Shown here: piece after piece, positions 1 through 64,000 of the stretch | Layout: each line of letters begins with the position of its first letter | Position numbering within the stretch: the stretch's first letter is position 1 | Assembly (NCBI RefSeq): GCF_005048225.1 | Contig: NZ_SUNI01000001.1 | Location: forward strand, 558,001-622,000 | Reading direction: 5' to 3' | DNA length: 64,000 bases | Source of the DNA: Paracoccus gahaiensis | Lineage (GTDB): Bacteria > Pseudomonadota > Alphaproteobacteria > Rhodobacterales > Rhodobacteraceae | Position numbers and translations under genes: made by a program | The notes under the pieces: generated by a model | Told to the model about the DNA's origin: nothing | The model's database searches: none | What the model saw: the letters and a program-made list of their open reading frames with translations, nothing else

Positions 1-144
1 CCGGTACATGTCGTGGATGGCGGCCAGCCGGCGGCCATGGGCGCGCTCGGCCCGGCTGATCGCGGGATAGGCGGGCGGGTCGGGGCGCGCCGCCGCGTCC
101 TCCAGCTCGTCCAAGGTCATCGGCCCGCTCGTCGCCCCGGTCAT
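1..144 (-). CDS. hypothetical protein, N-terminal part only
   Basis: The reading frame starts at an ATG at 144 that overlaps the stop codon of the upstream permease as ATGA, and it runs off the left edge of the window after 48 codons. A second in-frame ATG lies at 120. The visible part is polar and Asp/Arg/Ala-rich (MTLDELEDAARPDPPAY near the start) with no signal peptide or membrane segment. I do not recognise a family. The four-base overlap says it is translated with the polyamine-type ABC operon, so it may encode a catabolic enzyme or accessory protein for the imported substrate, but nothing seen proves that. Confidence 0.55.
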   Translation of the reverse strand, partial: MTGATSGPMTLDELEDAAARPDPPAYPAISRAERAHGRRLAAIHDMYR

Positions 145-1091
145 CGCGGGGTGACGCCGCGGATGCGCTCGGACCTTCGGCGCAACAGCTCGACCGTGGT
201 CAGAAGCGCGATCGAGAAGATCACCAGCAGCGTGGCCACCGCCAGGATGGCCGGGCTGATCTGCTCGCGGATGCCGTTCCACATCTGGCGCGGGATGGTC
301 TGCTGGTCGGGGCCGGCGATGAACAGCACCGCCACCACCTCGTCGAAGGAGGTGACGAAGGCGAACAGCGCGCCCGACACCACGCCCGGCAGGATCAGCG
401 GCATGGTCACCTTGAAGAAGGTCGTGCGCGGATTGGCCCCCAGGCTGGCCGCCGCGCGGTTCAGCGACTGGTCGAACCCCACCAGCGTCGCGGTCACGGT
501 GATGATGACGAAGGGGATGCCAAGCGTCGCATGGGCCAGGATCACCCCCAGATAGGTGCCCGCCAGCCGCCCGCATTGCGGGTCCAGACCCACCAGCGTC
601 AGCAGTTCGCAGGGGTTCGAATAGAAGAAGAACATCCCCGTCGCGGTGATGATCAGCGGCACGATCATCGGAGAGATCAGGATCGCCATGATCGCCCGGC
701 GATAGGGCATCTCGGGGCGCGACAGGCCAAGTGCTGCCAGCGTCCCCAGCCCGGTCGCCACGATGGTCGAGAAGACCCCGATGATGATCGAGTTCTTGGC
801 CGCCTTCACCCAGTTCGCATTGGTCCAGGCATCCGACCAGAAGGCCCAGCCCGTGGCCTCGGGGTCCTGCATCCCGAAGGTCAGCAGGCTGGAATACCAG
901 CGTGTGCTGTAGCCCTCGGGGTCGAATTCCAGCATCCGGTCGGTGAAGGTGAAATAGGGCTCGGCGTTGAAACTCAGCGGGATGATGACCACGATGGGCG
1001 CGATCAGGAAGAAGAAGATCGCCGCGCAGCCGGCCAGATAGGCGTAATGCCAGATGCGCTCCAGCGGTGATGCATAGCTTGGAAGTGCCAT
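141..1091 (-). CDS. polyamine-type ABC transporter permease (PotC-like)
   Basis: A 316-residue integral membrane protein of the binding-protein-dependent permease family. A strongly hydrophobic segment sits at about residues 16-40, followed by a soluble stretch and five more membrane segments. The cytoplasmic EAA loop that docks the ATPase is visible at roughly residues 210-235 (AAASLGANPRTTFFKV, then a Pro-rich turn). Length and layout match the PotC/YdcV half of spermidine/putrescine importers. It starts 4 bases after the stop of the other permease, so the pair should form the heterodimeric channel in the inner membrane. Substrate cannot be fixed from sequence; polyamines or a related cation are the family expectation. 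Confidence 0.9.
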   Translation of the reverse strand: MALPSYASPLERIWHYAYLAGCAAIFFFLIAPIVVIIPLSFNAEPYFTFTDRMLEFDPEGYSTRWYSSLLTFGMQDPEATGWAFWSDAWTNANWVKAAKNSIIIGVFSTIVATGLGTLAALGLSRPEMPYRRAIMAILISPMIVPLIITATGMFFFYSNPCELLTLVGLDPQCGRLAGTYLGVILAHATLGIPFVIITVTATLVGFDQSLNRAAASLGANPRTTFFKVTMPLILPGVVSGALFAFVTSFDEVVAVLFIAGPDQQTIPRQMWNGIREQISPAILAVATLLVIFSIALLTTVELLRRRSERIRGVTPR

Positions 1092-1095
1092 TCGC

Positions 1096-2397
1096 CTATC
1101 CCAGTTTCAAGTTGTCGACGCCGACGAGGCGGTCATAGACCCAGTAGAGCACCAGCACCGCGCCCAAGAGCAGGGCGGCCAGGGCTGCGGCCATCGACCA
1201 GTTCAGCGTGCCGGTCATGTGCTGGGCGATCATGTTGGAGATCAGCATCCCCGAGGATCCGCCGACCAGGGCGGGGGTGATGTAATATCCGACCGCCAGG
1301 ATGAAGACCAGCATCGCGCCCGCCCCCAGTCCCGGCAGGGTCTGCGGGAAATAGACCCGGCGAAACGCCGTCCAGCTGGTCGCCCCCAGGCTGCGGGCGG
1401 CGCGCACATAGGTCGGGTTGATCGTCCGCATCACCGAATACAGCGGCAGGATCATGAAGGGCAGCAGGATATGCGTCATCGCGATGATCGTGCCGGTCTG
1501 GTTGTAGATCATCTGCAACCGCTGGCCGCCCCCGATCACGCCCAGCCAGACCAGGATGTCGTTGACCACCCCCTGCTGCTGCAAAAGCACCATCCAGCTG
1601 GTCGTGCGCACCAGAAGCGAGGTCCAGAAGGGCAGCAGCACCAGGATCATCAGCAGGTTCGATTTCCGCATCGGCAGGGTCGCCAGCAGATGCGCGATGG
1701 GAAAGCCCAGGATGAAGGTCAGGGCGGTGATCACCGCCGACAGCCAGAAGGTGCGCCAGAACAGCGTGGCATAGATGCGCTGCTGTTCCTCGACCTGCTG
1801 GATGGCGCCGGTCTCGTCCCGGGTGCGGTCCATCGAGGCCAGGTAGAAATTCGCGGTCAGCGGCGTCGAGGCCTCGCGCATGACCGACCACAGGCGCGGG
1901 TCGCCCCAGTCCTCGTTGATCTCCAGCAGGTTGGCCTGATAGGGCGGCTCCATCCCGCCGCGCACCTGACGGCCGGTCGAGGTGAACAGCGACCGCGTGC
2001 CCGGCATGTCATAGTTGATCCGCGTGCCGACCACGCCGATGCTGCGCGCATCCGCGCTGGCGACCAGATCGGTGGCCAGCGCCGTCCAGGCGGCCTCGTC
2101 CGGGGGCGTGCCGCGCTCAGTTTCCGCGAACCAGGCCGAGACCTGCGGCATGTTGGCCGAGAAGCCGTCATTGTGGAAGGACCGCGTCAGCATCTGCCCG
2201 ATCGGCACCACGAAGGTGACCAGGATGAAGGCCAGCAGCGGCAGCACCAGCAGGAAGGCCCGCTTGCGGGCGCGGCGCTGGCTGCGCACCAGCGCCCGCG
2301 CCAGCGGCTTGCCGTCCTCGGTGGTCAAGAGCCCCGACCCCACCCCGGATGCGGTGGTGGCGATGGCGGCATGTGGATCAAGTGCGGCGTTCGCCAT
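1096..2397 (-). CDS. polyamine-type ABC transporter permease (PotB-like)
   Basis: Permease of 433 residues, larger than the usual 280-300 of PotB because a soluble domain of about 140 residues lies between the first membrane segment (about residues 49-70) and the remaining five. Such long periplasmic insertions occur in a subgroup of PotB-like proteins. The EAA loop is visible near residues 335-360 (AARSLGATSWTAFRRVYFP). The start was set at the ATG at 2397 (MANAALDP); the frame is open to 2424 but the extra nine residues have no clear advantage. It lies 70 bases after the second binding protein and 4 bases before the PotC-like gene. Confidence 0.88.
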   Translation of the reverse strand: MANAALDPHAAIATTASGVGSGLLTTEDGKPLARALVRSQRRARKRAFLLVLPLLAFILVTFVVPIGQMLTRSFHNDGFSANMPQVSAWFAETERGTPPDEAAWTALATDLVASADARSIGVVGTRINYDMPGTRSLFTSTGRQVRGGMEPPYQANLLEINEDWGDPRLWSVMREASTPLTANFYLASMDRTRDETGAIQQVEEQQRIYATLFWRTFWLSAVITALTFILGFPIAHLLATLPMRKSNLLMILVLLPFWTSLLVRTTSWMVLLQQQGVVNDILVWLGVIGGGQRLQMIYNQTGTIIAMTHILLPFMILPLYSVMRTINPTYVRAARSLGATSWTAFRRVYFPQTLPGLGAGAMLVFILAVGYYITPALVGGSSGMLISNMIAQHMTGTLNWSMAAALAALLLGAVLVLYWVYDRLVGVDNLKLG

Positions 2398-2467
2398 GTC
2401 GTCCCCGGCAGTCAGGGCCGCCACCCCCGGGGCCCGATCGACGGACGGGGGGCGGCGGCGTTTCGGA

Positions 2468-3544
2468 TCAGGAGGAGGCCAGCCAGCTGTTGAACCGTTC
2501 GGTCAGCTCGGCGGAGTGGTCGGCCCAGAATTCCGGGTCGTCCAGCACGGCATTCTCCAGCGCGGCGGCGCTGGTGGGCATGTGCGGCGCCATCTCGGTC
2601 TCGTCGTCCTGATAGAGCCCGACCAGCGAGGCCGAGGACATCCGCGCCGGACCATAGGCGATGTAGCGCGCCTGATCGGCCAGCCGCTGCGTGTCGGTGG
2701 CGAATTTCAGGTATTCCATCGCCGCCTCGGGGTTCGGGGCATCGACCGGGATCACGAACATGTCCATGTCCATGTACTGACCGTCCCAGATGATCTCGAA
2801 GGGCTGGTCCTCGGCCACCATCGCATCGAAGACCCGGCCGTTATAGGCGGTGGTCATGGTGACCTCGCCATCGGCCAGCAGTTGCACGGGCTGGGCGCCG
2901 GCCTCCCACCAGACGGTCTGGTCCTTGATCGTGTCCAGTTTCGCGAAGGCGCGGTCGACGCCCTCGTCGGTGGACAGAAGGTCATAGACCTCGTCGGCAT
3001 CGGCGCCGTCCGCGATCAGCGCCAGATACAGCGTGCGCTTGGGGTTGCGCGGCAGGCCGCGCTGGCCGGGATAGGTCTCGGTGTCGAAGAAATCGGCGGC
3101 CGTGGTCGGCGCCCCGTCCTCGAACTTGGTGGTATTGTAGGCGATGACCGTGCCCCAGACGATATTGGCCACCGCGCAATCCTGCAGCGCGCCGGGCACG
3201 AAATCGTCGGCGGCGGCGGTGCCGTCGGGGGCGGCGGGCAGGTCGGCGGGGTCGATCTCGACCAGCGCGCCCTCGTCGCACAGACGGATCGCGTCCGAGA
3301 CCTCGATGTCGAAGACGTCGCCGGTGACATTGCCCGCCTCGACCTGCGCACGCAGCGGCGTGGCGGGGTTGTCGGCGGCGATCATGTTGACGGTGATGCC
3401 CGTCTCGGCGGTGAAGGGCTTGTTATAGGCCTCGACCTGGCTCACCTCGTAGGCGCCGCCCCACGAGACGACGTTCAATTCCTGCGCCGAGGCGCCGAAG
3501 GCGAGGCCGCTGAGCGCGGTCGACAGGATCAGGGTGGTTTTCAT
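2468..3544 (-). CDS. ABC transporter periplasmic binding protein, PotD/F-type (paralogue 2)
   Basis: Periplasmic substrate-binding protein of 358 residues with a clean Sec signal peptide (MKTTLILSTALSGLAFGASA, cleavage before QELNVVSWGG). The start at 3544 is preceded by a GGGAGAGAC ribosome site. The fold is that of the spermidine/putrescine binding family (SBP_bac_8 type). It is clearly paralogous to the neighbouring gene at 3645-4718: both carry KPFTAETGI near residue 50, the DNPATP-AQVEAGNV segment, and AFAKLDTIKD followed by WWEAGAQP. Two binding proteins feeding one permease pair suggests either a broadened substrate range or a recent tandem duplication. Confidence 0.9.
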   Translation of the reverse strand: MKTTLILSTALSGLAFGASAQELNVVSWGGAYEVSQVEAYNKPFTAETGITVNMIAADNPATPLRAQVEAGNVTGDVFDIEVSDAIRLCDEGALVEIDPADLPAAPDGTAAADDFVPGALQDCAVANIVWGTVIAYNTTKFEDGAPTTAADFFDTETYPGQRGLPRNPKRTLYLALIADGADADEVYDLLSTDEGVDRAFAKLDTIKDQTVWWEAGAQPVQLLADGEVTMTTAYNGRVFDAMVAEDQPFEIIWDGQYMDMDMFVIPVDAPNPEAAMEYLKFATDTQRLADQARYIAYGPARMSSASLVGLYQDDETEMAPHMPTSAAALENAVLDDPEFWADHSAELTERFNSWLASS

Positions 3545-3644
3545 GGTGTCTCTCCCGGTTGGTTGGATCGGACATTTGCGCCCGTTGTGATTGGCCCCCA
3601 AAGGGGGCGGGGGCCGGGCGACGCATCGCCCGGCCCGAAGGGGA

Positions 3645-4718
3645 TCAGCTGGCCAGCCAGCTGTTGAAGCGCTCGTTCAGCTCGGCATCGCGGTCGACCC
3701 AGAACTCGAGGTCCGAGGCCAGCGCGGCGCCCATGTTCGCCTCCGAGGTGGGCAGGTTCGGGCCCATCGGCTGATCGGTGCCCTCGATATTGCCGACCAT
3801 CGCGGCGGCGGACCGGCGCGGCGGGCCATAGCTGATGAATTCGGCGGCCCGGGCCTGCGGCGCGGGGGCGGTGGACCAGGCGACGAATTCCAGCGCCTCT
3901 TCCATGTTCGGGGCGCCGGCGGGGATCACCCAGCCCTCCATCTCGTAGATCTGGCCGTCCCAGATGATCTCGAAGGGCTGGCCGTCGGCCTGCGCCGCGT
4001 TGAAGATGCGGCCGTTGAAGGCATAGGCCATGCTGACCTCGCCATCCGCCAGCAGCTGCGGGGGCTGGGCGCCCGCCTCCCACCAGATGACCTCGTCCTT
4101 GATCGTGTCCAGTTTCGCGAAGGCGCGGTCCACGCCCTCGGGGGTGGCCAGCACCTCATAGACCTCGGCGGCGGGCACGCCATCGGCCATCAGCGCCAGT
4201 TCCAGGTTGAACTTGGCGCCGTTGCGCATCGTGCGCTTGCCGGGAAAGCCCTCGATGTCGAAGAAATCCGCCGGGCTGGCGGGCTTGGCATCGGGGAACT
4301 GCTCGTCGTTGAAGGCCAGCACCATCGAATAGACATCGGTGCCGACGAAGCATTCAGTCACCGCGCCCTCGATGAAATCGTCCATCGCCGCCGTGCCGTC
4401 CTCGGCGGGCAGCAGGATGGCGGGGTCGATCACCTCCAGCGCGCCCTCGTCGCACAGCCGCACCGCATCGGCATATTCGACCGAGGCCACGTCGATGCTG
4501 ACATTGCCGGCCTCGACCTGCGCCTTGATGGGCGTGGCGGGGTTGTCGGCGTCCGACATGGTCACGGCGATGCCGGTCTCGGCGGTGAAGGGCTTGGCAT
4601 AGGCTTCCAGGTGGCTGTTGCCATAGGCACCGCCCCAGGACAGCAGGTTCACATCGGCCAAGGCCGGGCCGGAGACGAGGCCGAGGGCGGTGCCGAGCAT
4701 CAGAAGTCGTGTCATCAT
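3645..4718 (-). CDS. ABC transporter periplasmic binding protein, PotD/F-type (paralogue 1)
   Basis: A 357-residue binding protein with signal peptide (MMTRLLMLGTALGLVSGPALA, mature start DVNLLSWGG). Two adjacent ATGs exist at 4718 and 4715; the GGAG at about 4722-4725 is better spaced for the second, so the product may lack the first Met. It shares the PotD/F core with the next gene downstream, including the segment WWEAGAQPPQLLADGEV around residue 225. It lies 61 bases after the ATPase gene and 100 bases before its paralogue. In the pathway it would capture substrate in the periplasm and deliver it to the PotB/PotC-like permeases. Confidence 0.9.
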   Translation of the reverse strand: MMTRLLMLGTALGLVSGPALADVNLLSWGGAYGNSHLEAYAKPFTAETGIAVTMSDADNPATPIKAQVEAGNVSIDVASVEYADAVRLCDEGALEVIDPAILLPAEDGTAAMDDFIEGAVTECFVGTDVYSMVLAFNDEQFPDAKPASPADFFDIEGFPGKRTMRNGAKFNLELALMADGVPAAEVYEVLATPEGVDRAFAKLDTIKDEVIWWEAGAQPPQLLADGEVSMAYAFNGRIFNAAQADGQPFEIIWDGQIYEMEGWVIPAGAPNMEEALEFVAWSTAPAPQARAAEFISYGPPRRSAAAMVGNIEGTDQPMGPNLPTSEANMGAALASDLEFWVDRDAELNERFNSWLAS

Positions 4719-4779
4719 CTTCTCCAACAGGAAAGCAGGGGCGGCCGGGGCCGGGCGATGGCCCGGACCCGCGCCGCGA

Positions 4780-5883
4780 TCAGACAGGGTCGAGCGCGCG
4801 GGCATCCTGCGGATGCCAGCCGATGCGGATCGCCTGACCCGGAACCAGCCGCGTCTGGTCAAGCGTGTTGCGCATCTTCATGACGAAGTTGTCGCTGCCC
4901 GCGACCTTCAGCCGGGCGCGCAGGATATCGCCCATATAGACGACCTGCAGGACCTCGGCCTCGATCGTATGGGCGCCCTCGGACATCATCTCGGGCTTGA
5001 ACTCGACCCGTTCGGGACGGATCGAGACGGTGGTGCGCTGGCCCGTCTCGCGGATGTTCACCGCCGTGGCATTGATCACCCCGCCGCCGTCCAGCCGCAC
5101 CAGCGCCTTGTCGCCCTCCAGCCGCTCGATCGTGCCGGGCAGGGCGTTGTTCTCGCCGATGAAGCCCGCGACGAAGCTGTTCTCGGGCGCCTCGTAGAGC
5201 GACGCCGGCGGCGCCAGCTGCTGGATGCGCCCGTCGTTGAAGACGGCGATGCGGTCCGACATGGTCAGCGCCTCGCCCTGGTCATGAGTCACATAGACGA
5301 CGGTGATTCCAAGTTGTTCGTGCAGGTGCTTGATCTCGAACTGCATATGCTCGCGCAGCTGCTTGTCCAGCGCGCCCAGGGGTTCGTCCATCAGCACCAG
5401 TTCGGGATCGAAGACCAGCGCGCGCGCCAGCGCGATGCGCTGCTGCTGGCCGCCCGACAGCTGCGCGGGGCGACGGTTGGCGAACTTGCCCATCTGCACC
5501 ATGTCCAGCGCCCGGGCGATGCGGGTGTTGCGCTCGGCCGAGGACATGCCCCGGACCTCCAAGGGAAAGGCCAGATTCTCGCCCACGGTCATGTGCGGGA
5601 ACAGCGCATAGTTCTGGAACACCATGCCGATGCCGCGCTTGTGGGGGGGCACCTGGTTGATCGGGCGGCCGTCCAGGCGGATCTCTCCGTGGGTGGCGGT
5701 CTCGAAGCCGGCCAGCATCATCAGGCAGGTGGTCTTGCCGGATCCCGACGGCCCCAGCATGGTCAGGAACTCTCCCTTGCCAATGGACAGGTTCAGGTCC
5801 TTCACGACAAGCGTCTGGCCGTCATAGCTTTTCTGCACATGCTCGAAGGCGACGAAAGCATCGCCGTGGCGGTCGTCCAGCAA
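4780..5883 (-). CDS. polyamine-type ABC transporter ATP-binding protein (PotA-like)
   Basis: Cytoplasmic ATPase of 367 residues. Walker A is GPSGSGKTT at residues 44-52, the Q-loop is VFQNYALFPHMT at about 88-99, the ABC signature LSGGQQQR is at about 142-149, and Walker B with the D-loop reads LVLMDEPLGALD just after residue 160. The C-terminal 120 residues form the TOBE/OB domain expected of PotA/CysA-type ATPases. It is the first gene of the operon, with a plausible promoter at 5927-5955. It should energise the two permeases encoded downstream. Assignment to the polyamine/putrescine class rests on family resemblance and gene company. Confidence 0.92.
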   Translation of the reverse strand: MLDDRHGDAFVAFEHVQKSYDGQTLVVKDLNLSIGKGEFLTMLGPSGSGKTTCLMMLAGFETATHGEIRLDGRPINQVPPHKRGIGMVFQNYALFPHMTVGENLAFPLEVRGMSSAERNTRIARALDMVQMGKFANRRPAQLSGGQQQRIALARALVFDPELVLMDEPLGALDKQLREHMQFEIKHLHEQLGITVVYVTHDQGEALTMSDRIAVFNDGRIQQLAPPASLYEAPENSFVAGFIGENNALPGTIERLEGDKALVRLDGGGVINATAVNIRETGQRTTVSIRPERVEFKPEMMSEGAHTIEAEVLQVVYMGDILRARLKVAGSDNFVMKMRNTLDQTRLVPGQAIRIGWHPQDARALDPV

Positions 5884-5926
5884 AGGGCGCTCTCCCTGTT
5901 GTCGTTGGTTGCTCAGCGCAGAGGCA

Positions 5927-5955
5927 GGTTAAGCGGCGCCCTGCCCGGCTGGCAA
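5927..5955 (-). promoter_or_regulatory. candidate sigma-70-type promoter of the polyamine-type ABC operon
   Basis: On the minus strand TTGCCA (5955-5950) and TTAACC (5932-5927) are separated by exactly 17 bases. The -35 is close to consensus; the -10 is weak. It lies 44 bases before the ATPase start at 5883. No experimental or computed support. Confidence 0.35.
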
Positions 5956-5989
5956 CATCAATTGCGACCTTTCATGTGACCAACGCGCC

Positions 5990-6021
5990 GCGCCCGAAAC
6001 CCCTGTCAGGGCTTCGGGCGC
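5990..6021 (-). terminator. hairpin downstream of the DEAD-box helicase gene
   Basis: A 9-bp perfect stem (GCGCCCGAA with TTCGGGCGC) encloses a second short stem of CCC with GGG. It lies about 80 bases after the helicase stop on the minus strand and upstream of the ABC operon. There is no T tract, so it may terminate weakly or act by stabilising the 3' end. Confidence 0.45.
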
Positions 6022-6102
6022 GATCAACGTGGGCAATCAGGGTTTGGCATCGGTATCTGCCTGTTTTGCGGGCAGATATCCGGGTCGGCAGGCAGGCTGC
6101 GA

Positions 6103-8019
6103 TCAGCCTGGCTGACGCGGCCCCTTGCGATGGGCCTTGGGGGCCGAGGGCTTGTCGGTGCGCGGCTTGCCCTTGGCCCAGGCAGGCTTGCCCGCATCGG
6201 CCGAGGATTTCTTCTTCCACGCCTTCACCGCCGGGTGCGGGCCGGTCTCGCGCGGCTCGGCGGCGGCGCCGTCATCGGGCACCCATCCGCCGCGGGCGGC
6301 CTTCACGCGGCTCTGGTGATCGCCGTCCGCTGTGGCGGGCTTGGCACGGGGCGCGGGCTTGCGCCCTTCCGAGCGGTTGTCCGTCCGGGTCTCGCCACGC
6401 GGCGCGCGGGGGGCGCGTTCGGGCTGCGCATCCAGATCGGGCTCGCCCTCCATCCGGCGCATGGTCACCTCGGGGGTGATCTCCATGAAGTCACCGAAGC
6501 GGGCCGCCTGCTCGGCGGCGATCTGGATATAGGACAGGTCCTGCTTGACGCGGATCGCGCCGATGCCGTCGCGGGTGATCCCGCCCGCATCGCAGACCTT
6601 GGGCAGCAGCCAGCGCGCCTCGGCGCGGCCCGAATGGCCGACCGACAGCGTGAACCAGATCGAGGGGCCGAACTCGCGCTGCGGGCGCGGCGCCATCGGC
6701 GCGGGCGGGGCATGCGCCTCGGACAGCTCCTCGGCGGCGGGGCGGCCTTCGCGCCACATCTTCAGGAACGCGACCGCGACCTGCTCGGCGCTGAACTGCT
6801 CCAGCAGCTGCGCGGCCAGCGGGGCGTCGTCGCCGGCGGGCTCGGACAGCGCCGGATGGTCCAGCATCCGCTGGTCGTCGCGGGCGCGGACCTCGTCGGC
6901 GGTGGGGGCGTCCAGCCATTCGGCGGTCACCTTGGCGTTCTGCATCAGCCGCTGCGCGCGGCGATAGTCCGAGGACGGCACGATCAGCGCCGAGATGCCC
7001 TTGGACCCCGCACGGCCCGTGCGGCCCGAGCGGTGCAGCAGCGTGTCGGGATTGGTCGGCAGATCGGCATGGATCACCAGCTCCAGCCCCGGCAGGTCGA
7101 TGCCGCGCGCGGCCACGTCGGTGGCGATGCAGACACGCGCACGTCCGTCGCGCAGCGCCTGCAGGGCATGGGTGCGTTCCTGCTGGGACAGCTCGCCCGA
7201 CAGGGCCACGCATTTGAAGCCCCGGTTCGACATGCGCGCCAGCAGGTGGTTCACGTTCGCCCGCGTCTTGCAGAAGACGATGGCATTGGGCGCCTCGTGG
7301 ATGCGCAGCAGGTTGAAGATCGCGGGCTCGCGGTCGCGGGCCGTCACGGTATAGGCGCGATAGGCGATGTCGCCGTGCTGGCGCGCCTCGCCCATGGCGG
7401 CGATGCGCAGGGCATCGCGCTGGAAGTCGCGGGCCAGCTTCTCGATGGCCGAGGGAACGGTGGCCGAGAACATCAGCGTGCGGCGCTCGACCGGCGCGGC
7501 GCCCAGGATGAATTCCAGGTCCTCGCGGAAGCCCAGGTCCAGCATCTCGTCGGCCTCGTCCAGGATGGCGGCCCGCAGGTCGGTCAGGTCCAGGCTGCCG
7601 CGGTCGATATGGTCGCGCAGGCGGCCCGGCGTGCCGACGACGATCTGGGCGCCGCGCTGCAGGGCGCGCTTTTCGTTGCGATAGTCCATGCCGCCGACGC
7701 AGGTGGCGATCTGCGCGCCGGTCCCGGCATAAAGCCATTCCAGCTCGCGTGCGACCTGCAGGGCCAGCTCGCGCGTCGGCGCGATGGCCAGCGCCAGGGG
7801 CTGCATGCCCTGCAGCATCTGGCCCGCGTCGTCCAGAAGGTCAGCGCCGATGGCCAGGCCGAAGGCCACGGTCTTGCCCGATCCGGTCTGGGCCGAGACC
7901 AGCACGTCGCGGCCCTGCGCCTCGGGCGCGAGGACGGCGGATTGCACGCTGGTCAGGGACTCATAGCCCTTGTCGGCCAGCGCGACCTGCAACGGTGCGG
8001 GGATATTCAGTTCGGTCAT
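6103..8019 (-). CDS. DEAD-box ATP-dependent RNA helicase with DbpA-type RNA-binding domain
   Basis: A 638-residue RNA helicase. The frame is open to 8553, but the start is the ATG at 8019 because helicase homology begins there (MTELNIPAPLQVALADKGY, then the Q-motif region SLTSVQSAVLAP). Visible motifs are AQTGSGKT (motif I, near residue 43), DEADEMLDLGF (motif II, near 150), FSATVP (III), and ATDVAARGIDLPG with HRSGRTGRAG (V and VI, near 300-340). Residues about 440-530 resemble the DbpA C-terminal RNA-binding domain that recognises 23S rRNA, suggesting a role in large-subunit assembly or cold adaptation. The last ~110 residues are a basic, low-complexity tail. Whether it is DbpA or a DeaD/CsdA equivalent cannot be settled here. 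Confidence 0.9.
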   Translation of the reverse strand: MTELNIPAPLQVALADKGYESLTSVQSAVLAPEAQGRDVLVSAQTGSGKTVAFGLAIGADLLDDAGQMLQGMQPLALAIAPTRELALQVARELEWLYAGTGAQIATCVGGMDYRNEKRALQRGAQIVVGTPGRLRDHIDRGSLDLTDLRAAILDEADEMLDLGFREDLEFILGAAPVERRTLMFSATVPSAIEKLARDFQRDALRIAAMGEARQHGDIAYRAYTVTARDREPAIFNLLRIHEAPNAIVFCKTRANVNHLLARMSNRGFKCVALSGELSQQERTHALQALRDGRARVCIATDVAARGIDLPGLELVIHADLPTNPDTLLHRSGRTGRAGSKGISALIVPSSDYRRAQRLMQNAKVTAEWLDAPTADEVRARDDQRMLDHPALSEPAGDDAPLAAQLLEQFSAEQVAVAFLKMWREGRPAAEELSEAHAPPAPMAPRPQREFGPSIWFTLSVGHSGRAEARWLLPKVCDAGGITRDGIGAIRVKQDLSYIQIAAEQAARFGDFMEITPEVTMRRMEGEPDLDAQPERAPRAPRGETRTDNRSEGRKPAPRAKPATADGDHQSRVKAARGGWVPDDGAAAEPRETGPHPAVKAWKKKSSADAGKPAWAKGKPRTDKPSAPKAHRKGPRQPG

Positions 8020-8189
8020 GTGATTCGCCAAATGCGGGGGCGCCGGACCCATGGCCGACACCCGATGAGTGGCACCTCTCGTCGCTGCGACCGGCCCACC
8101 CTGCACCCGCCGCCCCGGACAGTCTGGGGCCAAAGGCGGTGCCCTACGCCCTTGGGCGGCGGAAGTCCACAGCCAATCACCTGTCGGGG

Positions 8190-8666
8190 TCAGGAGGCGG
8201 TGCGCGCGGCCTCCTGCCGGGCGGCGATCTCGCGGCGCATGGTGCGGCGGATCTCGGCGGCCCGCCAGCGGCGCGTGTCGACCTCGTCGCGCGCCTCGGG
8301 GCGCGGCACGGGGACCGGCTGGCCGGCCTCGTTCACCGCGACCATGGTGAAATAGCACGAATTGGTGTGGCGGCGGGTGCCGTTGCGGATGTTCTCGGCC
8401 TCGACGCGGATACCGATCTCCATCGAGGTGCGGCCGGTGTGGTTCACGCTGGCGCGGAAGGTCACCAGCTCGCCCACGTTGATCGGCTCCTTGAAGGTCA
8501 CCTGATCGACCGACAGCGTCACCGCATATTCCCCCGACCAGCGCGAGGCGCATGCATAGGCCACCCGGTCCAACAGCGCCAGCAGCGCGCCGCCATGCAC
8601 CTTGCCGCTGAAATTCGCCATGTCCGGCGTCATCAGTACCGTCATCTCAAGTCCGCGCTTGTCCAT
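8190..8666 (-). CDS. acyl-CoA thioesterase, hotdog fold
   Basis: A 158-residue hotdog-fold thioesterase of the YciA/BFIT-like acyl-CoA hydrolase class. The substrate-binding signature NFSGKVHGGALLALLDRVAY near residues 18-38 carries the Asn-Phe and HGG elements typical of the family, and SGEYAVTLSVDQVTF follows as the central helix-strand unit. The last 30 residues are an Arg-rich helix. Start at 8666 (MDKRGLEM) was preferred over 8693 because homology begins just after it. It would hydrolyse acyl-CoA to free acid and CoA in the cytoplasm. It lies 170 bases upstream of the helicase gene on the same strand, probably as an independent unit. Confidence 0.85.
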   Translation of the reverse strand: MDKRGLEMTVLMTPDMANFSGKVHGGALLALLDRVAYACASRWSGEYAVTLSVDQVTFKEPINVGELVTFRASVNHTGRTSMEIGIRVEAENIRNGTRRHTNSCYFTMVAVNEAGQPVPVPRPEARDEVDTRRWRAAEIRRTMRREIAARQEAARTAS

Positions 8667-8726
8667 CCGTCCCTCGTCTGTCGCTGCCCCCATCCTGCGA
8701 CATGCACGCGGATCCCGAAAGCCCCC

Positions 8727-8755
8727 TTGCGCAAGCCCGGCGCCGCGTCTAGCCT
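8727..8755 (+). promoter_or_regulatory. candidate sigma-70 promoter of the thiamine operon
   Basis: TTGCGC (8727-8732) and TAGCCT (8750-8755) are separated by 17 bases and lie 6 bases before the first paired base of the TPP aptamer, placing a start site at about 8761-8763. The spacing to the riboswitch is what makes it convincing; the -10 alone is weak. Confidence 0.5.
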
Positions 8756-8760
8756 TTGGG

Positions 8761-8855
<95 letters not shown>

Positions 8856-8915
8856 AGACGAGCGGCCCGATCTCGGTCCGCCAGATGTCCCCACCCCCCC
8901 TTTGTCCGGTCATGA

Positions 8916-8938
8916 CCCTCGAGGCCGCCGAGGGGGAG
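8916..8938 (+). promoter_or_regulatory. candidate ribosome-site-sequestering hairpin in front of thiD
   Basis: CCCTCG (8916-8921) can pair perfectly with CGAGGG (8929-8934), loop of seven bases, so the stem occludes the ribosome site GAGGGGGAG (8930-8938) four bases before the GTG start at 8942. A pyrimidine run CCACCCCCCC at about 8890-8900 could also compete for the same purines. This is a plausible expression platform for the TPP aptamer acting on translation. It is inferred from pairing only. Confidence 0.45.
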
Positions 8939-8941
8939 ACC

Positions 8942-9748
8942 GTGACAGCACCCATTGCCCTGACCATCGCCGGCTCGGATTCCGGGGGCGGCGCCGGGAT
9001 CCAGGCGGATCTCAAGACCTTCTCGGCGCTCGGCTGCTATGGTGCCAGCGTCATCACCGCGCTGACCGCCCAGAACACCCGCGCGGTGACGATGATCGAG
9101 CCCGCCAGCCCCGCGATGATCGCGGCGCAGATGGCGGCCGTGCTGGACGATCTGGACGTGGCCGCGATCAAGCTGGGGATGCTGGGCGGGCCGGAGGCCA
9201 TCCGCACCGTTGCCGAGGGGCTGCAAGGCTGCAACCTGCCGCTGGTGCTGGATCCGGTCATGGTCGCCAAGTCCGGCGACACGCTGCTGCCCGACGATGC
9301 CATCGCCACGCTGCGCGACCTGCTGCTGCCCCGCGCCACCTTGCTGACCCCGAACCTGCCCGAGGCCGCGCGCCTGCTGGACACCTCCCCCGCCACGACC
9401 GATGCGCAGATCGCCGAACAGGGCGCGGCGCTGCGGGACCTGGGCGCAAGGGCGGTGCTGATGAAGGGCGGCCATGCGGCGGGGCCGGTCTGCACCGACC
9501 TGCTGGTCACCGCAGAGGGCATCACCCGGCTGAGCGCCCCCCGCCTGCCGACCCGCAACACCCACGGCACCGGCTGCACCCTCTCGGCGGCCATCGCCGC
9601 AGGGCTGGCCCGGGGGCTGGACCTGCCCGAGGCGGTCACCCGCGCCCATCGCTATCTGCAGCGCGCCATCGCTGCGGCGGACGGGCTGAGCGTCGGCTCG
9701 GGCCATGGACCCGTCCATCATTTCCATGCGGTCTGGGCCCATGTCTGA
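8942..9748 (+). CDS. thiD: hydroxymethylpyrimidine/phosphomethylpyrimidine kinase ThiD
   Basis: Bifunctional kinase of 268 residues that converts HMP to HMP-P and HMP-PP for thiamine synthesis. The N-terminus carries [19 protein letters not shown] (residues about 9-27) that binds the pyrimidine, the centre has [11 protein letters not shown], and the C-terminus has the anion hole/ATP motif THGTGCTLS. The GTG at 8942 was chosen because it follows a strong GAGGGGGAG site and gives the usual family length; an in-frame ATG at 8912 would add ten residues and has no such site. First gene of the riboswitch-controlled operon; its last 8 bases overlap thiO. Confidence 0.95.
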
Positions 9749-10700
9749 CGTCACCATCATCGGCGCCGGGGTCGCGGGCCTCTTTGCCGCGCATAAGTTG
9801 CTGGGGCGCGGTGTGATCCCGCGCATCCTCGACCGCAACGGCCCGCCGGGGCCCCATGGCTGCTCCTGGTGGGCGGGCGGCATGCTGGCGCCGTGGTGCG
9901 AGGGCGTGACGACCGAGCCCGTCATCACCCGCCTCGGCGCCGCCGCGGCCGATGCATGGGCGGCGATCACCCCGGTCACCCGCCTCGGCACGCTGGTCCT
10001 GGCGCTGGACCGCGACCGGGCCGAGCTGGCGCGCTTTGCCCGCCGCGCCACCGGCCACCAGCCCTGCGACAGCGTTGATCTGGAACCCGACCTGCCCCCC
10101 CGGCAGGGCCTGCATTTTGCCGCCGAGGCGCATCTGGACCCCCGTCGCGCGCTGGCCGACCTGCTGGCCGCACTGGCCGCCCAAGGCATCACCGTCGAAC
10201 GCGCCGAGGCCGAACCCGCCGACATCCCCGGCCCGGTGATCGACGCGCGCGGGCTGGCCGCCGCCCTGCCCGGCCTGCGCCCCGTGCGCGGCGAGATGGC
10301 GATCCTGCACGCGCCCGAGATCACCCTGACGCGGCCCGTCCGCCTGCTGCACCCGCGCCATCCGCTGTACATCGTGCCGCGCGCGGGCGGCCTGTTCATG
10401 CTGGGCGCCACGCAGATCGAAAGCGCCTCGCGCGCCCCCGTCACCGCGCGATCCGTGCTGGAGCTGCTGTCGGCGGCCTATGCGCTGGACCCGCGCTTTG
10501 CGGAAAGCTCGGTGGTGGAGCTGGGCGCCGACCTGCGCCCGGCCTTCCCCGACAACATCCCCCGCGTGACCCTGCGGGGCCGGGTGATCCACCTGAACGG
10601 CCTCTTTCGCCACGGCTATCTGATGGCGCCCGCGCTGGCCGCCCAGGCCGCCGACTACCTGACCACCGGAACCAAGGGAGAGCTGATCCATGAGGATTGA
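9741..10700 (+). CDS. thiO: glycine oxidase ThiO (FAD-dependent)
   Basis: A 319-residue DAAO-type flavoprotein supplying dehydroglycine (iminoacetate) for the thiazole ring in aerobic thiamine synthesis. The dinucleotide motif is [18 protein letters not shown] at residues 4-21, then a second FAD contact [12 protein letters not shown] at about 49-60, which is diagnostic for ThiO. Near the C-terminus, [17 protein letters not shown] is the usual FAD-closing segment. Start at 9741 lies inside the end of thiD (8-base overlap), and the gene overlaps thiS by 11 bases. The use of ThiO instead of ThiH fits an aerobic lifestyle. Confidence 0.93.
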
Positions 10701-10887
10701 GGTCAACGGAGAGCCACGCGACATCGCCGCCACCACCGTGGAGGGCGCGCTGTCGGAACTGGGCTGGGGGGAGGCCCGCGTCGCCACCGCGCTGAACGGC
10801 GACTTCCTGCCCTCGGCCGCCCGCGCGGACCAGACGTTGCGAGATGGCGACCGGCTGGAAGTGCTGGCCCCGATGCAGGGGGGCTGA
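10690..10887 (+). CDS. thiS: sulfur carrier protein ThiS
   Basis: A 65-residue ubiquitin-like protein ending in the obligatory Gly-Gly (APMQGG). The N-terminus is the typical [12 protein letters not shown] strand pair, and [16 protein letters not shown] closes the fold. Its terminal glycine is adenylated by ThiF and converted to the thiocarboxylate that donates sulfur to ThiG. Overlaps thiO by 11 bases and is followed 4 bases later by thiG. Confidence 0.95.
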
Positions 10888-10891
10888 TGCG

Positions 10892-11653
10892 ATGCGCGAC
10901 TTCTATGGCGTGACCCTGCCCGGCGCGATGATGCTCGGGACGGCGCAATACCCCTCACCCACCATCATGGCGGAGGCGTTCGAGGCCAGCAGCGCCTCGG
11001 TCGCCACCGTGTCGCTGCGGCGCGAGGCCGGGGGGGGCCAGGCCTTCTGGGACCTGATCCGGGGGCTGGGCCTGCGCGTGCTGCCCAACACGGCGGGCTG
11101 CCACACCGCGCGCGAGGCCGTCACCACCGCCCGCATGGCCCGCGAGGTCTTCCAGACCGACTGGATCAAGCTGGAGGTGATCGGCCATGCCGACACGCTG
11201 CAACCCGACCCCTTCGGGCTGCTGGAGGCGGCGAAAACCCTCTGTGCCGAGGGGTTCCAGGTCTTCCCCTACACGACCGAGGATCAGGTGCTGGCGCAGC
11301 GGCTGGTCGATGCGGGCTGCCGGGTGCTGATGCCTTGGGGCGCGCCCATCGGGTCGGGCATGGGCCTGAACAACCGCCACGGTCTGCGCAGCCTGCGGGC
11401 GGCCTTTCCCGACATCCCCATGGTCATCGACGCAGGTCTGGGCCTGCCCAGCCACGCGGCGGAAGCGATGGAGATGGGCTTCGACGCCGTCCTTCTGAAC
11501 AGCGCCGTCGCGCAGGCGGGCGATCCGGTCGCCATGGCCCGCGCCTTCGGACTTGCCGTGCAGGCGGGCGCGCTGGCGCGCGACGCCGATCCGATGGGGG
11601 TGCGCGAGATGGGCATGCCCTCGACCCCCCTTCTGGGAAAGGCCTGGCTGTGA
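10892..11653 (+). CDS. thiG: thiazole synthase ThiG
   Basis: A 253-residue TIM-barrel enzyme that joins DXP, dehydroglycine and ThiS thiocarboxylate into thiazole phosphate. The Schiff-base lysine is Lys93 in the strand DWIKLEVIG, followed by [12 protein letters not shown]. Other hallmarks are [13 protein letters not shown] (about 65-77), [14 protein letters not shown] and the phosphate loop [18 protein letters not shown]. Start at 10892 is favoured over the upstream ATG at 10844, which would overlap thiS and add residues with no homology. Its stop overlaps the thiE start as GTGA. Confidence 0.95.
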
Positions 11654-12246
11654 TCTTGCCCCGATTCTATCCGATCTTCGACGATGCCGCTTGGCTGGAC
11701 CGCGCCCTGCCCCTGGGCGTGCGTCTGGTGCAGCTGCGGCTGAAGGACCGCGCGGCCCATGATCTGCAGGGCCAGATCCGGCGCGGGCTGGCGATCTGCC
11801 GCGATCACGGCGCCTCGCTGGTCGTGAACGACCACTGGCAGCTGGCCATCGACGAGGGTGCCGACTGGCTGCATCTGGGGCAGGAGGATCTGGACAGCGC
11901 CGACCTGCCCGCCATCCGCCGCGCCGGGCTGCGGCTTGGCATCTCGACCCATGACCATGCCGAGCTGGACCGGGCCTTGGCGCTGGCGCCCGATTACGTG
12001 GCGCTCGGGCCGGTCTATCCGACGATCCTCAAGCAGATGAAATGGCACAGCCAAGGGCTGGCGCGGGTCACCGAATGGAAGGCCCGGGTCGGGGACATCC
12101 CCCTGATCGCCATCGGCGGCATGTCCGTGGACCGCGCGCCCGGCGCCTTCGCGGCGGGGGCGGATGTGGTCTCGGCGGTGACCGACATCACCCTGAACCC
12201 TGACCCCGAGGGGCGGCTGCGGGACTGGCTGGCGGTGACGGCATGA
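11650..12246 (+). CDS. thiE: thiamine-phosphate synthase ThiE
   Basis: A 198-residue TIM-barrel enzyme that couples HMP-PP to thiazole phosphate to make thiamine monophosphate. Recognisable elements are [11 protein letters not shown] (about 24-34), [26 protein letters not shown] (split across the active-site strands), and the phosphate-binding [20 protein letters not shown] near the C-terminus. The GTG start at 11650 forms GTGA with the thiG stop. The frame is open further upstream, but that part is a shadow of thiG. Slightly short of the usual 205-215 residues. Confidence 0.93.
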
Positions 12247-13208
12247 GCCGCTATGCCCGCCAGATGCCGCAGATCGGCCCCGAGGGGCAGGCCCGGCTGG
12301 CTGCCTCCCACGTCCTGATCGTGGGCGCGGGGGGCTTGGGGTGCCCGGCGCTGCAATATCTGGTGGCGGCGGGGGTGGGGCGGATCACGCTGGTCGATCC
12401 CGACCGGATCGAGGTCACCAACCTGCACCGCCAGCCGCTCTATCGCAGCGACGAGACCGGCCAGTTCAAGGCCAAGGCCGCCGCCGAGGTCATGGCCGCG
12501 CTGAACCCCGAGGTGCAGGTCATCCCCCGCATCGAATGGCTGACCCCGGCCAATGCGCCCGCGCTGGTGGAGGGTGCCGATGCGGTGCTGGATTGCGCCG
12601 ACACCTTTGCCGTCAGCCTGACCCTGTCGGATGCCTGCATCGAGGCGGGCCGGCCGCTGATCTCGGGATCCGCGCTGGACCTCTCGGGCTATGCGCTGGC
12701 CTGCTGCGCGGGGGCGCCCAGCCTGAGGGCGGTGTTTCCCGACCTGCCCCGGCAGGGTGCCAGCTGCGCCACGGCGGGCGTGCTGGGGCCGGTCGTGGGG
12801 ATGATCGGCGCGCTGCAGGCGCAGATGGCGCTTGCGGTGCTGGCCGGGCTGGCCCCCTCGCCGCTCGGGCGCCTGATCAGCATTGATGCGGCCAGCTGGC
12901 GGATGGGCGGCTTCCGCTTCGACGCGGCGCCAGAACCCGAGGCGCCGCTGCCCTTCATCGCCCACAGCCAGATCGCCCCCGGCGATCTGCTGATCGACCT
13001 GCGGGCCGAGGCGCCACCCTTTGCCGGCGCGAGCCATGTCCCGCCCGAGCGCATCGCCGATCTGGACCCCGGCACGGCCCCGCGCGTCGTGCTGGCCTGC
13101 CGCACCGGCCTGCGCGCGCAGAATGCGGGCCAGGTGCTGCAATCGCGCTGGCCGGGGCAGATCGCCCTGCTGGCCCTGACCGATTTCGACCTAGGAGAGA
13201 CCTTGTGA
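12243..13208 (+). CDS. thiF: ThiF/MoeB-type adenylyltransferase fused to a rhodanese domain
   Basis: A 321-residue E1-like enzyme that should adenylate the ThiS C-terminus. Residues 22-45 hold the nucleotide-binding VLIVGAGGLGCPALQYL; DPDRIEVTNLHRQPLY and FKAKAAAEVMAALNP follow. The catalytic-Cys region reads GASCATAGVLGP near residue 178. From about residue 240 there is a C-terminal rhodanese-like domain with an active loop ACRTGLRAQNA, which could deliver persulfide sulfur. Unusually, both CxxC pairs that bind structural zinc in MoeB/ThiF are missing; the first position reads APSLRAVFP. Overlaps thiE (ATGA) and thiY (GTGA). Confidence 0.92.
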   Translation: MSRYARQMPQIGPEGQARLAASHVLIVGAGGLGCPALQYLVAAGVGRITLVDPDRIEVTNLHRQPLYRSDETGQFKAKAAAEVMAALNPEVQVIPRIEWLTPANAPALVEGADAVLDCADTFAVSLTLSDACIEAGRPLISGSALDLSGYALACCAGAPSLRAVFPDLPRQGASCATAGVLGPVVGMIGALQAQMALAVLAGLAPSPLGRLISIDAASWRMGGFRFDAAPEPEAPLPFIAHSQIAPGDLLIDLRAEAPPFAGASHVPPERIADLDPGTAPRVVLACRTGLRAQNAGQVLQSRWPGQIALLALTDFDLGETL

Positions 13209-14152
13209 AAGCGCTGACATTTGCCTTCGCCACGCTGGCCCTGCCCGCCCATGCCCAGACCACTGCTGCCGAAACGGACCTGACCGTCATGCTGGACTGG
13301 TTCGTCAATCCCGACCACGCCCCCATCGTGCTGGCCCAAGAGCTGGGATATTTCTCCGAGGCCGGGCTGGCGGTCGCGCTGGTGACCCCCTCGGACCCCA
13401 ACGATCCGCCGCGCATGGTGGCCGCCGGGCGGGTGGACATCGCCGTCAGCTATCAGCCGCAGCTGCACCTGTCGCGCCATCAGGACCTGCCCGTGACCCG
13501 CGTCGGCACGCTGGTCGAGACGCCGCTGACCTGCCTCGTGGTCCTGGCCGAGAGCGGCATCGAGAGCCCCGCCGATCTGGAAGGCCGCAAGGTGGGCTTC
13601 GCCGTCGCGGGCGTGCAGGAGGTGATGCTGGACGCCATGCTGGCCGAGGGCGGGCTGGCCCCCGATGCGGTCGAGCAGATCAATATCGGCTGGTCGATCT
13701 CTCCGGCGCTGATGTCGGGGCAGGTGGACGGCGTCATCGGCGCCTTCCGCAATTTCGAACTGAATCAGCTGCGGCTGGAGGGGTTCGAGGGGCGGTGCCT
13801 CTACCCCGAGGCGCATGGCATCCCCGCCTATGACGAGCTGATCTACCTGGCCGATCCCGCCCGCATGGACGCCGCCGCGGTGGCCGGGTTCCTGGACGCC
13901 ACCGAACGCGCCACCGCCTTCATCAAGAACGACCCCGAGGCGGCCTGGGACATGTTCTCGGCCACCGCATCGGAATTGCAGACGCCGCTGAACGAGGCCG
14001 CATGGCACGACACTTGGCCGCGCTTTGCCGGCCGCCCTGCCGCGCTGGATGCGGGGCGTTATCTGCGCTTCGAGGCCTTTCTGGCCCAGCAGGGCGCCAC
14101 GCCGGGCGGGCTGCCCTTGTCCGATCTGGCCCTCGACGTGAACGCGCCATGA
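13205..14152 (+). CDS. thiY: HMP-precursor ABC transporter binding protein ThiY
   Basis: A 315-residue periplasmic binding protein of the NMT1/THI5 family with a signal peptide (MKALTFAFATLALPAHA). The mature start TDLTVMLDWFVNPDHAPIVLA matches the ThiY consensus, in which the Trp-Phe-x-Asn-Pro-Asp-His element contacts formylaminopyrimidine. Translation begins at GTG 13205, overlapping the thiF stop as GTGA. With ThiZ and ThiX it would import formylaminopyrimidine-type HMP precursors for the TenA salvage route. Confidence 0.92.
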   Translation: MKALTFAFATLALPAHAQTTAAETDLTVMLDWFVNPDHAPIVLAQELGYFSEAGLAVALVTPSDPNDPPRMVAAGRVDIAVSYQPQLHLSRHQDLPVTRVGTLVETPLTCLVVLAESGIESPADLEGRKVGFAVAGVQEVMLDAMLAEGGLAPDAVEQINIGWSISPALMSGQVDGVIGAFRNFELNQLRLEGFEGRCLYPEAHGIPAYDELIYLADPARMDAAAVAGFLDATERATAFIKNDPEAAWDMFSATASELQTPLNEAAWHDTWPRFAGRPAALDAGRYLRFEAFLAQQGATPGGLPLSDLALDVNAP

Positions 14153-14826
14153 GCGCGCCCGACTATGGCCGGGCCTTCACTCTGTGGCGGCAGGCGGCGG
14201 GGGCGGAATGGGACCGCTATGTGGGCCACGACTTCGTGCGCCAGCTGGCGGCGGGCAGCCTGCCCCGGGACAGCTTCCTGCATTATCTGCAGCAGGATTA
14301 CGTGTTCCTTCTGCATTTCGCGCGCAGCTGGTCGCTGGTCTTCGCCAAGTCCGACCGGCTGTCCGAGATGCGCGCGGCCTCGTCCATCGCGCATGGGCTG
14401 CTGAGCGGCGAGATGCCCCTGCATGTCGAGATCTGCGGAGCCGAGGGGATCACCGAGGCGATGCTGGAACGGACCCCGGAATCGCCTGCGAACATGGCCT
14501 ATACCCGCTATGTGCAGGCGACGGGCTATTCGGGCGACATCCTGGATCTGCTGGCGGCGCTGGCGCCCTGCGTCTTCGGCTATGGCGAGATCGGGCGGGT
14601 GCATGCGGCCAGCGGCGGGCCCTATGGCGACTGGATCGCGACCTATGGCGGGGCGGACTATCAGCGCGTCTGCCACGAGGTCGGCGCCCTGACCGACGCG
14701 GCGCTGGAGGCGCGGCTTGGCCCCGACTGGCCCGCCTTGCCCCGCGCGGCGACGCTGGCGCGGCATTTCACCCAGGCCACGCAGCTGGAGGTCGGGTTCT
14801 GGCAGATGGGGCTGGACCGGACATGA
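14149..14826 (+). CDS. tenA: aminopyrimidine aminohydrolase / thiaminase II TenA
   Basis: A 225-residue helical TenA/THI-4 protein that hydrolyses aminomethyl-pyrimidine to HMP. The active-site Cys lies in [13 protein letters not shown] (about residues 138-150), where family members have Cys-x-x-x-Tyr-x-Glu; [16 protein letters not shown] (about 45-60) supplies the Asp/Tyr wall. The ATG at 14149 overlaps the thiY stop; the ORF is open upstream, but that is a shadow of thiY. Placement between thiY and thiZ ties import of degraded thiamine pyrimidines directly to their hydrolysis. Confidence 0.93.
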
Positions 14827-14841
14827 CGGGAACGGGTGGCA

Positions 14842-14898
14842 GGGGGGCGCTGCCCCCCGTCCTGCGGACTCCCCCCGGGATATTTGTGCCAAGATGAA
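14842..14898 (+). repeat. rhodobacterial-type intergenic element spanning the thiZ start
   Basis: A GC-rich hairpin (GGGGGGCGC with TGCCCCCC) is followed by CCCCCCGGGATATTTGTG and CCAAGATGAA. This order, a Pu/Py-rich hairpin then a CCCGGGATATTT-type block then a short AGATGAA tail, resembles a small dispersed element I know from Rhodobacteraceae intergenic regions. The thiZ start codon at 14894 lies inside its tail. Only one copy with the ATATTT block is seen in this window. Attribution to the dispersed family is from memory. Confidence 0.45.
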
Positions 14899-15604
14899 TG
14901 GAGCGGTGGGGGTCCGGGGGGATCTGTGGCTGAATGCTGCGGTGCTGGCGCGGGGGTTGGAGATTGCGGCTGTGGCCGGGGGGTGGACCTGTCTGATGGG
15001 GGCCTCGGGCGTGGGCAAGTCGACTTTGGGGCGGATGGTGGCGGGATTGCCGGTGGCGGCGCGGCTGGAGGGCGTGCTGCGGGTGCCGGAGGGGCGGGTC
15101 GCGCTGATGGGGCAGTCGGACCAGCTGCTGCCTTGGGCCTCGGCGCTGGCGAATGTCACGCTTGGGGCGCGGCTGCGGGGGGCGCGGCCTGATGTCGCGC
15201 GGGCGCGGGCTCTGCTGGCGGATCTGGGGCTGGCGGGGATGGAGGATCGCCGCCCCGCCGCGCTGTCGGGCGGGCAGCGGCAGCGCGTGGCGTTGGCCCG
15301 CACGCTGATCGAGGATTGCCCGGTGGTGGTTCTGGACGAGCCCTTCTCGGCGCTGGATGCGGCGACGCGGGCGGCGATGCAGGATCTGGCGGCGCGGGCG
15401 CTGGCCGGGCGGACGGTGATCCTGATCACCCATGATCCGCTGGAGGCGGCGCGGCTTGGCGATCGGGCCTATCTGATCGGGGCGGCGGGCAGCCGGGCCT
15501 TGCCCTTGCCGCCCGGTCCCGTCCCCCGCCCGCTGGACGCGCCCGAGGTGCTGGCGGCGCAGGCGGCGCTGTTCGCGGCGCTGTCGGGGACCGGCGCGCC
15601 ATGA
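14894..15604 (+). CDS. thiZ: HMP-precursor ABC transporter ATP-binding protein ThiZ
   Basis: A 236-residue ABC ATPase. Walker A is [11 protein letters not shown] (about residues 35-45), the signature [15 protein letters not shown] is near 130-144, and Walker B/D-loop is [14 protein letters not shown] with the H-loop [13 protein letters not shown]. Start at ATG 14894 is the first Met before homology and lies in an intergenic repeat, with only a weak site upstream (CCAAG). It is the only gene in the thi operon not overlapping its predecessor: 67 bases separate it from tenA. Pairs with ThiX and ThiY. Confidence 0.9.
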
Positions 15605-16365
15605 CGGGGAGGCGGTTTCCCGTGCTTGCACGGCGGGGGGCGGGGTTTGCCGTGCTGCCGCTGGTCGTGCTGGCGCTGTGGCAGGCGGTGGTCTGGGCGA
15701 CCGGGGTGCCGCCCTTCATCCTGCCCGGGCCCGGGCGCGTCGGGGCGGCGCTGCTGGCCCATGCGCCGATGCTGGCGGAACATGCGGGCTTCACCCTGGC
15801 CAATCTGGCGATGGGGCTGGCTGTGGGGGTCGCGCTTGGGGTGGTCACGGCGCTGAACCTGGCGCTGTCGCCCGTGGCGCGGCGGCTGATGCGGCCGCTG
15901 CTGGTGGTGGCGCAGGCGGTGCCGGTCTTTGCCTTGGCGCCGGTGGTGACGCTGTGGCTGGGCTATGGCGCGCCGTCCAAGGTGGTGATGGTGGCGCTGG
16001 TCGTCTATTTCCCGGTCACCTCGGTCCTGTTCGATGCGCTGATGCGCCCGCCGCCCGCGCTGGAGGATCTGGCGCGGATGATGCGGGCGCGGCCCCTGCC
16101 CGAGCTGATGCTGATCCGCCTGCCCCATGCGCTGCCCGCGCTTGGGTCGGGGCTGCGGCTGGCCGCCGTGCAGGCGCCCTTTGCGGTGATCATCGGGGAA
16201 TGGGTGGGCTCCAGCCGGGGGTTGGGGCATCTGATGCTGATGGCCAACGGGCGCGGGCAGACGGACCTGATGTTCGCCGCGCTGATGGTGCTGGCGGCGA
16301 TGGGCGTGGCGCTGTTCGCGGGCGCGGGGCTGGTGCAGCGGGCCCTGGAGCAGGGCCGCCCCTGA
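15601..16365 (+). CDS. thiX: HMP-precursor ABC transporter permease ThiX
   Basis: A 254-residue inner-membrane permease with about six hydrophobic helices. [16 protein letters not shown] after the first helix and the EAA loop region [24 protein letters not shown] (about residues 153-176) are typical of the SsuC/ThiX branch. It starts as ATGA over the thiZ stop. Last gene of the thiamine operon: its stop codon sits in the loop of a perfect 11-bp hairpin that ends the transcript. Confidence 0.9.
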
Positions 16366-16376
16366 GGGCGGCCCTG
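16351..16376. terminator. convergent terminator hairpin between thiX and metQ
   Basis: CAGGGCCGCCC (16351-16361) pairs perfectly with GGGCGGCCCTG (16366-16376), leaving the tetraloop CTGA, which contains the thiX stop codon. It is followed by GGGGGTCTT. Being symmetrical it can serve both thiX and, from the other side, the metQ transcript ending at 16384. Confidence 0.7.
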
Positions 16377-16383
16377 GGGGGTC

Positions 16384-17172
16384 TTACCAGGAGGTCAGGA
16401 CGGCGCCTTCATAGGTCTCGTCGATGAAGGCCTTCACCTCGGGGCTGTGATAGGCCTCGACCAGGGTCTGGACCCAAGGCTCGGCCTCGCGGCCTTCCTG
16501 CACCACGATGATGTTCACATAGGGGCTGTCGGCCTGTTCCATGGCGATGGAATCGCCCTTGGGCGACAGGCCCGAGGCCAGCGCGTAATTCGTGTTGATG
16601 ATCGCGATATCGGCATCGGCCAGCGTGCGGGGCAGCTGCGCGGCGTCCAGCTCCAGGAAGCGCAGGCCCTTGGGGTTTTCGGCCACGTCCAGCGGGCTGG
16701 GGACCAGGCCCGTGCCCTCGGTCAGGGTGATGAGGCCCAGATCCTGCAGCAGCAGCAGCGCGCGGCCGCCATTCGTGGGGTCGTTGGGGATCGCCACCTG
16801 CGCGCCGTCGGGCAGGTCCTCCATCGAGGTCAGGGCATCGGAATAGATGCCCATCGGCGTGGTGATGGTGGTGCCGACCTCGACCAGACCGAAGCCGCGA
16901 TCGGCGATCTGGTTTTCCAGATAGGGACGGTGCTGGAAGCTGTTGGCATCCAGATCGCCATCCGCCAGCGCCTGGTTCGGCACGACGTAATCCGAGAACT
17001 CGATGACCTCGATGGTGAGGCCCAGGGGGGCGGCCACTTCGGCCACCTTCTCCATGATCTCGCCATGTTCGCCGGGCGAGACGCCGACGGTGATGTCTTC
17101 GGCTAAGGCGGTGGAGGCCATCGCGGCGGTGCCGAGGGCAAGGGCGGAAACGAGGGTTGTCAGACGCAGCAT
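16384..17172 (-). CDS. metQ: methionine ABC transporter binding protein MetQ
   Basis: A 262-residue NlpA/MetQ-family binding protein. The signal peptide MLRLTTLVSALALGTAAMAS ends in ALA-ED without a lipobox cysteine, so it looks periplasmic rather than lipid-anchored, unlike the Escherichia coli protein. Family marks are VGVSPGEHGEIMEKV near residue 30, YVVPNQALADGDLDANSFQH split over the binding cleft, and AIPNDPTNGGRALLLLQ. Start at 17172 is preceded by AAGGA. It lies 35 bases after metI and completes a metNIQ operon for methionine import. Confidence 0.93.
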   Translation of the reverse strand: MLRLTTLVSALALGTAAMASTALAEDITVGVSPGEHGEIMEKVAEVAAPLGLTIEVIEFSDYVVPNQALADGDLDANSFQHRPYLENQIADRGFGLVEVGTTITTPMGIYSDALTSMEDLPDGAQVAIPNDPTNGGRALLLLQDLGLITLTEGTGLVPSPLDVAENPKGLRFLELDAAQLPRTLADADIAIINTNYALASGLSPKGDSIAMEQADSPYVNIIVVQEGREAEPWVQTLVEAYHSPEVKAFIDETYEGAVLTSW

Positions 17173-17207
17173 GGGATTGGTCCTTTCTTGTCTGCGGAAG
17201 GGGAAAC

Positions 17208-17882
17208 TTACAGGCCGCGATTGCGCGGGGCGCGGCGGTCGACACGGGCGGCGATCCATTCGCCAAGCGACTGGACCAGCTGCACCAGCACGATCAGGAT
17301 AACGACCACCGCCGCCATCACCTCGGGCATGAAGCGCTGGTAGCCGTAACGGATGCCCAGATCGCCCAGACCCTGCCCGCCCACGGCCCCGACCATCGCG
17401 GAATAGCCGATCAGGCTGACCACGGCCAGCGTCAGGCCAAGCGTGATGCCGGGCAGCGCCTCGGGGATCAGCACCCGGGCGATGATCTGCAAGGGCGTGG
17501 CGCCCATCGCGCGGGCGGCCTCGATCAGGCCCTGATCGACCTCGCGGATGGCATTTTCCACCAGCCGGGCGATGAAGGGGATCGCGGCCAGCGTCAGCGG
17601 CACCATGGCCGCATTCGTGCCGATCGAGGTGCCGGCGATCAGCCGCGTGAAGGGGATGATCGCCACGACCAGGATGATGAAGGGAACCGAGCGGGTGGCA
17701 TTGACCACCAGCCCCAGGATCTTGTTGATCCAAGGGGCGCCCAGCAGCTCGCCGCGCTGCGAGGTGGCCAGGAACACGCCCAGGGGCAGCCCGCCAAGCG
17801 CGCCCAGTACCGAGGAGACGGCGACCATCCACAGGGTCTGCAGCGTCGCCTCCCACAAAAGGGGGATCAGGTTAGCGGACAT
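17208..17882 (-). CDS. metI: methionine ABC transporter permease MetI
   Basis: A 224-residue permease with five predicted membrane helices, the first at about residues 15-38. The EAA loop REVDQGLIEAARAMGATPLQ (about 125-144) contacts MetN. The gene starts inside the last 11 bases of metN, implying coupled translation, and is followed by metQ after 35 bases. Length is standard for MetI (217-225 residues). Confidence 0.93.
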   Translation of the reverse strand: MSANLIPLLWEATLQTLWMVAVSSVLGALGGLPLGVFLATSQRGELLGAPWINKILGLVVNATRSVPFIILVVAIIPFTRLIAGTSIGTNAAMVPLTLAAIPFIARLVENAIREVDQGLIEAARAMGATPLQIIARVLIPEALPGITLGLTLAVVSLIGYSAMVGAVGGQGLGDLGIRYGYQRFMPEVMAAVVVILIVLVQLVQSLGEWIAARVDRRAPRNRGL

Positions 17883-18918
17883 GGCCCAGCACCTCCGTCG
17901 TCAGCCCGTGGGTTTCCAGGAAGGCGCGCGCGCGGTCACCCTGATCGGCGGGGACCGAGATCAGCAGGTTGCCGAAGGGCTGCGTGCCGATCTCCTCGAT
18001 GGCGCCGCCGAGGATGTTGGCGCTGATGCCCAGCTCGGTCGCCAGACGGGCCAGCATCGGATCGGTTGCGTGGGTGCCGGCAAAGGTCACGCGGATCACC
18101 TGATCGCCGGGCGGGCCGTCCTGCAGGCGCCCGGCCACGAAGGCGGGCAGCGTGGTGCCGGTCACCCCCGACAGGAAGCTGCGGGTGGTCGGATGGGTGG
18201 GCTTGGTGAAGATGTCGTAGGTCGGCCCGGATTCCACGATGCGACCCGCCTCGATCACCGCCATATGGGTGGCGATGTCGCGCAACACGGCCATCTCATG
18301 CGTGATCAAGAGGATGGTCAGGCCCAGATCGCGGTTGATCCGGCCCAACAGCTCCAGCACGGTCTGGGTCGTTTCGGGGTCCAGCGCGCTGGTCGCCTCA
18401 TCCGACAAGAGGACCTGAGGGCCGGTGGCCAGCGCGCGGGCGATGCCGACGCGCTGCTTCTGGCCGCCCGACAGTTCCGCCGGATAGCGGTCGGCCAGCG
18501 GGCCGAGCCCCACCTGGTCGATCAGCTGGTCGACCCGCGCGCGGATCTGGCCGCCGGGCGTGCCCGCGATCTGCAGCGGCAGGGCGATGTTGCCGCGCAC
18601 CGTGCGCGAGGAGAGCAGGTTGAAGTGCTGGAAGATCATCCCGACATTGCGCCGGATCGCGCGCAGGGCCGGGCCGCGGGCCTGTCCGACATCCTGGCCG
18701 GTGACGGTGACCCGGCCCTCGGTCGGGCGCTCCAGCCCGTTGACCATGCGCAAGAGGGTGGACTTGCCCGCGCCCGATCGGCCGATGATGCCGGTGATGC
18801 TGCCTGCGGGCACGGTCAGGTCGATCCCCTCCAACGCCGTGACGCGGCCGCCGGCCTTGGGAAAGCTCTTTCCCAGGCCCTCGAAGATGATCGCCGCGTC
18901 CTCTGCCCTGCCCGTCAT
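17872..18918 (-). CDS. metN: methionine ABC transporter ATP-binding protein MetN
   Basis: A 348-residue ATPase. Walker A is GRSGAGKSTLLR near residue 44, the signature LSGGQKQRVGIARAL is near 148, and Walker B reads VLLSDEATSALDPETT, the MetN-typical form. Residues about 270-348 form the NIL domain that binds methionine and inhibits transport when the cytoplasmic pool is high. The start at 18918 (MTGRAEDAAIIFEGL) was chosen because the 30 residues upstream in the open frame are Arg/Pro-rich shadow. I looked for a SAM riboswitch in 18919-19116 and did not find one. Confidence 0.93.
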   Translation of the reverse strand: MTGRAEDAAIIFEGLGKSFPKAGGRVTALEGIDLTVPAGSITGIIGRSGAGKSTLLRMVNGLERPTEGRVTVTGQDVGQARGPALRAIRRNVGMIFQHFNLLSSRTVRGNIALPLQIAGTPGGQIRARVDQLIDQVGLGPLADRYPAELSGGQKQRVGIARALATGPQVLLSDEATSALDPETTQTVLELLGRINRDLGLTILLITHEMAVLRDIATHMAVIEAGRIVESGPTYDIFTKPTHPTTRSFLSGVTGTTLPAFVAGRLQDGPPGDQVIRVTFAGTHATDPMLARLATELGISANILGGAIEEIGTQPFGNLLISVPADQGDRARAFLETHGLTTEVLGHVR

Positions 18919-19116
18919 GATGCCCGCCTGCCGAAAGTCAGGGCGCGGTCCTGCCCGAAAGCGCGGGCGGGCGCAAGCCGGTCGGGGGTTCTTGCCCCCC
19001 GGCGGCACGGGACGCCCATTCGCCGCCCCCGCCCTGGGGCGGAACGGTGGCAGGGCATGGGCCCGCCGCCGCGAAACGCGGGCGGCAGGCCGGGCGAGGC
19101 CAGCGAATGACCGTTC

Positions 19117-20946
19117 TTATTCCGCCGCCGGGCGCATCTCGCGGGTCAGAAGGGCGGTCAGGATGGCGCGCAGCGTGTCGGGACGGAAGGGCTTCTCGAT
19201 CAGCGGTGCATGGTCGAAGCCCTGCGGCAGATGCTCGCGCCCATAGCCCGAGACAAAGCAGAAGGGCACCGACAGATCGTCGAACATCCGCGCGACCTCG
19301 TCCACCGGCTCGCCCTTGAGGTTGCCGTCCAGCAGGGCCAGATCGACCTGCCCCTCCTGCCCCGCCGCCAGGGCCTCGGCCACGGTGCGGGCGACGCCGG
19401 TGACGATGGCGCCCGCATCCTCCAGCTCGTAGCGCAGGTCCAGCGCCACCAGCGGCTCGTCCTCGACCAGCAGCACGCGGCAGCCTTCCAGCGTGGACCG
19501 GCGACCCGTCACCGCCGCCACTGGCGCCTCCAGCGCCCCCGCCGTCGCCGACAGGCGCGTCACGCCCTCGGCCAGGCGGATGGTCCAGACCACGCCCTCG
19601 GGGCGCCAGTCCACCTCGACCGCGCCGGAATCGCCGCCCCCGGCCGCGCCGATCAGGGTCGTGCCGAAGCCGCTGTTTTCGGGCGGGGTCACCGCGGGGC
19701 CGCCGGTCTCGCGCCAGGTCAGGACCAGATGCCCCGCCTCCAGCCGCCAGGACAGGCCGATGCGCCCCTGCGGGACCGACAGGGCACCGTATTTGGCCGC
19801 GTTGGTGCCCAGCTCGTGCAGGGTCAGGGCCAGCCGCAGCATGGTGTCGGGCGAAAGCTCGACCGGCGGGCCGTCGCGCAGCAGCCGGTCGCCGTCCAGC
19901 GTGCCCGAGCTGATCTGGTCATCGATCAGCTGGTCCAGCGGCGCGCTGGCCCAGGTCGCGTCCGACAGGATCGAATGGGCCCGGGCCAGCGCCTGCAGGC
20001 GCCCGCCGAAGCTGGTCTCGAAATCGCCCAGGCTGGCCGACTGGCGCAGCGATTGCCGCGCGATGGCCTGCACATTGGCCAGGGTGTTCTTGATGCGGTG
20101 GTTCAGCTCGCCGATCAGCAGGGACCGGATCTCCTCGGCCTGCTTGCGTTCCGTGATGTCCAGCACCTGCAGCGACAGCGACTGCCGCCCCGGCCCCTCG
20201 GACAGGACCGAGCCATAGACCTCGCAGGAAATCGGGCCGATATCGGCGTGATCCAGGCTGATCTCGGCCGAAAAGCGCGGCGCGCCGTCCTGGCGGCTGT
20301 CCAGCCAGCCAGTCAGCAGGCCGGCGCCCTGATCGTCCAGCCAGCCCGACAGCGTGGCGGTCATGCCCAGCATGTCGCCGGCCGCGCGCCCGAACATGCG
20401 CTCGGCGCCCTTGGACCAGCTGCGGATGCACAGATCGCGGTCCAGCGTCACGAAGGCCAGGGGCGAGTTGTCGGCATGGGCCTTCAGCTGTGCCATGGCC
20501 CGGTCGCGGTGGCGCGCGATGTCCTGCATCTCGTCGCGCTGGCGTTCCAAATCCTTGGCCTGGCGCCCGATGCGGAAGAACACCTCGGCCTTGGAGCGCA
20601 GCACCACCGGGTCGATGGGCTTGAAGATGTAATCGACCGCCCCCGCCTCGTAGCCGCGAAAGCGCCGCGCCTCGTCCATCTCGGCGGCGGTGACGAAGAT
20701 GATCGGCACGCCCCGGGTGCGTTCGGTCGACCGCATCAGCTCGGCCAGCTCGTAGCCGTCGGTGCCGGGCATCTGCACGTCCAGGAAGGCCAGCGCATAG
20801 TCGTGCTGCAGCATCAGCTCCAGCGCCTCGCTGGCGGTGCGGGCGCTGTCCACGACCAGCCCGTCGCGGCGCAGAAGCGCCTCCAGCGCCATGATGTTCT
20901 GGTCGATATCGTCGACGATCAGGAAACGGATGGGTCTATGAGGCAT
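19117..20946 (-). CDS. receiver-PAS-HWE histidine kinase-receiver signalling protein
   Basis: A 609-residue cytoplasmic protein without membrane segments. Order: N-terminal receiver (about 5-125; phospho-Asp in FLDVQMPGTDGYELAEL, Lys in IFKPIDPV), short coiled coil, PAS (about 155-280), HWE/HisKA_2-type kinase with phospho-His in LIGELNHRIKNTLANVQ, N-box HELGTNAAKYGALSV, and a C-terminal receiver (about 490-605; Asp in LALLDGNLKGEPVDE). HWE kinases with this H-box often feed the general stress response in alphaproteobacteria. Start at 20946 overlaps the cheR stop by 11 bases, so it belongs to the signalling operon. Input signal unknown. Confidence 0.9.
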   Translation of the reverse strand: MPHRPIRFLIVDDIDQNIMALEALLRRDGLVVDSARTASEALELMLQHDYALAFLDVQMPGTDGYELAELMRSTERTRGVPIIFVTAAEMDEARRFRGYEAGAVDYIFKPIDPVVLRSKAEVFFRIGRQAKDLERQRDEMQDIARHRDRAMAQLKAHADNSPLAFVTLDRDLCIRSWSKGAERMFGRAAGDMLGMTATLSGWLDDQGAGLLTGWLDSRQDGAPRFSAEISLDHADIGPISCEVYGSVLSEGPGRQSLSLQVLDITERKQAEEIRSLLIGELNHRIKNTLANVQAIARQSLRQSASLGDFETSFGGRLQALARAHSILSDATWASAPLDQLIDDQISSGTLDGDRLLRDGPPVELSPDTMLRLALTLHELGTNAAKYGALSVPQGRIGLSWRLEAGHLVLTWRETGGPAVTPPENSGFGTTLIGAAGGGDSGAVEVDWRPEGVVWTIRLAEGVTRLSATAGALEAPVAAVTGRRSTLEGCRVLLVEDEPLVALDLRYELEDAGAIVTGVARTVAEALAAGQEGQVDLALLDGNLKGEPVDEVARMFDDLSVPFCFVSGYGREHLPQGFDHAPLIEKPFRPDTLRAILTALLTREMRPAAE

Positions 20947-21799
20947 GGGCGGTCTCCTGGGCGGCGGTCCGGCGCCAGATCCGGTCGGGTTCGGCGAATG
21001 CCGCGAAGGAGGCGGCATGGGTGGAAAAGCGCAGCGTCTCGTGCGAGCCGAGGCCCAGGAAGCCACCGCGGGCCAGCGACTCGGCAAAAAGACCCACGGC
21101 GCGATTTTGCAACGTGTTGTCAAAATAGATCAAGACGTTGCGGCAGGAAATCAGATGAACCTCGGAAAACACCTGATCGGTCGCCAGATTATGTTCGCTG
21201 AACACGGTCCGCGCGCGCAGGCCGCGGTCGAAGGCCGCCCGCCCGTAGCCCGTTGCGTAGTAATCCGCCAGCGATCCCAGCCCCCCCGCCTGCTGATAGT
21301 TGCGGGTGAAGACCGGCAGGCGGTCGATGTCATAGACGCCGCCCTCGGCCCGGGCCAAGGCGCGGTGGTTGATCTCGGTCGCATAGAACAGGGTGCGGTC
21401 GAACAGCCCCTCCTCGCGGAAGAGGATGGCCAGCGAATACAGCTCCTCGCCATCCGCGCAGCCCGCCACCCAGACCTTGAGCGAGGGGAAGGTCCGCAGA
21501 TGCGGGATCACCTCGCGCCGCAGCGCCAGATAATAGCCGGGATCCCGGAACATCTCGCTGACCTGCACGGTCATCGCGTCGATGATGTCGGGCAGCACGG
21601 CGGGATCGTGCAGCAGGCGGCCCTGCACCTCGGACAGGGTCGCGCAGCCGAGGCGTTCCCGCGCCAGATCGGCCCGCCGCGCCAGCGAGCTGCGCGAATA
21701 GGACCGGAAATCGTAGTGATAGCGCCGGTTCAGCGCCTCGAGGAACAGGTCCAGCTCGATCGCGTCGCCCGGACGCAGGGGTACGGGATCGAGGCTCAC
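20936..21799 (-). CDS. CheR-type MCP methyltransferase family protein
   Basis: A 287-residue SAM-dependent glutamate methyltransferase of the CheR family. The SAM loop is [16 protein letters not shown] (about residues 118-133; chemotaxis CheR usually has Ser-Ser where this has Ala-Asp), then [19 protein letters not shown] and [12 protein letters not shown], the conserved CheR core. The frame has no good ATG; GTG at 21799 overlaps the stop of the hybrid kinase as GTGA and gives the usual length. No MCP, CheA or flagellar gene is near, so its target is more likely a sensory protein of this operon than a chemoreceptor. Confidence 0.88.
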
Positions 21800-24700
21800 C
21801 GGGGCATCCAGACGCGGGTCAGGGACAAGAGCTTGTCGACGTCCAGCGGCTTGGACAGATAGTCGTTGGCCCCGGCGGCCAGGCACTGGTTCTGATCCTC
21901 GGCCATGGCCTTGGCGGTCAGCATGATGATCGGCAGGGTCTTCCAGCGGTCGATCTTGCGGATCTCGCGCGTGGCGGTCAGGCCGTCCATCTCGGGCATC
22001 ATCACGTCCATCAGCACCAGATCGACCTTGGGCGCCGCCCCGTCATTGACGCGGCCCAGGGCCTCCAGCGCCTCGCGGCCGTTCCGCGCGATCTGCACGG
22101 TGGCGCCATGGGGCTCGAAGACGCCGGTCAGGGCATAGACGTTGCGGATGTCGTCCTCGACCACCAGGATCCGGCGCCCCTCCAGCTGGGCGTCGCGGTT
22201 CAGCGAGGCGGCCAGCATCTCGCGCTGCTTGTCGGGCAGGTCGCTGACCACCTGGTGCAGGAACAGCGTCACCTCGTTGATCAGCCGCTCGGGCGATTTC
22301 GCCCCCTTGATGATGATCGACTTGGAATAGCGGCGCAGGCGCTGCTCCTCGTCGGGGGACAGGGCGCGGGCGGTGTAGACGATGACCGGCGGGAAGGAGG
22401 CGGTGCCGTCGCCGTCCAGCTGTTCCAGCACGTCGAAGCCCGAGGCGTCGGGCAGCGTCATGTCCAGCACGATGCAGTCGACCGTCTGGCTGCGGCAGAC
22501 CTGCAGCGCATCGGCGGCGGTGCCCGCGCCCACGGTCTCGACCTCGTCGCTGGCCAGAAGGGCCTTCAGCCCCTCCATCTGCGCGGGATCGTCCTCGACG
22601 ATCAGCACGCGGCGCAGGCGCTGTTCCATCCGGTCCTCCAGATGGCGCAGCGCGTCCGACAGCTGTCCCCGGTCGACCGGCTTCATCATGTAGCTGATGG
22701 CCCCCTGCGCCAAGGCATCCTTCACGTGGTCGTTGGCCGAGACCATGTGGACCGGAATGTGCCGGGTGGTGGTGTCGCGCTTGAGCCGGTCCAGCGCGGA
22801 CAGGCCGGAATGGTCGGGCAAGCCCACATCCATGACGATGGCCTGCGGCAGGTAGTGGCGCGCCGCGCGCACCGCATCGTCGGCGCGGCCCACGCAGATG
22901 CAGCGGAATCCCAGTTCCCGGCCCAGATCATAGAGGATGCGCGCGAAGGCCGGGTCATCCTCGACCATCAGCATGACCCGGTCACCGGGCGAGATCTCGG
23001 CGCGGTCGTCGGTCAGGCCGGGCAGCGCGTCCAGCATCATCGGCTCGGTCGTGGCGGGCACGGACATGGCCGCCGGCTGCGCGGGCAGGCACTGCGGCGC
23101 GGCGGCGGGCTGACGGTCCGGCGGGGTCGCGGGCAGGATCAGCGTGAAGGTGCTGCCTTTGCCCTTCTCGCTGCTCAGCGTGATGCGCCCGCCCAGCAGA
23201 TCTGCCAGCTCGCGCGAGATCGACAGCCCCAGCCCGGTCCCCCCGAAGCGGCGCGAGATCGTGCCGTCGGCCTGCCGGAACGCCTCGAAGACGGCCTCCT
23301 GCTGGTCGGGGTCGATGCCGATGCCGCTGTCCTCGACAGAAAAGGCGATGCCCTGCGGCACCGGGGCGATGTGCAGCACCACCTGCCCCGCATCGGTGAA
23401 TTTCAGCGCGTTCGAGACGAAGTTGCGCAGCACCTGCTCCAGCCGCTGGCGGTCGGTCTGGAAGGCGGGCAGGCCCGGCGCCACGCGGGTGGTCAGGGTC
23501 AGGCCCTTCTGGCGGGCCTGCGCCTCGAAGCCGCGCTGCAGCTTTTGCGCCACGTCCTGCGGATCGACCGCGTCACGGGCCAGATCCAGCTTGCCCGATT
23601 CGATCTTGGCCAGGTCCAGGATGTCGTTGATCAGCGCCAGCAGATCCTTGCCCGAGGCCTCGATCGTCTCGGCCCACCGGACCTGCTCGGCCGTCAGGGT
23701 GCGGGCGCGATTGTCCGACAGCAGGCGCGACATGATCAGAAGCGCGTTCAGGGGCGTGCGCAACTCGTGCGACATGTTCGCCACGAATTCGGACTTGTAG
23801 CGGCTTTCGCGGGTCAGCGCCTCGGACTGGTCCTCCAGCAGCCGGCGCGAGCGGGCCAGCGCGTCGCGCTGTTCCTCCAGCTCCTGCGTCTGGCTTTCCA
23901 GCCGGGCGTTCTGGCCCTCCAGCTCGGATTGCTGGATCTCAAGGCGCCGCTGGCTGTCCTGCAGGGCGCGGGTCTGCTCCTCCAGCTCCTCGTTCGAGGC
24001 GGCCAGCTCCTCGCCATGGCTGCGCAGCTCCTCGGCCTGGCGGCGGGTCTCCTCCAGCAGCTCGCGCAGCTGCTCGCGATACTGGGCGGATCGCAGGGCG
24101 ATGCCCAGCCTGTCGTCGAGACGGTCGAACAGCTCGAGCATGCGCCCCGAGGGCGGGCCATCCAGCCCGAATTCCAGCACGCCGTTGACCTGCTGCCCGT
24201 CGCGCAACGGCACGATCAGCGCATGAGGCGCCCGCCCGCGCGCCAGACCCGAGGCCCAGCCCAGGGCCTGATCCGGCGGCAGGGCCAGATGCAAAGGCCG
24301 GGCCTCAGAGATGGCGCGGCCCAGATGGCCCTCGCCCTCGGTCACGCGCTCGGCCAGCCCCGCCGCATCCACGCCCCAATGGGCCAGGCGGCGATATCCC
24401 GTCCCGTCGCGCGCATAGGCCACGGCGGCGCGAGCGCCGATCCGGTCGGCCAGCACGCGCAGCACCTGATGGGCCAGACGGTCGGAACTCAGCTCGCCCT
24501 GCAGGGCGCGGGACAGGTCGATCTGCGCCTGGTTGATCCACTCGCCGCGCGTCAGGCGTTCGCGGTTCAGGATCAGGTTGCGCCCGATCCCGCCGAGAGT
24601 CAGATAGACCAGCCCCGCCATCACCCGGTTCAGGGCGGCCACGTCGGGATCGATCCCCGCCCGGTCGAAGCCGAAACCGATCGCCATGGCCGCGCAGGCC

Positions 24701-24876
24701 GCCGCGGCCACCGCCACCGGCAGCATCGGCAGGGTCGCGCGCACGGCCAGCGCCAGCGGCAGGATGTAGATCAGCCAGACCGCCGTCCCCAGGGGAAACT
24801 GCAGGTCCAGCGCGAGGACGCCGGCAAGGGCGGCCAGGATGGCGACCAGAATCGCCGCATCGGGGGTCTTGATCAC
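21796..24876 (-). CDS. membrane-anchored hybrid histidine kinase with three receiver domains
   Basis: A 1026-residue sensor kinase. The N-terminal ~100 residues form about four hydrophobic helices, followed by a GAF-like domain (about 125-270), a long Glu/Gln/Arg coiled coil (about 285-365), HisKA with phospho-His at residue 370 ([13 protein letters not shown]), and an ATPase domain with GIGIDPDQ and [19 protein letters not shown]. Three receivers follow: Asp in [24 protein letters not shown] and [12 protein letters not shown]. The start is GTG 24876, with an AGGAGA site spaced correctly; no ATG is suitable. First gene of the operon, under a candidate EcfG promoter. Confidence 0.9.
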
Positions 24877-24927
24877 GAAGTCTCCTGCAGCGCCTGTCCC
24901 GGCCGTGATTTTTCGACGGCACCGTCG

Positions 24928-24953
24928 AACGCCCGCGAGAGGAGTTTGGTTCA
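24928..24953 (-). promoter_or_regulatory. candidate EcfG (general stress) promoter of the signalling operon
   Basis: On the minus strand TGAAC (24953-24949) and CGTT (24931-24928) are separated by 17 bases, matching the alphaproteobacterial EcfG consensus GGAAC-N16/17-CGTT with one mismatch. It would place transcription start about 45 bases before the GTG at 24876. Confidence 0.35.
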
Positions 24954-25088
24954 TCGGAAATGGGATCGACAAATGATAACGGACGGGGCGGGCGGACCGT
25001 CCGGTCACGCAATGCCCTGCCGTCCCTAGCCGAAGCCTGCGCCACCTGTCGAGTCCCCGGCCGGCCTGCCGTTGCGGTGCCTGTCCTG

Positions 25089-25640
25089 TCAGCGGGGGGC
25101 CCGGGGCGGCCAGATCCGCGGCCAGACCCCGTCGCGCAGGATCAGTGCGTGATGCAACCCCGCGCCCACATGCAGCGCCAGCACCGCCATCAGCGCGACA
25201 GCCGACCCCTGATGCAGCGCCGAGGCGGCGTCGGCCAGCGCCTCGGACCGTGGCACGAAGGTTGGCAGGCCGAGCGCGTCCAGCGCCTCGATCGGAAAGC
25301 CCCCGGCGCGGACCCGGACATAGCCCGACAGCGGCAGCACGACCATCAGGACATACAGCGCCAGATGCGACAGGCCCGCCACCCGGCGCTGCCAGCCCGG
25401 CAGATGGGCGGGCAGGGGCGCGGGCGGATGGGTCAGCCGCCAGACCAGCCGCAGCGCCACGAGGGCGATCAGAAGGCTACCCACGTTCTTGTGAAAGATG
25501 AACAAGGCATCCTGAAGGCCCCGATCCAGCCCCTCCCTGACTATGATCAGACCCACCGGGATCATGGCCAGGATCAGCGCCGCGACCAGCCAGTGCAGCA
25601 CGCGCGCCGTCGTTCCGTAGCCGTTCGCGCCCAAGGCCAT
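25089..25640 (-). CDS. cytochrome b561 family protein
   Basis: A 183-residue four-helix membrane protein of the bacterial cytochrome b561 family. Candidate haem-ligand histidines lie in VLHWLVAAL (near residue 16), FIFHKNVGS (near 50), ALHQGSAV and [16 protein letters not shown] near the C-terminus. Such proteins pass electrons between quinol and periplasmic acceptors. Start at 25640 (MALGANGYG) follows GGAGGGGACG; an upstream ATG at 25688 is not supported. It is transcribed away from the envelope operon on the other strand, with 104 bases between their starts. Confidence 0.87.
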
Positions 25641-25744
25641 GGCGTCCCCTCCTTCATCCGGACCACGATAGCCGCCCGGGGCGATCACGCAAGCGTCTTT
25701 GCCGAGGCGCTTGACGCGTCATGTTTCGGTCATATTGTCTGGCG

Positions 25745-26479
25745 ATGCAGATTTCCCCGCCCCGCACCGCCTCGACTCCACCCGCCGCCGCGCGCCGCCA
25801 ACTGCCCGAGGGGCTGGCGCTGGCGCTGCCCGCCGGTCTGGCCCTGACGCTGGCCGTGGGGGTGCTGGTTTTGGATCAGGGCAGCGGCGCGTTGCTGGCG
25901 GGCGGGGCCTATCTGGCGGCGGCGGCGCTGGTCAGCGTGGCCATGCTGCGCCATTACCCGCATGACCGGCTTGGCGCCTGCAATGCGGTGACGCTGATGC
26001 GGATGGCCCTGACCATCGCGCTGCTGGCGCCGCTGGTGGGCGTGGGGGCGGCGGGCTGGATCGTGGCCGGCATCGCCACCCTGTCCCTGACGCTGGACGG
26101 CGTGGACGGGTATCTGGCCCGGCGCAGCGGACTGTGCTCGGCCTTCGGCGCGCGCTTCGACATGGAGGTCGATGCCGGTCTGGCCCTGATCCTGGCGCTG
26201 CATGCCTATGTCGGCAGCCCTGTGGGCGCCGAGGTGCTGATCCTGGGCATCATGCGCTATGTCTTCATCACTTTGGGATGGATATGGCCGTGGATGACCG
26301 CGCCGCTGCCGGTCAGCTATCTGCGCAAGACCGTCTGCGTGCTGCAGCTGGCGACGCTGATCGCGCTGCAGCTGCCGCAGATGCCGCCGGATCTGGCCAT
26401 CTGGCTGACGCGTCTGGTCTCGGCCGCGCTGCTCTGGTCCTTCGGCAGCGACATGCTGTGGCTGCGGAGAACCCGGTGA
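25745..26479 (+). CDS. CDP-alcohol phosphatidyltransferase family protein
   Basis: A 244-residue polytopic membrane enzyme. The diagnostic motif D-G-x2-D-G-x2-A-R-x8-G-x3-D-x3-D is complete in DGVDGYLARRSGLCSAFGAR followed by FDMEVD (near residues 115-140). Six hydrophobic stretches surround it. Enzymes of this family transfer a phosphatidyl or similar group from a CDP-activated donor to an alcohol. It is larger and more divergent than housekeeping PgsA, so the acceptor is unknown. An alternative ATG lies at 25721; neither start has a strong ribosome site. It is the first of four coupled genes whose other products also act on membrane lipids or glycans. Confidence 0.85.
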   Translation: MQISPPRTASTPPAAARRQLPEGLALALPAGLALTLAVGVLVLDQGSGALLAGGAYLAAAALVSVAMLRHYPHDRLGACNAVTLMRMALTIALLAPLVGVGAAGWIVAGIATLSLTLDGVDGYLARRSGLCSAFGARFDMEVDAGLALILALHAYVGSPVGAEVLILGIMRYVFITLGWIWPWMTAPLPVSYLRKTVCVLQLATLIALQLPQMPPDLAIWLTRLVSAALLWSFGSDMLWLRRTR

Positions 26480-28089
26480 TCCGACGCCACCCGCCTGCCC
26501 TGTGGTCCCTGCTGGCCGCGATCCTGCTGCTGCACGCCCTGACCGCGCTGCCGACCGAGATGGCGCGGATGAGCTGGCGGGCCTGGGCCCTGCCCGCGCC
26601 CGAGTTGCTGGCCCTGCTGCTGGCGGCGCTGGCCTCGGGGCGGTCGGTCGCGGGCACGGCGCTGCGTGCGCTGGTCACGGGGGTGCTGGGCACCGTCACG
26701 GTCCTCAAGGTCGCCGATCTGGCGATGATGGAAAGCCTCGGGCGCCGGTTCAACCCGGTCGGGGACCTGCCGCTGCTGGATGCCTCGGTCCGGCTGATCG
26801 CGGGCAGCCTGGGCAAGCCCGCCGCCGTCGCGGGGGTCCTGGGCGCCATCGTGCTGATCGTCCTGATCTTCGTCGGCCTGTGGTGGGCGATGGGCCGGAT
26901 CCTGCGGCAGGCCCCGCACAGCCTGTGGCGGCGCCGTTCGGTGCTGGCGGGGGCCGTGGTTCTGGTCGTGGCGATGATCGCCGCCCCGCCGCGCGGGGTC
27001 GAGGCGCTGACCCCCGCCACCTCCACCTATGCCCTCCAGCGCGCGCAGCTGGCCGCCCGCACCCTGACGGAACTGCGCCGCTTTCGCGCCGATGTCGGGC
27101 ACGAGGCGCTGGCGACGCTGGACAACCCCCTGGGCCTCATCGACCGCGACGTGCTGGTGATCTTTCTGGAAAGCTATGGCCGCACCAGCTTCGACACGGA
27201 CTTCTTCGCGGATCTGCACCTGCAGACCCTGGCCCGGGCCGAGGATCAGCTGACCGCGCAGGGCGTGGCCACGGCCTCGGGCTTTCTGACCTCGCCCACC
27301 CATGGCGGGCAGAGCTGGCTGGCGCATGCGACCCTGGCCAACGGGCTGCGGATCGACGATCAGACCCGCTATCAGGCGGCCATCGTCAGCGGGCGCAAGA
27401 CCCTGTATCACCATGCCGCCGATGCGGGCTTTCGTACCGCCGCCGTGATGCCCGCCATCGTGCGCCCCTGGCCCGAGGCGCTGACGATGGGCTTCCAGCG
27501 CATCCTGGCCTTCCCCGACCTGGGCTATCGGGGGCTGCCCTTCAACTGGGTCACCATGCCCGACCAGTTCACTTTGGCCGCAACCGACCGCCTGCTGCGC
27601 GAGGGTGACGATCCGCGCCGCCTGTTTGCGCAGATCGCGCTGATCTCGTCCCACGCGCCCTGGACCCCGGTGCCCCGCATGCTGCCATGGGAGGATCTGG
27701 GCGACGGCACCGAATTCGACGCGATGGCGCAGGAGGGCGATCCCCCTAATGTCGTCTGGCGCGACCGCGACCGGGTGCGCGCGCAGTATCGCGACAGCGT
27801 CGACTATACCCTGCAGGCGGCGCTGGACTATGCCCTGCGGCAGGGCGAGGATCCGCCGCTGATCCTGCTGGTCGGCGATCACCAGGCCGCGACCTCGATC
27901 GGGCTGGACGAGCGGCGCGAGGTGCCGCTGCACGTCATCGGCCCGCCCCATCTGGTCGCGCGCACCGCCGCCTGGGGGCTGACGGAGGGGTTGATCCCCC
28001 GGCCGGGCAGCCCCGCCTTGCCGATGGAAGACCTGCGGGATCTTTTCCTGCGCAACTTTTCCGGTGCGGGCGACGTATCTCCTTCATGA
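26476..28089 (+). CDS. LtaS/MdoB-like membrane phosphotransferase (alkaline phosphatase superfamily)
   Basis: A 537-residue protein with about five N-terminal membrane helices (to about residue 170) and a periplasmic sulfatase/LTA-synthase-like catalytic domain. Metal-site elements are VIFLESYGRTSFD, SSHAPWTP and GDHQAAT; a candidate nucleophile is Ser or Thr in SPTHGGQSWLAHATL. This arrangement resembles lipoteichoic acid synthase and the phosphoglycerol transferase MdoB/OpgB, which use a lipid head group as donor. Translation starts at GTG 26476, overlapping the upstream stop as GTGA, and the stop overlaps the next gene as ATGA. The 114 residues upstream in the open frame are shadow. Confidence 0.82.
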   Translation: MIRRHPPALWSLLAAILLLHALTALPTEMARMSWRAWALPAPELLALLLAALASGRSVAGTALRALVTGVLGTVTVLKVADLAMMESLGRRFNPVGDLPLLDASVRLIAGSLGKPAAVAGVLGAIVLIVLIFVGLWWAMGRILRQAPHSLWRRRSVLAGAVVLVVAMIAAPPRGVEALTPATSTYALQRAQLAARTLTELRRFRADVGHEALATLDNPLGLIDRDVLVIFLESYGRTSFDTDFFADLHLQTLARAEDQLTAQGVATASGFLTSPTHGGQSWLAHATLANGLRIDDQTRYQAAIVSGRKTLYHHAADAGFRTAAVMPAIVRPWPEALTMGFQRILAFPDLGYRGLPFNWVTMPDQFTLAATDRLLREGDDPRRLFAQIALISSHAPWTPVPRMLPWEDLGDGTEFDAMAQEGDPPNVVWRDRDRVRAQYRDSVDYTLQAALDYALRQGEDPPLILLVGDHQAATSIGLDERREVPLHVIGPPHLVARTAAWGLTEGLIPRPGSPALPMEDLRDLFLRNFSGAGDVSPS

Positions 28090-29042
28090 ATGTGACACAT
28101 GGTCTGCAGATCCTGGTGGCCTTGGTGGTCATGTCTTTGCTGTGGTTCGGGCTGGACGGGCGGCAGGCCCTGCGCCTGCTGGCCGAGGCGGACCCGCGCT
28201 GGCTGGCCGCCGCGACGCTGGCGCTGACGGCGCAGACCGTGCTGTCGGCGCTGCGCTGGCGGATCACCGCGCGGCAGCTGGGCCAGACCATCCCGATGAC
28301 CCGCGCGGTGGGCGAGTACTATCTGGCGCAGGTGGTCAACCAGTCCCTGCCCGGCGGCGTCATGGGCGATGCGGGCCGCGCCGTCCGCGCCCGCCATGAG
28401 GCGGGGCTGAAGCGCGCCGGGGCCGCCGTCGCCATCGAGCGGATGGCCGGCCAGGTGACGCTGTTTCTGGTGCTGGCCCTGGGCGCGCTGGCCGTCACGC
28501 TGCATCCCGACGGGCTGGCCCTGCCCGCATGGGTCATGGGGCTGATCGGCCTGCTGCTGGTCGCCGCCTTGGGCATGGTGCTGGCCATCGCCGGCGCCGG
28601 GCGCCTGTCGCGCCGGGCCGATGCGGCCGCCCGAGACCTGCGCGCCGCCCTGCGGGCGACCCTGCTGACCCGCGACGCCCTGCCCCGCCAGATCGCGCTG
28701 AACCTGGCCATCACGGCCGCGAACCTGACCGCCTTCGCCTTCTGCGCCCGCGCGACCGGCACCGTCCTGTCGCCGACCGAAACCGCCGTTCTGGTGCCGC
28801 TGATCCTGCTGACCATGATCCTGCCCGTCACCGTCAGCGGATGGGGCTTGCGCGAGGGGGCAGCGGCGGGCCTTTTCCCCTTGGTCGGCGCCACGGCGCA
28901 GGCGGGCTTCGCGGCCAGCCTGGCCTTCGGGCTGGTGTTCCTCGCCAGCACCCTGCCGGGGCTGCTGGTCCTTCTGATCCAGCGGCGCCGGGATGCGGCG
29001 CCGATCGCCAATCCCTCCTCCATCGCACAGGCCGATCCGTGA
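28086..29042 (+). CDS. UPF0104 / lysylphosphatidylglycerol-synthase-TM family membrane protein
   Basis: A 318-residue polytopic protein with 7-8 membrane helices of the family that includes the flippase half of MprF and the AglD-type proteins. The typical segment YYLAQVVNQSLPGGVMGDAGRA (in two halves, about residues 78-99) and VSGWGLREGAAAGLFPL near residue 250 are family hallmarks. No aminoacyl-transferase domain is attached, so it is better read as a lipid-linked-sugar or lipid translocase/partner. Start ATG 28086 and stop both overlap neighbours by 4 bases. Confidence 0.85.
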   Translation: MNVTHGLQILVALVVMSLLWFGLDGRQALRLLAEADPRWLAAATLALTAQTVLSALRWRITARQLGQTIPMTRAVGEYYLAQVVNQSLPGGVMGDAGRAVRARHEAGLKRAGAAVAIERMAGQVTLFLVLALGALAVTLHPDGLALPAWVMGLIGLLLVAALGMVLAIAGAGRLSRRADAAARDLRAALRATLLTRDALPRQIALNLAITAANLTAFAFCARATGTVLSPTETAVLVPLILLTMILPVTVSGWGLREGAAAGLFPLVGATAQAGFAASLAFGLVFLASTLPGLLVLLIQRRRDAAPIANPSSIAQADP

Positions 29043-30094
29043 CCGATCCCCGACATCTGACCTTCGCCCTGCCGGGCGACATCACCACCCTGACCGGCGG
29101 GTACATCTATGACCGCCGCCTGGTCGAGGGGCTGCGCGCCCAAGGCCGCCAGGTCGAGGTGCTGGCGCTGCCCGACAGCTTCCCCACGCCCTCGCCCTCG
29201 CAGATGGCGCAGGCGCTGGCCGATCTGCAGGCCCTGCCGGCGGATCGCCCGGTGATCATCGACGGGCTGGCCTTCGGCGCGCTGGACCCGGCCGGGGTCG
29301 CCGCGATCAGGGCGCCCATCGTGGCGATGATCCACCACCCGCTGGCACAGGAGAGCGCCCTGCCCGCCGATCTGGCCGACCACCTGTGGCGGACCGAGCG
29401 CGCCAATCTGGCCCATGCCCGCCATGTGCTGGTCCCTAGCCCCCATACCCGCGCCATGCTGGTCGAGCGCTACGGCGTCGCCCCCGACCGCATCACCGTG
29501 GTCCGCCCCGGCACCGACCGCCCTGCACAGGCACGCGCCCCGGCGCCGGTCGCGCCTCCGCTGATCCTGTCGGTGGGGATCCTGCATCCGCGCAAGGGCC
29601 ATGACGTGCTGATCGCGGCACTGGCGCAGCTGGCCGATCTGGACTGGCAGGCGGTGATCGCGGGCAATCCCTGGGACATGCCCCATGTCGCCGCGCTGGA
29701 GGACCAGATCTGCGACAGCGGCCTTGGCGCGCGGCTGGACCTGGCGGGCCGGGTCGCGCCCGAGCGTCTGGCGCAGCTTTACTCTCAGGCTTCGATCTTC
29801 GCGCTGGCCACCCGCTACGAGGGCTATGGCATCGTCTTCGACGAGGCGCTGTCCCATGGGTTGCCCATCGTCAGCACCCGCACCGGCGCCGTGCCCGACA
29901 CGGTGCCGCAGGATGCGGGCCTGCTGGTCGCCCCCGACGATGCCCCCGCCCTGGCGCAGGCCCTGCGCCGCCTGCTGGAGTCCCCGCAGGACCGCGCCGC
30001 CTGCGCCGCCGCCGCCGCCCGCGCGGGCGCGGCGCTGCCCGGCTGGCCGGACACGGCACGGCTGGCTGGAGAGGTCCTGGACGCCTTGGCCTGA
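29039..30094 (+). CDS. glycosyltransferase family 4 protein
   Basis: A 351-residue GT-B glycosyltransferase. The N-terminal acceptor domain includes LTGGYIYDRRLVEGL; the donor domain has SVGILHPRKGHDVLI (near 180), and the catalytic EX7E-type element is in ATRYEGYGIVFDEALSHGLP (near residue 265), the mark of GT4. Cytoplasmic or peripheral. GTG 29039 overlaps the upstream stop as GTGA; the ORF is open upstream but in shadow of the flippase-like gene. Sugar and acceptor are unknown; as last gene in a lipid-head-group operon it probably glycosylates a lipid. Confidence 0.88.
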   Translation: MTDPRHLTFALPGDITTLTGGYIYDRRLVEGLRAQGRQVEVLALPDSFPTPSPSQMAQALADLQALPADRPVIIDGLAFGALDPAGVAAIRAPIVAMIHHPLAQESALPADLADHLWRTERANLAHARHVLVPSPHTRAMLVERYGVAPDRITVVRPGTDRPAQARAPAPVAPPLILSVGILHPRKGHDVLIAALAQLADLDWQAVIAGNPWDMPHVAALEDQICDSGLGARLDLAGRVAPERLAQLYSQASIFALATRYEGYGIVFDEALSHGLPIVSTRTGAVPDTVPQDAGLLVAPDDAPALAQALRRLLESPQDRAACAAAAARAGAALPGWPDTARLAGEVLDALA

Positions 30095-30223
30095 GGAAGG
30101 GCGCCCTCGGCGCCGGTTCGGTCGCCGCCCGAAGCACATGATCTTCGGCGCCCAGCCATGCCCTCCCTTGCCGGCGCTTTGCACGATGTGCATGACTGTC
30201 CCTGCACCCATGCGGAGGACGCC

Positions 30224-30637
30224 ATGAGATCCCTGTTCCACCTTGCCATCCATGTCACCGATCTGGAGGCGGCCCGCCGCTTCTATGGCGACGTGCTGGG
30301 CTGCACCGAGGGGCGGTCGACCGACAGCTGGGTCGATTTCGACTGCTTCGGCCACCAGCTGTCGCTGCATCTGGGCACGCCCTTTCCGGTCACGCGCACG
30401 GGCCGGGTCGGCGATCACATGGTGATGATGCCGCATCTGGGCGTGGTGCTGCCGCTGCCCGACTGGCTGGCCCTGTCCGAACGGCTGCAGGCGCAGGGCG
30501 TCAGCTTCGACATCCCCCCGCAGATCCGGTTCGAGGGCGAACCCGGCGAACAGCGGACCATGTTCTTCTTCGACCCCTCGGGAAACCCGATCGAGGTCAA
30601 GGGCTTCGCGGATTTCGACGGGCTCTTCGCGGCATGA
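30224..30637 (+). CDS. VOC family protein (glyoxalase/dioxygenase fold)
   Basis: A 137-residue vicinal-oxygen-chelate protein. The start at 30224 has a good GCGGAGGACGCC site. It begins FHLAIHVTDLEAARRFYGDVLG, typical of the VOC fold, with a candidate metal His in that segment, another in FGHQLSLHLG, and Glu in NPIEVKGF near the C-terminus. No partner defines the substrate. It overlaps the fumarylacetoacetate hydrolase gene as ATGA, so the two probably act in one catabolic pathway. Confidence 0.85.
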   Translation: MRSLFHLAIHVTDLEAARRFYGDVLGCTEGRSTDSWVDFDCFGHQLSLHLGTPFPVTRTGRVGDHMVMMPHLGVVLPLPDWLALSERLQAQGVSFDIPPQIRFEGEPGEQRTMFFFDPSGNPIEVKGFADFDGLFAA

Positions 30638-31317
30638 CCGGGTTCGTGCTGCCCCCCGCCCCTGTGCCCTCGGTGCCCGTCGAGGGCGCGACCGACCGCT
30701 TCGCCGTCCGGCGCATCTTCTGCGTGGGGCGCAATTATGCCGATCATGCCCGCGAGATGGGCCACGATCCCGACCGCGAGCCGCCCTTCTTCTTCACCAA
30801 GCCCGCCGATGCCCTGCTGACCGGGGATGCCGACCTGCCTTGGCCGCCGGCGACGCAGGATCTGCATTTCGAGGGCGAGCTGGTCGTGGCCTTGGGCGCG
30901 GGCGGGTCCGACATCGCGGCCGCTAAGGCGGGTGGGCTGATCTGGGGCTATGCCGCCGGCAACGACCTGACCCGCCGCGACCTGCAGGCCGAGGCCAAGC
31001 GCATGGGCCGCCCCTGGGACATGGCCAAGGGCTTCGACGGCTCGGCGGTCTGCGGGCCGCTGCAGCCCGGCGCGCCAGCCGATGACGCGCGGCTGGTGGC
31101 CGAGGTGAACGGCCAGGTCCGCCAGGACGGGCGGCTGTCGCAGATGATCTGGCCGGTGGCCGAGATCATCGCGCATCTGTCGCGGCTGGTGCGGCTGGAA
31201 CCGGGCGACCTGATCTTCACCGGCACGCCCGCCGGCGTGGGCGCGTTGCAGCCGGGCGACGAGGTGGTGGTGCGGATCGAGGGGCTGGCCCCGGGCCGCA
31301 CCCGCCTTCTGGGCTGA
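30634..31317 (+). CDS. fumarylacetoacetate hydrolase family protein
   Basis: A 227-residue FAH-fold enzyme. IFCVGRNYADHAREMG (residues about 29-44), FTKPADALL, the metal Glu pair in DLHFEGELVVALG, and IFTGTPAGVG (near 192) are standard for the FahA/YcgM subgroup of acylpyruvases and oxaloacetate or 2-keto-acid hydrolases. Cytoplasmic, Mg-dependent by family. Coupled to the VOC gene by a four-base overlap. Its stop lies in the arm of a hairpin shared with the convergent thyX. Confidence 0.9.
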   Translation: MTGFVLPPAPVPSVPVEGATDRFAVRRIFCVGRNYADHAREMGHDPDREPPFFFTKPADALLTGDADLPWPPATQDLHFEGELVVALGAGGSDIAAAKAGGLIWGYAAGNDLTRRDLQAEAKRMGRPWDMAKGFDGSAVCGPLQPGAPADDARLVAEVNGQVRQDGRLSQMIWPVAEIIAHLSRLVRLEPGDLIFTGTPAGVGALQPGDEVVVRIEGLAPGRTRLLG

Positions 31318-31336
31318 GGGCGGGGCTCAGCCCCAG
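31309..31336. terminator. convergent terminator hairpin between the FAH gene and thyX
   Basis: CTGGGCTGAG (31309-31318) pairs with CTCAGCCCCAG (31326-31336), one bulged C, loop of seven bases. Both stop codons, the plus-strand TGA and the minus-strand TGA, lie in its arms. No T tract; symmetrical, so it can work from both sides. Confidence 0.55.
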
Positions 31337-32232
31337 TCGGCCTGGAACTCGCGCCATTCGCGCGCGCCCATGCCCGAGGTCTCCTGCGTGACCGCCTCGC
31401 CGGCAAGGCGGCGCTTCAGCGCCGCCGCCCCCTGGGCCGACAGGCTGACCGCATCCATCCGGTAGTCGCGGAAGGCGTTGAAGGCGGCGGGCACCCAATC
31501 GCGGGTGATGTCGCACATCAGGTCGGCATAGGCGCGGATCTCGTATTGCGCATGGGCATCGGCGCGCAGGCGCAGGAAATGCAGCAGGTTGTGCAGGTCC
31601 ACCTTCCAGTACCACTGGGTATAGATATTGGCGGGCAGGTTCATGCGCGCCAATTCCCGCGCCAGCCCCTGCTGGCCGTCCTGGCTCAGCATCGCCTCGT
31701 AATGGTCATAGCTGCGCATCGCATCCTCGCGCAGCAGGTCCAGCACGCGCTGCGCCTCGTCGCCCGCCAGCACCTCGCCCCGGCCCTGGTTGTTCTGCGC
31801 CGATTGCGCGGCCAGCTGCTCGGGGGCGGGAATGTAGAACTCGCGGTCGAGGATCGAATAGCGCGCGGAATATTCGTTCACATTGGCGGTGCGGTGGCGG
31901 ATCCACTGGCGGGCCACGAAGACCGGCAGCTTGACGTGGAACTTGACCTCGCACATCTCGAAGGGCGTCGAGTGCCAGTGCCGCATCAGATAGCGGATCA
32001 GCCCCTCGTCGTTCTGCACCGACTTGGTGCCGGTGCCATAGCTGACCCGCGCCGCCTGGCAGATCGCCGCATCGTCGCCCATGTAGTCGACGACCCGGAC
32101 CAGCCCGTGATCCAGGACCGGATGGGCGACATAAAGGTGCTTCTCCATCCCCTCGGACACGGCGCGCAGGGTCTGGCGCGGCTGGCTGCGCTGCTGGTCG
32201 ATCTCGGCCTGCTGGTCGGGGGTCAGGGGCAT
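31327..32232 (-). CDS. thyX: flavin-dependent thymidylate synthase ThyX
   Basis: A 301-residue FAD-dependent enzyme that methylates dUMP to dTMP using methylene-THF and NADPH. The signature RHR-x7-S is intact in RHRTANVNEYS, followed by ARYSILD. Other marks are RHWHSTPFEMCEVKFHVKLP and LHNLLHFLRLR near residue 205. The first 40 residues are longer than in Thermotoga but common in Rhodobacteraceae. Single gene, convergent with the FAH gene. Presence of ThyX is common in alphaproteobacteria that lack ThyA. Confidence 0.95.
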   Translation of the reverse strand: MPLTPDQQAEIDQQRSQPRQTLRAVSEGMEKHLYVAHPVLDHGLVRVVDYMGDDAAICQAARVSYGTGTKSVQNDEGLIRYLMRHWHSTPFEMCEVKFHVKLPVFVARQWIRHRTANVNEYSARYSILDREFYIPAPEQLAAQSAQNNQGRGEVLAGDEAQRVLDLLREDAMRSYDHYEAMLSQDGQQGLARELARMNLPANIYTQWYWKVDLHNLLHFLRLRADAHAQYEIRAYADLMCDITRDWVPAAFNAFRDYRMDAVSLSAQGAAALKRRLAGEAVTQETSGMGAREWREFQADWG

Positions 32233-32409
32233 GGCGGAGTCCTCATGGGCGAATGTCAGGCCTCCCTTGCCACGAATGCGGCGACAGGTTCAACGACGAA
32301 GGCGCGTGTCCGCTGCGGCATCGGGGTGAGGAACCGACCGACCGGCAATTTGTTGCAGGGGCTGCACCGCCGTGGCACCGTCCCCGGCGAGACGTCAAAG
32401 GAGACCCCC

Positions 32410-32838
32410 ATGAACATCCGCTATCTGCACACGATGGTCCGCGTGAAGGACCTGGACAAGACGATGGACTTCTTCCGCCTGCTGGGGCTGGAGGAAACCC
32501 GCCGCATCGACAATGACAAGGGCCGCTTCAGCCTGATCTTCCTGGCGCCTCCGGGACAGCCGGAATGCCCGGTCGAACTGACCCACAACTGGGACGGCGA
32601 CGAGGGCCTGCCCTCGGACAGCCGGCATTTCGGCCATCTGGCCTACAGCGTCGGCAATATCTACGAGATGTGCCAGCGGCTGCAGGATGCGGGTGTGACG
32701 ATCAACCGCCCCCCCCGCGACGGCCACATGGCCTTCGTGCGCAGCCCCGACAACATCTCGATCGAACTGCTGCAGGAGGGCGACGCGCTGGCGCCGCAGG
32801 AGCCCTGGGCCAGCATGGAGAACACCGGAAGCTGGTAA
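32410..32838 (+). CDS. gloA: lactoylglutathione lyase (glyoxalase I)
   Basis: A 142-residue VOC metalloenzyme converting the methylglyoxal-glutathione hemithioacetal to S-lactoylglutathione. All four metal ligands are visible: His in RYLHTMVRVKDLDKTMDFF, Glu in CPVELTHNWD, His in FGHLAYSV, and Glu in ISIELLQEG. The start at ATG 32410 is preceded by AAAGGAGAC. The frame is open far upstream but overlaps thyX there and is a shadow. Confidence 0.93.
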   Translation: MNIRYLHTMVRVKDLDKTMDFFRLLGLEETRRIDNDKGRFSLIFLAPPGQPECPVELTHNWDGDEGLPSDSRHFGHLAYSVGNIYEMCQRLQDAGVTINRPPRDGHMAFVRSPDNISIELLQEGDALAPQEPWASMENTGSW

Positions 32839-32910
32839 GGCTGGCAGCTGGTAAGACCCGTTGCGGCCGTCGCGGAGCCCCGCGATGGCCGCAGACACGG
32901 AAACGGGGCG

Positions 32911-33432
32911 TCAGTAGATGTAGCGGATCTGGTCGCCCCAGAAGCGCTCGATCCGGCGGCATTGCAGGTTGACCTGCGGCAGCGGCGGATCCTCCAGCAC
33001 GCCGGACATGGCCAGCCCTTCGGCATGGCGGATGAACAGCTGGCGGACCATCTCGCGCATGGCCTGCCCCTCGGGGGTCAGCCGCACCTTGACCGAACGG
33101 CGGTCCAGATCGCAGCGTTCGTGGTGGACATAGCCCATCGCCACCAGCTTCTTCAGATTGTAGCTGACATTCGAGCCCTGATACATCCCGCGCGAGCGCA
33201 ATTCCCCGGCCGAGACCTCGGCCTCGCCCAGGTTGTAGAGGATCATCGCCTGGACCGGTGTCAGGTCGCCCTGACGCAGCCGTTCGAATTCGTCCTTGAC
33301 CAGATCCAGCATCAGCCGGTGCATCCGTTCCAGCAGTTGCAGGGATTCCAGATAGGCCTGGGTCATGTCCGGCAGGGGGTCGGACGCGGCGGGGGCGGTC
33401 GGGCGCGGATCGCGGGGTGCAGGGGCAAGCAT
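32911..33432 (-). CDS. MarR-family winged-helix transcriptional regulator
   Basis: A 173-residue MarR-type regulator. The dimerisation helix is about residues 25-55, and the winged helix-turn-helix covers about 58-125, with the recognition helix in GMYQGSNVSYNLKKLVAMGY and the wing in VHHERCDLDRRSVKVRLTPEG. The N-terminal 20 residues are Pro/Ala-rich and may be an over-long start; ATGs further in exist. Overall it reads like the LdtR/PetP-like group of alphaproteobacterial MarR proteins, an assignment from memory. No obvious target gene; it is separated from gloA by 72 bases in convergent orientation. Confidence 0.82.
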   Translation of the reverse strand: MLAPAPRDPRPTAPAASDPLPDMTQAYLESLQLLERMHRLMLDLVKDEFERLRQGDLTPVQAMILYNLGEAEVSAGELRSRGMYQGSNVSYNLKKLVAMGYVHHERCDLDRRSVKVRLTPEGQAMREMVRQLFIRHAEGLAMSGVLEDPPLPQVNLQCRRIERFWGDQIRYIY

Positions 33433-33545
33433 GGGGCGGGTCGTCCTGTCCTGTTCGTCTGATGCGACCTTTGCAGGGGAAAGGACAAGACCCGGTTAAT
33501 TTTGCATCGAAAACAGCGCGTTTCACCGCCCTGTTCGCTTGGATT

Positions 33546-33854
33546 TTAGGGATTTCCCGACAGGCGCCCGACCGCATGGGTGGCGATGCGGTCCAGCATC
33601 GGGGCCAGGATGTCCGGCGCGCCGCGATCGGGACCGTCCGCCTGCCCCATCTGCGCGGTTACCCACAGGTACAGGTCCTGATCGTTCTCGCCCAGCATCC
33701 GCTCGTAGAGGTCCAGATCCTCGGCGGTCAGCCCGGTCAGGCAGTCGTCGGCGAAATGGCCCAGGATCAGATCCATCTCCTTCATGCCGCGCCGCCAGCT
33801 GCGCATGTGCAGGCGCTTCAGGCGGTGTTCGGGGGTTTCCATCGTCTCAGCCAT
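33546..33854 (-). CDS. sdhE: succinate dehydrogenase assembly factor SdhE
   Basis: A 102-residue SdhE/YgfY (DUF339) protein that promotes FAD attachment to the SdhA subunit. The characteristic RGxxE motif is present in RSWRRGMKEMDLILGHFAD (near residues 17-35). The start at ATG 33854 lies inside the end of the XRE regulator gene (8-base overlap); the long upstream frame is shadow. The length is a little above the usual 80-90, with a C-terminal extension. Confidence 0.88.
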   Translation of the reverse strand: MAETMETPEHRLKRLHMRSWRRGMKEMDLILGHFADDCLTGLTAEDLDLYERMLGENDQDLYLWVTAQMGQADGPDRGAPDILAPMLDRIATHAVGRLSGNP

Positions 33855-34191
33855 GGGACAAAGCCTCTTCCAGACGTTCCACGCGGGCGCTGGCCTCGGC
33901 CAGAAGTCGGCGCAGATCGGCCAGTTCGGCCCGCAGATCGGCACCCGCACGGTCGTCTTTGGGTCCCGCGCCCTGCCCCGTCAACAGCCAGACGGGCGAG
34001 ACCCCGGTGACTGTGGCGATCCGTCCCATCAGCGAGGCGGTCGGTTCGGCCTGATCGACCTCCCACCCTTCCAGCGTCTCGGGGCGCAGGCCCAGGGCCT
34101 CGGCCATCGCGGCGACATCGAGGCCCGCCCCCTCGCGCGCGGCGGTCAGCCGGTCGCCCAGGGTCGCCATCGGCTCGGCATAGCTGTCCAT
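33847..34191 (-). CDS. XRE-type helix-turn-helix regulator with C-terminal coiled coil
   Basis: A 114-residue protein. Residues about 10-70 form a Cro/CI-type helix-turn-helix (TLGDRLTAAREGAGLDVAAM, then ALGLRPETLEGWEVDQAEPT); the last 30 residues (RAELADLRRLLAEASARVERL) form a coiled coil for dimerisation. The frame is open to 34218, but the candidate promoter at 34227-34255 would start transcription near 34220, making the ATG at 34191, preceded by GGATGGAGCGG, the better start. It overlaps sdhE and diverges from the aminotransferase gene. Target genes unknown. Confidence 0.8.
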   Translation of the reverse strand: MDSYAEPMATLGDRLTAAREGAGLDVAAMAEALGLRPETLEGWEVDQAEPTASLMGRIATVTGVSPVWLLTGQGAGPKDDRAGADLRAELADLRRLLAEASARVERLEEALSHG

Positions 34192-34207
34192 CCGCTCCAT
34201 CCCCTGC

Positions 34208-35480
<1,273 letters not shown>

Positions 35481-35532
35481 CCCGCCCCAGCCCGCGTTGA
35501 AGCGCGACGAGCAGACAAAGAAGGAGCTGACA

Positions 35533-35913
35533 ATGCTGCCCCACAACGCTGTGGTGGTCGTCGCGGACGGCCATTCCGCCACCATCTTCCGCAACATCGC
35601 CAAGCACGGGCTGGAACTGACCGAAACCGAGAAGGTCACCCCTGACAGCCTGACCTCGGGCCCCACGGCCCAGCTGGACGAGATCTCGCCCCGCGACGAG
35701 GAGGAGGCGAGCTTTGCCCTGCAGCTGACGCGTCACCTGAACGCGATGGTCCTCAAGAACCGGTTGGAGGATATCGCCATCATCGCCGATCCCTCGACCC
35801 TGGGGGTGATGCGCAAGCATTATCACAAGGAATTGCAGCTGCGGCTGCGCAAGGAGATCGCCAAGACGCTGACGAATTCCGACATTCAGGCGATCCAGAA
35901 CAGCCTGCTCTGA
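35533..35913 (+). CDS. host attachment family protein (RHA/AtsE-like)
   Basis: A 126-residue cytoplasmic protein of the family once named host attachment protein (bacterial RHA). The N-terminal VVVVADGHSATIFRN and the segment IIADPSTLGVMRKHYHKELQ (about residues 85-104) are typical; the fold resembles the eRF1/Pelota domain-1-like group. Function is not established, despite the name; an involvement in hibernation or ribosome-linked stress has been suggested for the fold but is not shown here. The start follows AAGGAGCTGACA. It ends before a strong hairpin. Confidence 0.82.
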   Translation: MLPHNAVVVVADGHSATIFRNIAKHGLELTETEKVTPDSLTSGPTAQLDEISPRDEEEASFALQLTRHLNAMVLKNRLEDIAIIADPSTLGVMRKHYHKELQLRLRKEIAKTLTNSDIQAIQNSLL

Positions 35914-35925
35914 TCCTGTCTCGAA

Positions 35926-35952
35926 GGACGCCCCGCAGTTGGCGGGGCGTCC
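35926..35952. terminator. strong hairpin terminator
   Basis: GGACGCCCCGC (35926-35936) pairs perfectly with GCGGGGCGTCC (35942-35952) over 11 bp with loop AGTTG. It lies 12 bases after the host-attachment-like gene and, from the other side, 8 bases after the 25-codon membrane peptide gene, so it can serve both converging units. Confidence 0.7.
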
Positions 35953-35960
35953 CTTGCGCA

Positions 35961-36038
35961 TCAGAAGAGGCCAAGGACGTAGAGGATCACGATCACCACG
36001 ACCGGAACCCCCAGAAACCAAGCGACGATGCCTTTCAT
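35961..36038 (-). CDS. 25-residue single-pass membrane peptide
   Basis: A 25-codon open frame starting at ATG 36038 with an excellent site (AGGGAGAGGGTC, 3 bases before the ATG) and ending TTC TGA at 35961. The peptide begins MKGIVAWFLGVPVVV and is almost wholly hydrophobic, one transmembrane span with a short positively charged N-terminus. It is followed by the shared strong terminator hairpin. I believe similar 25-30-residue peptides occur widely in Proteobacteria, but function is unknown. Confidence 0.65.
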   Translation of the reverse strand: MKGIVAWFLGVPVVVIVILYVLGLF

Positions 36039-36094
36039 GACCCTCTCCCTGATGTGATCGGGCGGCAACCCGCTGAATTGCCGTCAGGTTCCGG

Positions 36095-36877
36095 TCAAAG
36101 CGCGGTCCAGCCGCCATCGACGCTGATCGTCGTGCCGGTGATCTGCGCCGCCGCGTCGCTGCACAGGAACACCGCCGTGTCGCCCAGTTGATCGGTGGTG
36201 GCAAAATCCTTGGAGGGCTGGCGTTCCAGAAGCACCTTCTCGATCACCTCCTCGCGCCCCATGTCGTATTTCGCCATCGTGTCGGGGATCTGGCTTTCCA
36301 CCAGCGGGGTCAGCACATAGCCCGGGCAGATCGCATTGGCGGTGATCGGCTCGCGCGCGGTCTCCAGCCCCGTCACCTTGGTCAGGCCAACGATGCCGTG
36401 CTTGGCCGCGACATAGGCGGACTTGTAGGGGCTGGCCGTCAGCCCGTGGGCCGAGGCGATGTTGATCACCCGCCCCCAGCCCGCCGCCCGCATCATCGGC
36501 AGCGCCACCGCCGTGGTGTGGAAGGCCGAGGACAGGTTGATGGCGATGATCGCATCCCATTTCGCCGCCGGGAAATCAGGGATCGCCGCGACATGCTGGA
36601 TGCCCGCATTGTTGACCAGGATATCGCAGGCGCCGGCCTTTTCGATCAGCGCGCGGCACTGGTCGCCCTTGGACATGTCGGCCTGGATATAGCGGACGGC
36701 GACGCCGTGCTCGGCGGCCATCTTCCCGGCCAGCGCGTGATCCTCGTCCGTGTCGGTGAAGCTGTTCAGGACCACGTCGGCCCCCGCCCGGGCCAGACGC
36801 TCGGCCACGCCCAGACCGATCCCGGAATTGGATCCGGTCACCACGGCGGTCTTGCCCTTCAGGAATTTCTCGAACAT
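36095..36877 (-). CDS. bdhA: 3-hydroxybutyrate dehydrogenase (SDR family)
   Basis: A 260-residue short-chain dehydrogenase that oxidises D-3-hydroxybutyrate to acetoacetate, the exit step of PHB use. Cofactor motif TGSNSGIGLGVAERLA (residues about 14-29), NNAGIQHVAAIPDFP with the family-specific GIQHV, catalytic Ser in NIASAHGLTASPYKSAY, and YVAAKHG giving Tyr-x3-Lys. The Gln and His substrate ligands of D-HBDH are kept (GIQHVA). The start at 36877 follows GGAGCAGCC; the open frame upstream is not coding. A candidate small RNA lies 66 bases upstream on the same strand. Confidence 0.93.
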   Translation of the reverse strand: MFEKFLKGKTAVVTGSNSGIGLGVAERLARAGADVVLNSFTDTDEDHALAGKMAAEHGVAVRYIQADMSKGDQCRALIEKAGACDILVNNAGIQHVAAIPDFPAAKWDAIIAINLSSAFHTTAVALPMMRAAGWGRVINIASAHGLTASPYKSAYVAAKHGIVGLTKVTGLETAREPITANAICPGYVLTPLVESQIPDTMAKYDMGREEVIEKVLLERQPSKDFATTDQLGDTAVFLCSDAAAQITGTTISVDGGWTAL

Positions 36878-36942
36878 CGGCTGCTCCTTGACTTGCGGAT
36901 GAGCCGGACCCCGCAGGATCGGCCTTGCGGGGGCAGCATCCG

Positions 36943-36972
36943 AAAAAAAAGGCGCCCGCACAAGGCGGGCGC
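36943..36972 (-). terminator. intrinsic terminator of the small RNA candidate
   Basis: On the minus strand GCGCCCGC and GCGGGCGC form a perfect 8-bp stem with loop CTTGT (36965-36972 with 36952-36959), followed by C and eight Ts (36950-36943). This is the best-formed rho-independent terminator in the window and is strand-specific. Confidence 0.8.
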
Positions 36973-37018
36973 AAGTCATGAGGCAGGTTTCATACAGGCA
37001 AGAAACCTATCGAGCAGT
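36943..37018 (-). ncRNA. candidate small RNA (or terminated leader) upstream of bdhA
   Basis: An isolated transcription unit on the minus strand. A near-consensus promoter at 37025-37053 would start at about 37018, and an intrinsic terminator with eight Us ends at 36943, giving about 76 nt. The RNA folds into two stem-loops: AGGTTTC with GAAACCT (36985-37008, loop of ten) and the 8-bp terminator stem. The only reading frame is MKPAS (36993-36976), without a ribosome site. No annotated gene is served by this terminator. It may be a trans-acting small RNA or an attenuated leader for bdhA, whose start lies 66 bases on. Ends are estimates. Confidence 0.5.
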
Positions 37019-37024
37019 GTCCTG

Positions 37025-37053
37025 TTTATACGCGAGGAAACGCGCGAGTCCAA
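37025..37053 (-). promoter_or_regulatory. strong sigma-70-type promoter of the small RNA candidate
   Basis: TTGGAC (37053-37048) and TATAAA (37030-37025) separated by exactly 17 bases, the closest match to consensus among the sites I found. It points toward bdhA and diverges from the promoter at 37074-37103. Confidence 0.6.
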
Positions 37054-37073
37054 CAGCGATCTTCCAGCATCGG

Positions 37074-37103
37074 TTGACGCCCGCCGGTCAAGCCTGTTGT
37101 TAT
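37074..37103 (+). promoter_or_regulatory. candidate promoter of the YejA-like operon
   Basis: TTGACG (37074-37079) and TGTTAT (37098-37103) with an 18-base spacer, or TTGTTA with 17. It is 35 bases before the start codon at 37138, and 20 bases from the divergent small-RNA promoter. Confidence 0.45.
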
Positions 37104-37137
37104 CGCGGGCAAACAAGAAACGGCAAGGCGGCGGGCA

Positions 37138-38994
37138 ATGCGAATCTTTGAAAAGCTGAACAATCACGCGCTCAAAGGGCTTGTCGCAGGTCTGGGGGTC
37201 GTGGCAGGCGGTGTTGCAGCAATGCCTCTGGCAAGCCTTGCCGCGCCGGCCCATGGCATTGCAATCTATGGAGAACCTGCCCTGCCACAGGGATTCGCGC
37301 ATCTTCCCTATGCCAATCCCGAGGCGCCGCAGGGCGGCATGATTCGCCTGGCCGAACCGGGGGGATTCGACAGCCTCAAGCCATGGGTTCTCAAGGGAAA
37401 TGCGGCTTGGGGCGTGGGCGTGCATGTCACCGAATCACTGATGATGCGGTCCATCGACGAACCCTTCACCCTTTATGGCCTGCTGGCCGAGACGGTCGAG
37501 GTGGCCCCGGACCGGACCTGGGTCGAGTTCATCCTGCGCCCCGAGGCGCGGTTTTCCGATGGCAGCCCGGTCACCGTCGAAGATGTGATCTGGTCCTACG
37601 AGACGCTCGGGACCCAAGGGCATCCCCGCTATCACAGCGCTTGGTCCAAGGTCGCCCGGATCGCGCCCGTGGGCGATCACGGCGTCCGCCTGACCTTCAC
37701 CGAGGCCGACCGGGAATTGCCCCTGCTGATGGGCCTGCGCCCCGTCCTGAAGAAGGCGCAATGGGAGGGGCATGATTTCGGCGCATCCGGGCTGGAGCCG
37801 CCGATCGGCAGCGGCGCCTATGTCATCGACCGGGTCGATCCGGGCCGCGCGATCAGCTTTCGCCGCAATCCCGACTATTGGGGCCGCGACCTGCCCCTGA
37901 TGGCCGGGGTGAACAATTTCGACATGATCCGCTATGATTACTTCGGCGATGCAAATGCCATGTTCGAGGCCTTCAAGGCCGGCGAGGTCACCGTCTGGCG
38001 CGAATTGTCGGCGCAGAACTGGGCGACCGAGTACGACTTCCCCCTGGTCACGCGCGGCGAGGTGGTCACGTCCGAGATCCCGAACGAACGGCCCTCGGGG
38101 ATCGTCGGGCTGGCCATGAACACCCGCAACCCGATCTTTGCCGATTGGCGCGTGCGTCAGGCGATGATCGAGATGTTCAATTTCCGCTTCATCAACCAGA
38201 CCCTGAACGGCGGGGCCGATCCGCGCATCACCTCGTATTTCTCGAACTCGATCCTCGGCATGGATCACGACCCCGCCACGGGCCCGGTGGCCGCGCTGCT
38301 GGAGCCTCATGCCGCCAGCCTGCCCCCCGGCGCGCTGGAGGGCTATGCCCTGCCCGAAGGGTCCGACCGCGCGATGGACCGCGCCGGCATCCGCCGCGCG
38401 ATGGCGCTGATGGCCGAGGCGGGATGGACCATCCAGGACGGCCAGCTGCGCGACGGCGACGGCCAGCCCTTCGCCTTCGAGATCCTGCTGAACCAGAACG
38501 GCACCGCCATGCGCAGCGGGTCCGAGGTTCGCCAGATCGTGAACATCTATGTCGAGGCGCTGCGGCCCCTGGGCATCACCCCGCAGGTGACGCTGACCGA
38601 TGCCGCGCAATATGTGGAACGTACCAACAACTACCAGTTCGACATGACCTGGTACGAACGCGGGCTGTCGCTGTCGCCGGGCACCGAGCAGCGGCTGTAT
38701 TGGGGCCGCGACGGGGTCACGACGCCCGGCAGCCGCAACTGGATGGGCATGGACAGCCCCGCCGCCGAGGCGATGATCGACGCAATGGTCGGATCCGAGA
38801 CCGCCGAAGAGTTCACCGCCGCGGTCCAGGCGCTGGACCGGGTGCTGATGGCGGGGCGCTACGTGATCCCGGTCAGCTTTTCGCCGGTGTCGCGGCTGGC
38901 ACATGCCGCCGATCTGGCATATCCCGACACGATTCCCATTTACGGAGACTGGCCGGGCTTTCTGCCCGAAGTCTGGTGGCAGGAGACGAACTGA
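37138..38994 (+). CDS. ABC transporter periplasmic peptide-binding protein, YejA-like
   Basis: A 618-residue extracellular solute-binding protein of family 5. The signal peptide extends to about residue 36 (hydrophobic core LVAGLGVVAGGVAAMPLASL). The mature start HGIAIYGEPALPQGFAHLPY, the line PYANPEAPQGG, and long C-terminal domain with NRNPDYWG-type element (FRRNPDYWGRDLP near residue 240) are typical of YejA/microcin C-type peptide binders. No permease or ATPase gene follows; two very small genes do, overlapping or abutting it. The transporter core must be encoded elsewhere. Confidence 0.9.
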   Translation: MRIFEKLNNHALKGLVAGLGVVAGGVAAMPLASLAAPAHGIAIYGEPALPQGFAHLPYANPEAPQGGMIRLAEPGGFDSLKPWVLKGNAAWGVGVHVTESLMMRSIDEPFTLYGLLAETVEVAPDRTWVEFILRPEARFSDGSPVTVEDVIWSYETLGTQGHPRYHSAWSKVARIAPVGDHGVRLTFTEADRELPLLMGLRPVLKKAQWEGHDFGASGLEPPIGSGAYVIDRVDPGRAISFRRNPDYWGRDLPLMAGVNNFDMIRYDYFGDANAMFEAFKAGEVTVWRELSAQNWATEYDFPLVTRGEVVTSEIPNERPSGIVGLAMNTRNPIFADWRVRQAMIEMFNFRFINQTLNGGADPRITSYFSNSILGMDHDPATGPVAALLEPHAASLPPGALEGYALPEGSDRAMDRAGIRRAMALMAEAGWTIQDGQLRDGDGQPFAFEILLNQNGTAMRSGSEVRQIVNIYVEALRPLGITPQVTLTDAAQYVERTNNYQFDMTWYERGLSLSPGTEQRLYWGRDGVTTPGSRNWMGMDSPAAEAMIDAMVGSETAEEFTAAVQALDRVLMAGRYVIPVSFSPVSRLAHAADLAYPDTIPIYGDWPGFLPEVWWQETN

Positions 38995-39125
38995 TGCGCA
39001 TGTTTTGGGTTACACTGCTGACCTGCTCGATTCTGGCAGGCTGCAACACCGTCGCCGGCGTCGGCGAGGATATCACAGGGGCGGCGCGCTGGTTCCAGGG
39101 CGGCCTGCCGACAGGAGGTTACTGA
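38994..39125 (+). CDS. entericidin-like small lipoprotein
   Basis: A 43-residue lipoprotein precursor. The signal peptide ends in the lipobox LAGC with the lipid-carrying Cys at residue 17, followed by NTVAGVGEDITGAARWF, the entericidin A/B core (GCNTxxGxGxDI). The ATG at 38994 overlaps the stop of the binding protein by one base (TGATG); a second ATG two codons later would also serve. Entericidins are small membrane-active antidote/toxin-like lipoproteins in enterics, but the many alphaproteobacterial versions have no shown role. Confidence 0.82.
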   Translation: MRMFWVTLLTCSILAGCNTVAGVGEDITGAARWFQGGLPTGGY

Positions 39126-39457
39126 TGAAATGGCACCATGTTCAAGAAAACTGGTCGGCCTTCTATGAAGCGATCATCGACAAATGGCCCGAGGCTGACG
39201 AGGCCGATCTTGACGAGGTGGACGGCGACCAGCGCGCCTTCGTGACCTATCTGGCCGAGGCAACCGGGCAGGAGCCCGCCGAGATCCGCGAAGAGCTGCG
39301 CGAATGGCTGGTGGGCGAGATCCCGTCGGATGTCGTGATGGACCCGGTCCATGACAACCACTCGATCGCATTGTCGGCCAAGTTCGTCGGCGAGGGCGAG
39401 GACGAGTATTCGGACGATGCCCGCTTCGGCGACGATTCGGACCGCGGCGACAACTGA
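39125..39457 (+). CDS. CsbD-like acidic protein
   Basis: A 110-residue acidic cytoplasmic protein. Its N-terminal half, MKWHHVQENWSAFYEAIIDK followed by WPEADEADLDEVDGD, follows the CsbD stress-protein pattern (Trp near 3 and 10, Trp after the first helix, a DLD turn). The C-terminal 40 residues are Asp/Glu/Ser-rich and probably disordered. Excellent site AGGAGG; the ATG overlaps the lipoprotein stop by one base. CsbD-like proteins are abundant stress proteins of unknown function. Resemblance is partial, so the family call is moderate. Confidence 0.65.
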   Translation: MKWHHVQENWSAFYEAIIDKWPEADEADLDEVDGDQRAFVTYLAEATGQEPAEIREELREWLVGEIPSDVVMDPVHDNHSIALSAKFVGEGEDEYSDDARFGDDSDRGDN

Positions 39458-39486
39458 CCCGCCCTCTCGACGCCGGGCGATCCCTC

Positions 39487-39516
39487 AGGCGCCGTCCCGT
39501 TTCCGGGGCGGCGCCT
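39487..39516. terminator. convergent terminator hairpin
   Basis: AGGCGCCGTCCCG (39487-39499) pairs with CGGGGCGGCGCCT (39504-39516), 13 bp with one G-U, and a TTTC tetraloop, followed by TTCGC. It lies between the CsbD-like gene and the end of the convergent transporter gene. Confidence 0.7.
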
Positions 39517-39530
39517 TTCGCATGGGGCGC

Positions 39531-40679
39531 TCAGGCGGCGCCGATGCCGTTCAGCCGCGCCAGCCTGCGCGCCAGCAGCAGATAGACCAGACCGTACAGC
39601 CCCGCCACGATCAGCCCGACCCACTGGATCTGGAACGGCGTGAAGACGTAAGCTCCGACAAGCGCCAGCTGCAGGCCGAAATGCAGCGGATAATAGCCCC
39701 GGTCGCCCAGCCTCTCGCGCGACCAGCCCAGATTGGCGGAGTACAGGCGGATCAGGCTGTCCAGCGAATTGATGACGAAGACCACGCCGACCGTGATCAT
39801 GAACCAGTTGAGCCAGCCGGGGATCGTGACGCCTCCCTGGTGATAGACGAAGAGGACCGAGAACCACAGCCCCAAGGGGATCGCGGGCAGCGCCACCATG
39901 GCCAGCGCCAGCTGCCAGACCTGCATCCCGCCCACGAATCGCGCGACGAACTGCCCGATCATGATCGACCAGGCGAACCACCAGAACAGGTAGAACTCGT
40001 GATAGTCGGCGATGGGTACCGCGAAGCGCGGCAGATGCAGGAAATAGTCGGATAGCAGCCCGATATTGCCGGTGAAATCGCCCAGATCCACCCGGCTGTA
40101 GACGAAGGCGATCATCGCCAGCGCGGTGAAGGCCAGCATCCCGAAGCCATAGCTGGACGCGATCGCCAGCCATTTCATCACCGCCATGTTCCCGCTGGAG
40201 ATGACGGCCGTGGCGATCACCCCCACGACCAGCGCCCAGACCGCGCCCTGCGACAGGTCGGGCGCATAGGTGGGCAGGTTCGACATGAACAGGTAGCAGG
40301 TGAAGGAGCAGGTCGCGATGATCGTCAGGTTGTAGATCCACTTGACCGCCGGGATCTGGAACAGCTGCAGGCGCGGCTCCAGCACGATGAAATAGAAGGT
40401 GGCGACGAAATACATCAGCCAGACCAGCGGGCCCCACATGCCGAACTCGACCGCCAGGGCATTGGTGAAGCCGAAGGCGGGGTCGGCTTCATAGATGGGA
40501 AACTCGGCCAGGGGCAGCATGACCAGCCCCATGTCCAGGCCGGCGGTGAACAGCAGCGCGATCAGGGTGAACAGGCCGACGGGCTCTTCGCCCTGCAGCC
40601 GCAGGCGGGGCCAGCGGATCAGGACGAACAGCGCGCAGGCCAGCACGCTGAGATAGGCGACGGTAATGATGGGCGTCAT
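39531..40679 (-). CDS. BCCT-type membrane transporter, short form
   Basis: A 382-residue polytopic protein with about 10 membrane helices. The segment FYLFWWFAWSIMIGQFVARF (near residues 228-247) matches the Trp-rich BCCT signature (WWxxWxxxxGxFxAR) that forms the betaine/choline site. Full BCCT carriers have 500-650 residues and 12 helices, so this is a short or divergent member. A near-perfect palindrome of TetR/BetI type lies in its promoter region, consistent with choline/betaine control. Substrate and even transport function are inferred. Confidence 0.6.
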   Translation of the reverse strand: MTPIITVAYLSVLACALFVLIRWPRLRLQGEEPVGLFTLIALLFTAGLDMGLVMLPLAEFPIYEADPAFGFTNALAVEFGMWGPLVWLMYFVATFYFIVLEPRLQLFQIPAVKWIYNLTIIATCSFTCYLFMSNLPTYAPDLSQGAVWALVVGVIATAVISSGNMAVMKWLAIASSYGFGMLAFTALAMIAFVYSRVDLGDFTGNIGLLSDYFLHLPRFAVPIADYHEFYLFWWFAWSIMIGQFVARFVGGMQVWQLALAMVALPAIPLGLWFSVLFVYHQGGVTIPGWLNWFMITVGVVFVINSLDSLIRLYSANLGWSRERLGDRGYYPLHFGLQLALVGAYVFTPFQIQWVGLIVAGLYGLVYLLLARRLARLNGIGAA

Positions 40680-40816
40680 GGGCGATCCTTCTTCGTCGTC
40701 CGAATGATGGGCGCCGCGACCGCCCGCTGGCGCACAGCCACGCGCAAGGCGCCGGGGCTGCCGGATCGCCGCCGGCGCGGCCCTGTCGCGCCGCAGCTTT
40801 GTTTGATCCCCTAAGC

Positions 40817-40846
40817 TTGATATGAATTGAGTGATCAGTCAATCAA
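40817..40846 (-). promoter_or_regulatory. candidate promoter of the BCCT-type gene with TetR/BetI-like operator
   Basis: The 18-base near-palindrome ATTGAGTGATCAGTCAAT (40826-40843; one mismatched pair) centres on TGATCA. On the minus strand it lies in the spacer between TTGATT (40846-40841) and TATCAA (40822-40817), 18 bases apart, so a bound repressor would block the promoter. The size and symmetry fit TetR-family operators; BetI is the attractive candidate because of the downstream BCCT gene. It is also about 120 bases upstream of the divergent CDF gene. Confidence 0.5.
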
Positions 40847-40965
40847 AAACCCGCAGCAGGCCGGGCGGTGGCCGGGACGCCGGCAAAAGGTCGCTTGGCA
40901 CGGGGCGCCGCTTCTGCCAGATGCTGGCCGGACCGGATCGTGGAAGCGACAAGGGGACCGAACCT

Positions 40966-41853
40966 GTGTCGAACAGTCTGAAAATCGCCGCCGGCAGCAT
41001 CCTCGTGGGCCTTGTCGTGCTGGCGCTCAAGACCTTGGCCTGGCGCCTGACCGGGTCGGTCGCGCTGCTGTCGGACGCGCTGGAAAGCATCGTCAACGTC
41101 GCGACGGCGATGGCCGCGCTGGTGGCGATCAAGGTCGCGCAGCGCCCCGCCGATCCGGGCCATCCCTACGGCCATCACAAGGCCGAGTTCTTCAGCGCCG
41201 TGCTGGAGGGGGTGCTGATCATCTCGGCCGCGCTGCTGATCCTGCGCGAGGCCTGGCACGCCTTCCAGAACCCGCGAGAGATTGCCGATGCGGGCCTGGG
41301 CATGGCGATCAATGCCAGCGCGGGCGTGCTGAACGCGGTCTGGTGCTGGGTGCTGCTGCGGCAGGGGCGCCGGCTGCGGTCGCCCGCGCTGGTCGCGGAT
41401 GGCAAGCACCTGCTGTCGGACGTCATCTCCTCGGCCGGGGTGCTGCTGGGCGTGGGGCTGGCCGTCGCGACGGGCTGGGCGGTGCTGGATCCGCTTCTGG
41501 CGATGCTGGTGGGGGTCAACATCCTGTGGTCGGGCTGGAAGGTCATGGCCTCGTCGCTGTCGGGGCTGATGGACGAGGCGGTGCCGGAAACCACGCTGGC
41601 GGTGATCCGCGAGATCATCTCGGACAAGGCCTCTGGCGCGCTCGAGGCGCATGACCTGCGCACCCGCCACGCGGGCGCGGTGACCTTCATCGACTTCCAT
41701 CTGGTCGTGGACGGGCAGACCACCGTCGCCGATGCCCATGACATCTGCGACCGGGTCGAGGCCAGCATCATGGCCCGCCTGCCCGACGCGCAGGTGACCA
41801 TCCATGTCGAGCCGGAACACAAGGCCAAGCATTCCGGCGTGCTGGTGATCTAG
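40966..41853 (+). CDS. cation diffusion facilitator (CDF) family transporter
   Basis: A 295-residue CDF exporter with about six membrane helices and a C-terminal cytoplasmic domain. The zinc-site Asp pair is in LLSDALESIVNV (helix 2) and DGKHLLSDVISS (helix 5); HPYGHHKAEF is the conserved loop. The CTD has HAGAVTFIDFHLVVDG and a C-terminal His-rich tail. Substrate is probably Zn, Fe or Mn. The GTG at 40966 gives a normal length; an ATG at 40921 in frame is possible. The last codon and that of xth share the sequence CTAG. Confidence 0.88.
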   Translation: MSNSLKIAAGSILVGLVVLALKTLAWRLTGSVALLSDALESIVNVATAMAALVAIKVAQRPADPGHPYGHHKAEFFSAVLEGVLIISAALLILREAWHAFQNPREIADAGLGMAINASAGVLNAVWCWVLLRQGRRLRSPALVADGKHLLSDVISSAGVLLGVGLAVATGWAVLDPLLAMLVGVNILWSGWKVMASSLSGLMDEAVPETTLAVIREIISDKASGALEAHDLRTRHAGAVTFIDFHLVVDGQTTVADAHDICDRVEASIMARLPDAQVTIHVEPEHKAKHSGVLVI

Positions 41854-42635
41854 GCCGCCAGACGCACCCAGACCGGGACATGGTCGCTCGGCTTCTCGCC
41901 CGCGCGGGCGTCGCGGTCCACGCCGGTCTCGATCATCAGATCCGCTGCCTGCGGCGACAGCAACAGGTGGTCGATGCGGATGCCGTTGTCGCGGTTCCAC
42001 GCACCCGCCTGATAGTCCCAGAAGGTGAAGGGCCCGCGCGTGGACCACGGATCGCGGATGCGCACCGCATCCGTCCAGCCCTGGTTGACGATGGCGCGGA
42101 AGGCTGCGCGGCTTTCGGGCCGGAACAGCGCGTCCTCGGTCCAGGCCTCGGGGGTGGCGGCGTCGCGCGGTTCGGGGATGATGTTGAAATCGCCCAGCAG
42201 GACGACCGGCATCTCGGAGGCCAGCAGCTCGGCGGCGCGCAGGCGCAGACGCTCCATCCAGGCCAGCTTGTAGTCGTATTTCGGCCCCGGTGCGGGATTG
42301 CCGTTGGGCAGATAGAGGCCCGCGATGCGCACGGCCTGGGCGCCCACCACCGTCGCCTCGATATAGCGGGCCTGTTCGTCCGTGTCGTCGCCGGGAAGGC
42401 CCCGGGTAACGTCCTCCAAGGGCATCCGCGACAGGATCGCGACGCCGTTGAAGCCCTTCTGGCCGTGGGTCCCCACCTGCCAGCCCAGATCCTGGAAATG
42501 CTCGCGCGGGAAGCCCTCGTCGACGGACTTGATTTCCTGCAGGACGACCAGATCGGCATCGGTCGCGGCCAGCCAGTCGGTCAGCGCCTGGATGCGGGCC
42601 TTGACGCCGTTGATGTTGAAGCTTGCGATTTTCAT
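41850..42635 (-). CDS. xth: exodeoxyribonuclease III (AP endonuclease)
   Basis: A 261-residue Xth/ExoA enzyme. Active-site elements are FNINGVKARI (residues 5-14), LQEIKSVD with the metal Glu (near 34), GLYLPNGNP, GDFNIIPEP (near 151) and SDHVPVWV at the C-terminus. It cleaves DNA at abasic sites and removes 3' blocks in base excision repair. The frame starts at an ATG just after a hydroxyl-poor leader; the stop overlaps the convergent CDF stop. Confidence 0.94.
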   Translation of the reverse strand: MKIASFNINGVKARIQALTDWLAATDADLVVLQEIKSVDEGFPREHFQDLGWQVGTHGQKGFNGVAILSRMPLEDVTRGLPGDDTDEQARYIEATVVGAQAVRIAGLYLPNGNPAPGPKYDYKLAWMERLRLRAAELLASEMPVVLLGDFNIIPEPRDAATPEAWTEDALFRPESRAAFRAIVNQGWTDAVRIRDPWSTRGPFTFWDYQAGAWNRDNGIRIDHLLLSPQAADLMIETGVDRDARAGEKPSDHVPVWVRLAA

Positions 42636-42695
42636 GGCGGCATCTTTAGCGGGCGTGGCGCGTTTGGCAACCTGAAGCGCCGTTGAAAGGCCCCG

Positions 42696-43232
42696 ATGAT
42701 CCGCGTCCTGATCCTGATGCTGCTGCCCGGGCTGGCCTGGGCCGAGACCCGCCCGCCGACGGGGCTGCTGGCGGTGGCCAGCCCCTTGCCCGCGACGATC
42801 CCCTTTCAGGTCCGCGCCCCCGAGGGGCAGGATTACGCCATCGTGCTGACCGATGGCGACGGCGCGCAGGTGATCAGCGCCTATCTGCGGGGCGGATCGG
42901 TGCTGCGCCTGCTGGTGCCGCCGGGCGATTATCGCGTGACGGTGGCGCCGGGGCCGCCCGAGGACTGGCAGGGCCCGGAGGACCTGTTCGGCGCCCCCGC
43001 CGCGACCCTGCCCGGCCCCCTGCCCTTCCGCATCGCCAACAACCGGCGCGAGGGCCAGTCGATCACGCTGGAGGAGGACGCGGAGGGGCTGCGCATCACA
43101 GACCGGCAGGACCGCACAACCTGCCAGATCGCGGAATGGACGACCGAGCGCGTCACGAAGACCACGCCGCTTGGCACGGAACTGCGCTGGCTGGACCCGG
43201 ACCTGTCGACCCGCAGTAGGCCCTGCGACTAG
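42696..43232 (+). CDS. hypothetical exported protein
   Basis: A 178-residue protein with a short signal peptide (MIRVLILMLLPGLAWA, cleavage before ETRPP). The mature part is mostly beta strand, with an Ig-like or carboxypeptidase-regulatory-like run (VLRLLVPPGDYRVTVAPG near residue 70) and two Cys near the C-terminus (TTCQIAEW and SRPCD) that could form a disulfide. I do not recognise a named family. It is convergent with the A-type carrier gene, with which it shares the stop tetramer CTAG. A second plus-strand frame at 42683 is a shadow. Confidence 0.75.
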   Translation: MIRVLILMLLPGLAWAETRPPTGLLAVASPLPATIPFQVRAPEGQDYAIVLTDGDGAQVISAYLRGGSVLRLLVPPGDYRVTVAPGPPEDWQGPEDLFGAPAATLPGPLPFRIANNRREGQSITLEEDAEGLRITDRQDRTTCQIAEWTTERVTKTTPLGTELRWLDPDLSTRSRPCD

Positions 43233-43555
43233 ATGGAAAAGGAAGTGCCGCAGCCGCAGCTGCTGGTCGCATTGGGATTCTCGATCACGAAGCGCGCGCC
43301 GATCAGCTCGTCGGTGAAATCAATGACAGCGCCTGCCAGATAGGGCAGCGAGACCGGATCGACCAGAACCTTCTGGCCCGCCTGCTCCAGCACCAGATCG
43401 TCGGCCTCGGCGGCAGCCTCCATGCGGATGTCATACTGGAAGCCGGAACAGCCGCCCCCCAGGACCGCGACCCGCAGGGCGACCGGATCCTTGCCCGCAT
43501 TGATCTGCGAGAGGCGTTCGAAGGCGCGTTCGGTGACTTTGGGCGGCAGGTTCAT
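43229..43555 (-). CDS. erpA: A-type iron-sulfur carrier (ErpA/IscA family)
   Basis: A 108-residue HesB/IscA-type scaffold. The three cluster-binding cysteines are in LGGGCSGFQYD (near 36) and SSCGCGTSFSI at the very C-terminus. It delivers Fe-S clusters to apo-enzymes. The start at 43555 (MNLPPKVTERAFE) is where family homology begins. The ErpA name rather than IscA/SufA is a guess based on its stand-alone position. Diverges from dgt, with a good promoter at 43587-43615. Confidence 0.88.
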   Translation of the reverse strand: MNLPPKVTERAFERLSQINAGKDPVALRVAVLGGGCSGFQYDIRMEAAAEADDLVLEQAGQKVLVDPVSLPYLAGAVIDFTDELIGARFVIENPNATSSCGCGTSFSI

Positions 43556-43586
43556 GGGGCGTTCCCGTATGCGGCGGTAGACTTGG

Positions 43587-43615
43587 AATATAGGGTCTGC
43601 ATCAGCGACCCGCAA
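43587..43615 (-). promoter_or_regulatory. sigma-70-type promoter of the A-type carrier gene
   Basis: TTGCGG (43615-43610) and TATATT (43592-43587) with a 17-base spacer, 32 bases before the start codon. The -10 is strong. Confidence 0.55.
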
Positions 43616-43631
43616 GGAAGGCCCTGACCCC

Positions 43632-44798
43632 GTGACCGCACTCGCGCCCTTTGCCTGCCAGCCTCAGGACAGCCGTGGCCGTCTGCATGACGAAAGCCTG
43701 TCGACCTTCCGGTCGCCTTGGCAGCGCGACCGCGACCGCATCATCCATTCCAGCGCCTTCCGGCGGCTGAAGCACAAGACCCAGGTCTTTGTCGAACATG
43801 ACGGCGACGCCTATCGCGGCGACTATTTTCGCACCCGCCTGACCCACACGATCGAGGTGGCTCAGGTCGCCCGCACCATCGCCGGCACCTTGGGCCTGAA
43901 CACCGACCTGGCCGAGACGGTGGCCCTGGCCCATGATCTGGGACACCCCCCCTTCGGCCATACCGGCGAGGATGCGCTGGCGGCCCTGATGGCCCCCTAT
44001 GGCGGCTTCGATCACAATGCGCAGGCGCTGCGCATTTTGACGCGGCTGGAACGCCATTACGCCGATTTCGACGGGCTGAACCTGACCTGGGAAAGCCTCG
44101 AGGGCATCGCCAAGCATAACGGGCCGATCACCGGCGACCTGCCCTATGCGCTGGCCGATGTGAACGCGCTCTGGGATCTGGAACTGCACACCAATGCCAG
44201 CGCCGAGGCGCAGGTGGCCGCCGTGGCCGATGACGTGGCCTACAACCACCACGACCTGCATGACGGGCTGCGCGCGGGCCTGTTCACCGAGGCCGAGCTG
44301 TCCGAACTGCCCGTCATCGGCCCCGCCTTTGCCGAGGTCGACCGCCGCTATCCCGATCTGGACCCCACCCGGCGCCGCTACGAGGCGCTGCGCCGGGTCT
44401 TCGGGGTCATGGTCGAGGATGTGATCGCCGTGGCGCAGAACCGGCTGGCCGGGCTGCAGCCGCAAAGCGCCGACGACATCCGCGCGATGGACGGGCCGAT
44501 CATCCGCTTTTCCAAGCCGCTCTATCAGAACATCAAGGCGATCAAGTCCTTTCTGTTCCAGCGCATGTATCGCGCGCCCTCGGTCGTGGTGGAACGCCAC
44601 AGCGTGACGGCGATGCTGAACGACCTCTTCCCGTTGTATCTGGACCATCCCGACCGCCTGCCCGACCAGTGGCGCGCGGCGGCCCTGGCGCTGGACAGCC
44701 AGACCGACCGGGCCCGTCTGGTGCTGGATTACGTCGCAGGCATGACCGATCGCTATGCGATCGCGGAACATCACCGCCTGTTCACCGTGTCGATCTGA
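43632..44798 (+). CDS. dgt: deoxyguanosinetriphosphate triphosphohydrolase-like protein
   Basis: A 388-residue HD-domain dNTPase. SSAFRRLKHKTQVF (near residue 40), the first HD His in RTRLTHTIEVAQVAR, the HD pair in LAHDLGHPPFGHTGE, and ADDVAYNHHDLHDG (near 203) complete the metal site. It hydrolyses dNTPs to nucleoside and triphosphate. The start is GTG 43632 after AAGGAAGG. The typical short form of the family, as in Rhodobacteraceae. Confidence 0.92.
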   Translation: MTALAPFACQPQDSRGRLHDESLSTFRSPWQRDRDRIIHSSAFRRLKHKTQVFVEHDGDAYRGDYFRTRLTHTIEVAQVARTIAGTLGLNTDLAETVALAHDLGHPPFGHTGEDALAALMAPYGGFDHNAQALRILTRLERHYADFDGLNLTWESLEGIAKHNGPITGDLPYALADVNALWDLELHTNASAEAQVAAVADDVAYNHHDLHDGLRAGLFTEAELSELPVIGPAFAEVDRRYPDLDPTRRRYEALRRVFGVMVEDVIAVAQNRLAGLQPQSADDIRAMDGPIIRFSKPLYQNIKAIKSFLFQRMYRAPSVVVERHSVTAMLNDLFPLYLDHPDRLPDQWRAAALALDSQTDRARLVLDYVAGMTDRYAIAEHHRLFTVSI

Positions 44799-44811
44799 AC
44801 CTTGGCTTGTG

Positions 44812-44833
44812 TCGCGGCGTTGTGCCCGCGACA
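44812..44833 (+). terminator. hairpin after dgt
   Basis: GTCGCGG (44812-44818) pairs perfectly with CCGCGAC (44827-44833), loop of eight bases, 14 bases after the dgt stop. No T tract. Confidence 0.4.
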
Positions 44834-44858
44834 GTGAGATCAACGAAAAGGACACCAC

Positions 44859-45281
44859 ATGATCACCCGCACCGGATCGGCTCAATGGGATGGCGGATTG
44901 AAGGCTGGCAAAGGCCAGGTTTCGACCAAATCGGGCGCCCTGAACGCCCTGCCCTACGGCTTCAACACGCGTTTCGAGGACAGCCCCGGCACCAACCCCG
45001 AGGAACTGATCGGCGCCGCCCATGCCTCGTGCTTCTCGATGGCGCTGGCCATGATGCTGGAACAGGAAGGCGTTTCGGGCGTCTCGATCCAGACCACCTG
45101 CGACATCTCGATGGACAAGGACGGCGACGGTTTCGCCGTGAAGAAGGCCCATCTGACGACGAAGATCACCGCCGATGCGGATGAGGCGAAAGTGCTGGAA
45201 GTCGCCGAAAAAGCCAAGGCGGGCTGCCCGATCTCGAAGCTCTTGAATGCCGAGATCACCATGGACGCGTCGGTGGCCTGA
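44859..45281 (+). CDS. OsmC family peroxiredoxin
   Basis: A 140-residue OsmC/OhrR-target-type thiol peroxidase. The two redox cysteines are in AHASCFSMALAMML (near residue 57) and KAGCPISKL (near 122), and the N-terminal GSAQWDGGLKAGKG hairpin is typical of the OsmC rather than Ohr subgroup. It would reduce organic hydroperoxides. Strong AAAAGGACACC site. Its stop overlaps the next ATG by one base. Confidence 0.9.
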   Translation: MITRTGSAQWDGGLKAGKGQVSTKSGALNALPYGFNTRFEDSPGTNPEELIGAAHASCFSMALAMMLEQEGVSGVSIQTTCDISMDKDGDGFAVKKAHLTTKITADADEAKVLEVAEKAKAGCPISKLLNAEITMDASVA

Positions 45282-46126
45282 TGCGCATCCGGATCGGTCA
45301 CGAGATCAGCATCCGCGTCACGCAGCCCACGCCGCTGATCTGCACGGTTGCGCCCGAGATATCGCGGCACCGCGACTTCGTCGCGCCCGAGATGGTGTCG
45401 ACCAACCCTCACGTGCCGATCCACAACTATTACGACCGATACAACAACATCTGCCGGCGCATGGTCGCGCCGGCGGGTGACTTCACGCTGCGGGGCGACG
45501 TGACCCTGCTGGACAGCGGCAACTGGGACGAGGTCAACCCGGCGGCGCAGGAATTGCGCGCCGAGGATCTGCCGGACGTGGTCATCGGATTCCTGACCGC
45601 CTCGCGCTATGTCGAAAGCGATCTGGTCAGCCAGGAAGCGTGGGACCTGTTCGGAGGCGTGACGCCGGGCTGGACCCGGGTCCAGGCCATCGTGGATCAC
45701 GTCAACGGGCTTCTGACCTTCGATTACGGCACGGCCTCGGTCTATCGCACGGCGGCGGGCGCGCGGCAGGGCGGCATCGGCGTGTGCCGCGACTTCGCGC
45801 ATCTGGCGCTGGCCTATCTGCGCGCGCTGAACATTCCGGCCCGCTACGTCAACGGCTATGTCGGCGATATCGGCATCCCCAAGGCCGATGCACCGATGGA
45901 CTTTGCCGCCTGGACCGAGGTCTATCTCTCGGGCAAGTGGTACACCTTCGATCCGCGCAACAACGAACGCCGGATCGGGCGGGTGGTCGTGGCGCGCGGC
46001 CATGACGCCGCCGACGTGCCGCTGATGAACAGCTTCGGCGCGCATGAGCTGACCGGCTTCACCGTCTGGTGCCATCCCGTCGACGAGCAAGGCAACGAGC
46101 TGGACGGGATGCTGTTCGGCACGTGA
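45281..46126 (+). CDS. transglutaminase-like protein with altered His position
   Basis: A 281-residue cytoplasmic protein of the transglutaminase-like superfamily. An N-terminal beta domain (to about 100) precedes the core with the nucleophile in GGIGVCRDFAHLALAY (Cys near 167) and AWTEVYLSGKWYTFDPRNN with the Asp near 227. The residue that is His in the canonical H-A-W motif is Ala here (MDFAAW, near residue 207). Members of this subgroup that I remember have Ser or Ala there, so it may use another base or be inactive. Linked to the OsmC gene by TGATG. Confidence 0.82.
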   Translation: MRIRIGHEISIRVTQPTPLICTVAPEISRHRDFVAPEMVSTNPHVPIHNYYDRYNNICRRMVAPAGDFTLRGDVTLLDSGNWDEVNPAAQELRAEDLPDVVIGFLTASRYVESDLVSQEAWDLFGGVTPGWTRVQAIVDHVNGLLTFDYGTASVYRTAAGARQGGIGVCRDFAHLALAYLRALNIPARYVNGYVGDIGIPKADAPMDFAAWTEVYLSGKWYTFDPRNNERRIGRVVVARGHDAADVPLMNSFGAHELTGFTVWCHPVDEQGNELDGMLFGT

Positions 46127-46147
46127 GGGGGTCCGAGGCGATGCGCC

Positions 46148-47743
46148 TCAGACCATCATCTCCTTGGTGGCGGTCAGCTTGATCTCGGGGTGATCGCGAC
46201 CGATGCGGTCGATGTCCCATTGCAGCCGGGTCAGATAGACCAGATCGCCGTCATGGTCATACGCCAGATGGCCCTTGTTCACCTCGACGAAGGCATCGAC
46301 CTTGGGCTTCGGCCCGGCGACCCACCGGGCACTGGTGAACTGGCTGCCCTCGAAGCGGACGGGAATGCCGTATTCCAGCTCGATCCGGCTGGCCAGCACC
46401 TCAAATTGCAGCGCCCCCACCACGCCAACGATGAAGCCCGAGCCGATGGTCGGCTTGAAGACCTTGGCCGCGCCTTCTTCCGCGAACTGCATCAGCGCCT
46501 TTTCCAGATGCTTGGCCTTCATCGGATCGGTCGCCCGGACCGAGTTCAGCAGTTCCGGCGCGAAGCTGGGAATGCCGGTGAAGCGCAGCGCCTCGCCCTC
46601 GGTCAGCGCATCGCCGATGCGCAGCTGCCCGTGGTTCGGAATGCCGATGATGTCGCCCGCCCAGGCCTCTTCCGCCAGTTCGCGGTCGGCGGCCAGGAAC
46701 AGGACCGGGTTCGACACGGACATCGGCTTCTTCGTCCGCACATGCACCATCTTCATGCCGCGTTCGAAATGCCCCGAGGCGAGGCGCACGAAGGCCACGC
46801 GGTCGCGATGCTTGGGGTCCATGTTCGCCTGCACCTTGAAGACGAAGCCGGTGACGGTCGTCTCCTCGGGCGCGATCTGGCGTTCGGCGGCGTTCTGGAT
46901 CTGGGGCGGCGGCCCATAGGTGCTGATGCCCTGCATCAGCTCCTGCACGCCGAAGCTGTTGATCGCGCTGCCGAACCAGATGGGGGTCATGTGCCCTTCC
47001 AGGAACGACTTGCGGTCGAAGGCGGGCAGCAGCTCGCGCGCCATCTCGACCTCTTCGCGCAGCTTGGCCAGCAGCTCGGCGGGCACGTGATCGGCCAGCG
47101 CGGGATCGTCCAGACCGTTGATCTTGATCGACTCCGCGACCTTGTTGCGGTCGGCGCGGTCCATCAGCTCCAGCCGGTCGCGCAGCATGTCGTAGCAGCC
47201 GATGAATTCCCGGCCAACCCCGATGGGCCAGCTGACCGGCGCCACGTCGATGGCCAGGTTCTCCTGGATCTCGTCGATGATCTCGAAGGTGTCGCGGGAT
47301 TCGCGGTCCATCTTGTTGCAGAAGGTCAGGATCGGCAGGTCGCGCAGCCGGCAGACCTCGAACAGCTTGCGGGTCTGGGATTCCACACCCTTGGCGCCGT
47401 CGATGACCATGATCGCGGCGTCCACCGCCGTCAGGGTGCGATAGGTGTCTTCGGAAAAGTCGCTGTGACCCGGCGTGTCGACCAGATTGAAGCGGTGCCC
47501 GTCGAAATCGAAGGACATGGCCGAGGCCGAGACCGAGATGCCCCGATCCTTCTCCATCTGCATGAAGTCCGACCGGGTCCGCCGCGCCTCGCCTTTGGCG
47601 CGCACCTGCCCGGCCATCTGGATGGCGCCGCCATACAGCAGGAACTTCTCGGTCAGCGTGGTCTTGCCCGCATCGGGATGCGAGATGATCGCGAAGGTCC
47701 GGCGGCGGGCGATCTCAGACGGGAGGTCGGGGCGGTTTGTCAT
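46148..47743 (-). CDS. prfC: peptide chain release factor 3
   Basis: A 531-residue translational GTPase that recycles RF1/RF2. GTPase motifs: SHPDAGKTTLTEK (G1, near residue 21), DRGISVSASAM (G2), DTPGHSDFSEDT (G3), NKMDRESRD (G4). The C-terminal half has the RF3-specific FKPTIGSGFIVGVVGALQFE. Single gene convergent with the transglutaminase-like gene; only 21 bases separate them, with a small GAGGCG/CGCCTC hairpin. Confidence 0.96.
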   Translation of the reverse strand: MTNRPDLPSEIARRRTFAIISHPDAGKTTLTEKFLLYGGAIQMAGQVRAKGEARRTRSDFMQMEKDRGISVSASAMSFDFDGHRFNLVDTPGHSDFSEDTYRTLTAVDAAIMVIDGAKGVESQTRKLFEVCRLRDLPILTFCNKMDRESRDTFEIIDEIQENLAIDVAPVSWPIGVGREFIGCYDMLRDRLELMDRADRNKVAESIKINGLDDPALADHVPAELLAKLREEVEMARELLPAFDRKSFLEGHMTPIWFGSAINSFGVQELMQGISTYGPPPQIQNAAERQIAPEETTVTGFVFKVQANMDPKHRDRVAFVRLASGHFERGMKMVHVRTKKPMSVSNPVLFLAADRELAEEAWAGDIIGIPNHGQLRIGDALTEGEALRFTGIPSFAPELLNSVRATDPMKAKHLEKALMQFAEEGAAKVFKPTIGSGFIVGVVGALQFEVLASRIELEYGIPVRFEGSQFTSARWVAGPKPKVDAFVEVNKGHLAYDHDGDLVYLTRLQWDIDRIGRDHPEIKLTATKEMMV

Positions 47744-47792
47744 GCAGGGGCTTTAGCGCGCCCGCGCGCGGGGCGCAATCGGGGCCGGCGCG

Positions 47793-49457
47793 TCAGAACA
47801 GCCCCTCGACCTGGCCCTTATCGTCCAGCCCGATCACCTCGGCCGCCGGATGGCGCGGCAGGCCGGGCATGGTCATGATCTGCCCGCAGATCGCCACGAC
47901 GAAGCCCGCGCCCGCATTCAGCCGCACCTCGCGCACCCCGATCACATGGCCCGTCGGCGCGCCGCGCAGGCTGGGGTCGGTCGAGAAGCTGTATTGCGTC
48001 TTGGCGATGCAGACCGGCATGCGGCCGTGGCCCGCAGCCTCCCACGCCGCCAGCTGCTCGCGGATGCCGGGCGCGGCCTCCACCCCGCCGGCGCGGTGGA
48101 TGCGGGTGCAGACCGTCTCGATCTTGTCCCAGAGCGGCAGGTCGTCGGGATAGAGCGTGGCGAACTGTGCGCCCCCTTCGGCCAGATCCACCACCGCGCG
48201 GGCCAGATCCTCGGCCCCCGCGCCGCCTTCGGCCCAGTGCCGCGCCAGGATGGCCTGCACCCCCTGGCCCGCGCAATAGTCCTGCAGGGCGGCGATCTCG
48301 GCTTCAGTGTCGCCGTCGAAATGGTTCAGCGCCACGACGACGGGCAGGCCGAAGCTGCGGATGTTCTCGATATGGCGACCCAGATTGGCGCAGCCCTCGC
48401 GGACGGCGCCCGCATCCTCGGTGCCCAGATCGGCCTTTGCGACGCCGCCGTTCATCTTCAGCGCCCTTATCGTCGCCACAAGCACCACCGCCGCCGGGGC
48501 CAAGCCCGCCAGACGGCACTTGATGTTGAGGAACTTCTCGGCCCCCAGATCGGCGCCGAAGCCCGCCTCGGTCACCACGTAGTCGGACAGGCGCAGGGCG
48601 GCGCGGGTGGCGATGACGCTGTTGCAGCCATGGGCGATATTGGCGAAGGGGCCGCCATGGACCAGCGCGGGGTTGTTCTCCAGCGTCTGGACAAGGTTCG
48701 GCTGCAGCGCGTCCTTCAGCAGGACGGTCATCGCGCCATCGGCCTTCAGGTCGCGGGCGGTGACGGGGCGGCGGTCGCGCGTCTCGCCGATGACGATGCG
48801 GCCAAGCCGATCCTGCAGATCGGCCAGATCGCGTGCCAGGCACAGGATCGCCATGACCTCGGAGGCCACGGTGATGTCGAATCCCGACTGGCGCGAGAAC
48901 CCGTTGGCCGGGCCGCCCAGACCCACCACCACGTCGCGCAGCGCGCGGTCGTTCATGTCCATGACGCGACGCCAGCTGATCCGGCGCGTGTCCAGATCCA
49001 GCGCGTTGCCCCAGTGGATGTGGTTGTCGATCATCGCGGCCAGCAGGTTGTGGGCCGAGGTGATGGCGTGGAAATCGCCGGTGAAATGAAGGTTCATGTC
49101 CTCCATCGGCACGATCTGCGCGCGGCCGCCGCCAGCCGCCCCGCCCTTCATCCCGAAATTCGGGCCCAGGCTCGCCTCGCGGATGCAGATGGTGGCGCGC
49201 TGGCCGATGCGGTTCAGCGCATCGCCCAGACCCACGGTGGTGGTGGTCTTGCCCTCGCCCGCAGGGGTCGGGTTGATGGCGGTGACCAGGATCAGCCGAC
49301 CCTCGGGGCCCGATAGCCCGGCCAGCGCCTCGTGGGTGATCTTGGCCTTGTCATGGCCATAGGGCAGGATCTGGTCATAGGTCAGGCCAAGGCGCTTGGC
49401 GACATCGGCGATGGGCCGCTTGCTGGCGGCGCGGGCAATCTGAAGATCGGTCTGCAT
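47793..49457 (-). CDS. fhs: formate--tetrahydrofolate ligase
   Basis: A 554-residue ATP-dependent enzyme making 10-formyl-THF from formate. The ATP motif is [19 protein letters not shown] (near 63), then the substrate region [17 protein letters not shown] and [16 protein letters not shown], a textbook Fhs. It feeds the one-carbon pool used by thyX-type and purine synthesis reactions. Three bases separate its start from the universal stress protein stop, so it may be co-transcribed with the TRAP transporter genes upstream. Confidence 0.96.
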
Positions 49458-49460
49458 TCC

Positions 49461-49878
49461 CTAACGCACCACCATCACGGACACGGGCGAGTGCCGCACC
49501 ACCGCGTTTACGTCACGGCTGACGCGGATGCTGCGCAATTCGTCGGGATTGTCGCTGGCCATGACGATCAGATCCGCCTTGTGCCGGATGGCCGCCTTGA
49601 GGATCGTCTCGGCCACATGGCCGTGGCCAACATGGATCTGCACCCGCGCCTCGTCCGGGAAATGCTTGGTGGCGAAGGCGTCCAGCGACTGCTTCATTTG
49701 CTGCAGGACGCTTTGTTCATAGCCCTTGGGCAGGAAGGTCGCTACCATCGAGCTACCGAAGTCATGCACGATCCCCAGCAGGTGGATCACGCCGCGATCC
49801 CCGGCCAGGGCCCGGGCGGCAGGCAGGGCCTTTTCCCAGCTTTCGGGATGCTGCAGGTCGATGGGCAGAAGCACGGTC

Positions 49879-49886
<8 letters not shown>
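49461..49886 (-). CDS. universal stress protein family protein
   Basis: A 141-residue UspA-fold protein. It starts MHETVLLPIDLQHPESWEKA and ends VNAVVRHSPVSVMVV, the standard first and last strands. The ATP-binding G-x2-G-x9-G-S/T motif is degenerate: after IVMASDNPDEL no glycines appear, so ATP binding is doubtful. The start at 49886 overlaps the TRAP permease stop by 8 bases. In other systems (TeaD of Halomonas) a Usp protein modulates a TRAP transporter, which fits the gene order. Confidence 0.87.
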
Positions 49887-52698
<2,812 letters not shown>

Positions 52699-52778
52699 GG
52701 CACCCCCTGCGATGCAATTCTTATGATTCTGGCATGATGAAAGGGCGGCCCCGAAGGGCCGCCCCGGTCAGGCGTGGA

Positions 52779-53744
52779 TCACTCGACCCAGCCCTGTTCG
52801 CGGAAATACCGCTCGGCGCCCGGGTGCAGGGGCGCGCTGTTGCCGTCGGCCACCATCTCTTCGGGCTCCAGCGTGGCGAAGGCGGGATGCAGGCCCTTGA
52901 AGCGGTCGAAGTTGTCGAAGACCGCCTTGACGACCTGATAGACGGTTTCTTCCGGCACGGCGGCCGAGGTCACCATCGTCGCCTTGACGCCGAAGGTCTC
53001 GGTGTCCTCGTCATTGTTGGCATACATCCCGCCGGGGATGATCGCCTTGGCATAGAACGGATTGTCCGCGATCAGCGCGTCGATCTCGGGGCCTGCCACC
53101 TCGACCAGCGTTGCGTCGACCGTCGAGGTCGCCTCCTGGATCGAGCCGTTGGGATGGCCCACGGTATAGCTGATCGCATCCACCTGGTTGTCGCCCAAGG
53201 CCGCCGACTGTTCCGCCGGGCGCAGTTCCGAGGACAGGGCGAAATCGTCCATGCTCATGCCCATGGCGTCCAGCACGACCTCGAAGGTGCCGCGCGAGCC
53301 CGAGCCGGGGTTGCCCACGTTCACGCGCTTGCCGGTCAGATCCGCGAAGGTCTCGATGTCGCTGTCGGCGCGGGCCACGACGGTGAAGGGCTCGGGATGG
53401 ACGGCGAAGACGGCGCGCAGATCCTCGAAGGGCTCGCCCTCGTAATCCGAGCTGCCGTTATAGGCGTGGTACTGCCAGTCGGACTGGGCCACGCCCATCG
53501 TCATGCCGCCGGACTTGATCTGGTTGATGTTGTCGATCGACCCGCCGGTGGCGGGGGCGGTGCAGCGCAGGCCGGTCTCGGCGGTCTCGCGGTTCACGAG
53601 GCGGCAGATCGACTGGCCGACGACGTAATAGACGCCCGTCTGGCCGCCGGTGCCGATGGTGATGAACTGTTCCTCCTGCGCCATCAGCGGCGTCGCGGAC
53701 AGCGCGAAGGCGGTGCTCAGCAGGATCGGTTTGAGTTTGCTCAT
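52779..53744 (-). CDS. TAXI family TRAP transporter binding protein
   Basis: A 321-residue periplasmic protein of the TRAP-associated extracytoplasmic immunogenic family. Signal peptide MSKLKPILLSTAFALSATPLMA; the mature start EEQFITIGTGGQTGVYYVVG is nearly invariant in TAXI proteins. LTGKRVNVGNPGSGSRGTFE (near residue 130) forms the ligand site. Related systems carry glutamate, 2-oxoglutarate or C4-dicarboxylates, but the ligand is unknown here. Start at 53744 follows AGGGAGACGCC. Confidence 0.93.
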   Translation of the reverse strand: MSKLKPILLSTAFALSATPLMAQEEQFITIGTGGQTGVYYVVGQSICRLVNRETAETGLRCTAPATGGSIDNINQIKSGGMTMGVAQSDWQYHAYNGSSDYEGEPFEDLRAVFAVHPEPFTVVARADSDIETFADLTGKRVNVGNPGSGSRGTFEVVLDAMGMSMDDFALSSELRPAEQSAALGDNQVDAISYTVGHPNGSIQEATSTVDATLVEVAGPEIDALIADNPFYAKAIIPGGMYANNDEDTETFGVKATMVTSAAVPEETVYQVVKAVFDNFDRFKGLHPAFATLEPEEMVADGNSAPLHPGAERYFREQGWVE

Positions 53745-53874
53745 GCGGCGTCTCCCTGTAGCATGTGGGCGGGGCGCAGGCACGACCGGCCCTTGCCCCG
53801 CAAGATGCGGTTAAGGTTAAAGACATCGGTCCGAAAGGCAAGCCTGACCAGTACCGCGTCGTCCGGCCGGACGC

Positions 53875-54498
53875 CTATGCAACCCTGGCGGGAACCGCGG
53901 GATCGGGTTCGCCGAACTGGCGCGCGACGGCGGCGCGCAGCTGGGGCAGCAGGTCGGCCTGGAACCACGGATTGGCGCGCAGCCAGCCGGTGTTGCGCCA
54001 GCTGGGATGGGGCAGCGGAAAGACCGCCGGGGCGTGGGCCTGCCAGTCGCGCACCGTGTCGGTGACGGTTCGCGCGCCCAGATGCCAGCGCATCGCATGC
54101 CCGCCCACCAGCAGGGTCAGGCGTGGCTGCAGCTGCGCCATGACACTGTCGCGCCAGGTTGCCGCGCAGTTCGGCGGTGGCGGCAGGTCGCTGCCCTTGG
54201 CGTCATAGCCCGGAAAGCAGAAGGCCATCGGCACGATCGCCACCCGCGACAGGTCATAGAACTGCGCCTCGGTCACGCCCATCCAGTCCCGCAGCCGGTC
54301 GCCCGAGCGGTCGGTGAAGGGCCGCCCGCTGGCATGGACCCGCGCGCCCGGCGCCTGCCCCACGATCAGCACCCGCGCGCCGGGGCGGAACCAGACGACG
54401 GGGCGCGGCGCATGGCGCGTGGCGGTCAGCGCAAAGCGGTCGCGGCAGAGGCGGCAGGCGCCGATCTGCGCGGCAAGCGACGGGGCGAAGGAGGTCAT
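53875..54498 (-). CDS. uracil-DNA glycosylase family protein
   Basis: A 207-residue UDG-superfamily protein. The first motif is VGQAPGARVHASGRPFTDRS (near residue 46), analogous to GEAPG in family 4, and the second is LPHPSWRN (near 165), the HPS-type leucine loop. A CxxC pair (ACRLCRD, near 14) begins the protein, but the full four-Cys Fe-S set of family 4 is not obvious. Repair activity is probable from motifs but unproven. It diverges from the capsule operon. Confidence 0.85.
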   Translation of the reverse strand: MTSFAPSLAAQIGACRLCRDRFALTATRHAPRPVVWFRPGARVLIVGQAPGARVHASGRPFTDRSGDRLRDWMGVTEAQFYDLSRVAIVPMAFCFPGYDAKGSDLPPPPNCAATWRDSVMAQLQPRLTLLVGGHAMRWHLGARTVTDTVRDWQAHAPAVFPLPHPSWRNTGWLRANPWFQADLLPQLRAAVARQFGEPDPAVPARVA

Positions 54499-54627
54499 TG
54501 GGCCAATCTAGGCACAATTTGCCGTGTTTTAAGGCTGGCCGGATGGCGATTTCTGGCGTTCCATGGCAAGGCTGGACAGCCGGACCCTGCGGGCCTAATG
54601 TCACGATGGCAGTCTGGCCTCCCGGCA

Positions 54628-54642
54628 TGGCACGCCTTGTGC
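54628..54642 (+). promoter_or_regulatory. candidate sigma-54 promoter of the capsule export operon
   Basis: TGGCACGCCTTGTGC has GG at 54629-54630 and GC at 54641-54642 with exactly ten bases between, and a perfect -24 box TGGCACG. The -12 box is GTGC instead of TTGC. Transcription would start about 54653, leaving about 17 bases to the ATG at 54670. No enhancer site was identified. Confidence 0.45.
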
Positions 54643-54669
54643 CTGAATTAACGATTGCAAAGTCCCCTC

Positions 54670-55323
54670 ATGCTTGAATTCGACAGCGTCTCCAAATCGT
54701 TCTGGACCGGCAAGCAGCACAAGATCATCCTCGATCGTGCCTCCTTCCAGGTCGAACTGGGAAACTCCCTGGGCATCCTGGCCCCCAACGGGACCGGCAA
54801 GACGACGATCATCAACATGATGTGCGGGCTGGAAAAACCCGACGAGGGGAAGGTCCGGCGGGAATGCCGCATCTCGTTTCCCCTGGGATTCATGGGCGGG
54901 CTGATCAATCGCCACACCGGCAATGAAAATGCTCGCTACATCGCCCGGATCTATGGGCTGGATCCCGATTACGTGTCGGCCTTCACGCGCTGGCTCTGCG
55001 ACATCCACGAATATTTCGACATGCCGGTGGGCACCTATTCGGCGGGCATGAAGCAGCGCTTCAACTTCTCGCTGCTGCTGGCGCTTGATTTCGACATCTA
55101 CCTGATCGACGAGGGCATGCCGCAGACCACGGATGCCGAATTCAACCGCCGGGCCGGACGCGTCCTGTTCGAGCGGTTGCAGACCTCGACCGTGGTCATC
55201 GTGTCCCACCAGCCCGGCACGATCGAGAAATTCTGCAATCGCGCGGCGATCCTGCGCGATGGCAAACTGTACATGTTCGAGTCCCTCGACGAGGCCAAGC
55301 AATATTATGACTACACCGCCTAA
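54670..55323 (+). CDS. capsule polysaccharide ABC exporter ATP-binding protein, KpsT-like
   Basis: A 217-residue ATPase of the KpsT/BexA/CtrD class. Walker A at residues 38-46 is APNGTGKTT, with Ala in place of the first Gly. The signature is TYSAGMKQRFNFSLLLALDF (near 122) and Walker B IYLIDEGM, all as in capsule exporters. An in-frame TTG at 54655 gives a longer product but lacks merit. It overlaps the KpsE-like gene by 17 bases. The permease KpsM is not in this window. Confidence 0.9.
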   Translation: MLEFDSVSKSFWTGKQHKIILDRASFQVELGNSLGILAPNGTGKTTIINMMCGLEKPDEGKVRRECRISFPLGFMGGLINRHTGNENARYIARIYGLDPDYVSAFTRWLCDIHEYFDMPVGTYSAGMKQRFNFSLLLALDFDIYLIDEGMPQTTDAEFNRRAGRVLFERLQTSTVVIVSHQPGTIEKFCNRAAILRDGKLYMFESLDEAKQYYDYTA

Positions 55324-57094
55324 AGCCCGCCGCTATCACGCCTCGCCGTCGGATTCCGTCGCGGCGCGTCCCTCGCCCCGCACGGCCGATCCGGCCGCCC
55401 CCGAGACGGCGCCGAAAGGCGTGCGGCTGGAAAAGACCTCGCGCCCCGCGGCGCCCACGCCCGGGCCCGGGCCCCGGTCGGCGAATGCGCCGACGCCGCC
55501 CCAGGACGGGGATGCAAGGCGGCTGGATCGGTTCATCTCGACGGGACCCGTCGATGACGGCTTCGGCGATTTCAACATGAACCCGAAGGCCAAGGCCGAA
55601 CCCCCGGCCGAGGCCCCGGAGGAGGATCTGGACGCCAAGCTGGAGGCCATCCGGGCCGAGAAGCTGACCGACCGCCAGCTGCGGATCGCCCGCCGCATCG
55701 CCACGCTGCACCAGATCGAGGTGACCTCGGGCGAAGAGGCCGTGCTGCGGCTGCGCGAGCGGGGCATCGACCCCTCCCATCGCGGCGCGGTGAGCACCAT
55801 CCTGTCCTCCGAGGGCAGCCGCGTGCTGGCCTCCCCCGCGCCCAATGTGCCTGCCGTCCGTCCGGGCGGACTGCCGACGATCCTGCCCAACGCCCCGCCA
55901 GCCAAGCGCCCCGAGATGCCCTCGCGCGAGGATCTGACCGAGGAAAAGCGCGCCGCCGAGATCTATCGCATCCAGCGCGATCTGGCGCGTCGTCGCCGTC
56001 GGCGCATGACGATGCTGGCGGCGCGGCTGATCGCCTTCGTGCTGATCCCGACCGTGCTGGTCGGATGGTATTATTTCCGCGTCGCCTCGCCGCTCTATGC
56101 GACCGTGTCGCAGTTCCAGATCCAGTCCGCGGATGGCGGCGGAACCGGCATGGGCGGGATCGGCGCGGCCCTGGGCGGCGTCGGCACGAACACCGACGCC
56201 GTGGCGGTGCAAAGCTATCTGACCTCGCGCGACGCGATGATGCGTCTGGATCAGGATCTGGGCTTCCGCGAGGCCTTCCAGGATCCCGCCGTCGATCCGA
56301 TCAAGCGCCTGCCGGAAGATGCCACGAACGAGTCGACCTTCAGCCTCTACCAGGACAGCGTCAAGATCGGCTACGACCCGACCGAAGGCGTGCTGGACAT
56401 GGAGGTGATCGCCCCCGATCCCCAACTGAGCGAGCAGTTCTCGCGGGCCCTGATCTCCTATGCTGAGGAATTGGTCGACGCGCTGACGGCACGCATGCGC
56501 GGGGACCAGATGGATGGCGCCCGCGAGACCTACGAGGATGCCGAGGCCAAGATGCTGGAGGCCCAGATGCGCGTGCAGGAACTGCAGGAACAGATGGGGG
56601 TGCTGGACCCTCTGGCCGAAAGCGGCGTGGTCATGGGCCAGGTCTCGGCGCTGGAAGCGCAGCTGACCGAAAAGCAATTGGAACTGGGGCAGCTGCTGGC
56701 CAACCCCGCGCCGGTGCAGAGCCGCGTCACCGCCGTGCGCGGCGACATCACCCGGCTGCGCGAGATCATCGCGGAAACCCGGCTGGATCTGACCGAGGGC
56801 AGCGATTCCCGCAGCTCGCTGGCCGCGATCGGCGCCGAGATGCGGGTGGCCGAGGCCAACCTGCTGACCCGGCAGGAGATGCTGGCCGCCGCCGCCGCCC
56901 AGATGGAGGCTGCCCGGATCGAGGCCAACAAGCAGGTCCGCTACCTGTCGCTGTCGGTGGCCCCGATCCCGCCGGACGAGGCGACCTATCCCAAGGCGTT
57001 CCAGAACACGCTGGTGGCCTTCTTGGTCTTCGCGGGCATCTATCTGATGCTGTCGCTGACCGCCTCGATCCTGCGCGAGCAGGTGTCCACGTGA
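55307..57094 (+). CDS. capsule polysaccharide export inner-membrane protein, KpsE-like, with long N-terminal extension
   Basis: A 595-residue protein of the PCP-3/KpsE group. Membrane helices at about residues 238-257 (LIAFVLIPTVLVGWYYF) and near the C-terminus (TLVAFLVFAGIYLMLSL) flank a large periplasmic coiled-coil region (about 400-530). Usual KpsE length is about 380. The extra ~230 N-terminal residues are Pro/Ala/Arg-rich and probably disordered, ending in a helical stretch with RRRRRR just before the first helix. It spans the periplasm to the outer-membrane channel (KpsD/Wza type), absent here. Overlaps kdsA by GTGA. Confidence 0.86.
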   Translation: MTTPPKARRYHASPSDSVAARPSPRTADPAAPETAPKGVRLEKTSRPAAPTPGPGPRSANAPTPPQDGDARRLDRFISTGPVDDGFGDFNMNPKAKAEPPAEAPEEDLDAKLEAIRAEKLTDRQLRIARRIATLHQIEVTSGEEAVLRLRERGIDPSHRGAVSTILSSEGSRVLASPAPNVPAVRPGGLPTILPNAPPAKRPEMPSREDLTEEKRAAEIYRIQRDLARRRRRRMTMLAARLIAFVLIPTVLVGWYYFRVASPLYATVSQFQIQSADGGGTGMGGIGAALGGVGTNTDAVAVQSYLTSRDAMMRLDQDLGFREAFQDPAVDPIKRLPEDATNESTFSLYQDSVKIGYDPTEGVLDMEVIAPDPQLSEQFSRALISYAEELVDALTARMRGDQMDGARETYEDAEAKMLEAQMRVQELQEQMGVLDPLAESGVVMGQVSALEAQLTEKQLELGQLLANPAPVQSRVTAVRGDITRLREIIAETRLDLTEGSDSRSSLAAIGAEMRVAEANLLTRQEMLAAAAAQMEAARIEANKQVRYLSLSVAPIPPDEATYPKAFQNTLVAFLVFAGIYLMLSLTASILREQVST

Positions 57095-57933
57095 CCCCGG
57101 CCCGTCACGTCCCGATCGGCGGCGTCACCTGCGGCAACGACCTGCCGCTGACGGTGATCGCGGGCCCCTGCCAGCTGGAAGGCCTGGATCATGCGATGAT
57201 GATCGCGGAGACGATGGCCACGGCCTGCGCGGCTGCGGGGGCGTCCTTCGTCTTCAAGGCCAGCTTCGACAAGGCCAACCGCACCTCGCTGTCGGGCAAG
57301 CGGGGTCTGGGCATAGACGAGGGTCTGCAGATCCTGGCCACCGTCCGCGAACGGCTCGGCTGCCCGGTGCTGACCGACATCCATGATGCCGAGCAGGCCA
57401 TTCGGGCGGCCGAGGTGGTGGATGTCATCCAGATCCCCGCCTTCCTGTGCCGTCAGACCGACCTCTTGCTGACGGCGGGCCGCACGGGCGCCGTCGTCAA
57501 CATCAAGAAGGGCCAGTTCCTGGCCCCTTGGGACATGCCCAATGTGGCGCAGAAGGTCGCCTCGACCGGGAACGAGAACATCCTGCTGACCGAGCGCGGC
57601 GCCAGCTTCGGCTACAACACGCTGGTGGCCGACATGCGGTCGCTGCCGATCATGGCGCGCACCGGCTATCCGGTGATCATGGACGCCACCCATTCTGTCC
57701 AGCAGCCGGGCGGTCAGGGCGGCAGCTCGGGCGGGCAGCGTGAATTCGCGCCGGTCATGGCGCGCGCCGCCGTGGCGCTTGGCGTGGCGGGCGTCTTCAT
57801 CGAGACGCATGAGGATCCCGACCGCGCGCCCTCGGACGGGCCGAACATGATCCCGCTGGACCAAATGGCGGCACTGGTCGCCTCGCTGATGGCCTTCGAC
57901 CGTCTGGCAAAGGCCGACCCGCTGCCGGCATGA
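57091..57933 (+). CDS. kdsA: 3-deoxy-8-phosphooctulonate synthase
   Basis: A 280-residue TIM-barrel enzyme condensing arabinose 5-phosphate with PEP to Kdo-8-phosphate. IAGPCQLEG (Cys27) with His in MDATHSVQQPGG, Glu in FIETHEDPDRAPSDGPN and the Asp there complete the ligand set of the metal-dependent class. The GTG start at 57091 overlaps the KpsE stop; the end overlaps the mechanosensitive channel gene as ATGA. A Kdo gene inside a capsule export unit suggests a Kdo-containing linker or polymer. Confidence 0.95.
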   Translation: MTPARHVPIGGVTCGNDLPLTVIAGPCQLEGLDHAMMIAETMATACAAAGASFVFKASFDKANRTSLSGKRGLGIDEGLQILATVRERLGCPVLTDIHDAEQAIRAAEVVDVIQIPAFLCRQTDLLLTAGRTGAVVNIKKGQFLAPWDMPNVAQKVASTGNENILLTERGASFGYNTLVADMRSLPIMARTGYPVIMDATHSVQQPGGQGGSSGGQREFAPVMARAAVALGVAGVFIETHEDPDRAPSDGPNMIPLDQMAALVASLMAFDRLAKADPLPA

Positions 57934-59237
57934 TCCGCGCGCTTCTGATCCTGTGCCTGCTGGCAGTGGCGGCCCCCGCCCATGCCCAGGCCCCCGAGGC
58001 GCATTCGCCCCAGACCCCGGCGGGCGCGATCTCGACCCGCGACGACCGGGCCACCGATCTGGCGATCCTCGCCCGCATCTCCAGCATCCTGGCGCAGGTG
58101 CCGCAATTCGACGGCGTGCGCGTGCAGGTCGATGCGGGCATCGTCACGCTGGAGGGCGAGGTGGCCGAACAGCAGACCGTCGACCGGCTGCAGACGCTGC
58201 TGGCCCGCGTCGAGGGCGTCGTCGCGATCCAGAACGGGGTGATCCTGTCCACCGACCTGGGCACGCGGCTGGAAACGGTGCGCGACCGCGCCCAATCGCG
58301 CCTGACCCAGCTGGTCGCGGGCCTGCCCTTCATGGCGCTCGGGCTGGGAGTGGGCGCGCTGATCGTGCTGGCCGGGGGCTGGCTGTCGCGGCGCCAGCGC
58401 ACCCTGTCGGGCATCGCCCCCAATCCCTTCATCGCGGGCTTTCTGGCGCAGACGATCCGGCTGGTGGCCTGGATCGTGGCGCTGGTCGTGGCGCTGGACC
58501 TGATGGGCGCGCGGGCGCTTCTGGGCACGCTGCTGGGGGCGGCGGGCATCTTCGGCCTGTCGCTGTCCTTCGCGGCGCGCGACACGATCGAGGGGGTCGT
58601 GGCGACGATGCTTCTGTCGCTGCGCCAGCCCTTCAACCCCAATGACCTGATCGAGGTGAACGGCCTGCGCGGCCGGGTGATCCGCCTGACCAGCCGGGGC
58701 ACGACGCTGCTGACACTGGACGGCAACCATATCCGCATCCCGAACCAGATCATCTACAAGGCCGTGCTGACCAACTATACCCGCAACCCCGAGCGCCGCT
58801 TCATGGTCGATCTGACCATCGACCCGACCGCCGATCTGGGCCGGGCCCGCGACGTGGTGCTGAAGTCGCTGAAGGGCATGACCTTCGTGCTGGACCGCCC
58901 CGAGCCGGTCGCCTGGCTGGATGCCAGCGGCCCCGAGCATGTGGTGATCCGCGCCGGGGGCTGGGTGTCGCAGGACGGCACCGATTTCGATCTGGCGCGG
59001 GGCGAGGCGTTCCGGCTGCTGCGCCACGCGCTGGATGCCAAGGGCTATCTGCTGCCCGAGCCCGTCCACCGCATCCGCATCGAGGATAGCCAGGCCGAAC
59101 AGTCCCGCCCGGCCCCCGCCCGGCCCGCCGACAGCCGCCTGTCCGACGCCGCCTCGGACGCGGCCTTCGAGGAGATGGTCGAACGCGGGCGCATCGACGA
59201 CGGGCGCGACCTGCTGAGCCCCACCCCGCGCAGCTAA
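57930..59237 (+). CDS. BON-domain mechanosensitive ion channel, MscS family
   Basis: A 435-residue membrane protein. Signal peptide 1-19 (MIRALLILCLLAVAAPAHA), then a BON-like lipid-binding domain (about 45-105, VQVDAGIVTLEGEVAEQQTV), three membrane helices, and the pore helix GAAGIFGLSLSFAARDTIEG (near 210) followed by the MscS beta domain with NDLIEVNGLRGRV. It should relieve osmotic pressure. Translational coupling to kdsA places envelope stress and capsule export in one transcript. Confidence 0.9.
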   Translation: MIRALLILCLLAVAAPAHAQAPEAHSPQTPAGAISTRDDRATDLAILARISSILAQVPQFDGVRVQVDAGIVTLEGEVAEQQTVDRLQTLLARVEGVVAIQNGVILSTDLGTRLETVRDRAQSRLTQLVAGLPFMALGLGVGALIVLAGGWLSRRQRTLSGIAPNPFIAGFLAQTIRLVAWIVALVVALDLMGARALLGTLLGAAGIFGLSLSFAARDTIEGVVATMLLSLRQPFNPNDLIEVNGLRGRVIRLTSRGTTLLTLDGNHIRIPNQIIYKAVLTNYTRNPERRFMVDLTIDPTADLGRARDVVLKSLKGMTFVLDRPEPVAWLDASGPEHVVIRAGGWVSQDGTDFDLARGEAFRLLRHALDAKGYLLPEPVHRIRIEDSQAEQSRPAPARPADSRLSDAASDAAFEEMVERGRIDDGRDLLSPTPRS

Positions 59238-59246
59238 GGGCGGGGT

Positions 59247-60422
59247 CTAGGGCGCGCGGGCGGCGGCATCCGCCGAGGCCCAGGCCCATTGGAAGTTGTA
59301 GCCGCCCAGCCAGCCGGTCACGTCCACGCATTCGCCGATGAAGGCCAGCCCCGGCACCTTGCGCGCCTGCAGCGTCTTCGCGTCCAGATCGCGCGTGTCC
59401 ACGCCGCCCAGGGTGACCTCGGCGGTGCGATAACCCTCGGTGCCCACGGGACGCACCTGCCAGCGGTTCACGCGGGCGCCAAGCGCCTCCAGCCGGGCAT
59501 TGGGCTGGTCGGCCAGCCGGGCCTGCGCCAGCCCCGCCTCGGCCGCCACCGCCTGCGCCAGGCGGTCGGGCAGCAGCTGTGCCAGCACGGTGGCGACCTG
59601 CGCCTTGCCGCGGCTGCCACGCGCAACCTTGAGGTCCGCGGCGATGTCGCGCCCGGGGGCCAAGTCGATGGTCAGCACCTCGCCCGCCCGCCAGAAGCTG
59701 GAGATCTGCAGGATCGCCGGACCGCTGAGGCCGCGATGCGTGAACAGCAGCGCATCGTGGAAGGCGCCGCCGCCATGCGCGATGCGCGCCTCGACCGACA
59801 GGCCCGCCAAGGGACGGCACAGCGCCAGGTCCTGCTCGGCGAAGGTCAGGGGCACCAGCGCCGGGCGCGTCTCGACCAGGCGCAGGCCGAATTGCGCGGC
59901 CAGATCATAGGCGAGCCCCGTCGCCCCGATCTTGGGGATCGACTTGCCCCCGGTGGCCACCACCACGCGCGGCGCGGCGATCGCCCCGCCCGGGGTCTTG
60001 ATGACAAAGCCCTCGGCCTGCCGGTCCACCCGCTCGATCGCGGTGCCAAGGCGCAGCTCGGCGCCGCGCATCCGGTCCAGCAGCATGTCGGTGATCTGCG
60101 TGGCCTTGCCGTCACAGAACAGCTGACCCTGCGTCTTCTCGTGCCAGGTGATCCCGGCGCGGTCGACCAGATCGACGAAGGCGCCCGGCGCATAGCGCGC
60201 CAGCGCGCTGGCCGCAAAGCGCGGGTTGCCCGACAGGAAGCGATCCGGCCCGGTCGCGAGGTTGGTGAAGTTGCACCGCCCCCCGCCCGAGATCCGGATC
60301 TTTTCCGCCGGCACCCGCGCATGGTCCAGCACCAGCACGCGCCGCCCCTGCGCGAGGCTCGACCCCGCGCAGAACAGCCCGGCCGCCCCGGCCCCCAGAA
60401 TGACAAGATCCGCATGTTCCAT
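59247..60422 (-). CDS. BaiN/HI0933-type flavoprotein
   Basis: A 391-residue NAD(P)/FAD-dependent oxidoreductase. The N-terminal dinucleotide fold is LVILGAGAAGLFCAGSSL (residues 6-23), then RISGGGRCNFTN (near 46), VVVATGGKSIPKIGATG and the C-terminal ECVDVTGWLGGYNFQWAWAS that closes on FAD. This family (HI0933, BaiN) lacks a settled physiological substrate. Start at 60422 is where homology begins; 80 upstream residues in the open frame are shadow. The stop is 9 bases from the convergent channel gene. Confidence 0.9.
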   Translation of the reverse strand: MEHADLVILGAGAAGLFCAGSSLAQGRRVLVLDHARVPAEKIRISGGGRCNFTNLATGPDRFLSGNPRFAASALARYAPGAFVDLVDRAGITWHEKTQGQLFCDGKATQITDMLLDRMRGAELRLGTAIERVDRQAEGFVIKTPGGAIAAPRVVVATGGKSIPKIGATGLAYDLAAQFGLRLVETRPALVPLTFAEQDLALCRPLAGLSVEARIAHGGGAFHDALLFTHRGLSGPAILQISSFWRAGEVLTIDLAPGRDIAADLKVARGSRGKAQVATVLAQLLPDRLAQAVAAEAGLAQARLADQPNARLEALGARVNRWQVRPVGTEGYRTAEVTLGGVDTRDLDAKTLQARKVPGLAFIGECVDVTGWLGGYNFQWAWASADAAARAP

Positions 60423-60476
60423 GGGGGCGGGATAGCGAAGCGCGCCGCCCGGGGCAAGATTTCTGCATTTTCCGCC

Positions 60477-60505
60477 TTGCACCCGTCTGCGCCCTTGGGT
60501 AATCA
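60477..60505 (+). promoter_or_regulatory. candidate promoter of tRNA-Gln
   Basis: TTGCAC (60477-60482) and TAATCA (60500-60505) with a 17-base spacer, 11 bases before the tRNA 5' end. Confidence 0.55.
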
Positions 60506-60516
60506 CCCCCCACAGT

Positions 60517-60591
60517 TGGGGCGTGGCCAAGTGGTAAGGCATCGGTTTTTGGTACCGTGTACCGTAGGTTCGAATCCTACCGCCCCAGCCA
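60517..60591 (+). tRNA. tRNA-Gln (anticodon UUG)
   Basis: A complete cloverleaf of 75 bases including encoded CCA (60589-60591). Acceptor stem TGGGGCG (60517-60523) pairs with CGCCCCA (60581-60587); the D stem is GCC/GGC around AAGTGGTAA; the anticodon loop TTTTGGT reads UUG at positions 34-36; the T arm is TAGGTTCGAATCCTA. The 3' half is the probable attachment site of the adjacent recombinase. Confidence 0.96.
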
Positions 60592-60606
60592 ACATCGTCT
60601 AAGATA

Positions 60607-60675
60607 TTGGAAGACAATGCAGATAGTAGCCGTGAGGCGGCTATTGGACCAATGTCCTCCATGCTTGTCCTCCAA
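60607..60675. repeat. three 11-bp repeats before the integrase gene (candidate arm sites)
   Basis: TTGTCTTCCAA (60617-60607, minus strand), ATGTCCTCCAT (60652-60662) and TTGTCCTCCAA (60665-60675) match the consensus WTGTCYTCCAW. They lie between the tRNA and the recombinase start, where tyrosine-recombinase arm-type sites usually are. An additional hairpin TAGCCG/CGGCTA sits at about 60627-60643. Confidence 0.4.
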
Positions 60676-60706
60676 ACCCACCGCGCCCCAGCTTCGAGGG
60701 CCACGA

Positions 60707-62488
60707 ATGGGCATCGCCAACTTCGTCTTTCGCCGGGCCGCCATCTACGCATGGCGCCGTCGCATTCCCACTCGTATCGGTTGCGAAAGCCTCCACCTTC
60801 AGGTCAGTCTGGGAACAGCCTGTCCGGCAACAGCACGGCGCCTCGCGGGCATCCTAACGCATGAAAGCGACGAGGTCTTCGAAGCGATGGCACTGGACGG
60901 ACTTTCCAAGGAGGCGGCCAGACAATGGCTGGAGCAGGTTGTCCGGGACGAGATGGCCCGCATCGAACGCCGCAAGCGGGCGCAGTCAGACAGTCGCGAG
61001 GCCGGCTATGCCCGTCTGAATGCAGAGGAGGACCGGGCCATGGGGCACGCACTCAGGCTTTTGGCGCGGGATGGGGTCAGTGCCGAACTCGGCGATGAGG
61101 AAAAGCAGGAACTGGTCTCCGAAGGCGTGCCAAAGGCCGCCTTCGAGCGGGTCGAGGCCTACCTGTCGCAGGCGGCAGGTGAGATGCTGGCTCCCAGCGT
61201 GGAACGCAAGATCCAGAACGGGATCTCAGCGATCACAGGACATGCCCTCCCGAGCGCCCACGATTTCCTCGACGCGCGGACCATCTATCTTCGCGGTCGC
61301 GCCGCTGTCTATCTGAACGCGTCGCAGCGCCGGGACCCAGCCCTTGCCGAGGCGCTGAAGCTCGCGGAGGCCCTTGAACAGGGAGGCTCCGAGCCTCACA
61401 TCCCGGTCACCCAGGAGACTGAGCCGGCCTTCGATCCGGCGATTGCAGCCATCGCCGATCGCTTGACAACCAAGAAAATGAAACTCGGGCGAGCGACGGA
61501 GAAGACGGCCTACCAGATCCGCAACACTGCCGCGCTTCTGGTCGAGGCCACCGGGGTGACCGATATCAGGCGCCTGAAACAGTCGGACATCGCCGTTTTT
61601 TGCGACGTGATGTCCCGGCTTCCTCCAGCCTATCGAAAAAGCCCCAAAGAAAAGTTGGTGCCGCTGGCTGACATCATTGCGGCTGCGGCCGAAAAGTCTG
61701 CCAAAGTCGGTTTGTCGCCTGCGACGGTTAATAGAAACCTCGGCTTCATTGCCCAGATCGTCAAGCATGCAAATGCCGAAGGACTTCCGACGCGGGGGAG
61801 CATCGAAGTCAAGGATCTTCGAGAGTCCGATGCGGAGGATGATCAGGACAAGGTTCCCCCCTTTGAGCGTTCTGATATCCGCATGCTGTTCGAAGGTTCC
61901 ATCTGGTCCGGATGCCGCAGTTCGGCCCGACGCACATCGCCTGGAGCCTTGGTGATCAAGGATGGTCTTTACTGGATCCCGATGATCGCAGCATATACCG
62001 GCGCGCGCAGGGAGGAAATTGCTGGGCTGTGCAGGTCGGACATTATCAATGAAGAAGGGGTATGGGCGTTCGAGTTCGCCTTTACCGAGGTTCGCCGTCT
62101 CAAGAACCTGCAATCGAAAAGAAAAGTGCCTATCCACGAACACCTGATTGAACTCGGTTTCCTGAAGCATATTGATGAGGTCGAAACCGGCAGAATTTTC
62201 CCTGAACTCAAGCGAAAGTCGGCGCGGGCAAATCTCGGCGACGACATCCACTACAACTTCAGAGCAATGCTGGACAAACAGCTCGGGCCAACTGCCAGAG
62301 ATAAAGTGTTTCACTCCTTCAGGCACTACGTAATCGATGAACTGAGATTTAAGCAAAGAGTTGAAAAGCTGACCCGCCACCACATTCTGGGCCATTTGGT
62401 AAACTCGACGGAGGATCGCATCTACGGAAAGCGAACCCCGCTCCCAATTATGAAAGAGGCAATAGATGCTTTGCCGCGTGTGTTTTAG
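60707..62488 (+). mobile_element. tyrosine-recombinase integrase beside tRNA-Gln
   Basis: A 593-residue tyrosine recombinase of the long alphaproteobacterial type. The N-terminus MGIANFVFRRAAIYAWRRRI is the usual opening (DUF6538-like), followed by a long helical arm/core-binding region to about 360. The catalytic set is intact: Arg in TGARREEIAGL, His and Arg in HSFRHYVIDEL, a second His in HHILGHL, and Tyr in DRIYGKRTP. The start at 60707 follows GAGGG; an earlier ATG at 60617 is possible. GC is lower than neighbours. It integrates next to tRNA-Gln in the outward orientation typical of islands. Confidence 0.92.
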
Positions 62489-63392
62489 CACTCATTGGGC
62501 TCCACCCGTCGAGACGTGTTTCCTTCCGGCGAGGCCGCTGCCTTCCGGGCCGATTACGGCGCGGTTCGACAGTCGGCGGCACAGCATCGGCCTTCCACTT
62601 CATGACAAGCTCCCGCCGGCGCATTCGGCCCATACCTGCCGGTCGGCGGCTGCAACATACTGCAATGCAGCTTCGCCAAACCGGACACCAAGAGCTGGCG
62701 CAGCAAGCCCTATCGGGCAGCGTTTCCGTCGCAGTAGGAAGCTACCACTGCCGGAATTATAACGGTGTTCAATCGGCTTCCCAACTTCCACGAGAGCTGC
62801 CTCCTGTCTTTGCGATGTGAGCCAAGATCGACATGGCGGCGAATCGGCGGACAAAAGTCGCTTAGGCGCCCCGCACTTAGCGGTCGATGGGCATGCCCCG
62901 CATAAACAGCCATTTTCGGTTTGGACGGCGGACTGTCTTATTTTTTCGCACACATCGTGCCGATTGGTGGCCGCTGTCGGGGGCACCTGCAGCCGCTCTG
63001 ACAAATTACCGGTCTTTTGTGAACGATTTCAGGTTTGAAGCTGGGTGCTCAGCCGCTATACGACGCTGCCTTTGCAGGGGCACCCTTTTCACCAAGGCGG
63101 GCAAAAACACCTGATTTCCGTTGCCCATATTCGAACGCGTCTGGCAGATTGAGGGGGCGAGTAGAAGCGGTCGGGGGTCAGCCCTTGGACATTGCTCGAA
63201 CAAAAACCCTCGATGCGAGGACATGATGTTCGCAACCCGCACTGAACCCGACCATGCGACCCACCGTTGCCTGCCCTGCCTGCGCAGCAATAATCCGCAA
63301 AAGCGCGCCTGCGCGCTGCGGCACATGACCGCCGACCGGCAGGCCGAGGCACCCGTGGCCTTCCCCACCCCCCAATCGACAGGACCCCGCGC
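62489..63392. other. 904-base lower-GC stretch without a convincing gene
   Basis: Stop-to-stop frames here reach at most about 134 codons (62600-63004, minus strand), with no ribosome site, no family resemblance and codon use unlike the flanking genes. AT-rich islands occur around 62930-62950 (TCTTATTTTTT) and 63205. I searched for a copy of the tRNA-Gln 3' end that would mark attR and found none. The stretch reads as decayed or regulatory DNA downstream of the integrase. Confidence 0.5.
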
Positions 63393-64000
63393 ATGACCCG
63401 ATCCCTTGCCTGCCTTTTCGCCGGCGCCACAGCACTCGCCTCGCCCGCGCTGGCCGCCGATCCGGTCACCTTTCAGCTGGATTGGCTGCCCGGTGGCGAC
63501 AAGGCGCCCATTTATGTCTGCATCGACCAAGGCTTTTGCGAGGAAGCCGGGATCGAGGTCACCATCGCGCCCGGGCGCGGCTCGACCGATGCGATCTCGC
63601 GGCTGGCGGCGGGGTCGTCCGATGTGGGTGTGTCCGATATCGGCGCGCTGATGGCAGCGCGGGCGCAGGAAGGCGTGGGCGTCACGGCGATCATGTCGAT
63701 CTTCAACAAGGGTCCGCATGCGTTCTACGTGGTCGAGGGGGGCGAGGTGGCCCAGGTCGCCGATGTGGCGGGAAAGCGGATCGCCACCTCTGCCTTCACC
63801 TCGTCCAACGTCTTCCTGCCGCTGGTCTTGCAGGATGCCGGCGTGAATCCCGACGCGGTGACGGTGGTGAATGCCGAACCCGGCGCGCTCGGGCCGATGC
63901 TGATGACCGGGCAAGTCGATGCCATCGTGGCATGGATGACCGACCTGACCCGCTATCGCAATCAGGGCGCCGAAGCGGGTCATCAGATCGGGGCGCTGCC
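63393..64000 (+). CDS. NMT1/THI5-type ABC transporter binding protein, N-terminal part
   Basis: At least 202 residues, cut by the window end. Signal peptide MTRSLACLFAGATALASPALA, then ADPVTFQLDWLPGGDKAPIY, the opening of the NMT1/SsuA/TauA-like binding family. SRLAAGSSDVGVSDIGALMA and GQVDAIVAWMTDL are standard cleft elements. The ligand is probably a sulfonate, nitrile/pyrimidine or related small molecule; it is only distantly similar to ThiY in this window. The ATG at 63393 is weakly served by ACAGGACC. Partner permease and ATPase should lie just beyond 64000. Confidence 0.88.
   Translation, partial: MTRSLACLFAGATALASPALAADPVTFQLDWLPGGDKAPIYVCIDQGFCEEAGIEVTIAPGRGSTDAISRLAAGSSDVGVSDIGALMAARAQEGVGVTAIMSIFNKGPHAFYVVEGGEVAQVADVAGKRIATSAFTSSNVFLPLVLQDAGVNPDAVTVVNAEPGALGPMLMTGQVDAIVAWMTDLTRYRNQGAEAGHQIGAL

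Follow-up and report, generated by a model that had tools for sequence, protein, structure and literature searches.

A minus-strand small RNA gene of Paracoccus gahaiensis, very probably an ortholog of StsR, and its predicted pairing with the mraZ leader

A small RNA gene lies on the minus strand of the 64-kb window (the whole stretch of DNA that was analysed), between a 3-hydroxybutyrate dehydrogenase gene (bdhA) and a divergent gene for a YejA-like solute-binding protein. We propose, with a probability of about 0.9, that it is the Paracoccus ortholog of StsR, acting in trans from its own promoter and terminator and pairing with the mraZ leader and with UpsM, the terminated form of that leader. 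StsR is already known in R. sphaeroides; added here are the invariance of the RNA throughout the family, the conservation of its target and a possible second contact. An RNA known from one species would become a near-universal regulator of a bacterial family that is very common in sea and soil, and its predicted target in the mraZ leader is conserved over the same range as the RNA itself. The features of the locus are as follows.

37048..37053, minus strand: −35 element TTGGAC, from the sequence; mean information 1.64 bits (31 same-genus loci) and 1.65 bits (37 loci of other genera)
37025..37030, minus strand: −10 element TATAAA, from the sequence, with a 17-nt spacer to the −35 element
36943..37019, minus strand: small RNA (probable StsR ortholog), about 75–77 nt, predicted 5′ end 37019/37018
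36979..37018, minus strand: 40-nt invariant block, exact in 71/71 loci checked and in all 16 aligned sequences
37011..37017, minus strand: CUGCUCG, complementary to CGAGCAG of the mraZ leader and a candidate for a second contact
36985..37008, minus strand: hairpin AGGUUUC-(UUGCCUGUAU)-GAAACCU, 7 bp with a 10-nt loop, from single and consensus fold predictions
36989..37001, minus strand: predicted seed UUGCCUGUAUGAA, perfect 13-nt complement of the own-genome mraZ leader
36952..36972, minus strand: intrinsic terminator stem-loop, 8 bp, all GC, from terminator scans
36943..36950, minus strand: terminator U-tract of 8 U, from the sequence, with one C between stem and tract
36095..36877, minus strand: bdhA, 3-hydroxybutyrate dehydrogenase, downstream context gene (TIGR01963, 353.4 bits, cut-off 307)
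37138..38994, plus strand: YejA-like solute-binding protein gene, divergent context neighbor (PF00496, 209.6 bits)

From its 5′ end the RNA consists of an 11-nt tail, the 7-bp hairpin, a short linker, the 8-bp terminator stem and eight Us, and both hairpins are present in the minimum-energy fold (z −2.13; 4 of 200 shuffles fold equally well). The preliminary description of this locus saw a self-contained small RNA candidate, in which promoter and terminator enclose about 76 nt with a further 7-bp hairpin, and we arrive at the same view, with the gene on the minus strand (37053–36943); from sequence and conservation we infer that the RNA has a promoter and a terminator of its own, at which its transcription begins and ends. 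No convincing small ORF overlaps the RNA. The terminator had been described as the best intrinsic terminator of the window and as one that ends no gene, and both statements hold. It is the only site in scans of the whole 64 kb that joins an 8-pair, all-GC stem to a run of eight Ts (other terminator-like sites include some with 9-pair stems, but with poor T-runs), and bdhA starts downstream of it at 36877, with the yejA-like gene diverging from 37138.

The promoter requires a more guarded wording. The term 'near-consensus' overstates it as a sigma-70 promoter, since TTGGAC agrees at 3/6 positions and TATAAA at 5/6, and a sigma-70 consensus scan of the window does not flag it; the two stretches are conserved all the same. 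Mean information in the −10 stretch is 1.76 bits in the genus (31 loci) and 1.42 in other genera (37 loci), the corresponding values being 1.17 and 0.38 bits for the spacer and 0.83 and 0.39 bits for the DNA 60–118 nt upstream, and most loci of other genera have CTTGG as the −35 element instead of TTGGAC. TTG and TAT cores, as in the RpoH consensus of a figure legend of PMC10673084, are present but are not specific to RpoH and fit other sigma factors too. At most other-genera loci, CAAACTTTTA adjoins the CTTGG element on its upstream side (37054–37068 in register); this stretch has 1.47 bits in other genera versus 0.73 in the own genus, and may be an activator site or a part of the promoter.

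A blast-type search with the promoter and RNA gives one match each in 100 of 101 genus genomes. The nearest records that carry a name are four Paracoccus entries of a plasmid collection, with 91.5–92.6% identity over 82% of the query. With the 67-nt RNA body as the query, the same type of search finds a match in 289/295 family genomes, a sample from 294 genera with nearly one genome per genus; for genomes of good quality the count is 258/260, and two of the six genomes without a match are of good quality. A class-wide draw of 289 genomes returns four matches, all of them in family members, the own genome included. The 71 loci with an exact 40-nt block (ACTGCTC...GCCTCA) are mostly best-scoring matches, a selection that somewhat favors its invariance; among them are nine taken from the class draw or from a listing of weaker matches, and three that belong to the Cereibacter group. 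Over 31 loci of the genus and 37 of other genera, positions within the block have an information content of 1.98 out of 2 bits. All seven pairs of the first hairpin are unvarying in the 16 aligned sequences, and covariation is thus mute on pairing there, whereas three of the eight pairs of the terminator stem change on both sides with 100% of cells staying paired. A covariance model (R1) gives 100.5 bits at the window site, the window sequence being one of the 16 from which it was built, and since the RNA reaches no gathering score in Rfam, Rfam-based annotation would miss it. Partial look-alikes of the StsR core at three further loci (L111, L118 and L156) score 14.3, 13.2 and 19.5 bits with R1, and are possibly decayed paralogs or chance.

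Complementarity points to a target: very probably the RNA base-pairs near the beginning of the messenger of the dcw cell-division cluster, of which mraZ is the first gene. In 40 of the 47 genomes examined, a total made up of two sets of genomes with one genome shared, a sequence 147–270 nt upstream of mraZ complements the loop and 3′ arm of the RNA. The first comprises 40 of the 295 genomes searched (the own genome, 30 whose first match was obtained as a locus, and nine more listed; seven further listed genomes, G140, G280, G232, G223, G213, G356 and G342, were passed over), and an exact copy of the 11-mer TTCATACAGGC lies 147–270 nt before mraZ in 33 of these 40 genomes with fetched places, being missing near mraZ in G162, G219, G241, G245, G271, G293 and G250 (two places were not fetched in the last of these). 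In the second set, all eight genomes checked through the MraZ family have the 11-mer, 163–231 nt before mraZ. The 4.18-Mb own genome contains it at two places, once within the RNA gene and once ahead of mraZ at a distance of 207 nt, with zero occurrences of the reversed pattern used as a control. The longest perfect complement in the own mraZ leader is 13 contiguous nt, a length reached by none of 2000 dinucleotide shuffles of the leader, as against 17 of 18 positions in G150, where the leader contains GCAGGCTTCATACAGGCA. Duplex energy (RNAduplex) is a poor discriminator here, with 20 of 393 random windows pairing as well or better in the own genome.

The published account of R. sphaeroides gives a 268-nt mraZ leader, a terminated form of it that is the 206-nt sRNA UpsM, and a 130-nt fragment made from UpsM by RNase E (PMC5089854). 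If the G150 leader likewise starts 268 nt before mraZ, the complementary 11-mer corresponds to its nt 60–70, and UpsM would be cut near nt 76 if the 130-nt fragment is the 3′ part. UpsM is the predicted partner and not this RNA: it is encoded elsewhere in the own genome (G000, contig C4), where the site, the CGAGCAG block and an UpsM-like terminator stem are present in the mraZ leader. No second conserved 5′-leader target of the 11-mer is seen among 58 other places fetched from 40 of the 295 genomes; each of the 58 falls, on either strand, within a stop-to-stop frame of 131 codons or more, and some of them are one sequence shared by several genomes. Most of the 40 leaders have a block close to CGAGCAGACATCCCCCCAGGTG in their UpsM hairpin, its 7-mers occurring in at least 25 of them, and the conservation of this block is unexplained by the main StsR site.

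In R. sphaeroides, StsR is a 72-nt RNA controlled by RpoHI/RpoHII; it binds both UpsM and the dcw leader, and by opening a double-stranded region it promotes the RNase E cut of UpsM (PMC8307010). Because the mraZ leader gives rise in R. sphaeroides to UpsM, the target of StsR, we identify the window feature as a very probable StsR ortholog, on the basis of its size, its predicted target and its presence in Cereibacter, the comparison being with the published description of StsR and not with its letters. The statement that no described RNA has this sequence is therefore very probably wrong, StsR (RSs0827) of R. sphaeroides being the best explanation. The likeness includes the size, the free-standing gene, the complementarity to the UpsM/dcw 5′ leader and an identical hairpin in three genomes of the R. 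sphaeroides group (Cereibacter johrii, C. ovatus and Luteovulum (Cereibacter) azotoformans; R. sphaeroides itself is not among the loci returned), while the sequences of terminator and linker vary among genera. A bdhA-like gene is downstream in all three of these Cereibacter-group loci, and a yejA-like gene is beside the RNA in the two tested. Counted from CACTGC, 72 nt of the C. johrii copy (L295) reach as far as the third T of its T-run, and the window RNA has 75–77 nt to the end of the U-tract of its intrinsic terminator, by predicted ends. G150 carries the only SorY above the Rfam cut-off in the 295 family genomes and is for that reason taken to be a member of the R. sphaeroides group; a ChrR-type Pfam family has matches in 5/8 genomes and none in G150, G000 or G112, so that it is SorY that places G150 close to R. 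sphaeroides. Among the papers listed on StsR, RSs0827 and UpsM, no title or abstract opening names a Paracoccus StsR (other papers may report homologs), and the mentions of StsR in excerpts of one review concern R. sphaeroides only. A catalogue of 167 sRNAs in P. denitrificans includes 'intergenic 134' (84 nt) and 'intergenic 60' (80 nt), both conserved in Rhodobacteraceae (PMC5107571); these could be counterparts of the RNA, and expression of one may thus already be published.

StsR of R. sphaeroides, as its published description has it, alters expression of the dcw cell-division genes, and its synthesis in stress and stationary phase depends on RpoHI/RpoHII; the same circuit, from StsR through the RNase E cut of UpsM to dcw expression, probably operates here too. 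The hairpin would present its loop, and loop and 3′ arm would pair with a AUACAGGC-type site in the long mraZ 5′ leader, whose terminated form would be the sRNA UpsM; it is the conserved complementarity that suggests this pairing. Co-folding suggests that in most relatives pairing would make a neighboring CUUUCAUC-like segment accessible to cleavage, and that it would do so only weakly in the own genome. The 12 nt beside the site, often CUUUCAUC-like, open by a mean of +0.31 in 21 leaders (more than 0.1 in 18 of them), the mean with shuffled sRNA being +0.09. Other leader windows change as much in 6% of cases on average, in 17% in the own genome and in 68% in G351, a genome in which co-folding gives no effect of pairing on the openness of the segment; in the own genome the openness of the proposed cleavage segment goes from 0.33 to 0.41. 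The predicted opening agrees with the published mechanism of StsR.

The 40-nt invariance exceeds what pairing with UpsM explains, which raises the question of further partners, and pairing at the main site does not involve the invariant 5′ tail. CGAGCAG is found in 31 of the 40 main-site leaders compared, usually 31–41 nt after the main site, and the order of CUGCUCG and CGAGCAG suits a single collinear interaction that includes this site. In two predicted folds, CGAGCAG falls for the most part within a one-sided bulge of a long hairpin. Co-folding gives the CUGCUCG contact a value of 0.10 or less, but contact with a closed hairpin is a pseudoknot, which this method is unable to score. When the 5′ segment is shuffled, 441 of 20000 versions also have a match among the conserved 7-mers of the leaders. 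The complementarity of CUGCUCG and CGAGCAG is no more than suggestive of a second contact. A wider picture, in which a two-point grip on the mraZ leader, the second point being CUGCUCG on the bulged CGAGCAG of the long UpsM hairpin that comes next, straddles the RNase E stretch and a leaky bdhA leader is added, with a single promoter coupling cell division to the use of storage carbon, is speculative and in our opinion doubtful.

Two readings of the locus were originally offered, a trans-acting small RNA or a terminated leader of bdhA that links PHB/ketone use to some signal. The former is supported by the free-standing gene, the family-wide invariance and the conserved complementary site in another transcript; for the latter, position is the one positive argument. 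As an attenuated leader, the hairpin and terminator would set the level of read-through and the short RNA would be the aborted product. The presence of bdhA downstream, with the orientation of the RNA, in 61 of 68 loci is consistent with this (the yejA-like gene is found in 67/68; six of the seven bdhA misses are absences from the stretch examined and the other, L041, is a contig end), as is the distance from U-tract to bdhA start codon, which is 65 nt in the window, ranges from 21 to 1274 nt with a median of 107 over 64 loci (three Cereibacter-group loci included), and is below 80 nt in 17 of these, leaving little room for a separate promoter, and below 50 nt in two. With bdhA usually kept next to the RNA and so short a gap in 17/64 loci, read-through transcription into bdhA is possible. 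However, the 40-nt block is exact where bdhA is displaced by 0.67 kb (L057) or 1.27 kb (L039) and where it is not found in the stretch, neither single nor consensus folding gives an alternative antiterminator structure, no Rfam riboswitch matches at the RNA, and the conserved complementarity sits in another operon, so that we regard the leader reading as unlikely.

Even less probable is that the RNA is a different conserved sRNA with the same UpsM target as StsR. It is in keeping with this that the match to StsR depends on a published description and not on its letters, and that the published pairing with rpoE (starting 10 nt after the GTG) is not reproduced in three Cereibacter-group rpoE genes, in which the best ungapped matches lie elsewhere and gapped duplexes with the RNA are non-specific; yet it requires that the R. 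sphaeroides group contain a second sRNA of similar size with a near-perfect match to UpsM. Membership in the alphaR8/MmgR family (RF00519, suhB), with a role in controlling PHB granules, is very improbable and largely refuted. These are likewise short alphaproteobacterial sRNAs, and their layout of a 5′ part, GACTT and a strong terminator is similar, with scores of 21.4 bits here, 24.5 and 25.8 bits in two relatives and, for the StsR locus of one genus genome (G020), 30.6 bits (E 3.2e-4). Every one of these is under the 41-bit gathering cut-off, however, and RF00519 finds no match in the own genome at E 0.001. The 10-mer UUUCCUCCCU, which we take to define the family, is present in 4/4 alphaR8 loci and absent from the window sequence. 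Conversely, R1 lists one of the four alphaR8 loci, at 15.9 bits. PMC12559287 reports that MmgR acts on PHB and mentions a 'characteristic 10-mer'. An StsR ortholog acting in trans is the reading that we retain.

Matches of the RNA to RyhB, Hrs13, asX2 and other Rfam families are below threshold, and we infer that they reflect resemblance among terminators. SorY (RF02651) is, like StsR, a Rhodobacteraceae sRNA of similar size, and R1 gives 15.1–19.2 bits to 6/6 SorY loci; the window site, in contrast, reaches 23.7 bits with the SorY model against a cut-off of 111, and StsR 100.5 bits with R1. SorY itself is matched at E 0.001 or better in 279/295 family genomes, with two matches in the own genome, and in 0/14 controls, and may also be family-wide, although a part of these matches may be shared terminator likeness, as R1 touches all six SorY loci. 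Elsewhere in the window, two riboswitches score above their Rfam cut-offs on the plus strand: a TPP riboswitch at 8762–8863 (73 bits, cut-off 54.3) and a Xanthine (NMT1) riboswitch at 63154–63202 (41.8 bits, cut-off 36).
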